Positions 1 through 64,000 of a stretch of 64,000 bases of DNA are shown in pieces. The position numbers were made by a program, and so were the translations under genes. The notes under the pieces were generated by a model. The model was not told the DNA's origin. It made no database searches and saw only the letters and a list, made by a program, of their open reading frames with translations. Each line of letters begins with the position of its first letter. Position 1 is the stretch's first letter. This DNA comes from Bolinopsis microptera (lineage: Eukaryota > Ctenophora > Tentaculata > Lobata > Bolinopsidae), in the NCBI RefSeq assembly GCF_026151205.1, contig NC_087076.1, positions 14,059,675 to 14,123,674 on the forward strand, written 5' to 3'.

Positions 1-378
1 CCTCCGCTCTTCCCGGGACGTCCACTCTTCCTTCTTAAAGGAAGGGTCCCCAGGAGCAGTTCCTAGGATAATCATATATTACTTGAACATAGATTACTAC
101 ACAATAAGGTGAGACTTATGTAATAATAATAATAAGTGAAATACCTTGGTGTACTCATAGAGTAGTTTTAGTGTGTTTACAAGTGCCCTTCCCGGCACAC
201 TACACTGGTCACGAGATTCTTGTACAATGTACACTGATCCGAATCCGTCCTGTCGCCCCTTAGCATGCGATGTTGTATGGTAATGATGTTCTGTCGGGAC
301 TCCAAACAGTGCCTCGCTCATTACTGTATCGACTACGACGAACCTAAGCTTAAAGTTAATGATGATTGAAGGCATCAA
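1..378 (-). pseudogene. Fragment of an unclassified transposon protein, with its repeat tail
   Basis: A minus-strand open stretch (97-378) reads RFVVVDTVMSEALFG followed by HHYHTTSHAKGRQDG. The same block recurs on the plus strand at 29,979-30,110, where it follows a D-G-x-x-x-Q-Y-K-N motif. That pair of motifs (DGxxxQ[YF]KN, then A-T-S-H-x-K-G-x-x-D-G) marks a repetitive animal protein family that I take to be a DDE-type transposase; the superfamily name is uncertain. The DNA from about 30 to 310 recurs at 10,757-11,035 and partly at 11,190-11,345. This copy lacks the N-terminal part and is a fragment. Confidence 0.5.
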
Positions 379-1085
379 CCAAGAGACATCTCTTCATGTC
401 ACGTGGTTGAAGAAGTTTAACGTGATCAGGTCGGTTGTCAGGAGGAGGCGGCACTAACACTAACAGTGCCCAGGCCCTTCTGTCGAACAGAAACTCGTTC
501 TCCTCAAGCAGATTCAAACAGGATAGATTCTCGTCACATTCAGTCAGTGCTATCGGGTCTCCAAGTTTTCGGTATTAGCTTGTCGAATATGTCGATACAC
601 ACAGTGTTCTGATTGATGATTGAGGGTTGTTGTGTTTGAGCTGGTATTAAGGGTGAAACGCATTATATTTTCTGATTCGCAATCAGTTAAATAAAGTTTG
701 GATGAGTCAGTTCTTGTTCCTACGTACAAACAATTCTTTTACATCGAACATTAATTTAACTTTCAATACAAAGATTGGATTTTGGAATGTTGGAGTGTCT
801 TTTTAATAGGGAGATAATTTTAATAATAATTTTTTAAATAATGCGTCATAAATAATAAAATCACTTTCTCTTTCGTTTTCCCTTTCCTTTAAAATAATAT
901 CCATTAGTAATAGTATGCATCTTTATAAAATGTTCGTTGTCCTTTTTCAAATCATGATAAAAGTTAAATGTTTCTTGTTATAATATAATTTCTATGATAT
1001 TCTGAACGGTCTTTCCTTCTTTAGGATAATACAATTTTAATACACCTGAATGTCGTAAATTTACTAATTGATTTTAAATCACGGT
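379..1085. other. No gene seen
   Basis: AT-rich sequence with stops in all frames. I see no coding stretch, RNA gene or clear repeat here. The Penelope-like reading frame opens just downstream, after a TAA. Confidence 0.5.
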
Positions 1086-1818
1086 TAAACAATAAACATT
1101 TGGGGTAAATATGATAGTGATCTAGATGTACAGTTTACTTTCGACCATCAAGGAGAGCTTCAAACTGATCTATACGTAAAAGAAACAGACTCCAGGTCCT
1201 ACCTACATTTTAGCAGTCGTCACCCCAATCACATATTCTCAGGAATTGTATACTCCCAGTGTTTACGCCTTAGGAGGATAATCAATTCAAAGGAGAGGTT
1301 AGAGACCCAGCTCAACATTCTCAAACGGGCGTTTCATGAATCAGGATACACTAGTAAAATGGTTGACAACATAGCTAACAAAGTCCTTGGCATGGAAAGG
1401 GTGTTAATCAGGAAGAGTACAGTCGTGCCTAATGAACAAGCCCCGCTATCAGCTATACCAATCAGAGTCATCTCTAGTTATGGAAGTGACAATGACTTGG
1501 TGAATCTTGTCCAGAAATACGAAGATCACTTGAGACGAACTCGTAGTTTTAGTGAAAGTGAGAGTCAGCAAGCCACAAACTCCACCACAGCACCGAAAGG
1601 AAAAAATAAACTGTTTCAGTTTGTGAGGAAAACGGGATCTACGCTTAGATCTCGCCTCGGTACATCTAAACAGCTTGCCTTAGGTGCTAAACATGGTAAA
1701 ACTGAACCCTGTCACAGAATAACTGCAAGTGTTGTAAAATGATCATGAGTAAGGACTCCATCACATCAAATGGCAAAAAAATCAAATCAGCCCCTGGTTG
1801 TTGCAAGACCTATAACAT
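1086..1818 (+). pseudogene. Penelope-like retroelement, reverse transcriptase end and linker (5' part, interrupted)
   Basis: An open frame reads LQTDLYVKETDSRSYLHFSS, then HPNHIFSGIVYSQCLRLRRI and a GYTSKMVDNIANKVL block. These are conserved C-terminal reverse transcriptase motifs of Penelope-like elements. Near 1,721 a single lost base shifts the frame; beyond it the cysteine cluster NCKCCKMIM and KKIKSAPGCCKTYN can be read in the next frame. This cluster is the zinc-binding linker that precedes the GIY-YIG nuclease in this class. The frame is then cut at 1,818 by a 2-kb insertion and resumes at 3,874. The copy is 5'-truncated, which is usual for these elements. It is dead because of the frameshift and the insertion. 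Confidence 0.8.
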
Positions 1819-3867
1819 GGGGGGGGTGTAACCCAAAAAAACCCAACTCCTACCCAAGAAAAGGTAATACTGGGATTGGGTTTTTTTGGGTTTTTTTGGG
1901 TTTTTTAAACAAAATGTAAACAAAATTCTAGCCATTTCATTAATTGTATTGAATGTGAATTATTTCCCACTGAGTCTTACCTACGTGTTGTTCTCATGTC
2001 TTAACTTAATAGATAGTTTACATAGTATATAAGTGTGTTTATATTGATAGTATGTTATCACGATAGCAAACAGGATGTCTCGTTCATTGAGATATAATCT
2101 ATATGAATGCACAAAGTGGAAATGTGCCAAATGTGGCAAATGTGTTCTCCTGTCATGGAAGGAGGCTATGACGAAGGTCAAGGGCAAGTCAAAGCACATG
2201 ACTTCAATTACTTGACTTAAGGCGGCTTCAGAGTCCGAGTCTCGATGATGTGTCTCCAAAGCTTTCTGTCCGCCGCAAGCTTCTTAATCTCCCCAGTGTT
2301 CTTGAGTCCAGTGTCACTTCTTAGGTTGTTGACAAAAGTGAGCGGTGGTCTGACCCGCTCTCTGGTCCCGTGGCGAGGTTCCCAAAGGAGAAGTTGGTGG
2401 GCTGCCAGGTCTTCATGTCCCTGAATGTGCCCAGTCAACCTCATTCTTCTGGCCTGTATCTTTGAAATAACTCTTGGGAGTGATCCAAAGACCTCCTTGT
2501 TGGTGCGATGTCCTCTCCAGTCCACGTTTAGGGCCATCCGAAGCATTCTACTGTAACATCCGTCTATTCTTTTCTTCAAAGATTCTGTTGTTGTCCACGT
2601 TTTCGTTCCATACAGGAAGATTGGTTCAACCGTAGCTTGAACAGACGGATCTTTAAATCTCGGCGCAAATTGGACCTCCATATAGCCTACATTTTGTGGT
2701 AGGTAGCCCATGCCCTGGCCTTGCGTAACCTAAAGTCGTGCTCCGTTGTACTAAAATCCTCAACTTCTTCTAAGGCATGTCCGTCCTGTAAGATGCTTGG
2801 TTTTAGACAAAAGAGATTTCATGCCTCCTCATCAGATGAGGCTTCTGTAGGACTGTAGCATGTGATGACAGTGAGCCTGGGCTTTCCATTAAGAGACATG
2901 GTGAGGATCCTTGCGCTGTAAGATTTTATAACTTTATAAGACTTATAGCCTTATATGCTGTCCTCGTCAAGATGATTCATACTCTCCCATTAGAAGCGCC
3001 AGCTGCGTTTCACCATGCAGATGAGATCACTGGATGAATCCCTTTGTTCATCTTTTCTATTCTGGTATTCTCAGCAATCAGCATGCACTACCCGAATCCC
3101 GATGTTCGATTCTTGCAGGGCAAGGATGTGCAGCTTGCTTCGAGAAAATAGTTCTTCAAGCTCGATGCGTTTGTGCTGTTCTCTGGCTGTTCTTATGTTA
3201 AACGTGCCAACCTGAGCAGCCCTTTTACATGATACAATGCAATTGATGTTCATATTTTTTTGATGTTTTCTTGTTTGACTTTCTGTAGAAATAGGTTGTC
3301 GTGTTGTAGAGACCGAGTCATCAGTTTCTGTAATAGCAGTGTAATTAGTAATTAACCCGGTCAAGATTTTAGCGACTCCAGGGCCATAAACAAGCGAAGA
3401 TATCACTTAATATCACATGTGATCATGCAGCTGATGGTAACTGCAAGATTCTTTCAGTTGGAGATAGAGCATGGTTTCTCGTTAAGCGGATGATTCCTCT
3501 TGTACCGGTTGCGGTCAGGGTTGGGTTCATCAGTGAGTTGCGTCCCTACTAACTCAATTTGCTATGGCCATCGAAGTGAGCATTACATATGGCTGATATC
3601 ATATCTGGATGGCCAACTTCTTCTGAGCACATCAGTGAATAAAATACTGCTTTTGGGTGATATTTAAGCGATTATATCTATTGTGATGTTGTAGTGATAA
3701 ACCACAACAGTGATGTTGTACTGATAATTGTTTTGCTAGGTGCTTACATGATTTTATTTCCTTCAAATGAAAAATTTGTAAAAAACCCAAAAAAACCCAA
3801 AAAAACCCAACTCCTACCCTGAAAAAGGTCATACTGGGATTGGGTTTTTTTGGGTTACACCCCCCCC
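1819..3867. mobile_element. 2,049-bp terminal-inverted-repeat element inserted into the Penelope-like copy
   Basis: The ends are eight G's plus TGTAACCCAAAAAAACCCA on the left and the exact complement, GGGTTACA plus eight C's, on the right. The six bases TAACAT flank it on both sides (1,813-1,818 and 3,868-3,873). Removing the element and one TAACAT rejoins the Penelope-like reading frame without error, so the boundaries are certain to the base. Just inside each end the sequence folds back on itself: an AACCCAAAAAAACCC run, a short spacer, and a GGGTTTTTTTGGG run. The interior holds a decayed minus-strand LINE and no transposase of its own, so this is non-autonomous. A 6-bp duplication with G-run ends does not let me name the superfamily. 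Confidence 0.85.
2217..3230 (-). pseudogene. LINE remnant (apurinic endonuclease and reverse transcriptase ends), inside the TIR element
   Basis: On the minus strand VGTFNIRTAREQHKRIELEE and HILALQES (3,206-3,071) match the start of an APE-type endonuclease. Further on, ILTMSLNGKPRLTVITCYSP (about 2,910-2,850) is a later endonuclease strand. After an internal deletion, 2,711-2,217 gives FLYGTKTWTTTESLKKRIDG and RRMRLTGH, which are typical of the far C-terminal reverse transcriptase region of animal RTE-like or related LINEs. A one-base shift near 2,645 separates two overlapping readable frames. The copy lacks the catalytic reverse transcriptase core and is dead. The exact clade is uncertain. 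Confidence 0.7.
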
Positions 3868-4222
3868 TAACATCATATATCTTGTACAGTGTTCGATTTG
3901 TAAGAAAAACTATGTGGGAAGGACTATTAATAGCTTGCATAAAAGGATGGACGGACACAGGTCCAAATTTTATGAAATCATTGATGGTAGAGCGTTTGAT
4001 ATTACTAGTGATGAGTATAGCCTAGAAGTTCATTTGATTGACCACGGTTTAGGAGTGCATACAGATTTTAATGAAACTTTTAGAACTTTTATTTTAGAGA
4101 ATTGCAGTCCAAGTACACTTGAAGTGAAAGAAAATAACTACATACACTTACTTAATTCTCTTAGACCTTTTGGCCTTAATACTGTCAATCCCTTAGGATT
4201 ACCTATATTCCATAAACCTTAA
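3868..4222 (+). pseudogene. Penelope-like retroelement, GIY-YIG nuclease end (3' part)
   Basis: Directly after the insertion the frame continues as IYLVQCSICKKNYVGRT, then LHKRMDGHRSKFYEI, HLIDHGL and a closing LRPFGLN block, ending at a TAA at 4,220-4,222. Y-x-x-x-C-x-x-C followed by Y-V-G-R-T and R-x-x-x-H is the GIY-YIG endonuclease signature found at the C-terminus of endonuclease-bearing Penelope-like elements. This half is uninterrupted. Together with 1,086-1,818 it is one retroelement copy in the plus orientation. Confidence 0.8.
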
Positions 4223-4476
4223 TCTGATCTTTTTACCTTTCTCGGATTCTTAATTTTGTAAAGGCTTGAGTTTCAATAACCTTTTAACATTTTTTAGGTT
4301 CAATGTCACTGGAGATGACTACAATCGAAATATATTTGGCAAGAATCTGAATGTTTTCAGTGTTGAAAGTTTAGTTTCTTAAATCCTGGAGTAGTCATTC
4401 GTGTCCCTGATATTTGGGTTAATTCTAACTCTCCTATAATATATATAATAATATGTTACTTTTCCAAACGATCAAT

Positions 4477-4557
4477 ATGGATGATGATTGATGATGTAGC
4501 TGCCCTGGTTGTGGACAATGGGTCCGGAATGGTAAAGGCCGGCTTTGCTGGAGATCA
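4477..4557 (+). pseudogene. Actin exon 1 fragment
   Basis: ATG GAT GAT GAT is followed, after one extra base, by [19 protein letters not shown] and AGDQ. This matches the invariant first 20-odd residues of actin (MDDD[21 protein letters not shown]). The match stops at 4,555 in AT-rich DNA with an in-frame TAA, and no splice donor with good context follows. The extra T at about 4,489 destroys the frame from the ATG. It is most likely a short duplicated or captured piece of an actin gene rather than an active exon. Confidence 0.75.
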
Positions 4558-4593
4558 ACAATTAAACAATTAAATCAATCAATCAATTAAAGT

Positions 4594-5043
4594 TTATTCC
4601 TTTTGACCTTCCTCCTCAACATCCGTGTTTGGGGCTGCGATTTGTGTGTGCTCTAGCTCTGCATGCTCTTGAACTGTTGACGGTGGAGGTGATTGTGGAG
4701 GTGATTGTGGCTTCTGAAAATAAGGCTGGGTGTTAGAATTATGTATGTACTTTATCCGAGCTCTCTGTTGAAGTTCCTCCAGTTTATCAGTACCCTCTGG
4801 AAGATAGGATATTAATTTCAATCACGTAGAAAAATCAAAATTGACAATACCAATGAAGTGCTCAAATCTTAGCCGGAATAAACCACCAAACAACGACGGA
4901 CTTTTAATTTGGGGATTTTAACTACATACCATCTTGGAAGCTGAGGTCAGGATCACTGATCTCAACATGAACAATACTGGAAGTTGGTTCATTCTCCAGG
5001 GGGTCCTTTCCGAAACGGTACTTCCGAAAACTTAAGTCATATT
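4594..5043 (-). CDS. Unrecognised gene, two 3' exons
   Basis: Two minus-strand pieces join in frame. The first (about 5,043-4,930) reads RKYRFGKDPLENEPTSS and VEISDPDLSFQD and ends at a GTATGT donor. The second (4,796-4,594) follows a TCTTCCAG acceptor and reads GTDKLEELQQRARIKYI, a proline-rich PQSPPQSPPPS stretch and an acidic tail ending EEEGQKE-stop. The intron would be 133 bp. No start codon is visible, so the 5' end is missing. I recognise no domain. The clean junction argues for a real gene, but a transposon-derived gene is not excluded. Confidence 0.45.
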
Positions 5044-6200
5044 TTTCACTTATGTCTTTATATACTTAAGTCGATCATTTTACCTAAGTACTTCACTTAA
5101 AATGTAAGTATGGTCTAGAGGTTACTAAGGTGCCTAAATTTTAGTACTAACTCATAAGTATTAAAAGGAAAGCCAGTTGGAAGGTTGCAAACTAAAAGTA
5201 TAATTACAGAATTGCCTACTATACGAATAGTACGAATAATAATATAACAAAATAAATTTAACAAAAATTGTATGCCACGGAAAATTTTCTAACAATTTCA
5301 TTTCGCTGATTTTTCCTTTTCTTAAAAGAACTCGAGCTTGCTCATTTTCGTTTGTAAACATTATCAATTCTAGATTTTTTTATGTCGAATAAGACCTTTT
5401 CTAAAATTCGTTTCCCCCTTTTCAAAATATTGGAAAATTAGATACTGTTGTCCAGGGGCCACAGTATGACCTAAAGTGTCCTTCATAGTATCTTCTGTCG
5501 ACTCAGACCCGAAGTTGTTAATTAGTCCATACATAGAAGTAACGATTGAATGGAAATCATACGTCGACATAGATTTGCAAGAATTCCTCACCACAACTTT
5601 ATAAATATTAATTAGACTATCGATTTGTTAAATACCCTAAATACATCTTTTTACGACTGTTAATATCAGTTTTACTATTTTAAACATGACGATTATTTAT
5701 AATTACCTCAAACATTTTACATATTGTAATGATACATACATTCTAATGATACACATTTCATATCGTGTATTTTCCTTCGCGTTCGTATTCAAATGCAACA
5801 AAAATCGATATATTATTTAAATAATAAGTGACTTTTTGCTGAATTTAGACTCTCTAGTTTTGATAATTAAAGCAATAATTGCACTTCAAAGGTTGAAGTG
5901 CAATTATGAAAACGTGTAATTTATTGCTATTACAAGTTACCCGAATGTCTTATTTAAAAAGTTGTTCAAGGTGACTTTTTGCTGAATTATGAGCCCGATA
6001 ACATCCCCCACAGCATGATCTGGTCGACAAAGTGATCCTCGAGCATGTGGATCTAGTTAAATTGAAAGGTTGTTAAGAAAACGATGCTGGAGAATTACTA
6101 CAATTAATCAGACTAGAATTTTCCAATATCAGACTTAAGCACGAATCCTAAATTGTTGCAGGCTATCTCGGGAGTTGGAAGAATGCCAGTTTCGCTACAA
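5044..6200. other. No supported gene
   Basis: AT-rich. Short open frames occur on the minus strand (5,370-5,594), but without splice context or recognisable motifs. Repeated CTTAAGT/ACTTAAG words at 5,030-5,110 look like the edge of a decayed repeat. A GTGACTTTTTGCTGAATT direct repeat (about 5,828 and 5,971) brackets a small palindrome. Confidence 0.4.
5875..5907. repeat. Perfect 15-bp palindrome with 3-base loop
   Basis: ATAATTGCACTTCAA, loop AGG, then its exact complement. It lies between direct repeats of GTGACTTTTTGCTGAATT, so it may be the core of a tiny folded-back element. Confidence 0.7.
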
Positions 6201-6201
6201 G

Positions 6202-6432
6202 CTACAACAATACCTTGATAGACGTTGACTGTCTAAATTTCCTGTACTCCTCTAAAAAGATATCTCTCGACTTTATCAGAGTCTTTATATCCTGAGGTTC
6301 TGCCTTCCCGCTCTTGCCTCCAACAACCAAGAGATCTTTGTAGGCGGTCTTAATCCTGTCGAGGGCTAAGAGTCGATGCTGAAAATGCACCTTGTCCTGT
6401 GGTCTCAACTTCCTGAATACAGACCCTATCAT
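6202..6432 (-). other. Unrecognised open frame next to a transposon copy
   Basis: A 76-codon minus-strand frame contains RKLRPQDKVHFQHRLLALDR and a basic, helical region. It starts where the copy at 6,435-7,850 stops matching the plus-strand copy at 22.2-23.6 kb, so it probably belongs to a different element or to diverged element sequence. No function can be assigned. Confidence 0.2.
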
Positions 6433-6434
6433 TC

Positions 6435-7850
6435 ACGACGTCTTTCTAACAATTGCATTGTTTCTGCTTTGTTAGCAGCATTCTTCTTGTTGCACTGCCA
6501 ATCCGGACAGCAGCCATCGTGGAGGCGGAGAATTCCTCCAGGGTACTCTCGCCACATATCCATCGTCAAAATTCGATCACTGGACATCTTGTATTTCCCT
6601 TAATCGGGATTTCTAGAAGCTCATTCTCCCTTATTCTAGCAACTTCCTCGTCATCTATGATAAAATAATGACTGTCAACAGCTGATGTGTTAATGTCTGT
6701 GAAATATCTAACCATTTTCGCAGCCGAATCTAAATTAACATCATTAATCAATATCTCTTTTCTAAGAATAGTCTTAACCCAAAAGGCCCCCGTACTCATA
6801 GCATCAATAAGTCTTTCTTCTTCTGATCTGAGAAGTGGTAAACATAATCAGTTTTACCTGATGTTTGTACAATGCTACAATGCAGCACTATCTGCTTCCC
6901 GCTGAAATGGGCACTTTGTACCTCAGACTTCTCCTGAATATTCTCACTTCAGTCTTGCGTAATGATGCATTGGGCAGACTTTTCAATTGGAGGGAAATGT
7001 TCATTGTTCGTCATGGTAAAATATATAATACGATTTTTATGTAGTAGATATTTAACCGTCATCTTCTCTAAACGTTTATACCTGATCCTTCATGCAGTAC
7101 GCTTTGTAGACCTGGCGGCAATTGAAGAAAGTCGAGCAGAGACACTTTTGCTTTTCTATTTGTGTTATGTCGGTTCTTTCACATAAAATGTCTTATGTAG
7201 ATGGAAAAAGTTTGTGGACACTTTTCCTGAGCTTGAGGGATAATTGATAAAGCTCATTAAATTTGCAGCAAGACTCACAACAGAGCCTGTTTTTATACTC
7301 TTCTTTCTGCTTTCATGTATGGTATATTTTGCATTCTGTAAGACTTTAGAACCGCTGTCACCTCGTCATCATTAAAGTCACTGAGGCGGTACTCTGACAT
7401 GAACCTCGATTTCTTTAAATACACTTCGTTGCGACCAGTTCTTCGGTCTGCACTTACTGTGCTATATTTTTTCCAAAACTGGATTACCTTTTCTTTAGTA
7501 CCTTGACTAAATCCGGTTTTTGAACTTGCTTTAGATAATGGCTCTCTTATATAGAAGAATTTTCAACTTTTTTTTCCAGCCTGACCTTGATTCTTAACAT
7601 CATCCGTCGATTTACTCCAACATCCTCACAGTTTCAGAAGAACCAGACCATGAAGTCACCCAACAGTTCAATCAAACATCTGTCTGATAATATACGCTGC
7701 TGTTAGCAGGTTTCTATTTGCCGCTCCAGCTCTTTTACCAGAGATTTGATCGCACAGGTATTTCACCTTTGCAAATTTGACAATCTTTGCCGTTCTTTGT
7801 AAGCGGCTTGTGCCAGTGAATAGGCACCTCTCGAATAACTACTCGAACCA
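6435..7850 (-). mobile_element. Minus-strand copy of an unclassified transposon (same family as 22,225-23,570)
   Basis: The minus strand is collinear with the plus strand of 22,225-23,570 over its whole length. The clearest coding block (6,799-6,566) reads VKTILRKEILINDVNLDSAA, KMVRYFTDINTS, DDEEVARIRENELLEIPIKG and CPVIEF, and differs from the other copy at only a few residues. Upstream, PYMKAERR-like and SRGAYSLAQAA-like pieces are also shared. The family's DGxxxQ[YF]KN and ATSHxKG core is missing from both copies. Multiple stops make this a dead copy. Confidence 0.65.
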
Positions 7851-8190
7851 AAATTTCAGACCATTGATGCTACAGCTTGTCATACTTATTGCTGGAAGCA
7901 GGGGGTACTTAACACTAGAGTGTAACGGATGTGGCAAAGATTCTGTGCGAGGAGTTATGCTATTGTTGTACTCTGCAACATGATCATATGGTGGAATGAT
8001 GTTTTCTCCAATTTCAATTTTCAGGGTCGTTGTCAATAGTTTGTAGGGAGATTTTCCTATTTCCATCATTGACAAAAGCAGGGAGGCAGTGGGAACAATT
8101 ATCTCGCAGATTGAAAGGGTTCTTGTTAGAATATAAATTGTATTAACACTGGACACTCCTCTCTCTTCTGCTACACAGCTAGAGTCTGGA
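7851..8190 (-). pseudogene. RAG1/Transib-like transposase fragment, fused to the neighbouring element
   Basis: The minus strand reads LLLSMMEIGKSPYKLLTTTL, then IIPPYDHVAEYNNSITP and SVKYPLLPA. This aligns with 19,375-19,560 on the plus strand (LLSSLEVGRKPYTMMCGLLK, VIPRYEIVSNFMKSITP, GLQYPLVS). Downstream, at about 7,850, the frame runs straight into sequence that in the other copy lies at about 22,225. This copy therefore lacks everything that the plus-strand region holds between about 19.56 and 22.2 kb. Confidence 0.5.
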
Positions 8191-8702
8191 GTTGAACCTT
8201 ATCTGCCTTCTGGAGTCCCTTTACCCCAACACTGTTATATACAATCACTGGAACTAAACCTTTGCTAAAGTGAGATACAGGGTTAGATAAGATGAGTACA
8301 ATTACAAACTACAAGATTACTAATTTAAATAGAATTAATATTCTAACAGTTCTCAATCAAACGCTCAACAAACTCGGCAACGTCCTTATTCTTAGAATAA
8401 GAAGCCCTAAAAAGATGAATGCCCAACAGTTGGATCACTGTTATGTCTTCTGCTTCTGCAGAAACTTGCAGACTTTTATATTGTGAATTGTAAGTCGAGG
8501 CGTCTGAAAAAACTGATTTTCAACGCGTTTCCATGGCAACCGCGCAGTCCCTATGGCAATTTTTGATTTTCAAGAATAATAATACAATCTTTTTTATGGC
8601 TTCAGAATATTAAATAATATGTATGCAATAAATTAATTAAATCGTTACAATCATTGTAAATACTTCGTGACAACACATACAACATTTTACAAAACTTATT
8701 TT

Positions 8703-8900
8703 TTATAGTTTGTATAAATTATGGATTTTTTGGTACAGCGCTCTGTACCTGCAGAGGCAGCACTCTGTTGTCGCCTCATGTGGCGGACGCCGGACAGCCT
8801 GGAAGAGAGCCTGTCTCTGCCTCTCGTCATGAGTAACCTTCCCACAGTTAAACTCAGTGATAAGTCCTAAGGCCCTTTCTGGCGACAGGTGAATTGTAGC
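8703..8900 (-). pseudogene. Tail of an unclassified repeat protein (same family as 20,090-20,945)
   Basis: The minus strand reads ERALGLITEFNCGKVTHDER and RQALFQAVRR. The plus-strand copy at 20,850-20,920 has VVNDCAERALGLLTEFN. I recall the pattern V-N-D-x-A-E-R-G/A, two to four residues, F-N, then T-x-x-E, as the C-terminal end of a repetitive animal protein family. Only the end is present here. Confidence 0.5.
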
Positions 8901-9950
8901 AGCGATTTGGCGAGGTGCTCCTCTAGCTGGACAGCGACGCCCTTTAAATGGACTTCTGAATTGACACGAGACCACAAATCTAGCTGGTGTCTAATGTCTA
9001 TGTCTTTGCTATCAAGCATCTCGCCTACCTCGTTCACTACAACATCAGCCGACCCCTGGCCCTGAGTGAGTGAGTGAGTGAGGAACAATCGAAGCTCGGT
9101 CCAGGATCGAGAACTGTGCTCTTGGGAGAAATAAAAAGACACAGAATCTTCTATATCTATCTGAGCTGCGAAAACAACCTTATTTTTCTTCTTCGGTTTA
9201 TGCTCCTCGAGTTAGTGCAAAACTTCTTCATACCTTATTGGACCTTATTTGGACGGACATTACATGAACGGACATAATTATAAACGGACATTAATATGAA
9301 CGCTCGAAGGCATTCAAAACCATCAAAGTGGATCCCCAGGTAATTGACTTTTGGCTACTTTGGGAATATAACTTTGTAAGTTGCCAAAAAAAGTACCTTT
9401 TTTAGCGACTGGTCTGTAATCAGGTTCTGGTTCGTTCTGAAGTTTTATTGTCAATTTCATTACAATTCGATTACGTTACTTTTGTTAAAAAATCATCTTT
9501 GTTTATAAATGATTCTAATCGCTTCATCATCTAGCTTACCGCATCTAAATATATCAATCACAACCATGACCAAGGTTATGAATAGTGATATCATGAGCGT
9601 AAAATTAAATTATAAGCTACTTAGCTACTAGTCATGACGTATCATAAAGCATGGCAAGACACTTTGTAACTTTAATAGAATATAGGTACTTAGATGTATA
9701 GTTTTATACCCTCTTTTTTGATCGTCTTTTTAGGTGGTCTATTTGGTTTTGCAAAGAGGTTATCGTTTTTTGCATTTCTGCAACTGCTGCAGCTCATCTA
9801 TTTTAGCCGGCTAAAATGGCTTTAGTTGCTGATTCATTTGTTCCAGGACAAGGTCACTCATTCTGAAAAGCCTTGCCTGGCAATCAGTGAGATTGTTTAA
9901 CTGGCTGCCCTTCCTTCCTGGCCTTCCCGACTCTGCAATTGCGGAGGATT
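8901..9950. other. Decayed repeat sequence, no supported gene
   Basis: A short GAGT run lies at 9,064-9,082. At 9,240-9,330 a word pattern with repeated GGACATTA and ACGGACAT recurs in diverged form at 46,850-46,930, so it is a dispersed repeat. The rest is AT-rich and shows no coding signal that I trust. Confidence 0.4.
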
Positions 9951-10214
9951 TTATTGCAGGCCTTCAGTCCTCCCTCGGATAACACACCTAACCCCATTCT
10001 TCTCTACCATCTCCCAGGAGTGGCCGAGCAGCTTGTGGACGGATGGTGATATTACTACCACGGGCTGTGGGAATCTGGTCAGTATGAGTCTGTAGGTGTC
10101 CTTACAGTATCTTTCCAGGGACTCTACTTGCTCGATGTTCTTTATTGACCCCACTACCCGCGAGACTTGTATTTGATGAACCTTTAAATGACAATTTAGA
10201 ATTAACTTATCCAT
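9951..10214 (-). pseudogene. RAG1/Transib-like transposase, C-terminal fragment
   Basis: The minus strand reads TRFPQPVVVISPSVHKLLGH and SWEMVEKNG. The related piece at 14,820-14,960 has INRSLHQVCAHGWELFK followed by a conserved E-x-x-x-E-x-W-N-K-H block. S-V-H-K-x-L-x-H-S/G-W-E precedes the region of the catalytic glutamate in this class. The fragment stops before that glutamate. A possible upstream exon on the same strand (10,500-10,378, FLQSPHDEVMRSLFSRLA and a PPRKKRK basic patch) has a plausible donor but is unproven. Confidence 0.4.
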
Positions 10215-10702
10215 ACTAATAATTCTTAACTGTAATGTATGATTTTAAATTGTGTAGTACCTCTACTAACTACTTCTGGGATAACGTTAATACACAACTT
10301 TATGAAAACGTGCTGTTAGAATAACACTATTCAACTTAGTAAATTTAGCAACTGTCACTGTGTTCGCCTGTGTATTTCAGGAATACTTTTCGCTTTTTCC
10401 TCGGTGGCTTTGGAGCGTTACCTCGTATTGCAAGCCTGCTGAATAGACTCCTCATTACCTCGTCGTGTGGGGATTGCAGAAACCACATTATGTAAGTGCG
10501 TCGGAATTATATTATTATTTAATCCATCTCGAGATAATTAGTACTCCAACTTCTTGAACTAAGTGGATACCTAAATCAAAACATTACCTTTTCCTTTTAC
10601 AAAGTACATTTTCGGATCCCAGCAAGTTTCGAGTATAGCCAATTTTGCCTTGCTTCTCGTGTGGATACTGTCTCCTTCATGTATACGTATGTAAGTATCC
10701 CC

Positions 10703-10705
<3 letters not shown>

Positions 10706-10752
<47 letters not shown>
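10706..10752. repeat. 47-base poly-C tract
   Basis: An uninterrupted run of C at the left edge of a dispersed-repeat copy (10,757-11,035). Similar runs occur at 28,456-28,493 and, as G, near 30,439 and 47,750, each in or beside repeat sequence. The exact length may be affected by sequencing. Confidence 0.85.
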
Positions 10753-10753
<1 letters not shown>

Positions 10754-10756
10754 TGC

Positions 10757-11345
10757 ACGCTTCTTAAAGGAAGGGTGCCTTTCAAGCAGTTCCTAGGAGA
10801 ATCATATATTACTATACTTGAACATAGATTACTACACAATAAGGTGAGACTTTTGTAATAATAAATTGTTAAATGAAATACCTTGGTGTACTCATAGAGT
10901 AGTGTGTTTAGAAGTGCCCTTCACAGCACACTACACTGGTCACGAGATTCTTGTACACTGACCTGAATCCGTCCTGTCGCCCCTTAGCATGCGATGTTGC
11001 ATGGTAATGATGCTCTGTCGGGACTCATGGTTAACAAGATCAAATATGACCAAACAGACCGTACTCATTCGTGAGACCTCCAGTCTTGGTCGTACCTTCA
11101 ATACTGATTGTCTCTGTAAGGTCTGAGTGTCTTTCCTAGCTTGCCAAATCCAGTAACGTATAGATCCTTTAACAGGAGTCTCACCTTATTACTACACAAT
11201 AAGGTGAGACTTTTGTAATTATAAATTGTTAAGTGATGGTTATACTATAATATGTAACTCATAGAGTAGTTCTGATGTGTTTAGAAGTGCCCTTCACGGC
11301 ACACTGCACCGGTCAAGAGATTTTTGTACACTGACCTGAATCCGT
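10757..11345 (-). repeat. Two more copies of the 1-310 dispersed repeat
   Basis: 10,757-11,035 closely matches about 30-310, including TTCTTAAAGGAAGGGT, the CACAATAAGGTGAGACTT word and CATGCGATGTTG. A second, shorter copy follows at 11,190-11,345. The coding part (transposon family seen at 29,957-30,217) is too decayed to read here. Confidence 0.65.
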
Positions 11346-11349
11346 CCTG

Positions 11350-12110
11350 AATACCCTCAGCCTTTCCCACTTCCCCAGCTTCCCCCGCATGACTGATTTG
11401 ATAGCTAATCGGTGCCCAATTTTCACCACCCCCAAATCCTTCATGTCTTCTGTTGACATCTGGTTCAAGTACTCTCCTGAAAATCGGATATTTTTCTCAA
11501 GGGAGCAATGGATTATCCGGTCGATGTGGGATGGCGTATGAAAGTACTTTGAACACCAATTGTCAAAATTATCACTGCAATATTATTACAAGCACTTCAT
11601 AGTAAAATGTGGCATAGTTGTTTAAATGTGAAATAGTCTGAAATTAGTAATATACTTACATTAAACACGAGTTAATTTAAGCTATGATCTATTATTAAGT
11701 TAGTTACACTGTGAATTGCCAATAGCAATACCATGACGTGACAGTACATTATTAAGTTAAGTATTTTACCTTTAACCTCTTCCTCCTCAAATGTCCTTCT
11801 TATATCGTCGGTTATTTCATCACCGATCTGAAAAATATTGAGCTATATTTATAAATATAAATGCTGCAATGATGCATTAATCAAATTGTCAAAGTTGTCA
11901 GAAGTTCACTGTCCTCTATTATGTATAATGAACACAACACAATAGTGTTATGACAAACAAACCACAAGGTTAGTTTTTACCTTTAACGACAGTTCTCTAA
12001 AAAATATTTCTAGATCCATCGCGTCGTTCTCTTGGCTAAAGAAAATATTAAACTTAGCTAAAAAGTGGGTAGCAATGCTAGATGCTAAAATTTGTTACAA
12101 ACTTTATAAT
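11350..12110. other. No supported gene
   Basis: AT-rich spacer to the right of the repeat copies. Short minus-strand pieces may be further exons of the hAT-like gene (for example near 11,775-11,830, with a GAAGAGG stretch and ACCT donor-like signal), but I cannot define them. Confidence 0.3.
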
Positions 12111-12114
12111 TACT

Positions 12115-12560
12115 TTTGATGAATAACAGCTTCTCTTGGGTCTCGAAGGCTAACCTTTTGCGTTTTGGACCCATTAGGTAATCGTATGTTGAGAACAATT
12201 GCTCGACTGGACTTTGAGAAATGGGCTGTGAGTATATCTTGATTGCGAGGACTTGCATGTTAGGGATCTTGGCACCAAAGAGCCTCCAAAAGCCCCTTAG
12301 AGTATGTGTCTGAACGAGTTCTGATTGGGCAGCAGCGGCGGTGGTATCTGATGTCTGGTTGGAGCTGGAAGACTGGCTTGAGCTGGACGACTGGCTGGAG
12401 CTGGGTGGGTTGGTAGACTGGCTAGAGCTGGAGGCCTGGCTGGAGCTGTGTGGGTTGGTAGACTGGCTAGAGCTGGTTGGTAGGTGACTCCAGGTGACAG
12501 TTTGGACTCCAGGAACTGGTACAGCCCCATAGGGGTCTTAATCTTGTCTAGATACGCATT
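12115..12560 (-). pseudogene. hAT-type transposase, C-terminal dimerisation domain
   Basis: On the minus strand (about 12,310-12,118) the frame reads GFWRLFGAKIPNMQVLAIKI, then SQPISQSPVEQLFSTYDYL and KRKRLAFETQEKLLFIK. This fits the hAT C-terminal dimerisation domain (L-A-x-x-I-L/Y, P-x-S-x-x-x-E-x-x-F-S, R-x-R-L, then an L-x-x-x). It is preceded in the same frame by a serine/glutamine-rich linker made of SSSQS repeats, about 12,480-12,340. A longer frame on the same strand reads the linker DNA as proline/alanine-rich and is probably not the used one. No DDE catalytic region is present. Confidence 0.55.
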
Positions 12561-12659
12561 CACTGTTCTGTCAGAGGCCATGTCTATTTTCCAAGCACCA
12601 CTGCATAAGTGCTCAAATTCGTCGAGAACGTCAGAGTTACCTGTTGAAAGAAGGATTAG

Positions 12660-13286
12660 TTAAAACATCTTGATTACTGATTCTTGATACAACTTTTCCC
12701 AATTGTCAACTCCGTTGACATTTAAGTTACTTCGAGAGGTCTTAGTACTTTTCCCAGGTAAGTTTGAAGCATGTTTAATAGTTTTCCATATACCTTTTAA
12801 ATCATTTCTTGCGCTTTTCACAGTTAAGTCTTGAACAATATTAGTACGCCTGTTTTCTCTAGATAATTTGGTAACATAATTTCTTTGGACTCGAATATTT
12901 TCCCAATTTACACTTTTTTTGTGCAGTATACCTTTCCTGCATTTACATTGTCCATTAATACATTTATAATTAAATTTGTTCATTTCTTTTAATAACTTTT
13001 TATGTTTTCTGAATAGCAACTTTTTCACACTTTGGTTAACCAACACACCTCATCCTCCTCTTCCCTGATCATTAGGTCTATCACATCTTAAAAAGTCAAA
13101 GTTTAGAGGGAGGTTTAGTGTACTAGTGTATATATCAGATTTAAGGTTGGTTTCATTAATTCCAATAATATCTAGTTGTTCGCGAAACACCAGCTCTTGA
13201 AGTTCAAGAGTCTTTGCCAAGCTAGTTAAGCCCCCCTGTATATTGCATAGACCAATAGCAAGATTATCGTTTATTAATGTGTGCAT
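12660..13286 (-). pseudogene. LINE ORF2 remnant (endonuclease start and linker)
   Basis: The minus strand starts with NDNLAIGLCNIQGGLTSLAK, then QLDIIGINETNLKSDI and FLRCDRPNDQGRGG. This is the N-terminal part of an APE endonuclease of the CR1/L2 kind (N-x-x-G, E-T-x-L/N, R-x-D-R-x-x-x-x-G-G-G). After GRGG the frame breaks and continues as a basic linker region (12,660-13,046: WENIRVQRNYVTKLSRENRR). The catalytic half of the endonuclease and all of the reverse transcriptase are missing. The ORF1 piece at 13,567-13,920 lies upstream in the same orientation. Confidence 0.65.
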
Positions 13287-13566
13287 TCAAAAGCAAAATG
13301 AGTATGTGAGATAAATGGTGTCAACACTGGTGATTGAAAAAAAAATACAAAAAAGCAGCAGCCGTACTGCAGTTAAGGTCACAAAATTAATGGTTCAGCA
13401 TAACAGTAACTCACTTCTGTTTGTGATTAATATAGCTTGAGGGATATAAAAACGTTAAGTTATAAGAAATTTGGGCTGATCTAACGATTTAAAGTTTAAA
13501 CCAGATGAAATAGTGATCCCTTTATTATTCATGATGATAAGCTTGGATGGCAAAATTTAGCGAAGT

Positions 13567-13920
13567 TTAACACAAGTGAGTTACGTATTTAAGATGCTTA
13601 CCTAGCCTGGCAATTCCTAGCTTATTAAGGTGCACATTGTCATGGCCCCGGCCAAAATACTTGTCCTTTCTACTATTATTTAAAGTAAAGAGATTATTCT
13701 CGTGTTCTGTGTTTATGTATAATAGCCCATGCCTGTAACACATATTTTCTATGTATCGATTCAGTTCCTGGATAATATAATTCTTACTAGCGACAGCTCT
13801 AGGTAGGATGTTTAAAATGCATATTTTCGCACTATTAAATTCTGCCCACAGTTTGTCAACAAATTCTTCAATGTCTTTTTTCACTTTCAATGTCAAAATG
13901 TAATGGCACCCAAAAGTCAT
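13567..13920 (-). pseudogene. LINE ORF1 remnant with SGNH/GDSL esterase-like domain
   Basis: The frame reads EFVDKLWAEFNSAKICILNI, YIIQELNRYIENMC, then NVHLNKLGIARLGKHLKYV. D/N-x-V-H-L-N-x-x-G near the end is the catalytic Asp-His box of SGNH hydrolases, a known ORF1 domain of CR1-type LINEs. The N-terminal block with the catalytic Ser is absent, so the copy is truncated. With 12,660-13,286 it marks one degraded CR1/L2-like LINE on the minus strand. Confidence 0.6.
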
Positions 13921-14166
13921 TTAAGTGTCACTTTTAAAAAACGTGTCCTTAATGTGATGAGAGGGAGCTTTAATATCAGTGGCATGATTTGATAACTATC
14001 ACTACTACAATACAAATGTGTTTTTGCCATGGAATTGTTTACAGTTTGCAGACAATTCCTTCGACAAACCACATAGTGATTACTGATAAGTGGTTACTGA
14101 TTTACATCTTCAGCAGCTGGTCACCGTTTATCTGGACCCCCCTTGATCAGAAAAAGGCTGATAAAA

Positions 14167-14536
14167 GATTATCAGCCGGACATGGCTGATACCCTGATGA
14201 TGTGGCGGCTTGAGGCAGGAGTGGGGACAGGGTCGGTGAATGTTCTGGTCAACAAATGTATTGCTATACTTGTTGATCAGGAAATCATTGATCCTAATCT
14301 CCTCTCCAGGCCTGCCGTACATGCACGACAAGGTTTTGATGTAAGTATAAAGATTATCAGCCGGACATGGCTGATACCCTGATGATGTGGCGGCTTGAGG
14401 CAGGAGTGGGGACAGGGTCGGTGAATGTTCTGGTCAACAAATGTATTGCTATACTTGTTGATCAGGAAATTATTGATCCTAATCTCCTCTCCAGGCCTGC
14501 CGTACATGCACGACGAGGTTTTGATATAAGTATAAA
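14167..14536 (+). repeat. 185-bp tandem duplication of a putative transposon exon
   Basis: Two direct copies start at 14,167 and 14,352. Each encodes MADTLMMWRLEAGVGTG, NVLVNKCIAILVDQEII and LLSRPAVHARQGFD (Q to R in copy 2). Copy 1 ends in GTAAGT, a good 5' splice site; in copy 2 the same bases are ATAAGT. Copies differ at only a few positions, so the duplication is recent. A RAG1/Transib-like C-terminal fragment lies downstream on the same strand. Confidence 0.75.
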
Positions 14537-14756
14537 GATTAAACATAAGTTGTTTTTTATTAGTAAATATTACCTAAACGATTGCATTTCAGCTCAGGCC
14601 GAAAAGATGATTCGGGGGACTGAATCGAATTCAGGTGAAATGTTTTGTCATCCAGAATAAATAAAAAAAGCAGAGGGAAAACTATGAGAAACTGTTGCAG
14701 GACCTCAACATCATGTTCTCTGTGACACAAGGGATTAGGGGGATGTTAATACTGAC

Positions 14757-15180
14757 AAGTTGAAACTGCTGGGTATTGACATCATGGCATATCTGAAGAC
14801 TGCTTTCTTGAACAACAGCAGGAAGCCATGGATTAACATTAATCGATCACTCCATCAGGTGTGTGCACATGGCTGGGAGCTGTTTAAAATTTGTGATGGG
14901 CCCATAGCAAAATTCAATGAACAGTCTCAGGAGCATTGGAATAAGCATGTTTCACGGTTCAAAACTCAAGAGCGGGGCTGGTACACGAGCACGCCAACAT
15001 AATGTCCGTGTCAACATCCAGGACATATTTGGTCGTATGCTCATGATGACCCACCTTCGAGTAGCTGTTACTAAGCGGCAGTTGTACTGCAGTACTTGCA
15101 AACAGACTGGACACACTGCAAGGTCGACCATGCGTGTGGTCCAGTCAAGCAGGAACCTGCTCTTATTAACAGCTATCACT
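14757..15180 (+). pseudogene. RAG1/Transib-like transposase, C-terminal part with catalytic-glutamate region
   Basis: Frame one gives PWININRSLHQVCAHGWEL, then AKFNEQSQEHWNKHVSRFK. After a shift near 14,970, frame two continues RARQHNVRVNIQDIFGRMLM and YCSTCKQTGHTARS. The E-x-x-x-E-x-x-N-K-x-x-x-x-[FY]-[KR] block matches the RAG1/Transib region holding the third catalytic acid (RAG1 Glu962, in SEGNESGNK). The downstream R-A-R-Q stretch and the zinc-knuckle-like C-x2-C-x3-G-H end are shared by repetitive relatives. The last knuckle cysteine is replaced and the frame is shifted, so this copy is dead. Confidence 0.5.
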
Positions 15181-15189
15181 TGAACTAAA

Positions 15190-15870
15190 TCACTAATTTC
15201 ATAGTCATTTAAAGTGATTTGCATAGTTAATTTAAGCTTATTCCAATACTTCTTTGACACCCACCATCACTACGTCCAGCAATATCGCCACCCACCTGCA
15301 CCCTGCCTCTGGCCCCTTTAATACATCTAAGAACATCTAATGCCTTAATTATAACAACCCCTCGGTGAAGACATGATCAAGATGAAAGGAAAAAGGAACG
15401 GAAAGGCGGGTGTTGTATGCTTCTACCCCAAAGAGGAAACGTAATGCTCGCAAAGAAAGGGCATGGAGCAAGATTTCCCTGGACTGGAAGAAGGACCCCT
15501 GTCTTTACCAAGAATGGTAACCAAAAAAGTCATTAGTATTTTATAAGCCACACAAAAAGTCTTTATTTAGTGATTTTACCCATTTACCCATTTTTGAATT
15601 CTGGTCGCCCTGTTTAATATATTATTACTTTTTTACAAGTGAAAAGTAGGTGTAAATTATCGGCGGTCAGCCCATATCTTCCATTATTACGATAGATGAG
15701 GCCGTCTATTAACTTGTGAGACCAAACCAACTATATTTACCTCAATTCTCTAGTCTTTTCAGACGCAGAATCTTCTACACTCTCTGACTTCTTCTGATGT
15801 CTGGGACTTACGACCCCAGATGTAGCTTTCAACGACGTTTTAAGGGCCCAACGTTCAGCTGTTCATCAGG
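15190..15870. other. Decayed repeat sequence
   Basis: A basic stretch (about 15,390-15,530: ASTPKRKRNARKERAWSKIS in one frame) could be the N-terminal end of a transposon protein, but it is short and ends in a stop. The rest shows no gene. Confidence 0.25.
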
Positions 15871-15871
15871 G

Positions 15872-17026
15872 TTAAACTGGGCAGGGTCTTTCAGCCAGCT
15901 GCCAGTTGTCACTCCAGGTCTTGTTGTAGCGACTAAGCCAGATAGTGTAGGAACCTTTCAGGGACACCACCGCTGTTGTGTTAAGTGCCCTCTTCTTCTT
16001 TGCCCGGGTGATGTTAAGGAAGTTGAAAATTCGGGGTAATGTGTGGTGGTAAAATCCACGACATCCAACTTCTACTGTAAAGAGATATCCTTCCCAGCCT
16101 GCGGTCTCGATCTCCACCATTAGCTCTTCGTATCTCTTCTCTTTCCGGGATCTCTGGTCCTCAAAGTTCTCCTCGTTTCCACAGGTCAGCTCTATCAGGA
16201 TGACTTTCCTGAGTGTGTTAGAGTATATTACCACATCAGGTCTGAGAGCTGTGTTGACAATATGTTGGGGGAATTGTCTTGTCCTTTCGTCCTCATCAAA
16301 CACTAGTTTCCAGTCGTTACCTTCCTCTAGAAGATGAGGTTCTTCTGTAAGCCGTACTTCGGGTTTCCTGTAGGTTCCTTTTCCGGATACGAACTTCCTC
16401 CACTCTCTCTTTACTTCTGTCTTTGGGGTAGCACTGTTTATCTCCCTCAGCTTCTCTGCAATTGGTTGCACGATTACCCTGAGCACCTGATCATGTCTCC
16501 AATTATACCTTCCTTGTTTAAGCGACACTGGGCAACACGTTAGAATGTGCTTTAGGTTGCACTGCTGACGCCCACAAAGGGGACAGTTGTTCGTGGAGCT
16601 GTAGTTCCAAAGCTGGAGGTTGCTAGGTGTACTTGCAACGTCGTGGATGGCATTTAGGTGGAACTTTGTCAGCTCGGGGCTCAAGGTATACAGCAGGCTT
16701 TGCCAGCCAGTGTCTAGCTGCATGGTGTTCTCCCAGGTTAGAAACTTTCCTTGGACTCTCTTATCGTAGAGAGTTTGAAGGAGCTCCTCTTCTTTCAGAG
16801 ACTTAATTATCTCCACCAGTTGCTCCTTTTTGTTCTTCTTCCTCCTCTGATCACCGAATCCAATACCGGCTCCTTCCCTGGTCTGCACGTAGCCAATCAG
16901 TTCTTTGAAGTAGAGGTCTCTCTCCCTATTAGTCAGCTCCTTGGTGTAGTCCCATCTCTTCTTGTCTCTGTTGGTGTGACATGTCAATTTAACAAAGTTA
17001 TGATCGGGCGTTCTGGTATATATAAA
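15872..17026 (-). CDS. R2-type LINE, C-terminal part with zinc knuckle and restriction-like endonuclease
   Basis: An open frame of about 380 codons with no stop. In order it has a charged RRKKNKKEQLVEIIK region (thumb/linker), the knuckle CPLCGRQQCNLKHILTCC (C-x2-C, H-x4-C), and the nuclease core RPDVVIYSNTLRKVILIELT. The last gives the P-D...E-x-T spacing of restriction-like endonucleases, with a following R-K-E-K-R-Y motif and VEVGCRGF. This is the C-terminal layout of R2/NeSL-like non-LTR retrotransposons, whose nuclease nicks the target before reverse transcription. The reverse transcriptase domain should lie upstream, but the frame stops at 17,027 (TAG). The copy is 5'-truncated, yet its open state suggests recent insertion. 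Confidence 0.75.
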   Translation of the reverse strand, partial: FIYTRTPDHNFVKLTCHTNRDKKRWDYTKELTNRERDLYFKELIGYVQTREGAGIGFGDQRRKKNKKEQLVEIIKSLKEEELLQTLYDKRVQGKFLTWENTMQLDTGWQSLLYTLSPELTKFHLNAIHDVASTPSNLQLWNYSSTNNCPLCGRQQCNLKHILTCCPVSLKQGRYNWRHDQVLRVIVQPIAEKLREINSATPKTEVKREWRKFVSGKGTYRKPEVRLTEEPHLLEEGNDWKLVFDEDERTRQFPQHIVNTALRPDVVIYSNTLRKVILIELTCGNEENFEDQRSRKEKRYEELMVEIETAGWEGYLFTVEVGCRGFYHHTLPRIFNFLNITRAKKKRALNTTAVVSLKGSYTIWLSRYNKTWSDNWQLAERPCPV

Positions 17027-17401
17027 CTACTTCATACTTGTGAAGTACTCAGTGAATTCTTACAAGACAAAGTGAGATATAACTTCTAAGCAGAGAATGA
17101 TTGTTTCATTAGTCGTGCCACGTTGATTTCAGTTGTTGTTTAAAACGCTCAACACGTTTAGCTGGAATAACGGCATGGAAGCAAATTGGTACTAATTTAT
17201 CAACAGAATGAGGATCTCATTACAAAAATGGTAAAAAATTCCTCTCAAGCAAATTCCAAAAAAATAAGCTTTGAAGGGGGGTTTGAATCAAGAATCCAGG
17301 CAAGGATGAAAACTGGCATACGAACCCTGTTCTTGTGGAGAAATCGACCTATTTCGGTGTTTCATATAAACAAGCAACCTAAAGTAACCACATTTTACAT
17401 T

Positions 17402-18088
17402 TCATCAGCAAGCAACCCATCGACATCGTCTCCTGACATACCAAGAGGATGGACTGGTCCTCGTCCTGCCGGAGACAGAGGAAAGTTCAGGCAGGATCAA
17501 TACAACATGGTGGCTGATCCTGACCTTGTGAGGGACATCAAGGAGAAGCTTGAGAGCAATCGTCATCCAGGCAAGGATGAAAGCTGGAATACGAACAAAG
17601 CCAGGGAGATCATCAAGGTGCATGTCCTGATTCCTGCCATTATTATTATTTTTAGTGGAACTATGTAAAAGGGGATCGTTGCTAGCGTCGAAACTGTTTT
17701 AACCCTACCTTAGTCAGTTGAAAGTCTGATAGCATATGTTCTGTTTGACTTGACCAAACTAACGCCTTTCATTGCTTTATACACAACTTAGACTTTAGAG
17801 CCAGCAGACATGACATTCGCGGGACTTGGCAGTATCGAGGGTTTGAACAACCTCCCAACCAAACTGATGGGCAGTTCAACCCAGGCACTGTCGAGGATAT
17901 TCCCCTCAAAAACATTCCAGCAAAACAGGGAAATTGTCCTGGATGCCCTCATCGTCCTCCGGAGGGAAGCAAGAAAGGACAAAAAAGCTTTGAAGCTTCT
18001 CACTGACAATTTGGAAAGAAAAATTTTGGGTGCTCCCCGCCACCCTGAAGCTGTTCCTCAGACCCCCCTTCTTGATGAGTTTTCATAG
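17402..18088 (+). CDS. Unrecognised two-exon transposon-associated gene piece
   Basis: The first piece (about 17,402-17,618) reads SPDIPRGWTGPRPAGDRGKF, DPDLVRDIKEKLESN and NTNKAREIIK, then GTGCAT. The second (17,793-18,088) follows a TTTAG acceptor and reads MTFAGLGSIEGLNNLPTKLM, REIVLDALIVLRREARKDKK and LLDEFS-stop. Both have strong coding character. I do not recognise them. They lie directly upstream of RAG1/Transib-like sequence on the same strand and may be its N-terminal exons or a separate accessory gene. The junction phase is unproven. Confidence 0.3.
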
Positions 18089-18769
18089 TGAGTCGCCACA
18101 GAACGCTGTGATTTGATATGTATCATTCGGTTAAAATGTTTTTTAATGACTATAAACAAAGCAACGTACACGCGTTTTGTTGCGGCGTGTGATCTTGAAT
18201 CAAGATCATAAGGCCTGGATACCAGACTGGAAACAAGACTGGAAACCAGATGATATTTTTAACAGGGTAACACTTACAAGCTTTTAACAGTGTCTATATA
18301 TCACTGCTTTTAGAGACTGTTCCAGAGATAAAAATGTTGCAATTCGATATTTTATTCATCTATTATCAAACACAATTAAACTTTTTTCTGTTACAATTAT
18401 ATACAGCATTTTATTCATCACAATCTATTAGTTATCTTTTAAACCCGGCCCCTCCAGGTCGATGCTTTGGACTACCATTGAAAACTACACTGATAGTTCT
18501 GTTGTACTGTTTAATACCCGAAATTACACCTTAAATCAACAAAATAAAACTGATTATATCAGTATATGATACCTCAATATAGAATTCAATATAGAATTTC
18601 AATATAGAATTTCAATATAGAATTCATGTATACTTTTGAGAATCAAATGCCTCCATAAATTTCTGAAATCTATCTATGATACACATCATTTATCAATTCA
18701 TATCATGATTCAATTCCATAATTTCACGATGTAATTCTTTAACACAAAATTTCACACTTAGATCAGATC
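18089..18769. other. No gene; short tandem repeat
   Basis: AT-rich. Four units of an AATATAGAATTC-like word occur at 18,577-18,625. No coding stretch that I can support. Confidence 0.4.
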
Positions 18770-19980
18770 ATGAATTCACTCACTAAAAAAGAAACACTTG
18801 ATGTCTTTTCGTCCATTGCAAGAACTAATATTGGTAATGCCCCCACTTACACTGAGTTCTGCAGTAAGATAGACCAGCTTTTTGAGCTCGTTTTCAGTAA
18901 AAGCTGCCACAAGGGAAAGTTCCTGACGATCCAGCGACTCCATCAAAAATAGCGTGCTAAAAAGGGGGATTTGAAAACTGTGTTTGAGGGAAGCCAGTGG
19001 GACGATGGTCTGTACGACCGCACCATGTCTGATGAGAAACGTTTGCATGTGGTCTTGAGCGGGTCCGAGGATGAGGAGTGTTAGGAGGCATGCCAGGAGG
19101 AGCCGGTGAAGAAGAAGATAAAAGTCCAGCCACGACAGGTCAGTATCATGGGTGCTTCGCGGCAGAAGCAAAACAACCGTATCAATCATCTCTACAAGCA
19201 GCTTACAGAGGTTGCTGCTGATGAAAAGATAACAGCCACTCAACTTGCAGCAATGCTGCTACGAAGAGCACCCTACATGACGAACAAGGAAATCTCGGAG
19301 ACCGTAGCTGACAACATTGTGCAGGAGAAGCCGCTTGGGTAGCAAAGGAAGTTTCAGTTGAAGCAGGAGCTCTATTGTTGTCTTCTCTCGAAGTGGGCAG
19401 GAAGCCCTACACGATGATGTGTGGTCTGCTAAAAGAGCAGCTTGGAGTAACTGTCATTCCGAGATACGAGATTGTATCGAACTTCATGAAATCGATCACA
19501 CCATACTGCCAGCCCCTTCCGGAACCTTACTCTGGGCTTCAGTATCCCCTTGTATCGTGTATCTCGATGATCTGCAAGAGACAACTTGGTGCACTAAATT
19601 TCTTATCTTCAAGTCACTCATTCATTTTCAGGTTTTGACGGGTCAAAACATAACCATGTGTATGATGTGTCCCATTGTTATCAAGTCGGAAGGAGATGAA
19701 ATCTGGAGGCAGCCCAAACCTCTTTCCCAAAACAACCATCATCCCATCATCCTACAGCTGGGGAAAGAAACAGCGGAGACACTCCAGCTGTATGGACCTA
19801 TCACAAGGCAGATGAACGAGCTGGAGAGCGAAGCCTTTCAGCTAGTCGTGAAGGAACACACAGTTGACAGTCAGTGTTAAGATCCGCTTAACAGCACTGG
19901 ACAGAAAAGCTGCTGATGCTGTGACTGGATTGGGAGGAGCGTATTGTGACTTGTGCAGCATGTAGGGTGATTTACGGGGA
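18770..19980 (+). pseudogene. RAG1/Transib-like transposase, N-terminal and central part
   Basis: Consecutive readable pieces on the plus strand are ETLDVFSSIARTNIGNAP (18,798), a lysine-rich KKKIKVQPRQ, RINHLYKQLTEVAADEKITA (19,170), LLSSLEVGRKPYTMMCGLL (19,375), then an acceptor at 19,631 followed by G-F-D-G-S (Asp at 19,637-19,639). Next come DEIWRQPKPLSQ, LGKETAETLQLYGPI and a decayed LDRKAADAVTGLGGAYCDLC (about 19,890-19,960). G-F-D-G-S matches the first catalytic-Asp box of Transib/RAG1 (RAG1 F-D-G-M-S). The later L-D-x-K-x-x-x-A-x-x-G then C-x-x-C fits the domain that follows. Stops and shifts show a dead copy. Confidence 0.5.
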
Positions 19981-20089
19981 AACCACTTCACCTGAGGAGA
20001 GTTGTTTTAAAGCCCTTTGCAGTTCCTGGAGCAAGGTAGATGTAGGGCGTAGGCAACTACAGACTGCCAAGAATACAAGGCCGCTTTTT

Positions 20090-20945
20090 AAAAGGACTCC
20101 AGTCAAAAGTTCTTCAGTTTCTTGATGTATTCTTGGCAGCTGAGACCTGCACTCTTAGACATGATTACCGGGAACTGGCTGAACTGACACTTCTGATGCT
20201 GGGTGGAACCCTTGGAAAAGGGATTACGGTCAAGGCACCCGGTGCAACACACCATGCACGTTGGATGGCAGCGATGATTTATACCTTCAAAATCACGTTG
20301 TTCAGAGAGCAACTGGGAGAAGTGTTTGATAACGATTGTTTGGACAATATTGAAGAGCTAGGAGTCTTTCTGGCTCTCTTTTACGTGAGGTATTGGTTGT
20401 GCTGTGCCAGTGATCCTGATGCTCCAGTTCAAGACTTGGCCTTGCTTAGCCTCTTAGAATCAGCTATTGATACCAAACTTGTATCATCGAGTTTTAAGGA
20501 ACTTGTTCAGGCCATTCTGGACAAACTGGTAGCTGGATAGTGGACACCTATGGTATCTAAGTGAGCGGTTGGTCCCTCTTGCACTCTTTTCAGACCACGT
20601 TAGTCATCACGATAAGTCAATGATGGCCAAACAATCACTGATTTATCGTGATGACTCAAGGATGACTCGGCAGCAACACCCCTTTGCTGACAGGTATTCT
20701 ACCAAGAAACTGAAGGACTTTGTAAGGCCCGATTCTATGACGTTTTTTGAACGCTATGGGGTCAACCCAACATTCCTTACGTACAGCACCAGTTTCTAGT
20801 TGGGCTGATAATAAGGACTATCAAACTTTGAGTATTTGGGTGCGTGGCACCAGTGCAGTTGTCAATGATTGTGCAGAAAGGGCCTTAGGACTTCTCACTG
20901 AGTTTAACTACCCACTGCAACCAACAACATTACTATGGCTATGAT
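20090..20945 (+). pseudogene. Unclassified repetitive protein with an HHARWM block
   Basis: The frame reads DYRELAELTLLMLGGTLGKG, PGATHHARWMAAMIYTFKI, FREQLGEVFD, then LVPLALFSDHVSHHDKS, TKKLKDFVRPDSMTFFERYG and VVNDCAERALGLLTEFN. I recall this order (P-G-A-x-H-H-A-R-W-M, then L-V-x-L-A-L-F, then V-V-N-D-x-A-E-R) from a protein family that is highly repeated in several invertebrate genomes; I do not know an agreed name. At least two stops or shifts break it (20,538 and 20,797). It sits between two RAG1/Transib-like pieces. A tail of another copy is at 8.7-8.9 kb. Confidence 0.45.
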
Positions 20946-21154
20946 ATGTCCACTCATGATAAAGTGTGGCGAGGAAGTTGTTTGGAACCAATCTCGTCCT
21001 CAGTCCCAAAACACTCAACAAAGGTTTGTATTATATTTTCTAAATACAGAACTGTCCAAGTGAACATTTTTTATCAAATTAAAATTTAATTAAAATCTTT
21101 GATATCTTATAGTAACCAGTAATTGCTAGGCTCACTAAAATGTAATTAAAATTT

Positions 21155-21770
21155 CAGACCATTGATGCTACATCTCAAGGAGATGGCTGAGCTAGAGGAA
21201 GAGTGCTTTTTGGTGCGAGTTGATGAGAAGGTGATCTCTGTTAAGGTACGCATCAAGATAAGTACACTTGACAGGAAAGCAGCTGATGCAGTGAGTGGAT
21301 TGGGTGGTGCGTACTGTGACCTTTGCTTTCAGTCGTCAGAGGGTGCTCATTTGTGTGAGAATGTTGATGAGCTGAAAGTCGAGAGAAATCTGTAGAGCAC
21401 AAAGGAATTAGCTGCTACTCTTTCCGACAGTTCTGGAAATATTCCTACCAAGAAGGGGGATTATAATTTTAGATTTGGTGTATTAAGCCCCCTAACTATC
21501 GAGAAAGATATTGAGTCGATTCAGTGTCTACATCTCCTCCTCAGGACGACAGACTGGGTTTTGAAACTGACATACCATGAGATTGCTTGTGTTACAATGT
21601 GGTCTGAGAGTACCAATTTGAGGCATCTTCAATTTATCAAGGCCGCAAAGAAAAGTGTTCAGGAGCATCTGCTCAATAAAACAGGACTGAAAGTTGCCTT
21701 CCCCGACAGCACCGGCAATGATGGTACAACAACAACTGGGAACGTAGCTAGAAGGCTCCTATTTGACAGG
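21155..21770 (+). pseudogene. RAG1/Transib-like transposase, central part (second copy)
   Basis: After an ATTTCAG acceptor the frame reads LEEECFLVRVDEKVISVKVR, then STLDRKAADAVSGLGGAYCD and LCFQSSEGAHLCENVDELK, GDYNFRFGVL, IESIQCLHLLLRTTDWVLK and, near the end, GLKVAFPDSTGNDGTTTTG plus NVARRLLFD. The C-x-x-C region, the S-I-x-x-L-H helix and the N-x-x-x-A-R-R block occur in the same order in RAG1 (…SIDALHCDIGN…NGNFARKL). In RAG1 the second catalytic Asp follows L-H-C; here the matching position is leucine, so this copy looks catalytically dead even apart from its stops. Confidence 0.5.
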
Positions 21771-22224
21771 GAAACAAGCTATAGCCCCTGCTGCTGCTGC
21801 TGCAGCCCCTGTTATAGCCGCCGCCCCTGCTGCTGCTGCAGCCGCTTCCATGATGCTCCCAACGCTTCCTCCTTGGATGCAAATTTCCCACGCACAAAAT
21901 CCAGTATTTGCTTTTATTCTGTGGTGTAGTTCGCTCAGTGGAAATGCGCCTCCTGGCTTTTTCTCTGCCACTGGCAATGCAGAAATTGATTTCATCAATG
22001 CTCCGCAGTTTGTAGCAACAGGGAGAAGCACTTTCTCGGACTGTGTTTCTTTTTTGGCAGATGCCATGCAGGATAGAACGGCACAGATCTATCAAGCAGA
22101 ACTGAGGTCGGCCCTCAAGATTCAAGAAGATCTTGATGTCGGCCAGTCTCTTCTTTACTGCCCAAAGGTCTAAGCTCAAGACTTGCTACAAGGCTAAGCG
22201 TGCTTTGACCATGGGCAGGAGAGG
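21771..22224. other. Alanine/CTG-rich stretch and coding-like sequence of unclear frame
   Basis: GCTGCTGCTGCA runs at 21,787-21,846 make long open frames on both strands (polyalanine either way). A plus-strand frame to 22,170 reads PGFFSATGNAEIDFINAPQF and SALKIQEDLDV; the minus strand is also open. I cannot decide which, if any, is used. The stretch links the RAG1-like piece to the next element. Confidence 0.3.
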
Positions 22225-23570
22225 GGATTTTGGTTCGAGTAGTTATTCGAGAGGTGCCTATCCACTGGCACAAGCTGCCTACGAAGAACGGCAAAGATTG
22301 TCAAATTTGCAGAGGTGAAATACCTGTGCGATCAAATCTCTGGTAAAAGAGCTGGAGCGGCAAATAGAAACCTGCTAACAGCAGCGTATATTATCAGACA
22401 GAACTAGATGTTTGATCGAACTGTTGGGTGACGACCTCATTCTGAACATTGATTTCATGGTTTGTTTCTTCCGAAACTGTGAGGATGTTGGAGTAAATCG
22501 ACGGATGATGTTTAGAATCAAGGCCAGGCTGAGAAAAAAGTTGAAGATTCTTCTATAAGAGAGCCATTATCTAAAGCAAGTTCAAAAACTGGATTTAGTC
22601 AAGGTACTAAAGAGAAGGTACCGCCTCAGTGACTTTGATGATGACGAGGTGACAGCAGTTCTAAAGTCTTACAGAATGCAAAATATACCATACATGAAAG
22701 CAGAAAGAAGAGTATATTATAAACAGACTCTGTTGTGAGTCTTGCTGCATATTTCATGAGCTTTATTCCTCAGGAAAAGTGTCCACAAACTTTTTCCATC
22801 TACATAAGACATTTTATGTGAAAGAACCGACACAAACAGAACAGCAGGAGTGTCTCTGCTCGACCTTCTTCAATTGCCACCAGGTCTACAAAGCGTACTG
22901 CATGAAGGATCAGGTAAACGCTTAGAGAAGATGACGGTTAAATATCTACTACATAAAAATCGTATTATATATTTTACCATGACGAACATTTCCCTCCAAT
23001 TGAAAAGTCTGCCCAATGCATCATCCGCAAGACTGGAGTGAGAATATTCAGGAGAAGTCTGAGGTTCAAAGTGCCCATTTCAGCGGGAAGCAGATAGTGC
23101 TGCATTGTACCATTGTACAAACATCAGGTAAAACTGATTATGTTTACCACTTCTCGGATCAGAAGAAGAAAGACTTATTGATGTTATGAGTACGGGGGCC
23201 TTTGGGGTTAAGACTATTCTTAGAAAAGAGATATTGATTAATGATGTTAATTTAGATTCGGCTGCGAAAATGGTTAAATATTTCACAGACATTAACACAT
23301 CGGTTAACCGTCATTATTGTATCATAGATGACGAGGAAGTTGCTAGAATAAGGGAGAATGAGCTTCTAAAAATCCCGATTAAAGGAAATACAAGATGTCC
23401 AGTGATCGAATTTCGACAGTCAGGTTATGCAGGATATGTGGCGAGAGTACCCTGGAGGAATCCTCCGCTCCCACGATGGCTGCTGTCCGGATTGGCAGTG
23501 CAACAGGAAGAATGCTGCTAACAAAGCAGAAAAAATGCAATTGTTAGAGAGACGCCAGAAGGGGACGAAA
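22225..23570 (+). mobile_element. Plus-strand copy of the unclassified transposon seen at 6,435-7,850
   Basis: Pieces in order are YSRGAYPLAQAAYEERQRLS (22,241), LCDQISGKRAGAANRNLL, PYMKAERRVYYKQTLL (22,690), CLCSTFFNCHQVYKAYCMKD, EVQSAHFSGKQIVLHCTIVQ (23,060), then VKTILRKEILINDVNLDSAA (23,210), KMVKYFTDINTS and ELLKIPIKGNTRCPVIEF. The E-V-Q-S-A-H-F-S block normally lies upstream of a DGxxxQ[YF]KN / ATSHGKG core in this protein family, and the I-N-D-V-N-L-D-S block downstream of it. The core is deleted here at about 23,150. A dead copy, collinear with 6,435-7,850 on the other strand. Confidence 0.6.
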
Positions 23571-25379
23571 GCAGAAGCCTTGAGAAAATTCTACAAATCT
23601 CAACACAGAGCGGCTGACCCGCACATGATACAAAGCTGGAGTGAGCAAGCCTCCAAACACCATCGAACACCGTCATGTCCAAGGCCCAGACAAAAAACTG
23701 GAAAAGAAATCACCATGTGTATCCCACTCCACCGTCACCTCCTCGCCCATATCCAAAAACCCGCATTCTCGCATTCTAAGAATGTAGGAAATTTTTAAAA
23801 GTAGGAAATTTTTGACAAAAAGTAGGAAATTCGAGAGCCAACTCTGAGAATTTTCGATAATATTTCAGTAGGAATTTAAGTGAAAGAGCAGACTAAAAGT
23901 TGCTGGACCGTTATTTAAATGTCCTCAGTCAGGGATCCACTGATCCAGTCTATCAAATTTCGTTTCACAGACCAAAGTTTGTTGCTATTAGCTACAAAAT
24001 CTGTGCATCAAGTAACCACTAACCAGATGCTAATTATTGGGGCATTTTCGCGTACACGACATAAATAGTTGTCATTATTACTTTATTAACATTTTACTAT
24101 CTACTTATCTAGTCTATGAAACCGGATATGTCTACAGTGTCACCCGATATCTGTATTGGCAAGCAGTAGCATATACACATCACGTCTTCAATGTGTGTAT
24201 CACACTGCACACACCCAGCCCAAATTCGTGTGGCGTGAGAAAATATCAGAAAAACAGGGCGTTTTAACTAATCTGTACGATGATGCTAGAATGGGCGTGA
24301 GAATTGGACTTTTTCTAGTTTTTTAATTAGTCGCTCTGCCCGCTTGCTTTTGTTGCTTACATTGGGTTGTTGAACTTCCTATTAATCATGAATCGTCCAA
24401 AGTTCAAGTCTAAATCCGAGGTCCAATGCGGTATATGCATTACACTTACGTTATAAGAATACAGATAGGGATGACAGAAGAGTGCAAAAAGAGCTCCAGA
24501 TTAGGCTGATGGCCCCATCACCATGTTCTGCTGAGGGTGAAAAGCTTGTTCAACAGGTTGCTACGAGAATGGCAAGAAACCACTCTTTTCTAAAAACCAC
24601 CCATGGGGGGATGGGGGCGGCTATAGAAAACTTCTGCAAATCCCAATATAGACTACCATTCCAGTTTTGATAATAGCATTATCAATCATGTAATGTTGTG
24701 AACGGTCATCAATGCAATTGTAATAACTTTATGTCAGGAGTTCAAAGAACATTATATAGTATTATGAGTTGATGTAATACGTCTAAACATGCATAATGCA
24801 TAAGCATTCTTTGTTGCGTTTCCTATCTTATTTAAATAGTAAATACTAATAGTCATTATTATATTTTTGGAAAATTTAAATTCCTTGTTTCTTGAATATT
24901 TGGTCTCATACTTGCTTCCTTCTCCAAATTCCCTTAACCCTGTATTAGTTTATAGCTTGAAAGCAGAAAGTGATGGTAGTAGATGAGAAAACATTTTTGC
25001 CAAAATTATAAACTCTTGATACTTCATGCTGTCTCCTATTTCGTGCTTTAGTTAAGCCAAGTGTTTAGGGATTCTAGAATCCATACAATTTTATCCCAAT
25101 AAAAATTGAAATCAGAAAATAGTATGCTAAAATCGTTCTCCATTGTCAGATTCGTTCCAGGAGGCCAAATCTAGTTTAAATTTCCAAAATTTTCGGGGGC
25201 TTCGCCCCCAAAGGTAACCTAGGATTATCTATTAAAAAACATTCCGGGCCCTAATCTGGAATCTGGAATCCGCCATGAAAAATCTTTGAACCGCGCGAAT
25301 ACAAAGACTTTTTATGCGAGCGAAGCGAGCGGGCCACAGAAAACGAAAAAAATTGAGAATGTAGGAAATCAAAAATTTT
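23571..25379. other. No supported gene
   Basis: Three copies of GTAGGAAATT lie at about 23,785-23,832, and GTAGGAAAT recurs at 25,360. A GGGGGCTTCGCCCCC hairpin is at about 25,195-25,209 and a GCGAGCGAAGCGAGC palindromic word near 25,316. These look like edges of small repeats. A 62-codon frame at 24,482-24,670 has no recognisable motif. Confidence 0.4.
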
Positions 25380-25399
25380 TTGGATATGGGCCTCCTCGT

Positions 25400-26837
25400 G
25401 AGGAAGCCCCCAACTCCCCCTCCTCCTCCTACCCATCAGCAGATCCCTCCTAGGCAGCAGTTGTTCCTCCTCTGCTCCAGCCTGCTCCTCCTCCTCCTAC
25501 CCATCAGAAGCTCCCTCCTCCGCAGCAGCAGTCTCCTCCTCTGCTCCAGCCTGCTCCTCCTCCTCCTACCCATCAGAAGCTTGCGCTCCCTCCTCCGCAG
25601 CTTCAGCCTGCTCCTCCTCCTACCCATCAGAAGCTCCCTCCTCCGCAGCAGCAGTCTCCTCCTCTGCTCCAGCCTGCTCCTCCTCCTCCTACCCATCAGA
25701 AGCTCGCTCCTACTCAGCAGCAGTCTCCTCCTCTGCTCCAGCCTCCAGCTCCTCTGCTCCAGTCTCCTACTCTGCTCCAGCCTCCTCTTCAGCTCCAGTC
25801 TTCTACTCCTACAGAGCTCCCTCCTATCCATCAGCAGCAGCTCCATCCTCGACCTCCTCCTCCTCCTGTTATGTACTCTACGCCTCAGCAGCAGTTCTTC
25901 CCTCCTCCTCAGCTCCTGTACGCTCCACAGCCCCTGATTCCACTAGCTGCGCCTCTTCCCAACTTCCCCCTCGGACCAAACCCTGTTCACGATTTTAGTT
26001 TCACAAGGAATTTTATTCTTATGGTTCTTGGGCTCAGAGGACAGAAAAGACTAGACCATGCAAAGCTTTTCGTGAGAATTACTCCACTATCATTTATGGA
26101 ACGGGGGGTTAGATTACTTACCGAGTACAGACTGTGGAAAGGGCACGAGTGTCGTGAGTTTTATGTATGTCATGATTCCCTTACTCGACTCTCTTGTGAA
26201 TGAGCAACTAATGAGATCTAATCAGGCTAAGCACCTGGAGCAATACATTATTGCAGTTAGCCTTCTCAATGGGGAGCATATACTACCTAACGACATAGAA
26301 GTTGCCAAGTTACTCCATGAGTTTGTGAGTCAACTAGACAATTTCTATGCGGTAGGTGCATGGACACATAATGTGCACCTCACCGTCCACCTGTCTGAGA
26401 TGGTAACATACCTTGGACCATTATGGAGTGTATCTGTGTTCACATTTGAAGGGTTTAACAGGACGATTCTTAACTCGTTTAATGGATCTCGTTACGTCCT
26501 AGAGCAGATCGGGGCAAGGCTGGGCTTGCTGAGGTCGATTTACATCCTGCATGACAAGATCAAAGCATTCAAACCATTATCTATCACACTTGCCAATGGG
26601 ATTTGCAAGCCAAAGGCAGTGCAAAACGTTCTTCATAGTGTCAGGGGCATCAACCAAGTTACATCGATGATCGGCTTCATATTGCTTCTTGGTATAATGA
26701 TGCTTCTGAACTTGCAATTTTGCTCTCACATCTTTGTAGGGATGGAGAAATTTGGCACGGGGAAATTTTACAGGGATGGCGGATTTAAACATCAAAACTG
26801 CTATGTATTTAATTACATGAGAAAACACTATGGATAA
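25400..26837 (+). pseudogene. CACTA-like transposon protein with proline/glutamine repeats and a DUF4218-like end
   Basis: From 25,440 to about 25,860 one frame gives imperfect repeats built from LLQPAPPPPTHQKLPPPQQQ. It continues in frame through YSTPQQQFFPPPQLLYAPQP into DHAKLFVRITPLSFMERG and LWKGHECREF. A one-base shift near 26,160 leads to a second frame: EQYIIAVSLLNGEHILPNDI, WTHNVHLTVHLSEMVTYLGP, LWSVSVFTFEGFNRTILN and SRYVLEQIG. The block N-V-H-x-x-x-H-L, G-P-L-W, F-x-F-E-x-x-N matches the DUF4218-type region common in animal CACTA/EnSpm-like elements. The leucine/serine-rich frame over the same repeats is a by-product of the CTCCTC composition. Confidence 0.5.
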
Positions 26838-27658
26838 GTGAAGTCAATTTTAATAGACAAAGAGCGAGGCAACGTTTTTTAAATATATTACATCATTGAA
26901 GTTAATTTGGATGATGAATCTGCTATGATCACCGATCCATCAATAAAGCATGGAATTGTTAGGGCAGAAACATTAGAGCTTCTTGAATGTGATTTAGTAA
27001 ATTATTTCAAGGTATCAGTTGTCCCGTTGTGGTAACAATTTTATTTGTTGAGTTATTCTTTCTGGCTGTCGCCCTCGGAGCATACAAAACTTTAGGTTTT
27101 CGCAATATTTTTCAGATGAGATTTAAATTCTGTCGTTAAGTGCTGATCTACACAGTGTGGCATTTTCCTATTAAGAGTGCAGTGCCCTTGTGAGGGATTA
27201 TTACTATTTTCATTACGTATTTGTTAAGATTAAAATTGGTGTAGAATCTGGATTGGAATATTGTTTATGAGTTGCGTGGTTGCAATGTATTCTTGTGTAA
27301 ATTTGTATCGATCCCGTTTGATGCGACAAGGAAAGATGCTCTTATCAGGAAAGGAATTACTCAACGTTTCAATGTTACAACATCGTATTCATGATCTCAA
27401 ATTATTTGTTATATATACTAGTGTTGAAAGTATTAAAACTCATTAAAATTGGTCATAGAACCACCCGGGCACCGTCTCGGTTTACAATCAATATAGGCAG
27501 TGAGTCATATTTAGACTACCAATTCTCAAACTGAGTGCACTAGCTGAGCCTCTTATGAAAGTATTGATAGTGATACTCGAAATCATAGAATTTCACAATT
27601 ATAAGGCATGCAGTTGTAGCATTGCAGTTTTAACACTTTACTATCCAAGGATTGGCTA
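26838..27658. other. No supported gene
   Basis: AT-rich spacer. Only short open frames without motifs. Confidence 0.4.
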
Positions 27659-28455
27659 ATGATAATGGTGAGGCCTCGGAACCACCGCATACTGTCTCCA
27701 AATCACTGTGAAGCAGTGGTTTGTGGATGCGAATATGCCCAACAGGCCGGGTTATCCCGTCACAGAACCAGTTCTGGCCATGGAAGGAAAACAAAGGCAG
27801 TGGTGCCAACCTGTCCCGCTTGTGGGAAACAGTTTCTCAGGGCTGACGTGCGGAAACGGCATTCGGTTGGCTGTGCCGTCAAGACAGAAAAAAACAGTAT
27901 TAAAGACTGTAGCTGTCCCATCTGTGCGAAGAACTTCCCAACTGATTGGCGGTTGAAACGCCACATGGGGAACCACTTGAAGGTTAGGGTAAGTTCAACA
28001 GATCCAGGTGCATACAGCTTTATACATCTAGATCTAATACTATATATACTGTACAATATACTAGCTGCCAGCTGCAAATTTATGAATTTCATTCATATTT
28101 ATATATTTAATATATAATCCGACTCAGTAAATTGTTGCTTCAAAATCACCGACTTAGGCTTTAACTGTCTATCACACTCAGGCTGGAGATGTTGTCCAGA
28201 GGGTGCCAGTACCTGCTACGGTGGAGGTTGTTGCAGAGGGGGTATCTGAATTGCCGATGGAGCTGAAGTTTCCCTATCTTGGGCTCGTAGCTTTCCCAAG
28301 GACGGTAAGCTTTATCTCGACCACAATTAGTCTGACGGTTTTCTGCTAGAGATCATAAAGATCTCTGCGATAACTAGCTCTACCAGTGAACACCAGACCC
28401 TATTGAACTCAAGTCATGTAAGAGTCCTTAAATGAATTCATTCTGTTATACCCAC

Positions 28456-28458
28456 CCC

Positions 28459-28493
<35 letters not shown>
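28456..28493. repeat. Poly-C tract
   Basis: CCCCACCCCA followed by an almost pure C run of roughly 38 bases inside an intron-like part of the zinc-finger transposase gene. Confidence 0.8.
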
Positions 28494-28495
<2 letters not shown>

Positions 28496-28980
28496 GTAGA
28501 AGATTGCATATATCTTATTAAATTTAATGTGTACAGTGATGTGATGTTTCTAAATAATTTATATCGTGTATTTCATTATGAAATAAGAAATGAAGACAGT
28601 ATTGAACAAGTTTATCGCATATCTAAACGCTCCTTTATATCTCTCCTTCATTAAACATATCAGAAACCGACATCAAATGCCTGCCCTGTAATCGTACATT
28701 TCCAAAGAACACTAAAAACTTTGTCACCAATTGTATTCTTCATTTTAAGAGCAAATTGCATAAAGATAATTGCTGTTGGACCTTGTCCCGCGAACAAGGT
28801 GTGTTTGTGACGACGATCCACAAGTCTGGTGTTCAGTTGTTCCTTAACGACCACTTTAAAGTATCATTAAACAGTCCTTTAAATAATAATACAACATATA
28901 ACCCATCTTCCCATGACACATCTTGTCCTTGCGTATTATTTATAATAATAATAATATAATTAGACGGTACTTTCATTAAC

Positions 28981-29250
28981 ATATAAAGTTTATTGTTCAA
29001 GTAATGCTTATCTTTTCGAACTGGAATGTCTGATTCAGAGTCGCTAGCAATCCCTGAATCGAGTTATTCATTTAACAACTGTTGTTTCTTGCAGATGGTA
29101 GTTCCAACCAAACTGCTGCAGCTAAAGTCTTGAAGGTGGAGCATGCAGAATAGTCACCCTGCCAGTGTGGGGAGTGCTTCTTCGGAAATGAAGATGATTG
29201 TGCCTACAAGAGTTGGTAGCCGACATACTCCTTCACAACTCTTCACAAAC
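28981..29250 (+). repeat. 268-bp direct repeat, copy 1
   Basis: Matches 30,654-30,921 with scattered differences. It contains a TTGCAG acceptor followed by ATGGTAGTTCCAACCAAACTG in both copies. The two copies bracket the DGxxxQYKN and ATSHAKG exons, so a 1.67-kb segment lies between direct repeats. Confidence 0.75.
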
Positions 29251-30653
29251 GGAATAGTAGTTGACCCAATGTATTAGATCTTAGAAACTTAGGACCGATA
29301 ATGGTGTGTATACCGTAATAGAAAATTAATTTATACATATATTTCAAACAGTGGTCAGAATGAAGTGCTCCTGGAAATGGACTTCAGCGAGGCTTACACC
29401 ATGATAACAGACCAGGCTGCTATGAGCACGTATTGGACAGATAAGTCGATAAATCTGCAAATTTCTGTCGCTGAACGAAGTTTGCAGCCTTGCGACTATC
29501 CCTTCATAATGGACGTTGAGGTAACCAAATACACAAGTCAAATATTCGAACTTTTTTTAAAGAATCTCAATCTCCCTGAAATCTTAAAACTTACTGCATC
29601 ATAACGTACTAGCTAGATTACAATATGAGCTAATATGATAATTTGAACCTAAACATATTTTCGAAAGGATACTGGAGAACTGACAGAGCTAGAGGTATTT
29701 TATCACCTCAACCAGCAAGTCAAAGACAGCTGATGTCATACTAGACTTCACACATGATGTGATGGAGAAGCTGAAGACTCGCATCCCCCGCAATCTTAAT
29801 GTCAAGATAATAACTGATGGACCGTCGGGACAATATAAGAATCGGTAGATTAACATATGAGCTAAAATTATCCATTTAAAAGCTATATAATATACATGAC
29901 ACGAAATCTCGATTTAAGCTATTACAGGGTCTAACTTATTAGTTGTACTACTAGATTTGCCAAACTTCAGTCATTATCAACTTAGGTTCGTTGTTGTTGA
30001 TACAGTGATGTCGGAAGCACTGTATGGTGTCGCTACAGAGCATCACTATCATGCGACGTCACACGCTAAGGGAAGACAAGATGGGTTTGGATCCGTGTTT
30101 AAGGACCTAGCAACGAGTGCAGTGTGCCGTGAGGGGGCACGCCAGAGTTACTGTATGAGTACACTAAGGTATTTCACAGATAGTAAAATAATCACTTTGT
30201 CTCACCTTACTGTGTAGTAATCTAAGAATTATACATAGAATTAGGTACCTTGATACAGTATCAATTAACTGGTCCTTAATACTTACCAGTATTTCATGTT
30301 AGACATTTCTCCTGGAAAAATGTATTATATGTTTAAAGATATAATATAATTGTGTGACTGTACAGTCCTTAATTTGTAATATATGATTCTCCTGGTAGGA
30401 ACTGCTTGAAGGGGACCCTTCTTTTAAGAAGCGGGCACGGGGGGGGGGGTATACTGACGTACAGTCACGTCTACCTAAAGGAGACTGTATTGACAAGAGA
30501 GGCGAGGCAGAATCGTCTATATTCTTAACTTGCTGGGATCAGAAAAATGCACTTTGTTAAAGGAGAAGGTAATGTTTTGATTCAGATATTCACTTAGTTC
30601 AAGAAGTTGGAGTACTAACTACCTCGAGATGACACACATTCATTATAAAACTT

Positions 30654-30921
30654 TAATAAAGTTTATTGTTCAAGTTATGCTCATCTTTTCGAAATAGATT
30701 ATCTGATTCTAAGTCGCTAGCAATCCCTGAATCGAGATATTCATTTAACAACTGTTATTTCTTGCAGATGGTAGTTCCAACCAAACTGCTGCAGCTTAAG
30801 TCTTGAAGGTGGAGCATGCAGAATAGTCACCCTGCCAGTGTGGGGAGTGCTTCTTCGGAAATGAAGATGATTGTGCCTACAAGAGTTGGTAGCCGACATA
30901 CTCCTTCACAACTCTTCACAA
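30654..30921 (+). repeat. 268-bp direct repeat, copy 2
   Basis: Second copy of the segment at 28,981-29,250, in the same orientation. The two sequences diverge after CTCTTCACAAA. Downstream of this copy the frame of the transposase C-terminus continues. Confidence 0.75.
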
Positions 30922-31285
30922 AGATAATAGTAGGAGTGGTACTAATCGGCATGCCAAGCTGGATCAGTTGTTGCGATCGAGAGTGGGGATTCGGGTAACT
31001 CGTTCTACCTGTTTAGGGCGACAGGATCGCTCCGTGCCTTAACTAAACCAGAACAGTTGGGGGATTCCTTGAGGGTATAGGAACATTAGTCATCGGTGGA
31101 GAATGGTTTGGCAGGGTGGGGAAGAAGGAGCGGGTGTTCAGATTACTTGACCACAAGGACACTGTTACGAGTAACAGTGTCCGGTATATACTCCCCTCTG
31201 ACCCATTTGACCTCAATCATCGTGGTCAGATGGTGTTAACGGAGAGCAACTACGAGGAAATCATGGGCTGTCTGCAACTATAAAT

Positions 31286-32716
31286 TCGTGTTCAACTGTA
31301 TTGATGTTTAAATTTAAATTGTATCTTTTAAAATTGAATAATTAGTGTTTTCATTGCTAACCTACTTATTATGATGATTTTGATGAAAATTGTTGAGAAA
31401 TGTAACAGCTGCACACTGTAAACATGGTTAAAAAGGGCATTGTACCGAGTCGGAGTAGGCTGACAAACGAGGCATTTTAGAAAGTGAAAATTAACCACAA
31501 TATGAAGGTGAGGTTATTATACACGTGCTTTGAGACACTTTTTACAGTAATAAACGATTCACTATAAATGTAATATATACTGGTGATAGGTGAAAATAAG
31601 AAAAATCATCATAATAAGTGACACCTTAGCCTAAGCTGAATGTTTTATACCTGGCTTTTTTGCATGAGATTTTTACCTTAGCGGTAGGGCTGTCTCTGAA
31701 TTTTTGCCACATCAGTTTAAGTTATTAAACATGCCCTCTCAATCTGACTACTGGTAAGTGGTAGGGTATTACTCCCTAATTCTAATACTATGAACATTTA
31801 AAGGCTTTTAATTTCTAGAACCATTCACATTGATGCAGATTTATTTTGTTTGGAACGGAGAAAATGTACAGTGAACTGTACTGTTATGACTTCTCATACT
31901 ATACCTACAATTTTATTTTAATAATTTTAGGCCGTCCAGCCGGTGTGGTACCAATCCCAACCGACCAGCAATGTCTACCCGGTGAAACAAGTCCTAACTA
32001 TCAGTATCCTACAGGATAACCCTTCTAAAGGTACAGTTTGTAACAATGATCGCCATGAAAGTTTTATGTTGATGAAACGATTTTAGTTTTAAAGAATACT
32101 TCTGGGATTGCAATAAATTCGTCAGTTTGCGTGACGACTAAAAATATTGCAATTTGGAGCAGAACTTGATCAATGTCAGCTAGATACCTAAATTTCGTTT
32201 GACCAAAATTAAAATGGCCATGTTATTGCGATTTATCTGATTACCGGTAATTCTCACGTAACCTTGTGTTTTTTCTTCTTCGGCTAAATAGAAGTATAGA
32301 AGTATGATAGACACAGAGCTGAGTGCCAGTACTTGGTTTGAACAATTTCGTTTTTTATTTTCATTTATCCTTTTTCAGGTACGTTTTCTCGCATAGCTTT
32401 CGATTGCAATTCAGCAACGGAAAGACCAGGATTTGCGGTTCACCAGGACAATATCCCACTCGGTTTAAAGCCGCCAACACGAACATTGAGAGCTACATTA
32501 GTAGCACGCTCGCAATTTGACCCCCCCCCCCTCCCCCCCTCCCTGTCAGTAACTAGTGGACAACCGATTTATTTTATCTTAGCATCTGAAATTAAATTGA
32601 AACTAAAACTGTATTGGTTTGGATTTAATTTTTATATGATTTTATTCTCGAAAAATTCGTGGTTTGTGCTTAAATTATTGTAGCATCAGAATTATTTAAT
32701 TTAGAATTTTAAACTA
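31286..32716. other. No supported gene
   Basis: AT-rich. Two exon-like pieces with good borders can be read (about 31,931-32,030: VWYQSQPTSNVYPVKQVL; about 32,378-32,518: SHSFRLQFSNGKTRICGSPG) and may be last exons of the upstream element or of a decayed gene. A pure C/T tract is at 32,521-32,543. Confidence 0.3.
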
Positions 32717-34010
32717 CAGGGTGGCCCATAAGTGACTACCCACACGCAACCTCTTAATAACTCACGTAATTCGTCTCCAAATTGCACCAAAATTTCAGAG
32801 ATTATAGATATGGGTCAAACTTAGATTTCCTGAAAGTTTCGTAAGCCACGCCCAATTACAGTGGGCGTGGCGTGACACTCCCTCTTTTTCACTATTGTCT
32901 TCATAAAATGAGAACGCTTTAAGCTAAGAACTCAAAATTTTTTGCACACATTTGGCTTGATAATTGAAAACTTTTCCCAAAGTTTCAAGTTCATTGGTTA
33001 AAATATCGCTAAGTTATGACCATTTTAAAATCCATCGGATATGTGATCCGAGCACTCAGTCAGTGATATTTGCACTCAATTAGTGATCTCGTCACCCAAT
33101 CTGATCAAGAGTAAGGCGTTAGCGTGTATTAATGAGGTTCATTAGGCTTTGATTGGATACCGATGATGACTTTGCTAGAAAGGGAAACACAAATTTTTAG
33201 GATAAAAACCAGATCGTGACTTTTCAGGAAAAGCTGTTCTCTCCACCACTTCATCCGGTCTAGTAGAGCCCCAGTGAATTGCATTCTGGGAGTTGACATA
33301 TCCGTTTATATGGCCTTGTCGCTGTACCAGATTTCGTCCTCAAAGTGGGGATCCACATTCTGCTTGGACAGGAATGTGTTGGCGAAATCTATCCTCGATT
33401 GGAAATCACGGTCCAAAAGTTTGTGTTTCTTTGTGATTCGGTAGGCCCGGTTCGATGATTCAATGGATGGTTCATTCCTTTTTATTGATTGTAAGGAACC
33501 TGTGACTAGCAGGGCTAACAAGCCCTGAAATGGTGACACCACCATAAATTCGCGTGATAGCGTTTTAGGTGCAGTCAGCTGTATAGGCCGGCCCATAAGC
33601 AGGCTGCAACCAATCAAGCGGTGCATGTGAGCCAAACAGGCCATTAACCAAGTGACGAGATCACTGACTGAGTGCTCGGATCACGTATCCGATGAGTTTT
33701 GAAATGGTCATAACTTAGCCATATTTTAACCAATGAACTTGAAACTTTGGGAAAGGTTTTCAATTATCAAGCCAAATGTGTGCAAAAAATTTTGAGTTCT
33801 TAGCTTAAAGCGTTCTCATTTTATGAAGACAATAGTGAAAAAGAGGGAGTGTCACGCCACGCCCACTGTAATTGGGCGTGGCTTACAAAACTTTCAGGAA
33901 ATCTAAGTTTGATCCATATCTATAATCTCTGAAATTTTGGTGCAATTTGGAGACGAATTACGTGAGTTATTAAGAGGTTGCGTGTGGGTAGTCACTTATG
34001 GGCCACCCTG
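32717..34010 (-). mobile_element. Mariner/Tc1-type element with 350-bp terminal inverted repeats, internally deleted (copy 1)
   Basis: Ends are CAGGGTGGCCCATAAGTGAC and its complement. The inverted repeats run 32,717-33,068 and 33,661-34,010, nearly identical. The left flank is TA; the right flank now reads TT. The minus-strand frame in the middle (33,644-33,306) reads LLDRDFQSRIDFANTFLSKQ, then EDEIWYSDKAI, where Y-S-D-K-A is the first catalytic Asp box of mariner-like transposases (usually F-S-D-E-A). The frame continues VNSQNAIHWGSTRP and RTAFPEK and then breaks; the second and third catalytic Asp are missing. A 28-base GCCACGCCC...GGGCGTGGC hairpin lies in each repeat. Confidence 0.85.
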
Positions 34011-35229
34011 TTGGTTTTTTTTGTGGTTTGTTCTAATAATTTGAGCGTCAGGAATCTAATTTTGAATTTGACTCTGTTGGTTTGGATTTCAATTTCGTTA
34101 TTTAATTTGCTTTCACACTGAGTGTGACTGAGGAAACTCGTGGTTTGTTTTTGGCAAATGGCTCAAATTGAAAGAAATCAATAATCTTGCTGAAACTGAA
34201 CGAGTCAAGTCAAGCTAGGTTCTCATTTAGAGGCTAATGTTGATTGACGGTGTCAATGTCTAATGTTATCCTTCGTAGCTCGGCGATCTAATGAAGAGCT
34301 TGCGAGAAGCATTATTTCAATTTGATGCGCGCCCAGTTGCGGGTAGTGGCGCTACAAATGCTAATCCTAATTCTTTAATCTTTATCTCCTACCAAAGGAT
34401 TGTGTCAATATAACGGGTACGATACTCGTGATCTAGAAAGTTTTTCGTCAGGGGAGCATTCGAGTGTAGAGTTATTTAGCACGCTCGAACCTACTATGTA
34501 CTGGTACTGTACAAAGGATGAAAATTGGCACATGACATGAACAATGGGCATATTGGTTGTGTGTGGTGGTGGTATTTAATTACGAGTCATTATTGCTTAG
34601 AGATAAGTCCGCCAAAATCTCCGACTTTCAAATCCCTTGTCCGAATTTTTGAAAACCCCTCCGGACGTACTGATTTTCCTGTCAATGAACCAGTTTCCCT
34701 GAGAATGCCCTGTCTCACGTTGCGATACCTGATTTCTTGCTCAAACCAGAACCCAGCGCATTCACCAAACGATGGGTCTTCGTGTTCACCTAGCCATGTG
34801 CCTTTAGCAGGCGAGGGCTCTGGTTAGTAGTAGTTTATGTATAAAGTAATGAGTTGGCACAGAATTTTTTGTCACTGATTTTGATAAATTTTGTACCAAA
34901 AGTTGCCTCTATAAGTGTGAATAATGCAAATTCACCGTGTAGCACATTAACAATTGAATAAGGTTGAGCTGTATGACTGTAAGTGTATGTGAGCCTCGTG
35001 TGCATTGCTCCATTGCAAGAGTGTAAAAAAGACGAAAATTGGGTAATTTCTTGCTTAAAATGTCTGTTATTCCTAAATTATCGAATATTTTGAAATAATT
35101 TTTACAGGACCGTTGAAAGCTTAGTCAGACACAACTTTTAGTGCCAAAATTATAATATTCAATATTTGAAGGACCAAATGTTTCAAAAATAATGTTCCTT
35201 TCAATTTTAAGATATTAGTACTAAAAGTG
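34011..35229. other. No supported gene
   Basis: AT-rich. At 34,605-34,715 a GTCCGCCAAAATC...CCTCCGGACGT stretch is a diverged copy of the repeat at 35,640-35,740. No coding sequence that I can support. Confidence 0.4.
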
Positions 35230-35234
35230 GCTCT

Positions 35235-35610
35235 TACTAATTCGCTCGCCCAAAAATTTCACGTGACTTTGGTTTTTATGGTTTTGCAGCCGTACAAAAC
35301 AGTTTTACATAAACCCTAATCCCAACCCTAACCATAACCCCGAAGCTAACCATAACCCTTACCACAACCCTAACGCTAACCCGGGCCCTAAACAATCGAA
35401 TTCGTATTTAAATTTTACTAGCCTGTCACGTGACCAAAACGGTTTTTTGCCCATAACTCTCCAGGGAAGCATTTTAATTTTTAACCCTACGTCATGGGGG
35501 GTGATTCGGAATCAGCGTCCAAAAATACATCGATCCAGACCACTTTCATGCCCAAAGGGCCTTTTCACAAGAATTTTCTTATAATTTGGGCGAGCGATTT
35601 AGTAGGAGCG
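35235..35610 (+). repeat. Dispersed repeat with telomere-like CCCTAA words (copy 1)
   Basis: From TTCGCTCGCCCAAAAATTTC through a run of imperfect CCCTAA/CCATAA words (35,312-35,392) to GTGATTCGGAATCAGCGTCC and TTTTCACAAGAATTTTC. The whole block recurs at 47,490-47,860. The words resemble the animal telomere repeat but are interrupted, and they sit inside a dispersed repeat, so this is not a chromosome end. Confidence 0.75.
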
Positions 35611-35639
35611 ACTAAAAGTTTCGTCCCACTGAGCTTATT

Positions 35640-36070
35640 ACTTAGGACGTCCGCCAAAATCGCAGATTTTCAGACCTCTCCCCCTGTCCGGGTGTGTCCG
35701 AATTTTCAAAACCATCCCCGCACCCCGGATTTCCAGCTATTTTTAAACTAAGAGTACGAATAAAACTCGGCTCTCGTGAGCTGCTCTGGGAATCGACTTC
35801 TCGTTCAAAATACAGGGATATAAACCTACAAAGTAATTAGTGTCTAAGAGTTGAAATAAATGGGACTTAATTCTGCCAAAATTTTCAGATTTTCAGAAAC
35901 CGCCCCTCCCCTTGTCCGGATTTGTCCGAAATTCCTTGTAGGTTTATAACCTACCAAGACGCGCGCCGAGTTGGACTCGTCGACGGTCCTGTTAATATTT
36001 GGAACAAATATTTTACGAGTATTACCGTTAAGAAATTCCAAAATTAAAACCCCTTCCCCTCCCTATTTGC
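35640..36070 (+). repeat. GTCCG-rich dispersed repeat
   Basis: Contains CTTAGGACGTCCGCCAAAAT, CCCTGTCCGGGTGTGTCCG and related words. It recurs in the opposite sense at 49,510-49,845 (inside the receptor gene intron) and in diverged form at 34,605-34,715. No coding content. Confidence 0.65.
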
Positions 36071-36439
36071 TGGACGTCCTAAGTACTAGTAGTAGTAGAA
36101 GGCCCCTAGGCCTAACAATTCTTTCAAAATAACTGGAATTGTGAAAGTTATTTAGTTATTATAGCATATAGGTCAAAAAAAATTGCGGGAAAAAATCACG
36201 CCACGTGCAGAATTTTTAGCAAAAATTGTTAAACAATGAAATCATTTTATTCACATTTTTAAACAACTTTTGGTACAAAAATCGGAGGAAAAAAATTCTG
36301 TGCCAACTCATGGCGCTTATAACATAGACTATAGCTACAGTTTCCAGGTCGATTTCCAGATGAATTTCCAGATCTGTGATTTACCATTCTATTTCTAGTG
36401 TGATTCCCAATTTCTAGATACAGTTATTAAGACCAGTGG

Positions 36440-36795
36440 CGTAATGAAGGGCCCCGCTGACCCCGCTTTGCTTACTGGGCGGCGCTCAGCCTGTCATTCC
36501 GCCGAATCTCTATTATGAACATAATAGCCTGAGGTCCCCAGGTAACGCTTTGTAGGGGGGCGCCGTCTTAGGGGGGCGCCAAATCGTCGTTTGAATGTGG
36601 GAAAATTTCGAAAACTTAACTAAAGTACTAGCAAAACTGCGCGTTTTGCTCTAGATACACACTTTTTTAGAGATTTTACCGGCGTATCCTCTAAAATCAC
36701 CTAATTTGTTCAAATTTAGGGAGGGGCACCAAAAGGGGAGGAGGCGCCTTTTTGGCGGGAGGGGGCGCCAACAGGCAACGTTACGCCACTGGTTA
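36440..36795. repeat. Dispersed repeat with GGCGCC-rich end
   Basis: CTCAGCCTGTCATTCCGCCG, a short spacer and AACATAATAGCCTGAGGTCC are shared with 47,220-47,320 and, inverted, 46,690-46,770. The right part is rich in GGGGCGCC. Both outer edges carry GTGGCGTAA / TTACGCCAC (36,435 and 36,778), an inverted pair that suggests a short inverted-repeat element. Confidence 0.6.
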
Positions 36796-37107
36796 AGACC
36801 TAAAAGTAAAAGCTAGTCAAACAATTTACAATCTTACGTATGATTCTTGAAATACGAAGGAATACAATCAAACAGTTTTAATTAAGTCGTAATTGTTAAA
36901 ATTGAAACTCGACACCACAAACTGCAAAGCAGCTTTGATTGGCTATGGGCTAGGTTAAATTAAAAAAGCAATAACCATTTTTTGTTAAGGATTCAGTTTC
37001 GGAATAATCATAAAACATTATTATAGTTATTATAATGCTTTGTGAAGATGGTAGAATCTTAAGTATCTACCAGTATCACGTACACACGGTTTTATATGCT
37101 GAAGTCC

Positions 37108-37590
37108 CTAAACGGAAACCCAGAAGTTGACGAGTAAGGAAGCCAAGAAACAGCTCAAAACATGAGTTGTTCCACTGCTCATACTTTTTATTTTTGCACA
37201 CGTTTTATCATGTATATCATTACAGTCATCGGTGTTGCAGGTTTTCATGTTCAGGTCACATTTAGATAATTTGATATCTACATCATCCATTTTCATTATA
37301 TCCTCTATGTTCTCACACTTGACTTCGGCATACTTTGACTTCGGCATACTAGATCCAGTCTATTGTTATATTCATATCGACCTTTGGAGCACCTTCCTCC
37401 GGAGAGGAAGAACCTTTAGAGCCGGACCTACCGTTTCCGTATACGCAGAAATCTTCGTCAGATTCGCATGTTTTCGTGACACACTTTTCCTCTATTGAGG
37501 GAAACGGGCTAACAAGCTGGGTCGCGTTTATTTCCATGATCATACTGAAGCTGAAGCATGATTTACAGGTTAACCCATAGCTCAGTGCCA
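37108..37590 (-). CDS. Ly6/uPAR (three-finger) domain protein, probably GPI-anchored; 5' exon missing
   Basis: An exon opens after a TTTATAG acceptor (37,590) and reads LSYGLTCKSCFSFSM, EEKCVTKTCESDEDFC. A GTAGGT donor at 37,431 and a CTAG acceptor at 37,349 would remove an 83-bp intron carrying the only stop and join to KYAEVKCENIED, LSKCDLNMKTCNTDDCND and a hydrophobic tail, VLSCFLASLLVNFWVSV. L-x-C-x-x-C at the start and C-N-x-D-D-C-N at the end are the hallmarks of the Ly6/uPAR fold. The short serine/glycine spacer and hydrophobic end without a basic tail fit a GPI signal. The signal-peptide exon was not found. Such proteins act at the cell surface; the ligand is unknown. Confidence 0.65.
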
Positions 37591-37599
37591 CTATAAACT

Positions 37600-40500
37600 G
37601 GCTAGTACTAGTAGTATAACAGCGATCTGACCATTTCCCTGTAAAATTTGGTTTATATAAAAATGGTATAATATATTTAGAAACTAAAAGTTTCCATGAA
37701 ATTTCAGAACCTCCTGAATATGAATTCCCATTCTTAATTTAAATTGCAATTGTAACACCCCAATTTCAATAGAGAAGAACAAAAAAGTGTTTGCCACAGT
37801 ATATCTAAGGGGTTAGGTGGCCTAGTGGTACGTAGTATTAAACGATTCAAAAGTCAAATTACGAGTAACGTATCACGTGATCCTAACGCTTCATCCGTTA
37901 GTGAGTTTTCGATCATGTAAAACTGTTTTCTCTTGTTAACTCCCTCGTACTTACATTTACAGGTGTACATTGGTCTCTGGAAACAATCGCTAATAGCTAT
38001 CCGGTACGGCTCCAAAGGATTTGTTTTCAGTTAAAATTATGCAGTTTATCGTATAGAATCAATCATTTAATTATCACAACCAGAGCTCAAATTGTACTTT
38101 TTAGATTGAATTAAGAATTCACAAATGATTTAAAATATGTTCTGATATATCGGGGATGTTCTGATATATCAGATTCAGAGTCAGTCAGACATTTCAAACT
38201 CTGCAATACGATCCAGTCTGCAGAAATTTCCCACTCTGGATTACTGGCTTTGTTAAAATCATTGTTTGAAGATTATTATTTGACGATTAAGGTGACACTT
38301 CAGGTGTGAAAGTCAAATATATCAAGGTCCCAATGTTCTCGGAAGCATACTGTCGGAGTCCTGGAACATAGGACAGTATTATATACAGGAAGACGTTCTG
38401 TCTCAGCGGAATGGTATGAAGGGACTTAGCTTCAGTGTGGGACTACGTACAACTACATTATGTTGACGAGGCCCTGCGTACGTGGCATTATGTTGACGAG
38501 GGACTACGTACGTGACATTATGTTGATGAGGGAGTCGGGACTGCGTACGTGACATTATGTTGGCCTATGTAATTTGTTTAACACTAAATCGTGGACAATA
38601 TTGACATGTAGTAGGTTTTGTACAGAAACCTTTATATGAAAAAGCATTTTCTAACTCTACTTATCCGAATATACCGTGATGAAACATTTTCGAAACTAAG
38701 GTAGGTCGTGAACCAATGAGTAAGCCGATCAGCAGTCATCAAGATTTAAAACTGATCTAAATATCTCACAGTGTTTTTTTTTGTCTATCTAGAAAAGTAA
38801 TTGAACATAGTTCACGAATCACGAGTTTTTCCTAGATACCTGCATCGAGAAAGCTGAAAGTTTTCTCCAAGATCAGGTATTTTTTAATTTCCTCCTTGGC
38901 ACCTCCCGAACTAAAAATTTCCTCCAAGTTAGACTTCAGACTAACAGACTTGCGTGTTTTGGAATTGGGCGGCATTTCTGATTTCGCGATGATAATTTCT
39001 AATCTCAAAGACCTATTCCTAACACATAACAGAATCCGTGTTGCGACTTGCGAGAGGCTAAAAACGTTTTGCTTGACGGTGACCAGGAGGCACTCAACAA
39101 GAACTGGTTTAATTGTATCAACTCACTGGGATTACAGATTGCAGATACTGTCCAATTATTGTTTCTGTGCATCTTGGGGATATTTCTAGATAATATAATT
39201 AATTATCTCTTCTTAATTAAGCACTGCCTTGGAGTTGGAGCAGTCCAGAAAACCCCGCCAGAAACTGAAATTTAAACTAGAGTCGTCAAACTCATTATTA
39301 TTATTATGTTCTCTGCAAGACGGTTAACGGTTTGCAGCTAGATGTAGCTAAATCTATCCAACGTTCGGAGCTTCAGTTTTGGGAATCAGAGCCGCTTGGG
39401 AGTAAAATAGAAAACAAAAAGTAATTTTATCCACTGTCGGATTAAAATGTATTTTCTGTTTTTTTCGACTTAGAGGGTTTGATATATATATCAGACAATA
39501 AAAATATAGTTGCGTGAAGAAAACTCATGACATTTTTTATTGAAATCTTTCAAATCATTATCAATCAATTACATACAAATTTACACAATGAATGAACAAC
39601 ATTAAATCTTCTCAAAAGTGTAAGACTCCGATAAAATCAGATTTTCTAGGAAAAAATGTATGTAATCAAAGGACCTGAGGGTCACCAAAACACAGATGTT
39701 GAGAGCAAAATGCACCTCCTGCACTAGTATGGGCCCACATAAAATATCGTCAGATTTAAATTATCATTCTGTTTATAGTTTTAATCTAAATTTTATTCTT
39801 TGTTTTTTTGTTATTTCAGAGGATGTTTATCGTTTTGTATCAATATATGGAATTTTTCTTCGTAACGTCGACGTTATTGAACAGCCCATAACGACGATAT
39901 TTGGGGTCCATTTATTTTTACCGTTGATATATTTTTAAATAGTGACATGTTTCTCCAGGGCTTCAAAAGTCAAAAATGAAAACTGTTCTGTATTTACTAT
40001 TTTTGTAGATGACATAATATTTTCAATTTTGTGATTCACACTTAACGGACATGGAAGAGTGGTTAATGAAATCATCCATTTGATACAATCATACAATCTG
40101 ATCTAGAGTCTTTGTAACTGTAAGTATTGAGCTCCCCTTACTCATTGCACTAAGTGTCTGGGTCCCTGTTACAAAAATGGTAAGATATTATTTCAAAACG
40201 GCGGCCTCTAGTCTAGACACCTGAAGACTTGAGATATTACAGATCCTCAGTCTATCCACCCTGTACTCGTGTCCTCTCCAGACTAACCAACTGAACCCCG
40301 TACTGGCTTTCTCCTCCGCAATAAGACATGATTCTAAGGCCTCATCGGAGGAGGAGGAGGAGGAGGAGGAGGATGAGCTAAACCACGTCCAGCTGCTGTT
40401 CGTCAATTAATCAACATATTGCGACCAACTGATTCTCACCTATCTTCACGCTTCATGGCAGTTTTATATAAGTAAATGAACACGTGCACGACAAAGGCCC

Positions 40501-41210
40501 AACTTGTATTGTTCCAGTATGAGACTGTTGTGTTACTGCTAAGAACTTCTCAATAATGGTGTTAAATATTCCGCTCTTTTAAAAATTTAAACTGTCCCTT
40601 GTTTTCTTATCTAATCAAACAAATTCGAGTAGGGTGTCCTTATGCATTATCATTATATCCAGAATTAATCGCAATTTAAACTAATTTTGCTCCCACAATG
40701 ATATGACTGGAACGATAAAACTTTATCATAACATGTTCAACGAATTTTTGTCGAAAGGCATGAGTGGTTTCGATTTAACGAAATTATTTATTGTACGTAG
40801 AAATATTCTTTTAATTTTTTGTATGAAACTTGATCGGAAATTCGAATGGGGCCAATGAAGACTAAAGAGCCTATTAGTTTACAGTCACCATATGTTGCAC
40901 GTGACTTTGACCGTAATGTAATTAAACGGATTCACGGGTAGAAAAGGACCATCAAATTGGAACCGTAAATTAATTTGGTGATTTGTATTGGCGCCTTTGG
41001 CAACATATTGAAGCTCAAAATCGAATCAAATACATTTGTTTTGCTAGTAGTAGTACTAGTGGTTTTGAATTTGTTGACTGTTGAGACCGAGACAACGAAT
41101 AATTGTAGCCGAACATTAAAAGACTTTTAGAAAAAGTCGCCATTCGGTCTAACAGTGTCAGTAGTTATACTTATTAGTCATAATCAACAAATCGTAGTTA
41201 AACTATAATC
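37600..41210. other. Long intergenic stretch, no supported gene
   Basis: AT-rich. Four units of a GTACGTGACATTATGTTGA-type word lie at 38,451-38,565. A plus-strand frame at 39,048-39,275 has one hydrophobic helix (TVQLLFLCILGIFLDNIINY) but no other evidence. A GGA triplet run at 40,346-40,372 gives polyserine or polyglutamate frames. The last few hundred bases must hold the SLC6 promoter, but I see no clear TATA element. Confidence 0.4.
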
Positions 41211-44200
41211 ATGGGAAAGGTAAGTTCAATGTTCATTGAGTTTGACTAGACTTTATGAATTAAAGTATTCGTTTTTAATTTGAACAACCAAATTTCTAAA
41301 AAAAATTGAAACTTTATGAGTTAGTCAACTCCAAATGATTCCAATGTAATAGCGGATTATAACTGTAATTTTATCAGGACCCCGAAACAGCAGGAGGACC
41401 CGAAACCGCAGGAGGACCCCCAAAAGAGGCGGAGAACAGATTAAGATGGGGCAGTCACTTGGAGTTCCTACTGGCAGCTGTGGGAATGGCTGTGGGCACC
41501 GGTAATGTGTGGAGGTCAGTGGTTTTTATTATAATTTAGTCGGGTTACACCACCAGTTGTGGAAATATGGTAACCTAGCTGGTTTCTCTTTAAACTAGCA
41601 TGATGATAATAGTAAAATATAACAATCTCGATAATACAGCGTGTCAGTAAACTGATAGCGGTTGATAGCGGTTAACCTTTTAATCCCTAGGTTCCCCTAC
41701 CTGGCTCAGAAGAACGGAGGAGGAGCTTTCCTCATCCCGTATTGTATAATGCTAGCTGTTGAGGGAATACCACTGATGTTCATGGAGCTATCTCTGGGTC
41801 AGCGTCTTCAGCAGGGCTCTATCAAGACATGGAGTAAAATAAGACCTTATCTAAAAGTGAGTCGTTATTTACCACTCATTCAATAAGTGTATGTTTTTAT
41901 ATTAGTTTAGTAATGTAAGCTGCAACAGTAACACTTACTGACTTACACTTACAGTTACAGTACTTGTTTAGGCCAATTAATCATTAATGAGCAGTCTAAA
42001 ATCGATTTTACCAGCCGCAACCCATATTTTCAGGGTATCGGAATCGCGCAAGTAGTGGTATCATTCAGTATGACAGTGTACTATCCCATCGTCATGACGT
42101 GGTGCATGTACTACTTCTATCTCTCTTTCAGGTACGAAATGTTTCAGTAACTTTCGGATAAGTTCCAACTTTTCGGATGATTACTGAAAAATGCGATATA
42201 ATTCTGTTGGCAAAACAGTTACCGTAAATGTTACTCGCTTTTACGCCGGAAAAAGTTGTATACTTCTCAGAAATAATTTTAAAATATACTAATTATCACT
42301 AAAAATCCAACTGAATTGTTGTAATACCTGCAGTAACCCGCTCCCTTGGGTGAAAGAAGAGTGTGATGCAGCGAGAGCTGACTACAGCTGTTGTTTGAAT
42401 GACTCAGCTAAACACTTCTACTACGTTTCCGCCCTGCAAGTCACCAGCTCGATCAGCGATAACGGTGGTTTTGTTAACGGTGTGGTCATCTGTTGGGTCA
42501 TCAGCTGGGTTATGACTTATGCTTGTCTTTTCAAGGTTAGCCGCAAAGCTATTTTAATTGCAGCCGCAAGCTTCGGTGTTTAATCTTTACTGTTTTAAGG
42601 TTGATGGATCAGGTCTCTCAGATTATAATACTTTTCAATGTCAGAGGATCAGGCTGGAGCCAGGTGCGTTGGCGCCAAAGATAAGACGAAGTAACACTAA
42701 CTGTTATACAGTATTAAATTACCTTAATTTTATCTATAAACTAGATATTTGATTTTATTGTTCAATTTTAATACCGTTTTTATTTTCGATTTAAGCTAAA
42801 TCTCCAATTTCTAGGAATTAAATTTCTCTTATCGTCACAATGGATCCATTACATATTATGTAGCATAAAAACTCGATGGTTTTAGTTTTATCGTCAGGCA
42901 CCCGGTATTTATTATGTATATATTATTAGTATTACTTAAATGCTTAAATGGTTACCGCTAATACGGAACAATAATTCAATTTTAAATTCTCCCAATTTTA
43001 GGGTCCTGAATCGCTGGGAAAAGCTGCCTATTTCACTGCGACATTCCCTTACCTGGTCCTCTTCTGTCTTTTCTGTCGAGGTGTGTTCTGAAATGTGGTG
43101 ATCCAATTTGAAAGGCTTTTAAGTTTTGACCAACCCCCAGGGATTTCATATACGCCTCAAAATTAATTCTTATTCGCCAGACGAATTAACGTATTTCACA
43201 AACATAAAACGGATGAAATTTCCGACTCGACAATGCAATAGCAAACTTTATTTCAGGTGTCTCTCTAGAGGGAGCAGGAAGAGGAATCAAGGTTTTGTTC
43301 ACTCCGGACTTCTCCGTTCTTTACGATCCAAATGTGTGGATGGATGCAGCTGGACAGATTTTCTACAGGTAAGATTCGTCCTCTCATCTTTTGGTCATAC
43401 ATCCGGATCCCGACGGCACTTCGCGGCACTCTCGTGGCACTCTCGTGGCACTATGGCGGCACTGTCGGGGCACTATGGCGGCACTCCTGGCGGCATAGTG
43501 CCAACTTTCAATCATGTTCTTTCAAAATCACAAGACAATAATTATACCTTCATTATTATCTTTTTACAATAACCGCGGTGTTATAAAATCTTTTAAACAA
43601 AAACTTTCATTCATCATTAAAAATCTTAAACATTGATCATACAACTTTCAGTGTTGGGGTGGGATTTGGTGCTATGATATGTTTTGCGTCCTACAATCCG
43701 ATAAAAAACAACTGCTTGAACGATGCGGTGTTCATTAGCCTGGCGAACAGTTCGACTTCCATTTTCGCTGCAGTCGTCGTCTATTCCATCATGGGCTTTA
43801 GAGAGGTATATATTATAAATCTCATCCATTTTAATTAATTTGTTTTATCGGATTTCAGCTTGAGCGTTGGGTTTGGAGCTTTGATATGTTTTGCGTCCTA
43901 CAATCCGATAAAAAACGACTGTCGCAAAGATGCCATCTTCATTTCGTTGGTCAACTGTGGAACTTCAGTGTTTTCGGGAATTGTAGTTTATTCGATACTC
44001 GGTTTTAGAGAGGTAAACCTACGTGCTGAGAATGTGCTGAAATATGCTGAGAATTTGCTGAAACATGCTGAAAATGTGCTGAAAACATTGTATTTTATTC
44101 GATACTCGGTTTTAGAGGGGTAACCTACATGTAATATAAGTGTCGTAAACGAATAAAAACAAGCTGAGAATGTACTGAAAATGTGCTGAAAACATGCTGA

Positions 44201-46008
44201 ACACTCGACACATGTCATGTTTTCAACATTATTTGAAGACTGATGAAATCTTTCACCAATTTGATGATCATTGTACACTTTTTCTGTTAATTATACTCTA
44301 TAAGACAGTATTGAAAACTCAGCTGATCACGCTAGGTCAGTACAGGAATAAAGGTAGCTGATGTGGAGGGGGGACCAGGTCTGGCTTTTATCGCTTACAC
44401 AACAGCAGTAGCTGAGATGCCGCTACCTCAGCTCTGGGCAGCAGCTTTCTTCTTTATGATGGTTACTCTGGCATTGAACTCGGAGTTCGGGACTGTGGAG
44501 GCTTGTATTACTCCCCTGAGGGACTTTAAACTGTTTTCTAAGATCTCCAGAGAGGTATGCTTACGATTGTTAACTTATATTTATATTTCTATATTATCTG
44601 GCCTGGTAAGCATACGGATTTTATTCTTTAGTGCCATTATTTTCAACTTTGAACCCAGTAATCTCTTTTAAGGTTAAATTAACACGAATTCCATCGCTCT
44701 TTACAAAGGAATTTGTCTTTACAAGGCAACTACCTCTTCAAGTAACACCTCTTCAATAAGGATCCGAATATTTTTCAGTTAAGTTGACTGTTTTTAATCT
44801 ACCAAAATAAACAGCAGTATTCTCAGTTGCTGTGTTTGATCGTCTGTTGTGTAATGTTTTTGGTGGGATTGCCCATGTGTTGCCGCAACGGTCTGTACGT
44901 GTTCAACCTGTGGGACAACTACTCAGTCACCATTCCCTTGCTATGTGTTGGTATGTTGCATTGTTGTTGATCTGTTGCATTACCGTGCCAATAACACTGT
45001 TTTCTTTGGAGAGCAGCGGATGAAATTTAAAAGAATCAATTATAATACGTTTCAAATTTCGTCTGATATAAAACAGTCTAATTGGAATTTTTATCTTGAT
45101 TTTTATCGTTCACTGTTGAACCATGACCAGACACTTCAGGGATACTTTTCCTTATCAATACCTTAATCAACTCGTTAGTTAGGGACTTTGTCTTGCAGTT
45201 TTTACCCTTATTTATATTTTCAGGGGCTATGGAATGCATAGCGGTCATGTGGATATACGGCATGCCAAGGTTCCTGAAGGACATAGAATATATGACTGGT
45301 ACGGTACCCAACAAATACTGGCAGATCTGCTGGAAATGGGTCTCTCCAGCTCTTATCGTGAGTCAAGATCATTTTGCCAGATTATTTGGAAACTGGAATT
45401 GGCTTGAGGATCTGAAAATATGGTCGAGCTGGAAATGCATTGTTCGATAGTAAATTAAGGAATTAATTTAATGGTTTTGGTTTATTAATCAACCCTATAA
45501 CCTATTATATTAGATAAGTTCAAATCCACCAATAACACTAAGTCTTAATATCTAATTCACCTCAACTCAGATCGTTGTGCTGCTGTCGAGTATGATCAAG
45601 AAGATGATAGTCCCTGAAACATATGAATCCTTCGTGGGCTGTATAGATTCACCCATCAACGACAACATCCCAGGAACTAAGAACTGGAACAGACTCATTC
45701 CTTTCACTTGGTGGGCTCAGATCTTCGCAGCTCTGATGGTTATCGCCCCTGTAATGTGGATGCCGGTGTTCGTTATTTGGAAGTGGAAGGCAGATATAGT
45801 CCCCATACCTTATCTGCAGGGAATGATTGACGAGGGGATGGTTGTGAAGGATAAACCGTTCTGTTTCGGTAAAGAGGTTCGCAAGTTCAAGGAAAATATT
45901 GGACTGAAAAGTAGCAGACCTGCTGCGCAGAACGGGGAGGGTTATGTGGTTCAGAACATGACCGCAACCAATGGTATTAATCCTGATAATACAGGATCGA
46001 AAGTATGA
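41211..46008 (+). CDS. SLC6 neutral amino-acid transporter (B0AT-like), 12 exons plus an alternative exon 8
   Basis: Sodium-coupled plasma-membrane transporter. Exons, all with GT-AG borders and matching phases: 41,211-41,219; 41,378-41,514; 41,691-41,856; 42,034-42,131; 42,334-42,535; 43,002-43,080; 43,257-43,368; 43,652-43,805 or 43,859-44,012; 44,336-44,554; 44,815-44,950; 45,224-45,357; 45,571-46,008. The product is 627 residues, normal for the family. TM1 reads [12 protein letters not shown] across the exon 2/3 join, then [10 protein letters not shown]; later [35 protein letters not shown] and [14 protein letters not shown]1 has Gly where monoamine transporters have Asp, so amines are unlikely substrates. 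[13 protein letters not shown] and [11 protein letters not shown] resemble the SLC6A15-A20 (B0AT) group. Extracellular loops 2 and 4 are short. The start ATG gives only MGK before the first intron. Confidence 0.93.
43405..43495 (+). repeat. GGCACT minisatellite in SLC6 intron 7
   Basis: Six to seven imperfect units of GGCACTATGGC / GGCACTCTCGT in the intron upstream of exon 8a. GC-rich in an AT-rich gene. Confidence 0.65.
43652..43805 (+). CDS. SLC6 alternative exon 8a (TM6b-TM7)
   Basis: 154 bases after a CTTTCAG acceptor, ending GAG before GTATAT. With the AG left by exon 7 it reads S-V-G-V-G-F-G-A-M, then [15 protein letters not shown] and [11 protein letters not shown]. It enters in phase 2 and leaves in phase 0, exactly like exon 8b. 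It encodes the unwound part of TM6, which forms the substrate and sodium pocket in LeuT-fold transporters. It has Gly at the position matching LeuT Ser256. Confidence 0.9.
43859..44012 (+). CDS. SLC6 alternative exon 8b (TM6b-TM7)
   Basis: Also 154 bases, after GGATTTCAG and before GTAAAC. It reads S-L-S-V-G-F-G-A-L, then [15 protein letters not shown] and [11 protein letters not shown]: 37 of 52 residues identical to exon 8a. It has Ser where exon 8a has Gly in the TM6 pocket. Only 53 bases separate it from exon 8a, and using both exons would shift the frame (308 bases), so the two must be alternatives. Confidence 0.9.
44023..44125 (+). repeat. GCTGAAAATGT tandem words and a remnant copy of the exon 8b end
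   Basis: Just after exon 8b, about six imperfect GCTGAAAATGT-type words are followed at 44,088-44,127 by a near-exact copy of the last 30 bases of exon 8b and its splice site (TTATTCGATACTCGGTTTTA, then GAGGGGTAAC). More of the same words follow at 44,163-44,200. This looks like the trace of another duplication event at the same exon. Confidence 0.7.
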
Positions 46009-46264
46009 TCACATGACCGGGTAGTCTTTGCTAGCACTGGACTTACTTCGAAGCCATTTACCTACACAACCTTTACCATCGTGGCTCCTATATATATAAA
46101 TTATAAAGAACGGATTGAATCTAGAAGACTTTAAATAAGATGATACGATTTCTGGATACAGAACAATACTTTAGGAAAAAATGTAAAATAAGAATGAAAA
46201 CTAGATTAAATCTAGTACTAGTAGATTTACTGTGTATATCTGATATTGTATTTAAACAAAACCC

Positions 46265-46443
46265 AAAATTGGGTAGAGTGGACCGTCGGCAGTGTCTCCT
46301 TTCCCAAACAAAAGGAAATAAATCAAATTAAATTAATGTTACCGTACCCAAACGTTTGGGTACGGTAATGGTCGTTAAAATTGATATATTTCCTTTCGTT
46401 TGGAAAAAGGAGACACTGGCGACGGTCCACTCTACCCAATTTT
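46265..46443. repeat. 179-bp near-perfect palindrome just downstream of the SLC6 stop
   Basis: Left arm AAAATTGGGTAGAGTGGACC..., right arm its complement ...GGTCCACTCTACCCAATTTT, with the centre at CCCAAACGTTTGGG. A few mismatches lie between arms. It starts 257 bases after the stop codon. An AATAAA (46,317-46,322) falls inside the left arm, so the 3' UTR might end in or contain the hairpin. Probably a folded-back MITE. Confidence 0.85.
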
Positions 46444-48433
46444 AGTTTTGGCTAAAAAATAGTATGTACTATAAAAGTAGTAGCATACGTGATAGGAATA
46501 AACTTTAGGAATGTATGTCGATAGTTTTGTTCAATAGCTGATATTATATATCATACTTCTATTTTTTATACGAATCAATTAATAGAACAATTATTTGATA
46601 AAACGATTTTTTTTTAACGGCGCAATTAAACAATATCAATGTTCCTACCAATCAGTATCATGCAGCAGCTACTGCTTAACAATTACCTGAGGACCCCAGG
46701 CTATTATGTTCATTAACATATAATAAAATAAAGATTTGGCGAAATGACAGGCTGAGCGCGGCCCAGTAACTTAACAATAAACATATGGCTAATAAATTAT
46801 ATCAGAGTGTGATTGATGTAATAAACAAATAAACTACCTTAAGTTATCGGACATTATTAATTATTTTACCGGACATCGCGTGAACGGACACAATTTTGAA
46901 CGGACTTTGAAATAAACGTACGAACATTCAAAACCATTACAAATCTAAAATTTGTTCATTTTTATGAGCGTCTTTCCAATTTTAGTAAATAATTTTTCAT
47001 TAGATCTTTTATACAGTTAAGTAAGCAACTTGTTTTCAATTGATCTAATTGCATAATTCAGTCCGATAATGAAATTGAAAATTGAGATTGACCAAAATTA
47101 AAAAGTATTCAATATTCATATCCTGGACAATTATAACTATAAGTTCGTAGTGGAAATGGAATAATTTTGGAATAACATTTTCAACGGACTTTTTGGACGG
47201 ACCGTAAACAAACAGACTTTACTGGGCCGCGCTCAGCCTGTCATTCCGCCGAATCTCTATTCGGCGGAATGACAGGCTAAATATGTTTATGAACATAATA
47301 GCATGAGGTCCCCAGGTAAAAACAGAATTTATTAGGACTGACATTAGAATGAATGCTATTATAGGGACTCCAGCGTCCAATTAATGTCTGTTCAACTTCA
47401 AATTAAGTTCGTTAAGTTAGTTAAGTAGTAACAATTCGTGAATTCGCAGGTCGTGAATCCACTATGATGTTCTTTAAGTTAAAGGCTGTTACTAATTAGC
47501 TCGCCCAAAAATTTCACGTGACTTTGGTTTTTATGGTTTTGCAGCCGTACAAAACGGTTTTACATTAACCATAATCCCAACCCTAACCATAACCCCGAAG
47601 CTAACCATAACCTTTACCACAACCCTAACCCTAACCCGAGCCCTAAACAATCGAATTCATGTTTTACTTTTACTAGCCTTTTAGTGACCAAAACGGTTTT
47701 TTCCCATAACTCTCCGTGGAACTGTGGAAGCATTTTTACCCTACGTCATGGGGGGGGGGGGGGGGGGGGTGATTCGGAATCAGCGTCCAAAAATACACCG
47801 ATTCAGATCAATTTCACACCGAAATGGCCTTTTCACAAGAATTTTCGATTTAGTAGGAGCGGTTCTTAAATGATACCAAGTGTTGGCTCCTTAAATCACA
47901 TCCGGATTTTGGAATGCTCTTATTATCTGAAAACAAATGGTAACGTCACACTACTGATCATGAGCATTTTAGAGCACACTACACGATGGCTGGCACGTTA
48001 CCTCATACAAGGTATATGGAGAAGTGTAGGAGTTTTTGTCCAAACTTACGTAGTACCACCGGTGAAATAAAACCCTGAGTAGTGAAAACTGTACCGGTGG
48101 CGGTACAGGCCGGTTTGATATTTTTCTTTTTTGATGAATTATTGCTCCTTTCAGGAGAGACGAGAGGAAGCAAAGACCTTTACAATCGAGCCTTTTTTTG
48201 AAGAGCCGCTTATTTTAGTCAAAATTGTTGTCGCATTTGAACGGGGCAGTAAATGTTGTATTTCCTTTCCTTAATAGTAATACTCAACCATCTAATATTT
48301 GTATCTGCAACATTTTACCATTTACTTATGGGGCTGATCATCAGCAAGTCACTAACTCAGTTTTAGATTTTTAATTATCTCCCAAGAAAGCTTGACTCAC
48401 ATAAATCTCCTGGCAGTTGATAACATTACCAAA
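46444..48433. other. Repeat-rich intergenic stretch
   Basis: Contains an inverted copy of the 36.44-kb repeat (46,690-46,770), a diverged GGACATT repeat (46,850-46,930), a second copy with an extra CATTCCGCCGAATCTCTATT hairpin (47,220-47,320) and the telomere-word repeat listed next. No gene seen. Confidence 0.5.
47490..47860 (+). repeat. Dispersed repeat with telomere-like CCCTAA words (copy 2)
   Basis: Closely matches 35,235-35,610 but has a longer poly-G run (about 20 G's at 47,750-47,769) before GTGATTCGGAATCAGCGTCC. The CCCTAA-like words are at 47,567-47,646. Confidence 0.75.
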
Positions 48434-50027
48434 ATGAACTACTCCGAACTAAGTAGACGGCGGATGACAGACGCACAAGTTCAGTTAACCTTTAAGGGAA
48501 TGTTCCGTGACCTCTCAATCATTCAGATTCCACTTTCCATCATAGTTGTAGTGCAAAACAGTGTCATCATCATGGACTACTACAAAGACAGGGCTAAGTT
48601 TGTGCCTAGTTTATTTATGGGAATAGCACTTTCAGACATCCTAAAAGCTCAAGGACAGCTAGTACTAGCGGTGATCAGTATCCTGGCGTACAGTGAACTT
48701 GTTGATATTATGGTCCTCTACAAGAGCTTGCTTTACTACATGGTAACTGCTCTGCCTGGCATCAACTGCTCCAAGCTCTTCAACATGGTCCTCACAATCA
48801 CGCTAACCTACAATATAGTGGACCCTTTCCGTGTCATCAACACTGCTCTTCTGAAGAAGGTTGTTCTGTTCCTTTGCTTGCTCATCACTATTCTCCATGT
48901 CTCTGATAGCATCATAGGAATATATGCACTAAGTAGTAATCTACTTGATCACTACGTAGGGACTACAGTGTTTCTATACTTGATACTTGTTTTTGATATT
49001 CCTGGAGTTGTAGCTGTGGTTGCAATCTTGTGCCAATATGACGAAAATACCGGCCATCTTTACTGCTCGGAATACTGGAGGTCTAATAAGACTACAATAT
49101 ACGTAGGTGCAGTCTTATTTCTCTACTTCGTGGCTATACCCCTGACTGTATTTATCTGCATGATAATACAGGTGAAGTATCTGAGGAGATCTGTTGGAGA
49201 CAGCGAGACACCCACCCTCTCCAACACAGCACGTCATGTCTCCATCACTGTCTTCCTGGTCTCTACTCTCTTCTTCCTCTGCAATGTTACCTTCTTCTTC
49301 TTCATGACGGCCTGGTACATCTCCAACAGGCACATTGATTATGAAGAACATACGGATAGCTATTTCGTAGATTTGGGCATTCAGGTAGGGTGCTAATTGT
49401 TAAACTAATCGTACATTTATTTTTACCCAAATGATACCTAAAAGATCATTATCTAACTTTTATAACATATAATTTGTTCATTATTGATTATAGAGCTATT
49501 CCAACTAAGTCATCTACTTAGGACGTCCGGCAAATAGGGATGGGGTGGTTTTGGAAATGGAATTTCGAACAAATCTGGACAGGGGGAGGGAGGTGGTTTC
49601 TGAAAATCCGGACGTCCGGAAATTTGGGCAGAAGTAACAAAAAAGTCCCATTAATTTCAACTCTTTGACACTAATTACTCGATGGATTTGAGTTGGTTTT
49701 ATTTGTATTCTTAAAAGTAGCTGGAAATCCGGACGTCCGGGGAGGGGGTGGTTTTGAAAATTCGGACACACCCGGACAGGGTGAGGGGGTGGTCTGAAAA
49801 TATGCGATTTTGGCGCACGTCGTAAGTAGATGGCCCCTAACAAATATACCACTGCTCAGGTAGGATTTGCTGAGTTCACCCTGCCCCTGATTTACGCAGC
49901 TGTGTATCCTGTTATAATCATATCCCGGAAGGAAGAACTGAGGAAGAGGTACTTGGGGTACTTGAGACGAGCTAGGTGTTGTGGGTCCTCTCTTAACCAG
50001 CAACAAGCTGGTGCTGCCGAGGAGTGA
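48434..50027 (+). CDS. Divergent rhodopsin-like (class A) receptor, two exons
   Basis: Exon 1 is 48,434-49,384 and exon 2 is 49,860-50,027, joined in phase 0 (CAG/GTAGGG and CTCAG/GTAGGATTT): 372 residues. The first ATG in the frame is at 48,434, giving an N-terminus with an N-Y-S glycosylation site. TM1 has VVVQNSVIIM, TM2 has IALSDILKA (conserved Asp), TM3 ends TLTYNIVDPFRVIN in place of the usual DRY...PF, the loop before TM6 is basic and serine-rich, TM6 is ITVFLVSTLFFLCNVTFFFF, and TM7 is LPLIYAAVYPVIIISRKEEL with the NPxxY Asn replaced. An extra hydrophobic segment, FLYLILVFDIPGVVAVVAIL, lies between TM4 and TM5. The ligand is unknown. AATAAA is at 50,483. Confidence 0.75.
49510..49845 (-). 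repeat. GTCCG-rich dispersed repeat filling the receptor intron
   Basis: Inverted copy of 35,640-36,070 (GGACGTCCGGCAAATAGGG, CTGGAAATCCGGACGTCCGG and related words). It makes up most of the 475-base intron and stops 15 bases before the acceptor. Confidence 0.65.
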
Positions 50028-50482
50028 ACAATCATTGTGGTGAATATTGTATTGTTCTTATTTTGTAAGCACCTATAATACATTGAGCGAACTTTTAAAA
50101 TTTCTTATTACGGCCTTCACTACAACCACCTAATCAGTACCTAAATGCCTCAGGTTGGTATCAATTGTAATCTATCGTGCTTTTATTATTTAATTTCGTG
50201 TTTTTGCAATACAATTTTGCGACGGTTTCAGATTATTGGATTAGATTATCATGTTCATGTTTTGCTAATATTGGCCAATTGATCGACTTTTAAGCTTACA
50301 AAATTAGATCGTCAACCATATCCGTTACTTATTATGGTTGGGATTAGCATGTTTTTATGAAAGTTCTTGTTCTGATGTCCGCGGTTTTGTATCGATGATT
50401 TGATAGTTGTTTAACAAAGATCATTACTTTCCATTATCCTAAAACTTAAATCCTTGGCCAACAAAATGAAATACAATCTTTC

Positions 50483-50488
50483 AATAAA
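50483..50488 (+). terminator. Candidate polyadenylation signal of the receptor gene
   Basis: First clear AATAAA downstream of the receptor stop codon, giving a 3' UTR of about 470 bases. Confidence 0.4.
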
Positions 50489-52206
50489 AGTGTTAAGTAA
50501 TTCTTAATTCATGAAATTTAATCACGAATAGTATAAAAATATTAATTAATTTCTGTTCACGAAAACTTCTGATAACTGATTAAACTTAATAACTCCTAAA
50601 AAGATGTATAATTTAAAGTAGCTAAAATACAGTAGAATACCTATTACTAGGACGTTATTATATGAAGTTAAAGGGCATTGATTATTTTGCAATGCTTTAA
50701 AAACGTACTTCTAATTAAAGATTAGTATAACATATAAACTGTACAGAAATCATCAGCTATCATCAGAGGATAACTGAGAGGCATCAAGCACTGAGGAATT
50801 AATTACTGGATTATAAGTTGGCTAAATGATAATGAAGTAATGATAATGTCCATGCAGTGGTTTATAAGAAAAGTAAGTTAAATGATTGTTTATTTACACC
50901 GGAAATCGTTTATATAAACAAATCTGTCAGCGATAATGCGACTAAGTTATCAATATCAGTAAAAACGTAATCCTATTATATAACGTAGTAAACTTGGATT
51001 ACCGAAATTTATCCTGGTATAAGTGTCAAAACCTAACGAATAAACCCACTTAAAGATAAATGTTTCTGTTCATCATTGCCATTCCTAGGTAATTTAATTA
51101 AAAAACTATACATAACAGTATACATACATTTTAAAATAATGTCTTCAAAACTTAGAAGTCCTTCAAACATACTCATTACTCAATCATCAACTCTATCTTC
51201 ATTTTCAGCTTTAACTACCTGAAATTTTAAAAGTTTTAACTTTTAGTTCCAACTTATTTTATTCAAATAGGTTATCTAATTCTCTTGAAGTTGTTCATCA
51301 TTATCAGTGATAATCTGGAAATGGATGAGGAATTTGGTGATATTGTTCAGCGAAAAAGCAGCCAGTATCGTAAAAGATAGAGCTTATGTAATATATAGAA
51401 GAAGGGGGGTCCATGAAACTTATTATATAAATAATATTTTGTAGTAAAAGAAGCTTTAAAAAACATGTGTTAATCGACTTGAGCTTATATAAACTTGCAG
51501 AATGCAGAGCAGTATTTATTGAGCTGAGTAAAGTTTTTATTGTTTATAGCTGAAACTAATCATAGATTTCGTAATGCCGAGCGTTTTTAACATTTTAGTT
51601 TTTAGTACGGAATATCACGGCCTTTTAATGAGTAATCTTTATTAAAAGGTCAATAAGTGCCGAAATGGAAACGTCGATTATTTTCAGTTAGTTTTCACCA
51701 GACACCAGTCATTTGCCTTGTTTTATTGTCGAGAGCCGTGATTCTCCCTGCTAAACAATACATTAAAATTAATCAGAGAAAAAATGACCAAGGGAGTGGG
51801 CTACAATCACTTATGATATCTTGATATGTAAAATAAAATGACTAAATATCAATTTTGATTGAAACTGAAACTGTGGATTATTTCGATTTTGTGGAAGCTG
51901 AATGAAAAACGGTTGCAGCGAATACAGCTAATAATTTATGCGAATCCGATCTTGGATTTTAAAAATCATCATGATGCAGTGCTTCTCACAGTCACAGGAA
52001 TTAAAATCTCTTTATTTCAGATGGGTCATCATATACTTCAGAGTGCATATCACATTCCAAGTCGGCCATGAGCACTCTATCCAAACTACTACTCAATGCT
52101 GAGTCCACATTTTCATCTGTTGCAAGTATTTTTTGTAAAAAAGAAGGGAGTAAAGAATTAAATTCAAGCGTTCAAACGAATTTAGAAATACAAATTAGAA
52201 TGCAAC
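50489..52206. other. No supported gene
   Basis: Strongly AT-rich intergenic DNA between two genes that point toward each other (receptor plus, coiled-coil gene minus). Only short frames without motifs. Confidence 0.5.
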
Positions 52207-55200
52207 TTAAATTGCCATTTTATGCAATATCGTCATACTCATACGCAGTTGCAGGATTAACATACAAATATGAGAAATGCCAATTATGCACAAAAGTGAT
52301 AAGTGGAAATTCCGACTCGTGACTACAGTAACTCGTGACCATAGTAACGCGTGACCATAGTAACGCGTGACCACTGACCAACTCCTTGATTGGTGGGTTG
52401 GCTTCATCTCGGAACTGAAAGAGTAAACACCCTCCTGTAATCGTCTCGCCTCACTTCCGGACAGTCCACTCTCATCACTATACTTCACTTATGGTCGCGT
52501 GTTCCACAGATCACATGACAATTGAGAAGATAAGAAGATCCTGGAAGCCTGCAGATCTCTACTCCTCTAGTCTAGGTATTTTGTAAAACACGTGACTAAA
52601 CACGTGACTAAACACGTGACTAAACACATGGCTAAACACGTGACTAAACACGTGGGAGTACTCACCAGATCTATACTTCTGTAGTTCCGAGAGGGCGCTG
52701 TCCAGCTGGGTCTGCATCTCATCAACTTTTGCGTTCTTCTTTGTAATCTGCTCAGCGGCGATCTCCTCAGCTTGTTTTAGGAACTCCTAAAACAAGTAAA
52801 CTATAGTTGCGCATCATAAATTTACATTTTAAACCGAAGACGTCATAATCTAATACACCGTGTAGAAAATCGAATGAATTATAAAATATCTGCGGTCGTA
52901 TTGAACACTTTTTCCACCTACCTCCTGTTCAACCCTGAATTCTCCCTTTTCCGTCTCAAACTGAGCTTTCTCTGTCTCATATTGTTCCCTTTCTTGTAGC
53001 AGCAGATCAGCTATCTCATCCTCGAACGCTTCCTTGATGTCCTGGAAAACAGATTATAAATCATCTTTCAACATAACTACATAAGGTTGACTGCTTCATG
53101 GCGCAGAAAAATAACCAATTCAGCAATCATTTTGTTACTCATGCTAATTCATTAGGTTGAACATTTAACTAGTATGTATAATCCGAAGCTACCATAGATT
53201 TCAGCACCTCAATTATTTTAGCAACTTCTTCCGGAGTCTTCAGATCTTTATTTCCGTATTGTTGCTTCTTATCATCTTCCGACATTTGCAGCCTCTGCTT
53301 TGTCTGCAATGAAGATGGTTAATAATCTCAAAAGAAGATTAAGATACTGCAAGCGATTACATTTTTTGAAAGCACCACGCCAATAGTTATTAAAAGCAAA
53401 TTAATCGGGCCCAGCACTATCTAGATAGATATCTGTATAAAAGATACGATATTATCTCACATACCGCTTTTAACTCATCTTCTACCATGTGCAGTCGTCT
53501 CACAACATCATCTTTAGCCTGAACCAGCGTAAAGTCAACTATTAAAGTGATCAAGATAATATAGTGATAATACTAATAGATATTGTTCAAGCTTTTGCTG
53601 TTCAATGGATAGCCTTTAAGCCAACATGACATATTTCTATGTCGATGACCCATAAGTGACTACCCACACGCAACCTCTTAATAACTCACGTAATTCGTCT
53701 CCAAATTGCACCAAAATTTCAGAGATTATAGATATGGGTCAAACTTAGATTTCCTGAAAGTTTCGTAAGCCACGCCCAATTACAGTGGGCGTGGCGTGAC
53801 ACTCCCTCTTTTTCACTATTGTCTTCATGAAATGAGAACGGCTTTTCCTGAAAAGGTCACGATCTGGTGCGCCATCAGTTCTCGTGGAATCCTAGGACCT
53901 TACTTTTACGAAGAAAACGGAAGTAGAGTGACAGTCAACGGAGTTCGCTATATGGATCTGCTGGAGAACAAGTTTTATCCTGATCTGTCGCAGTTCTCCT
54001 TCAACAACCCCTACCTCACCACGGACTGGTGGTTCATGCAGGATGGAGCTCGACCTCACATCGTTCGACCAGTTCAGAATTTCCTCGCTAACAAGTTCGC
54101 CCACAGAACCATCGGACAACATCTTGGAACACACATCCATAATATGGACCCAGCGTTTGCTACGAACGCTTGTCGGAGTGTGAAGAAGCGGTGCCTCAAG
54201 GTGATTGCAGCTGGGGGACGACCATTTGAACATCTTAATTGAAATTATTGAATTGTTTTTGTGTGGGAATTTTTATTAGTTGATTTCATTTATTGATTTA
54301 TCCTAAAAATTTGTGTTTTCCTTTCTATCAAAGTCATCATCGGTATCCAATCAAAGCCTAATGAACCTCATTAATACACGCTAACGCCTTACTCTTGATC
54401 AGATTGGGTGACGAGATCACTAACTGATTGCAAATATCACTGACTGAGTGCTCGGATCACATATCCGATGGATTTTAAAATGGTCATAACTCAGCCATAT
54501 TTTAACCAATGAACTTGAAACTTTTGGAAAAGTTTTCAATTATCAAGCCAAATGTGTGCAAAAAAATTTTGAGTTCTTAGCTTAAAGCGTTCTCATTTTA
54601 TGAAGACAATAGTGAAAACGAGGGAGTGTCACGCACTTGGGCGTGGCTTACGAAACTTTCAGGAAATCTAAGTTTGACCCATATCTATAATCTCTGAAAT
54701 TTTGGTGCAATTTGGAGACGAATTACGTGAGTTATTAAGAGGTTGCGTGTGGGTAGTCACTTATGGGCCACCCTGTATATTATAAATAAAATCAGTCGAA
54801 CATTCCAATAAATATGTACCATTGATAAAATTGAAAGAATATGAGCAAGATTTAAATAAAAGATAACATAAACGATGAAATAACATGAAACATAAACACA
54901 TATAAACATAAAAATCAAACACGTATAATAATAATAACCCTGGTAATTAAACCTGATCCTCCACCAGAAGGTCGAGCTGCGACATCAAGTCTTTATTTCG
55001 GACCTCTATCACCTCTCTCTCGGCCTCGGTTTCAACTAAAACTTCTTTCATGACATCCACCTCGGTCTCCATAGCATCAACCTTGAATCAAACGAGTACA
55101 TTCCGACGAAAAAGAGACGGAAATCAAGGGTACAGAATAGAGATTACAGATAAGTTGAACACGGAAGGGGACGTCGACAATTGGAATAAAAGTCATATAA

Positions 55201-58171
55201 TTTGGGTATCATGCTTGATGATTCTAGTTTTCTGTTCCGGTGTATGATTCGAACAAAAACATCTATAGTTATTAAACATGAAAACATGCATCGAACGAGA
55301 AACAGGAAAATACAGTAAGATCATGTGATCAGCCACGTGCTCCATCACATGATCAACCACGTGCTCCATCACATGATCAACCACGTGCTCCATCACATGA
55401 TCAACCACGTGCTCCATCACATGATCAACCACGTGCTCCATCACATGATCAACCACGTGCTCCATCACATGATCAACCACGTGCTCCATCACATGATCAA
55501 CCACGTGCTCCATCACATGATCAACCACGTGCTCCATCACATGATAAACCACGTGCTCCATCACATGATCAACCACGTGCTCCATCACATGATCAACCAC
55601 GTGCTCCACCACATGACCACGTGCTCCATCACATGACCACGTGCTCCATCACATGATCGACAGATCCACAACTTACGGTGTCGTGCAGATCTCTCATCTG
55701 CCTTTCTAGACCCTTCTTTTCTTCTCTCAACCTTGCCTTTTCCTCCTCAGCTTCCAGCTTCTGTCTTTCCATAGCCTACATTGAAAACATCAATATTCAA
55801 TAGTTATCCTGTTTTACAGATCACAGCAAGAAAATTACCGTAAAACCATTAATTTGCGCAGGGAATTTATTTTCGCGATTTCTGTGCCGTCATGTTATAC
55901 CACTTGCTTGAATGCTTGATTAGAGCTGTAGTTAAAATACGAACTATAACACATATCATGACTCGTATTTTTCGTCTAAGTATAAGCTACTCAATCGAAA
56001 TAATATGATGAATACCTCAATCTTAGCTTTGTAAATAATATGACGAATACCTCAATCTTTGCTTTGTAAATAATATGATGAATACCTCAATCTTAGCTTT
56101 GTAAATAATATGATGAATACCTCAATCTTAGCTTTGTAAGTAATATGATATAATATAATTAGCTTATGATTAATATTATATTTTTACCTATAGTTTACCT
56201 AGATTAAGTCCGTATCATGGTATCAAGTACTGGTGGTCGGTTCTTCCGCCCCGTTGGATACATAATTGATAGCTTTTCTTGATATTGCTCTATAATTAGC
56301 TTATGATTAATATTATATTTTTACCTATAGTTTACCTAGATTAAGTCCGTATCATGGTATCAAGTACTGGTGGTCGGCAGGGACAAAAGGATTTCGCGAT
56401 TATTTTGGTCAAAAATCGCGGTACCGCGAAATTTAACAGGCTATACATTAAACTATACATAAAATTTGTCACGGAGAATGGGAAATTTCGCGATTTCGTA
56501 CAAGCCGCGAAATCCTTTTGTCTCTGGTGGTCGGTTCTTCCGCCCCGTTGGATACATAATTGATAGCTTTTCTTGATATTGCTCTATAATTAGCTTATGA
56601 TTAATATTATATTTTTACCTATAGTTTACCTAGATGACGAATACCTCTATCTTAGCTTTGTAAATAATATGATGAATACCTCAATCTTAGCTTTGTAAAT
56701 AATATGATGAATACCTCAATCTTAGCTTTGTAAATAATATGATGAATACCTCAATCTTAGCTTTGTAAATAATATGATGAATACCTCAATCTTAGCTTTG
56801 TAAATAATATGATCAATACCTCAATCTTAGCTTTGTAAATAATATGATTAATACCTCAATCTTAGCTTTGTAAATAATATGATTAATACCTCAATCTTAG
56901 CTTTGTAAATAATATGATGAATACCTCAATCTTAGCTTTGTAAATAATATGATTAATACCTCAATCTTAGCTTTGTAAATAATATGATGAATACCTCAAT
57001 CTTAGCTTTGTAAATAATATGATTAATACCTCAATCTTAGCTTTGTAAATAATATGATGAATACCTCAATCTTAGCTTTGTAAATAATATGATGAATACC
57101 TCAATCTTAGCTTTGTAAATAATATGATCAATACCTCAATCTTAGCTTTGTAAATAATATGATGAATACCTCAATCTTAGCTTTGTAAATAATATGATGA
57201 ATACCTCAATCTTAGCTTTGTAAATAATATGATCAATACCTCAATCTTAGCTTTGTAAATAATATGATTAATACCTCAATCTTAGCTTTGTAAATAATAT
57301 GATTAATACCTCAATCTTAGCTTTGTAAATAATATGATGAATACCTCAATCTTAGCTTTGTAAATAATATGATTAATACCTCAATCTTAGCTTTGTAAAT
57401 AATATGATGAATACCTCAATCTTAGCTTTGTAAATAATATGATTAATACCTCAATCTTAGCTTTGTAAATAATATGATGAATACCTCAATCTTAGCTTTG
57501 TAAATAATATGATGAATACCTCAATCTTAGCTTTGTACGTTTCCAGCCACTTCTCCTGTCTCTTCAGCTGCTCCTCCTTTTCTCTCATAACTTCTGAGGA
57601 GTCCACATCAAGGTCTCCAACTCTCTCCTTCTGTCTATCTCCCTCTCGAACCTGCAAATACAAATTATTTGAAGTTTGAAATAAAAAGTAGAGATTTTCA
57701 TTAGAGCACTATAATATTCCCAATATGATCTAGAAATAAAAGAGAGAAAAGCACATATTTTGACGATACATGAACGATTAATCGAATTATGATATGTTGA
57801 AGATGTAGGGATTTATATTGAGTACAAACCTGAGATCTGAGAGTCCTGATATCCTCAGATTTAGCCTCACTCTCCTCGTTCAGTTGGGACACATTCTCGG
57901 TTAACGTGTCTATTTCTGCGATCAGACCCTCTATCTTACTGTCCTGGGAAGAGAATATCTTGTTTTTCTTGTTAAGAAAAGATGTGATAATCTGGCAAAC
58001 TGAAATAACTAACAGGTTAACCATAAGAAGACTCATACTCCTCCAAAATAATCACTCTGTTGGGAGGGGGATACCTTGGTGGAGATGATGTCCATCAGGT
58101 TCTCCAGCTCGTCTCGTACTACTCTCAGCTCGTTGCTTGCTTCCAGCATGGCCCGCTCTCCGTCTCCCTTA
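52207..58171 (-). CDS. Long coiled-coil protein, ten exons seen, 5' end not found
   Basis: Minus-strand exons in order: 58,171-58,075; 57,943-57,830; 57,651-57,520; 55,775-55,677; 55,081-54,953; 53,518-53,465; 53,303-53,193; 53,041-52,922; 52,786-52,666; 52,487-52,207 (last, end less certain). All inner exons begin and end between codons. The protein is almost all charged heptad-like helix, for example LRVVRDELENLMDIISTK, DSKIEGLIAEIDTLTENVSQ, EEKARLREEKKGLERQMRDL, REQYETEKAQFETEKGEFRV and AKVDEMQTQLDSALSELQKY, with a non-coiled end SDESGLSGSEARRLQEGVY. No motor or other named domain is in view. The first exon seen needs two bases from an upstream exon, so the gene continues to the right. It could be the tail of a motor, a centrosomal or a scaffold protein. 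Introns hold a mariner copy and several minisatellites. Confidence 0.75.
52572..52655. repeat. CACGTGACTAAA tandem repeat
   Basis: Six to seven 12-bp units in the last intron of the coiled-coil gene, each with an E-box-like CACGTG (one unit CACATG). Confidence 0.8.
53647..54775 (+). mobile_element. Mariner/Tc1-type element, internally deleted (copy 2), in an intron
   Basis: Same family as 32,717-34,010. The right end is GGGCCACCCTG followed by TA; the left end lacks the first eight or nine bases. The plus-strand frame reads MRTAFPEKVTIWCAISSRGI, LGPYFYEENGSRVTVNGV, then WWFMQDGARPHIVRPV, where M-Q-D-G-A-R-P-H is the second catalytic Asp box. It then jumps from HLGTHI to NMDPAFATNACRSV and ends at 54,242, so the third Asp box is deleted. 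The first Asp box is also gone. It lies in the intron between coiled-coil exons 5 and 6, antisense to the host gene. Confidence 0.85.
55322..55660. repeat. 24-bp minisatellite with CACGTG boxes
   Basis: About 13-14 nearly identical 24-bp units built from CCACGTGCTCC and ATCACATGATCAA. The unit is divisible by three and stop-free on both strands, which produces long HVVDHVME / MINHVLHH frames that are not genes. It lies in an intron of the coiled-coil gene. Each unit has one CACGTG and one CATG-centred word. Confidence 0.9.
56010..56150 (-). repeat. 35-bp splice-donor minisatellite, distal block (about 4 units)
   Basis: Same 35-bp unit as the main array at 56,634-57,537, separated from it by a 137-bp repeat. 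One unit has AATCTTTGC in place of AATCTTAGC. Confidence 0.9.
56155..56634. repeat. 137-bp tandem repeat, two full copies and one partial
   Basis: A unit starting TAATTAGCTTATGATTAATA and ending ATTGCTCTA occurs at 56,155-56,291 and again from 56,292, where a hAT-type MITE has landed inside it, then partially from 56,587. It splits the 35-bp minisatellite in two. Confidence 0.8.
56378..56526. mobile_element. 149-bp hAT-type MITE
   Basis: Ends CAGGGACAAAAGG and CCTTTTGTCTCTG, with inverted repeats continuing through ATTTCGCG. The 8-bp target duplication GTGGTCGG lies at 56,370-56,377 and 56,527-56,534. CAGGG-like ends and an 8-bp duplication are hAT features. The uninterrupted copy of the repeat unit at about 56,230 shows the empty site. 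Confidence 0.88.
56634..57537 (-). repeat. 35-bp minisatellite carrying copies of an exon end and 5' splice site
   Basis: About 25 units. On the minus strand each reads TACAAAGCTAAGATTGAG, then GTATT and an AT-rich rest (ATCATATTATTT). The first 18 bases are the last six codons of coiled-coil exon 3, and GTATT starts its intron; the real junction at 57,520/57,519 is the first unit of the array. Units vary mostly at the base after GTATT (C, A or G). Confidence 0.92.
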
Positions 58172-58666
58172 CTGAAACAGGACAACTTGTTAGGCTCACA
58201 TTTGAGTAGATTTATAATGTTTGGATTGTAAGTTGTAACCTTATCGTGGAACGTGGATTGTTTAAAAAAGAGTAAACTGCCATCGATTTAAGGTGAATAC
58301 TGAAATTGTGATGACTAAACTATTTAAAGTTTAACCCTCTTTAAAGTTTCACCCTCTTTAGAGTTTCACCACCTTTAGAGTTTCACCCTCCCTTCAGAAC
58401 AATTGCTGCATTATCCTACAGGTCTTTTGTTTAATTCTTTAGTGTTCTGCTATTGTTGTGCTTTATGAGTTGGGATGTCACTTATTAATATTATTACATA
58501 TTATAACGCTCAAGCCTTAGATATTATTCCCCGTTTAAAAACTTAGCAAGCCGAGTTTTTTGTTTTTCACAATAAACTTTTCAAGATAACTTAGATTTAT
58601 TTCGTTCCGTACTCCGTGGTGCGTTCAATGGCTTATTAAAATCAAGCAATATAATAGGCCTCTGAA
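58172..58666. other. Intron or upstream sequence of the coiled-coil gene
   Basis: AT-rich. Three to four copies of a CTTTA(A/G)AGTTTCACC word lie at 58,326-58,388. No exon seen. Confidence 0.4.
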
Positions 58667-58707
58667 GACATTACATAGTAAAAGTAAAACTTTTACTATG
58701 TAATGTC
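58667..58707. repeat. Perfect 19-bp-arm hairpin
   Basis: GACATTACATAGTAAAAGT, a 3-base loop, then the exact complement. It ends ten bases before the start of the GTTAGTGA array. Confidence 0.85.
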
Positions 58708-58716
58708 CTCTGGATG

Positions 58717-59280
58717 TTAGTGAGTTAGTGAGTTAGTGAGTTAGTGAGTTAGTGAGTTAGTGAGTTAGTGAGTTAGTGAGTTAGTGAGTTAGCGAGTTAG
58801 TGAGTAAGTGAGTTAGTGAGTTAGTAAGTTAGTGAGTTAGTGAGTTAGTGAGTTAGTGAGTTAGTGAGTTAGTGAGTTAGCGAGTTAGTGAGTTAGCGAG
58901 TTAGTGAGTTAGCGAGTTAGTGAGTTAGCGAGTTAGTGAGTTAGTGAGTTAGTGAGTGAGTGAGTTAGTGAGTTAGTGAGTTAGTGAGTTAGTGAGTTAG
59001 TGAGTTAGTGAGTTAGTGAGTTAGTGAGTTAGCGCGTTAGTGAGTTAGTGAGTTAGTGAGTTAGTGAGTTAGTGAGTTAGTGAGTTAGCGAGTTAGTGAG
59101 TTAGTGAGTTAGTGAGTTAGTGAGTTAGTGAGTTAGTGAGTTAGTGAGTTAGTGAGTTAGTGAGTTAGTGAGTTAGCGCGTGAGTTAGTGAGTTAGTGAG
59201 TTAGTGAGTTAGTGACTTAGTGAGTAAGTGAGTTAGTGAGTTAGTGATTTAGTGAGTTAGTGAGTTAGTGAGTTAGTGAG
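58717..59280. repeat. 8-bp tandem array (GTTAGTGA)n, about 70 units
   Basis: Very regular GTTAGTGA repeats with occasional GTTAGCGA, GTAAGTGA or GTGAGTGA units. Not a telomere repeat. Confidence 0.95.
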
Positions 59281-59847
59281 CACGACCAATACCAACCCTT
59301 CTCATGTCACAAGTGTAAAAGTTCTGGCGGAACACAAAAATTTAAAAGGATATGTCAATATTTTACGTAGTTGATGTCAGTTAAATTTTACAAGGTTTCT
59401 GTACTGCCAACTTCTTAGATACATTTCACGTTTTATCCGGCTCACATTAGTCCTTAATTCAGTTAATTCAATATGATGATAGTTGAGTTGGTCTCTTGCA
59501 GTTCCCTCGAGCTGTCTGGTAGGAGCCACTTTCTAGACCAACTGTCAACTTTGTCTCGACATATTTTGGGAATGAAGCAGAACCCACGTGACACAACAGA
59601 CAATAGTTTGGGGGTGTTTTCATTTTTAAATTATGATTTAACACGCATTTTCAGAAATTAGGAAATTTCTTGAGGCTTTTTATCAGGTAAGTCGTTTTTG
59701 AGGTTTCAAGCACACGGGTCATCAGTCAAAAGTGAAGATTTAAACACATGATTTTAACAGCAGGCCGGGCTGGCCGTGATATAACATGTAATTTTGTTGG
59801 AGTCGCCCACTCCCAAAAGTGACAGGGATGTTGCACTGTTGTAACTA
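59281..59847. other. No supported gene
   Basis: A 62-codon plus frame at 59,473-59,661 has no motif. Nothing else noted. Confidence 0.4.
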
Positions 59848-60055
59848 CTATTATTGATACAGAATCTCTGTAGTTATTATTGATACAGAATCTCTGTAGT
59901 TATTATTGATACAGAATCTCTGTAGTTATTATTGATACAGAATCTCTGTAGTTATTATTGATACAGAATCTCTGTAGTTATTATTGATACAGAATCTCTG
60001 TAGTTATTATTGATACAGAATCTCTGTAGTTATCATTGATACAGAAACTCTGTAG
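59848..60055. repeat. 26-bp tandem repeat, about 8 units
   Basis: Units built from TTATTATTGATACAGAATCT and CTGTAG, nearly identical, the last with two changes. Confidence 0.9.
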
Positions 60056-60679
60056 TTTTGTGGTTTGATTTTAGTTGTTTTGTGTACATTTGCAGATATA
60101 GTTCTACGTATTTACAAAACCCCACCCTGCTAAACTAGGTACACTGATTAGTTAAACACCGTCATGGGTTATATTGTGATAATTTATCTGGATTCTAGTA
60201 GGAATTGTTTTAAATCAAATCACAGGACACTCGGGATTAGAATAGAACAGAACCCTGTTGTCATAGCCAAACTGTCAAATATACAGTTGCCAACTTTAAA
60301 CTTGCTACGGATATGAGTTAGCGAGATCATTGTCAAGTAATGGCAGTGTTTGATGACCTTGCAATGGATTATGTCTTCGTCGTATTGTGCTGTGTCCGGA
60401 AATTATCTGTAGCTTCTGATCTTTTGTTGATTATTTGATATGTTGGCAAATAATATATATTATCGTAGCATCAATAGTGCTTGTAAAACGTTTTCATGAG
60501 TGAAATTTTGTGATTTATTTGAATTTTCTCGAAACTTTTTGTCAATATTAAATATTAATTCATCTGCAGGTTAGGGAACATACGCTACTCATCGCAATTA
60601 AAGACCTCAAATCTCTGATAGAATTAGAATACCGACAATCAAAGTTATTCGTTTTACTTTTTGCCAACAAAGATCAATA
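60056..60679. other. Upstream region of the large cysteine-rich gene
   Basis: AT-rich, no exon seen. The transcription start should lie here. No clear TATA or initiator could be picked out. Confidence 0.35.
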
Positions 60680-62206
60680 ATGACGAGCTCTCCTGCTCTC
60701 AAACTTCTTGTGACGTTGATGATGATCTTTCAGACGACCGCTATTGCTAAAAGTAGAAGTAGGGGTAGAAGTGATCGACAGTCTGACCATATCATGTCTT
60801 ACAAAAGTAATATTGGAAGGTGCCCAACAAAGTGCATTTTAGATCAAATAACGGCGCGTCTCTGGAAACAAATTGACGGGATGCACGTTGAAGAGTCTTA
60901 CCCAGAAAATTGTGAAACAAAATGCAACAAACTCTGTCTCCAGAGCCAAGACCCGAGTAATACCAAGCGGATCAACTTCCGGTGTGGGTCTGAGGAAGAC
61001 ATTTGCAACTACGAACAGAACAGCGACTGTAGCCGTCACACCCTTGAAATCAATTTGAACAAAGCATTACCCTGGCCTTACTACGACGGAGTGCTTGCTG
61101 GTAAAATGTTTTTACCGACAATCCCAGCTGCGACTAAATTCAGTGACGCCAAGTGTCCGGTGTGCATGAAACCTGATCTCTCCAGACTGGACTGTATGGA
61201 GGATGTTGGGAGGACGGAGAAATGTGTTGATGAGGACTCTTGCTGGACATTTCCTCTGAGTGAAACGGTAATAGTTCCAATTAGAGAAGGTGTGCAGGTG
61301 GAGATTAACAAGATTGTTAAATGTTACCAGGACGCTCTGTTGCAAACAGGAGGAGGCTGCAAGCATGAGAAGTGTACGGGGGACGTGTACCGGGCAGACG
61401 AGGAGTCCGGTACAATGTTCTCGAGCAAGGTGCTGTTAACCAAGGTACAAGAAACTGGGACTACCAGCCGGAGAGGAGTGGTGACGGAATTATACACCAC
61501 AAGCCAAAGAGGGGGAGAACCCCGCATTTCTACTGATAGTACAGCCACAAGACAAAGAGAAGGAGAAACCCTCATGTCTACTGATAGCACAGCCACAAAA
61601 CAAATAGAGGGAGAAACCCTCATCTCTACTGATAGCACAGCCACAAAACAAATAGATGGAGAAACCCTCATCTCTACCGATTTTCCTACTGGGCCCACCA
61701 CGGAAACCTGGGAAACTAGTAGAGTAATAATGACAACTAAGCAGCCGACCCTTAAAAATGAAGTAGACGACACCGAGCGGAAGGTAACGAACCATGCTGA
61801 CTTTGAAGGGATGTGCACTGAGCTGGTGCAGAATTGTCCAGCTCAGGAGAAATGTTTTGGTAGAAAGATGCAGGACGGTAGTGTTGAATACATATGCAGT
61901 GCTCTGCAGAATCTAGGTTGCACGAGGGACGAGGGGTGCACTAGCACCTGCATGCCTCCTTACATTCCATGCATTGTACCAAATACTGTTTCTCCCACCA
62001 ACAAGCCCACAGTTACTGAGGATGATACATCCATCAATGAGAGTGAGGAGGACCTGGACTATTCGAACGAGGTTGCGAGGGAGGAAGCTGTTTATGTGGT
62101 GAATCCTGATGAAAATAGCGATGAATCAGCAGCGACTAGCACTGTTCTGACAGCCTCTTTGCTGATGCTTCTCGCCTGTTCAGTCATCATCGGATTACTT
62201 CACTAG
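60680..62206 (+). CDS. Secreted cysteine-rich protein with threonine/serine repeats, probably GPI-anchored
   Basis: A 508-residue single-exon frame. ATG at 60,680 begins a signal peptide (LKLLVTLMMIFQTTAIA). Residues about 45-240 form a first cysteine-rich region (CPTKCILD, CETKCNKLCLQ, KCPVCMKPDLSRLDC, CVDEDSCW). Residues about 280-345 are threonine/serine-rich with three 16-residue repeats, STDSTATKQIEGETLI and variants. Residues about 377-433 form a second module with spacing C-x6-C-x5-C-x13-C-x7-C-x5-C-x3-C-x6-C around CFGRKMQDGSVEY and CMPPYIPC. An acidic stretch and a C-terminal hydrophobic tail (TASLLMLLACSVIIGLLH) fit a GPI signal. The second module recurs in the gene at 63,294. I recognise no named family. 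Confidence 0.85.
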   Translation: MTSSPALKLLVTLMMIFQTTAIAKSRSRGRSDRQSDHIMSYKSNIGRCPTKCILDQITARLWKQIDGMHVEESYPENCETKCNKLCLQSQDPSNTKRINFRCGSEEDICNYEQNSDCSRHTLEINLNKALPWPYYDGVLAGKMFLPTIPAATKFSDAKCPVCMKPDLSRLDCMEDVGRTEKCVDEDSCWTFPLSETVIVPIREGVQVEINKIVKCYQDALLQTGGGCKHEKCTGDVYRADEESGTMFSSKVLLTKVQETGTTSRRGVVTELYTTSQRGGEPRISTDSTATRQREGETLMSTDSTATKQIEGETLISTDSTATKQIDGETLISTDFPTGPTTETWETSRVIMTTKQPTLKNEVDDTERKVTNHADFEGMCTELVQNCPAQEKCFGRKMQDGSVEYICSALQNLGCTRDEGCTSTCMPPYIPCIVPNTVSPTNKPTVTEDDTSINESEEDLDYSNEVAREEAVYVVNPDENSDESAATSTVLTASLLMLLACSVIIGLLH

Positions 62207-62317
62207 AATATTGATGGCTTGTAATTCTCCGTATATAAGGCTCTCTTGAAACTTATTAGACTGAATAGTGAAAGTTGCGGCTGAAGTTTTTAAATATAGC
62301 GAAAATTTGTTTCATTC

Positions 62318-62323
62318 AATAAA
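62318..62323 (+). terminator. Polyadenylation signal of the large cysteine-rich gene
   Basis: AATAAA 112 bases after the stop codon. Confidence 0.6.
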
Positions 62324-63293
62324 AAGCAGACAGTGTCAAACGGAATTGAATCAAGGGTGAGAACGTTTTTTAAATTCAAGTTGGAGAATTCCGAAAGAAG
62401 CCTGAAAAACCTTCATGAGAAGAATTTTAAAGCAAAAGAAACCAGCCTACCTTCTGGCAGGTCCAGAGCGATGTAGATACTGTCGGTATAACGCAATGGT
62501 ACCTCACAGTATAACGCAATGGTACCTCACGGCTCACTCCAATCATATTTTGTATCTTGAAGAGCATATTCTGTAGCTTCAAATAGAACAAGCTATTTAT
62601 AATTCGGCGAGACATATTGGCATAATAACAATGTGACGTTAGATTCATCACTTGTCTGTCAGAATGTTCAGATTGCAATCTATAGCAACATTTGACAGTT
62701 ATTATCTGATTTAAGTTCTGTCAACTGATACACACGAAAACATTTTAACTAAAGATGTGCCAAAAGATGTGACTTGATGCACGTTTTTTACAGATGTTTA
62801 CTTCCCTGAATTTCATTTTGAATACAAGATAAAAAGATTGCACTACTGTTAAGTTTACATCATTTGAAATTGAACGCTTGAAAGTATGTTAACTTATTTT
62901 GATATGTATGATCTGTGTTTTCGTTCTCCTGTGAATTTTGAACTTGAAGGGATGCAAAATTGTAAGTTTAGCCATGAACGTGCAAACAACCTGGTCTGTT
63001 CTAGGAACTTCCCATATATAGAATCCGTAGGCCGATACATATTATTACATATTATTACATACTGTATACAATATACATTGCCGATAAAAGGAGCAATGTG
63101 AGCTATGGTGCCAGATAGTAAACAGGTCGGGGCATTGTAAGGTTTGGGGAAAGTTGCTGACGAACTGTCCGGCCTTTTATACTTCGTCTAATTTGATAAC
63201 ATCCGTCTTGATGTATTAGTAACTTAGTTCGCTATTTGACGTTTTCGTTATCGTTCCTTTTTCTATAAGTTGAGAATAGTTGAAAAACCAGCC
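62324..63293. other. Intergenic; one possible minus-strand exon
   Basis: At about 62,488-62,449 the minus strand reads SIYIALDLPE between a GACAG acceptor and a GTAGGC donor, a weak exon candidate of a minus-strand gene. A 25-base unit (AATGGTACCTCAC type) is duplicated at 62,485-62,531. The rest is AT-rich with no gene. Confidence 0.3.
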
Positions 63294-63767
63294 ATGCCTG
63301 TTACTTCAAATTTAGTGATCAAGATGATTCTCGTTTTAACGACGGTAAACATTTCTCGAACAGCAGCACCTGAGTGGACTTGCAACGAGGATGTACAAAA
63401 CTGTCCTGACGACGAAAACTGTTTTGGCAGAAAAATGTTTGATGGTAGTTTGGAGTACGCATGTGCTGAGGAGACGTTAGAATGCACGGATTATGACGGG
63501 TGCTTGGGAACATGCGTACCTCCGTACGTGCCGTGTGTTATGCCTACCACTACCAGTAGCACTGCTCCGTATTTAGATGTTACAACTACTGAAATCAGAT
63601 CACGTAATGGTGAGACAGGGACTCTAGAGTCTGGAGAGGTTGATATTGAGGAGGATCAGGATGCGGGGGATGGTAATGATACTGAACCTGTTGAACCATC
63701 CTCCTCTAGCACTCCCCTGATAGCATGTGTGGTGCTGTTTGTAGCTCTCTTTGTCAAGACTTTGTAG
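63294..63767 (+). CDS. Small secreted cysteine-rich protein, paralogue of the 60,680 gene, probably GPI-anchored
   Basis: 157 residues from the ATG at 63,294, the first ATG in the frame. The N-terminus (VTSNLVIKMILVLTTVNIS) is a plausible signal peptide. The single cysteine module, C-x6-C-x5-C-x13-C-x6-C-x5-C-x3-C-x6-C, shares VQNCP, CFGRKM-x-DGS-x-EY, DGC-x-x-TC and PPY-x-PC with the larger neighbour. Next come threonine-rich and acidic stretches and a hydrophobic tail ending at the stop (STPLIACVVLFVALFVKTL), which fits GPI anchoring. The first large cysteine region and the 16-residue repeats of the neighbour are absent. Function unknown. Confidence 0.85.
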   Translation: MPVTSNLVIKMILVLTTVNISRTAAPEWTCNEDVQNCPDDENCFGRKMFDGSLEYACAEETLECTDYDGCLGTCVPPYVPCVMPTTTSSTAPYLDVTTTEIRSRNGETGTLESGEVDIEEDQDAGDGNDTEPVEPSSSSTPLIACVVLFVALFVKTL

Positions 63768-63950
63768 AATACTTAAATCCGGCTTTTAGTTGGCAAGGAA
63801 AAACCGTTTACCCCGGAGTGCCTTAGAGTGGGAGTAAAAAGTACGAACTACGAACTACGAACTAAAGTGAGATTTAAAACTATTCGTTGATGTCCCGAAA
63901 AAACTGAGAAAAAAGCTTATCAAACGTTAATATAGAAACGGAAAACAGTA

Positions 63951-64000
63951 CCTGATAAATTTTACTTTCTTCAGGGCAAAATGTTATGATAGAGTCCTGA
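63951..64000 (-). CDS. Possible exon of a minus-strand gene, cut by the window edge
   Basis: The minus strand reads DSIITFCPEESKIYQ followed by a GTACTG donor at 63,950. It could be an upstream exon of the coiled-coil gene, in which case the two cysteine-rich genes would lie inside its introns, or an exon of an unrelated gene. Too short to decide. Confidence 0.3.

Follow-up and report, generated by a model that had tools for sequence, protein, structure and literature searches.

Can a single transporter gene encode two proteins of different substrate choice by exchanging one exon? The question is raised by a gene of the ctenophore Bolinopsis microptera whose eighth exon is present in two tandem copies, hereafter 8a and 8b. 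It lies in a window of 64,000 nucleotides, by which we mean the whole stretch of DNA analysed, positions 14059675-14123674 of contig C5 in a genome of 264.65 Mb and 232 contigs. The reading towards which we lean with some confidence, on the strength of the sequence, is that the two copies would be spliced in a mutually exclusive manner, and that the resulting isoforms would differ in substrate choice, with a possible RNA clamp at the 8b acceptor. Outside the exon pair, the gene model comprises:

41211 to 46008, plus strand: SLC6-family (PF00209) transporter gene, 12 exons, 623 aa, stop included
41211-41219, 41378-41514, 41691-41856 and 42034-42131, plus strand: exons 1-4
42334-42535, 43002-43080 and 43257-43368, plus strand: exons 5-7; exon 7 breaks off within the codon of Ser268 (..QIFY-AG), with donor CAG/GTAAGA
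44336-44554, 44827-44950, 45224-45357 and 45571-46008, plus strand: exons 9-12; exon 9 has the acceptor common to both forms and carries TM8, with Thr372 at the SIT1 Asn410 position

The gene is complete, and with either 8a or 8b alone the spliced frame runs for 623 aa without an internal stop. Exon 10 was begun at 44827 rather than 44815, as the four residues in between are absent from the Mnemiopsis leidyi protein P0001. This protein is the best match of the gene product among the matches listed (81% identity over 96%), none of which was an entry near 100% identity to the gene. PF00209 matches at the locus fall within C5:14101357-14105037. The best PDB matches are B0AT1 (chain 9kxx_A, E 1.9e-126) and SIT1 (E 5.9e-126), both of which outrank the glycine transporters (GlyTs). 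By these comparisons the protein is a member of the SLC6, or neurotransmitter:sodium symporter, family. A search of 41000-46100 against Rfam returned 0 matches. Residues of the Na1 and chloride sites were found at Asn46, Gln264, Ser268, Asn300 and Ser304 (46 and 268 numbered by count), with Phe79 replacing the TM2 Tyr.

This Phe79, encoded by exon 3, occupies the position of SIT1 Tyr47, the chloride-binding tyrosine of TM2. Phe is shared with Mnemiopsis P0001, and Tyr is found in 6/6 other ctenophore relatives covering the site (P0002-P0007); chloride dependence may differ in the orthologue group formed by the window gene and P0001. Several further features of the locus were recorded. A repeat at 41376-41424, across the start of exon 2, encodes a duplicated N-terminal PETAGGP motif and is lacking in P0001. 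Just downstream of the gene, two inverted-repeat, MITE-like elements can be recognised by eye at about 46265-46450 and 46740-47250, as can a telomere-like CCCTAA-rich run near 47560-47640. Beyond these, an open frame of 346 aa (48356-49396) has the look of a polytopic membrane protein, by eye a receptor-like one; it gave no Pfam match at E 0.001.

The exon pair itself is arranged as follows, with TM borders placed on the protein where we take them to lie:

43652 to 43805, plus strand: exon 8a, a TM6b-TM7 cassette with Gly270 (S-V-G-V-G-F-G); donor GAG/GTATAT, without G at +5
43806 to 43858, plus strand: intron between 8a and 8b, 53 nt
43859 to 44012, plus strand: exon 8b, a TM6b-TM7 cassette with Ser270 (S-L-S-V-G-F-G); donor GAG/GTAAAC, without G at +5
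44087 to 44123, plus strand: incomplete third copy covering the 3' end of exon 8b and its donor; identity 95%; located in the intron that follows 8b

Both copies measure 154 nt, have AG/GT borders and agree at 110/154 nucleotides. They are entered after two bases of a Ser codon (AG/T or AG/C) and left in phase 0. The same residue is encoded by 36 of the 51 full codons, or 37/52 (71%) if the split Ser codon is included. Homology extends over the whole length, as a 163-nt direct repeat of 73% identity, and against a profile of the region built from 109 homologues (those of 540-780 aa out of the best 120 listed matches) 8a scores 91.8 bits and 8b 105.2 bits. Because the copies are homologous throughout and score highly, their likeness cannot be ascribed to chance. 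The first-pass annotation had given the exon coordinates, lengths, equal phases and protein identity just listed, and all were reproduced; splicing from exon 7 recovered the two joins that it proposed, Y-S-V-G-V-G-F-G and Y-S-L-S-V-G-F-G, and its four junction coordinates agree with our gene model. Tandem duplication and frame-enforced exclusivity, which underlie its exon-swap reading, stand as well. Its GlyT1/GlyT2 analogy holds too, and its interpretation is right in direction, but a better anchor is given by B0AT1 and SIT1, the closest solved relatives; the label 'glycine transporter' was dropped.

The partial copy at 44087-44123 is possibly a decoy donor or a relic. It adjoins an 11/21-nt TGCTGAAA-type repeat (44023-44085 and 44156-44201), and the intron preceding exon 8a contains a minisatellite (43414-43495) that is built of CGGCACTCTCG-type units and can form a hairpin at its end.

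A tandem pair of this kind could also arise as an assembly artefact, two haplotypes or paralogues having been joined in one contig. The assembly did undergo gap closing and haplotig removal, as stated in the part of PMC10232365 consulted, which also reports Iso-Seq and RNA-seq reads of B. microptera as a source of the published annotation. However, identity between the copies is just 71%, and a single gene holds them in register with 53 nt between. A genome search with the 461-nt stretch that they occupy brought up no further close match: the best elsewhere was 78% over 151 nt on contig C11, plus the adjacent partial copy. We consider an artefact very improbable.

That the copies are alternatives, and are not used together, is suggested first by the reading frame. 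Inclusion of both causes a frameshift with a first stop at residue 369, and omission of both leads to a first stop at residue 273. The intervening intron is also exceptional: at 53 nt it is shorter than each of the remaining 11, whose lengths range from 158 to 466 nt. A G at position +5 of a donor carries functional weight in splicing. It is present in 10/10 of the other donors of this gene and in 0/2 of the exon 8 donors, which have A there; by counting, the chance of such a split is 1 in 66. Because of the frame, the short intron and the two donors lacking the +5 G, one copy of exon 8 should be used at a time.

The locus thereby resembles described clusters of mutually exclusive exons, in which homologous exons, matched in length and phase, lie in tandem and use of both copies, or of neither, destroys the protein. 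Any branch point in the 53-nt intron would be less than 50 nt from the donor, which is the steric limit applied to human clusters. In the text of PMC5740500 consulted, 57 human clusters (9%) have a donor-to-branch-point distance below 50 bp, and 377 (60%) include exons whose length is not a multiple of three. Exon skipping in Mnemiopsis, according to the part of PMC6142364 seen, mostly concerns exons with lengths that are such a multiple, unlike 8a and 8b.

Exon 8a has no stop and no indel, its AG/GT borders are intact, and the ion-site residues Gln264, Ser268 (by count), Asn300 and Ser304 are kept in 8a and 8b alike. Among the columns conserved at 90% or more, 8a retains 17/20, 8b 18/20, and the exon of a single-copy paralogue on contig C11 17/20. 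Against the family profile, which includes ctenophore proteins, 8a outscores both SIT1 (87.8 bits) and B0AT1 (84.8 bits). These properties argue against a view in which 8b alone is at work, 8a being a relic or a rarely spliced copy, so that the gene would effectively make one Ser-type transporter. We regard that view as unlikely, yet it draws on several observations. Identity to Mnemiopsis P0001 is 94% for 8b (48/51) and for the flanks, against 69% for 8a (35/51). Thirteen of the 15 differing residues of 8a do occur among the 109 homologues, a point in its favour; the other two, Val269 and Met315, occur in 0/109. When changes are polarised by the C11 exon, which leaves 11 sites unpolarised, those proper to 8a number 5 synonymous and 12 nonsynonymous, and neutrality is not rejected (p 0.33). 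The same polarisation gives 8 synonymous and 7 nonsynonymous changes for 8b, and 8 and 6 for the C11 exon. Pairwise comparison of 8a and 8b gives dN 0.22 and dS 1.21 (dN/dS about 0.18), which may mostly reflect constraint on 8b. Rare use of 8a is possible.

Homologues bear on this point as well as on the age of the pair. Searching the protein collection with the 8a region returned a single candidate, the 8b-type Mnemiopsis orthologue P0001. This orthologue is listed in its 8b form only, which also favours the view of 8a as a relic, in a collection whose clustering at 90% identity can hide isoforms; P0001 represents 3 sequences on one contig, and these could be isoforms. A fragment-length profile search revealed exon 9 pieces of apparent orthologues on other contigs (P0191 and P0208), and exon 8 was not found in the 12 proteins inspected of the 120 listed. 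One candidate 8a orthologue, P0012, was rejected: it has Gly at the site, yet is nearer to 8b (37 of 51 residues) than to 8a (34). An exon 8 tree of 12 rows and 51 columns gave no resolved branching. Because 8b resembles its Mnemiopsis counterpart while 8a is far from both, the duplication is probably older than the Bolinopsis-Mnemiopsis split, this identity contrast being its sole basis.

If both copies are functional, what does the exchange alter? At residue 270 the copies differ, with Gly in 8a and Ser in 8b. For its placement, the alignment was oriented by the LeuT/SERT numbering. In PDB alignments to the snail protein P0149, matched to the window protein through the motif F/Y-S-L-G/S, GlyT1 reads SLGCAWG at this site and the GlyT2-like chain 9km2, named only 'Transporter', reads SLSAAWG. 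The first-pass annotation had assigned Gly to GlyT1 and Ser to GlyT2 at the exchanged position, which these alignments confirm for GlyT1 and for the GlyT2-like chain, and had tied acceptance of sarcosine to it. The latter finds backing in the portion of the review PMC8602798 consulted, where sarcosine acceptance by GlyT1 is credited to the Gly, and where the GlyT2 residue is printed as S479. An excerpt of PMC6166138 lists the GlyT2 residues as Phe478, Ser479, Leu480 and Ser481, from which the GlyT2 site is Ser481 by alignment.

The closer relatives provide a more pertinent comparison. As described in the sections of PMC11217458 consulted, Gly253 of SIT1 packs against the pipecolate ring, and this Gly is shared by all other SLC6 proline transporters; in almost every other amino-acid SLC6 the position is taken by a Ser that hydrogen-bonds the primary amine; and the SIT1 substitution G253S increases the relative transport of leucine and alanine. 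The Ser280 side chain of B0AT1 binds the substrate amine, according to the part of PMC10491607 seen. Given that B0AT1 and SIT1 are closest, a contrast of secondary amines (proline and N-methyl compounds) with primary neutral amino acids is a better prediction than one drawn from glycine transporters. Size selection should be another matter. SIT1 is kept to small substrates by a network of Tyr21, Ser258 and Asn410 (PMC11217458, same sections), whose counterparts in the window protein are Met40, Ala275 (numbered by count) and Thr372; as this network is missing, both isoforms should accept larger side chains. Of the two features that mark imino-acid SLC6 transporters, Gly at the TM6 site is found in 8a only, and the steric block (Asn410 in SIT1, Phe in PROT) is absent, Thr372 standing in its place. 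We therefore predict by analogy that the 8b form would handle a broad range of primary neutral amino acids, and that the 8a form would be shifted towards proline and N-methyl amino acids, without a strong size limit. The gene would then probably be one that makes two transporters by exon choice.

It may be asked whether the exons, while mutually exclusive, serve the same amino acids, their differences tuning kinetics, ion coupling, trafficking or stability instead. Besides residue 270, 14 further residues distinguish 8a from 8b, and the 15 differences lie mostly in the loop and TM7. Position 270 itself varies among homologues, with 59 Gly, 49 Ser and 1 Ala (n=109). Nor is 8a more like SIT1 overall: each exon agrees with it at 28/51 positions, and a general SIT1-likeness of 8a was dropped from consideration. 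Against this stands the published effect on substrate choice of mutating the site that corresponds to residue 270 in GlyT2 and SIT1; we consider unchanged substrates quite unlikely.

Across the whole genome, queries with the exon 8 sequences gave 14 and 17 places. A scan with an exon profile covered 20 stretches (L037-L056) and the window stretch, 21 in all; the 20 include the PF00209 places except C7:522471-522611 and C53:19947-20039. As 82 of the 114 PF00209 candidates were scored, the resulting list of SLC6 genes is a lower bound. The profile matched 12/21 stretches, and two full-length copies occurred only in the window gene. An intron interrupts the segment in 8 of the 11 others; of the remaining three, L037 holds one full copy, L041 a nearly full one and L052 a part. 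At the site, L039 and L042 are Ser-type genes, L054 has Thr, and L037, L043, L044, L045 with its near-twin L046, and L051 are Gly-type. The exons of the B. microptera protein P0005 were located on C11, with exon 8 at 100%; since that locus has one exon 8, P0005, described as 'isoform X2', was discarded as a second gene with mutually exclusive exons.

The paralogue L037 (G000:C11:14112001-14121000, minus strand) shows a peculiarity of its own. The intron before exon 8 of this gene, which encodes P0005, contains a 49-bp minisatellite, whose unit repeats the 3' splice site and the first ~17 nt of exon 8. There are 107 matches to the pattern, of which 1 is the real exon start; the array continues into the exon and provides ~100 decoy acceptors. 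The Gly/Ser site is Gly in this exon, which begins S-I-G-V-G, and Mnemiopsis P0006 and P0004 read S-L-S-V-G; the array may have replaced the start of exon 8 in L037.

How might one copy be chosen over the other in the window gene? A candidate signal is found in the short intron, in the form of a segment complementary to both exons:

43843 to 43854, plus strand: intronic 12-nt arm TTTTATCGGATT, starting 16 nt upstream of exon 8b and ending 4 nt short of the intron end
43695 to 43706, plus strand: complementary arm AATCCGATAAAA in exon 8a
43902 to 43913, plus strand: complementary arm AATCCGATAAAA in exon 8b, with a predicted hairpin over the 8b acceptor
43675 to 43709 (8a) and 43882 to 43916 (8b), plus strand: 35-nt run identical in both exons, containing the exon arms

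The TTTTATCGGATT arm is perfectly complementary over 12 nt to 8a and to 8b, an arrangement of one site and two copies as in docking/selector systems. Its matches are the longest of 144 comparisons of intron ends with exons in the gene, the next reaching 10. Conserved codons are identical in 11/11 cases within the 35-nt run and in 11/25 elsewhere (Fisher p 0.002; run permutation p 0.001); gene conversion or an RNA constraint would each explain this. Under nine RNAfold settings the mean pairing of the intronic arm is 0.76-0.99 with the 8b arm and 0.00-0.14 with the 8a arm, the 8b acceptor tract being 8-20% unpaired. The controls for chance point both ways. A 12-nt match was attained by 2/3000 shuffled introns. 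Synonymous recoding produced it in 161/20000 cases for 8a and 154/20000 for 8b, and with both exons recoded independently 0/20000 reached 12 nt, under a null that ignores exon homology. The predicted 8b hairpin has a z of -1.85, with 8/200 shuffles as stable. Inverted repeats of 12 nt are not uncommon in the window either, where 31 remain after merging if the arms may lie up to 300 nt apart. Because the pairings with 8a and with 8b both cover the 8b acceptor, a clamp alone cannot pick between two states. The simplest reading, suggestive but less likely than not, is an RNA clamp that would disfavour 8b until opened.

Taken together, these elements outline a mechanism. Each transcript would take 8a or 8b, exclusivity resting on the short intron, whose donor and branch point would be too close, and on the reading frame. 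Selection between the copies would take place at the 8b acceptor. The intron arm would cover this acceptor by pairing with either exon: with the clamp closed 8a would be used, and with the clamp opened 8b. In the 8b form, Ser270 would hydrogen-bond the primary amine in the manner of B0AT1 Ser280, giving a general neutral amino-acid transporter; in the 8a form, Gly270 would leave space beside the amine, like SIT1 Gly253, and proline and N-methylated amino acids would be favoured. A bolder version, which we would call improbable, has an exon pair that is older than the Bolinopsis-Mnemiopsis split and responds to salinity, to feeding or to the type of cell, a clamp over the 8b acceptor switching the gene between general neutral amino-acid transport (8b) and osmolyte-type transport of proline and N-methyl amino acids (8a).

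Mutually exclusive exons are a known kind of arrangement; the Gly/Ser site of TM6 is an unusual target for them. The role of this site was previously derived from paralogous genes and mutants, and two proteins identical outside one 51-residue cassette would offer a natural test of its hold on substrate choice. The pair also hints that, in a lineage that branched off early among animals, splicing may serve alongside gene duplication to broaden the uptake of amino acids, since Gly-type and Ser-type SLC6 genes also occur separately in this genome. Among the matches listed we recognised no mutually exclusive SLC6 exon pair in the literature, which does not by itself establish absence from print. 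The term 'SLC6' is absent from the main text of PMC5740500, and in the part of PMC8527503 consulted 'mutually exclusive exons' concerns gene splitting in annotation.

Known systems resemble the window gene in different respects. The Mnemiopsis myosin gene Mhc2, for which an excerpt of PMC3912159 predicts mutually exclusive exons, likewise has a tandem pair exchanging a functional-site segment in a lobate ctenophore, but encodes a motor rather than a transporter. Solute carriers with such exons include SLC25A3 and SLC39A14, in the text of PMC5740500 seen; those of SLC25A3 lie within the folded domain, as here, although both genes belong to other folds and families. As to regulation, in Dscam, 14-3-3 zeta and Mhc one docking site pairs with either selector copy, one at a time, from an intron to the left or right of the exon cluster, and competing structures are proposed to originate by duplication of one hairpin arm along with the exon (PMC6071210, in the part consulted), an origin that the present architecture recalls. 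The window gene differs in that its single site occupies the intron separating the two exons, covers an acceptor and has coding partners. With respect to the substrate site, GlyT1 (SLC6A9) and GlyT2 (SLC6A5) differ by Gly and Ser at the same position, linked to sarcosine acceptance, as the exon pair does, but they are two genes, and the window protein is nearer to B0AT1 and SIT1. These in turn oppose Gly253 to Ser280 at the same TM6 position, and proline-type to primary amino acids, much as 8a and 8b are predicted to do. They are, however, two separate human genes and not two exons of one, and SIT1 has the Tyr21, Ser258 and Asn410 that the window protein lacks. Should the bolder version given above be true, what separates B0AT1 from SIT1 would occur naturally within one gene, in an animal lineage that branched off early.
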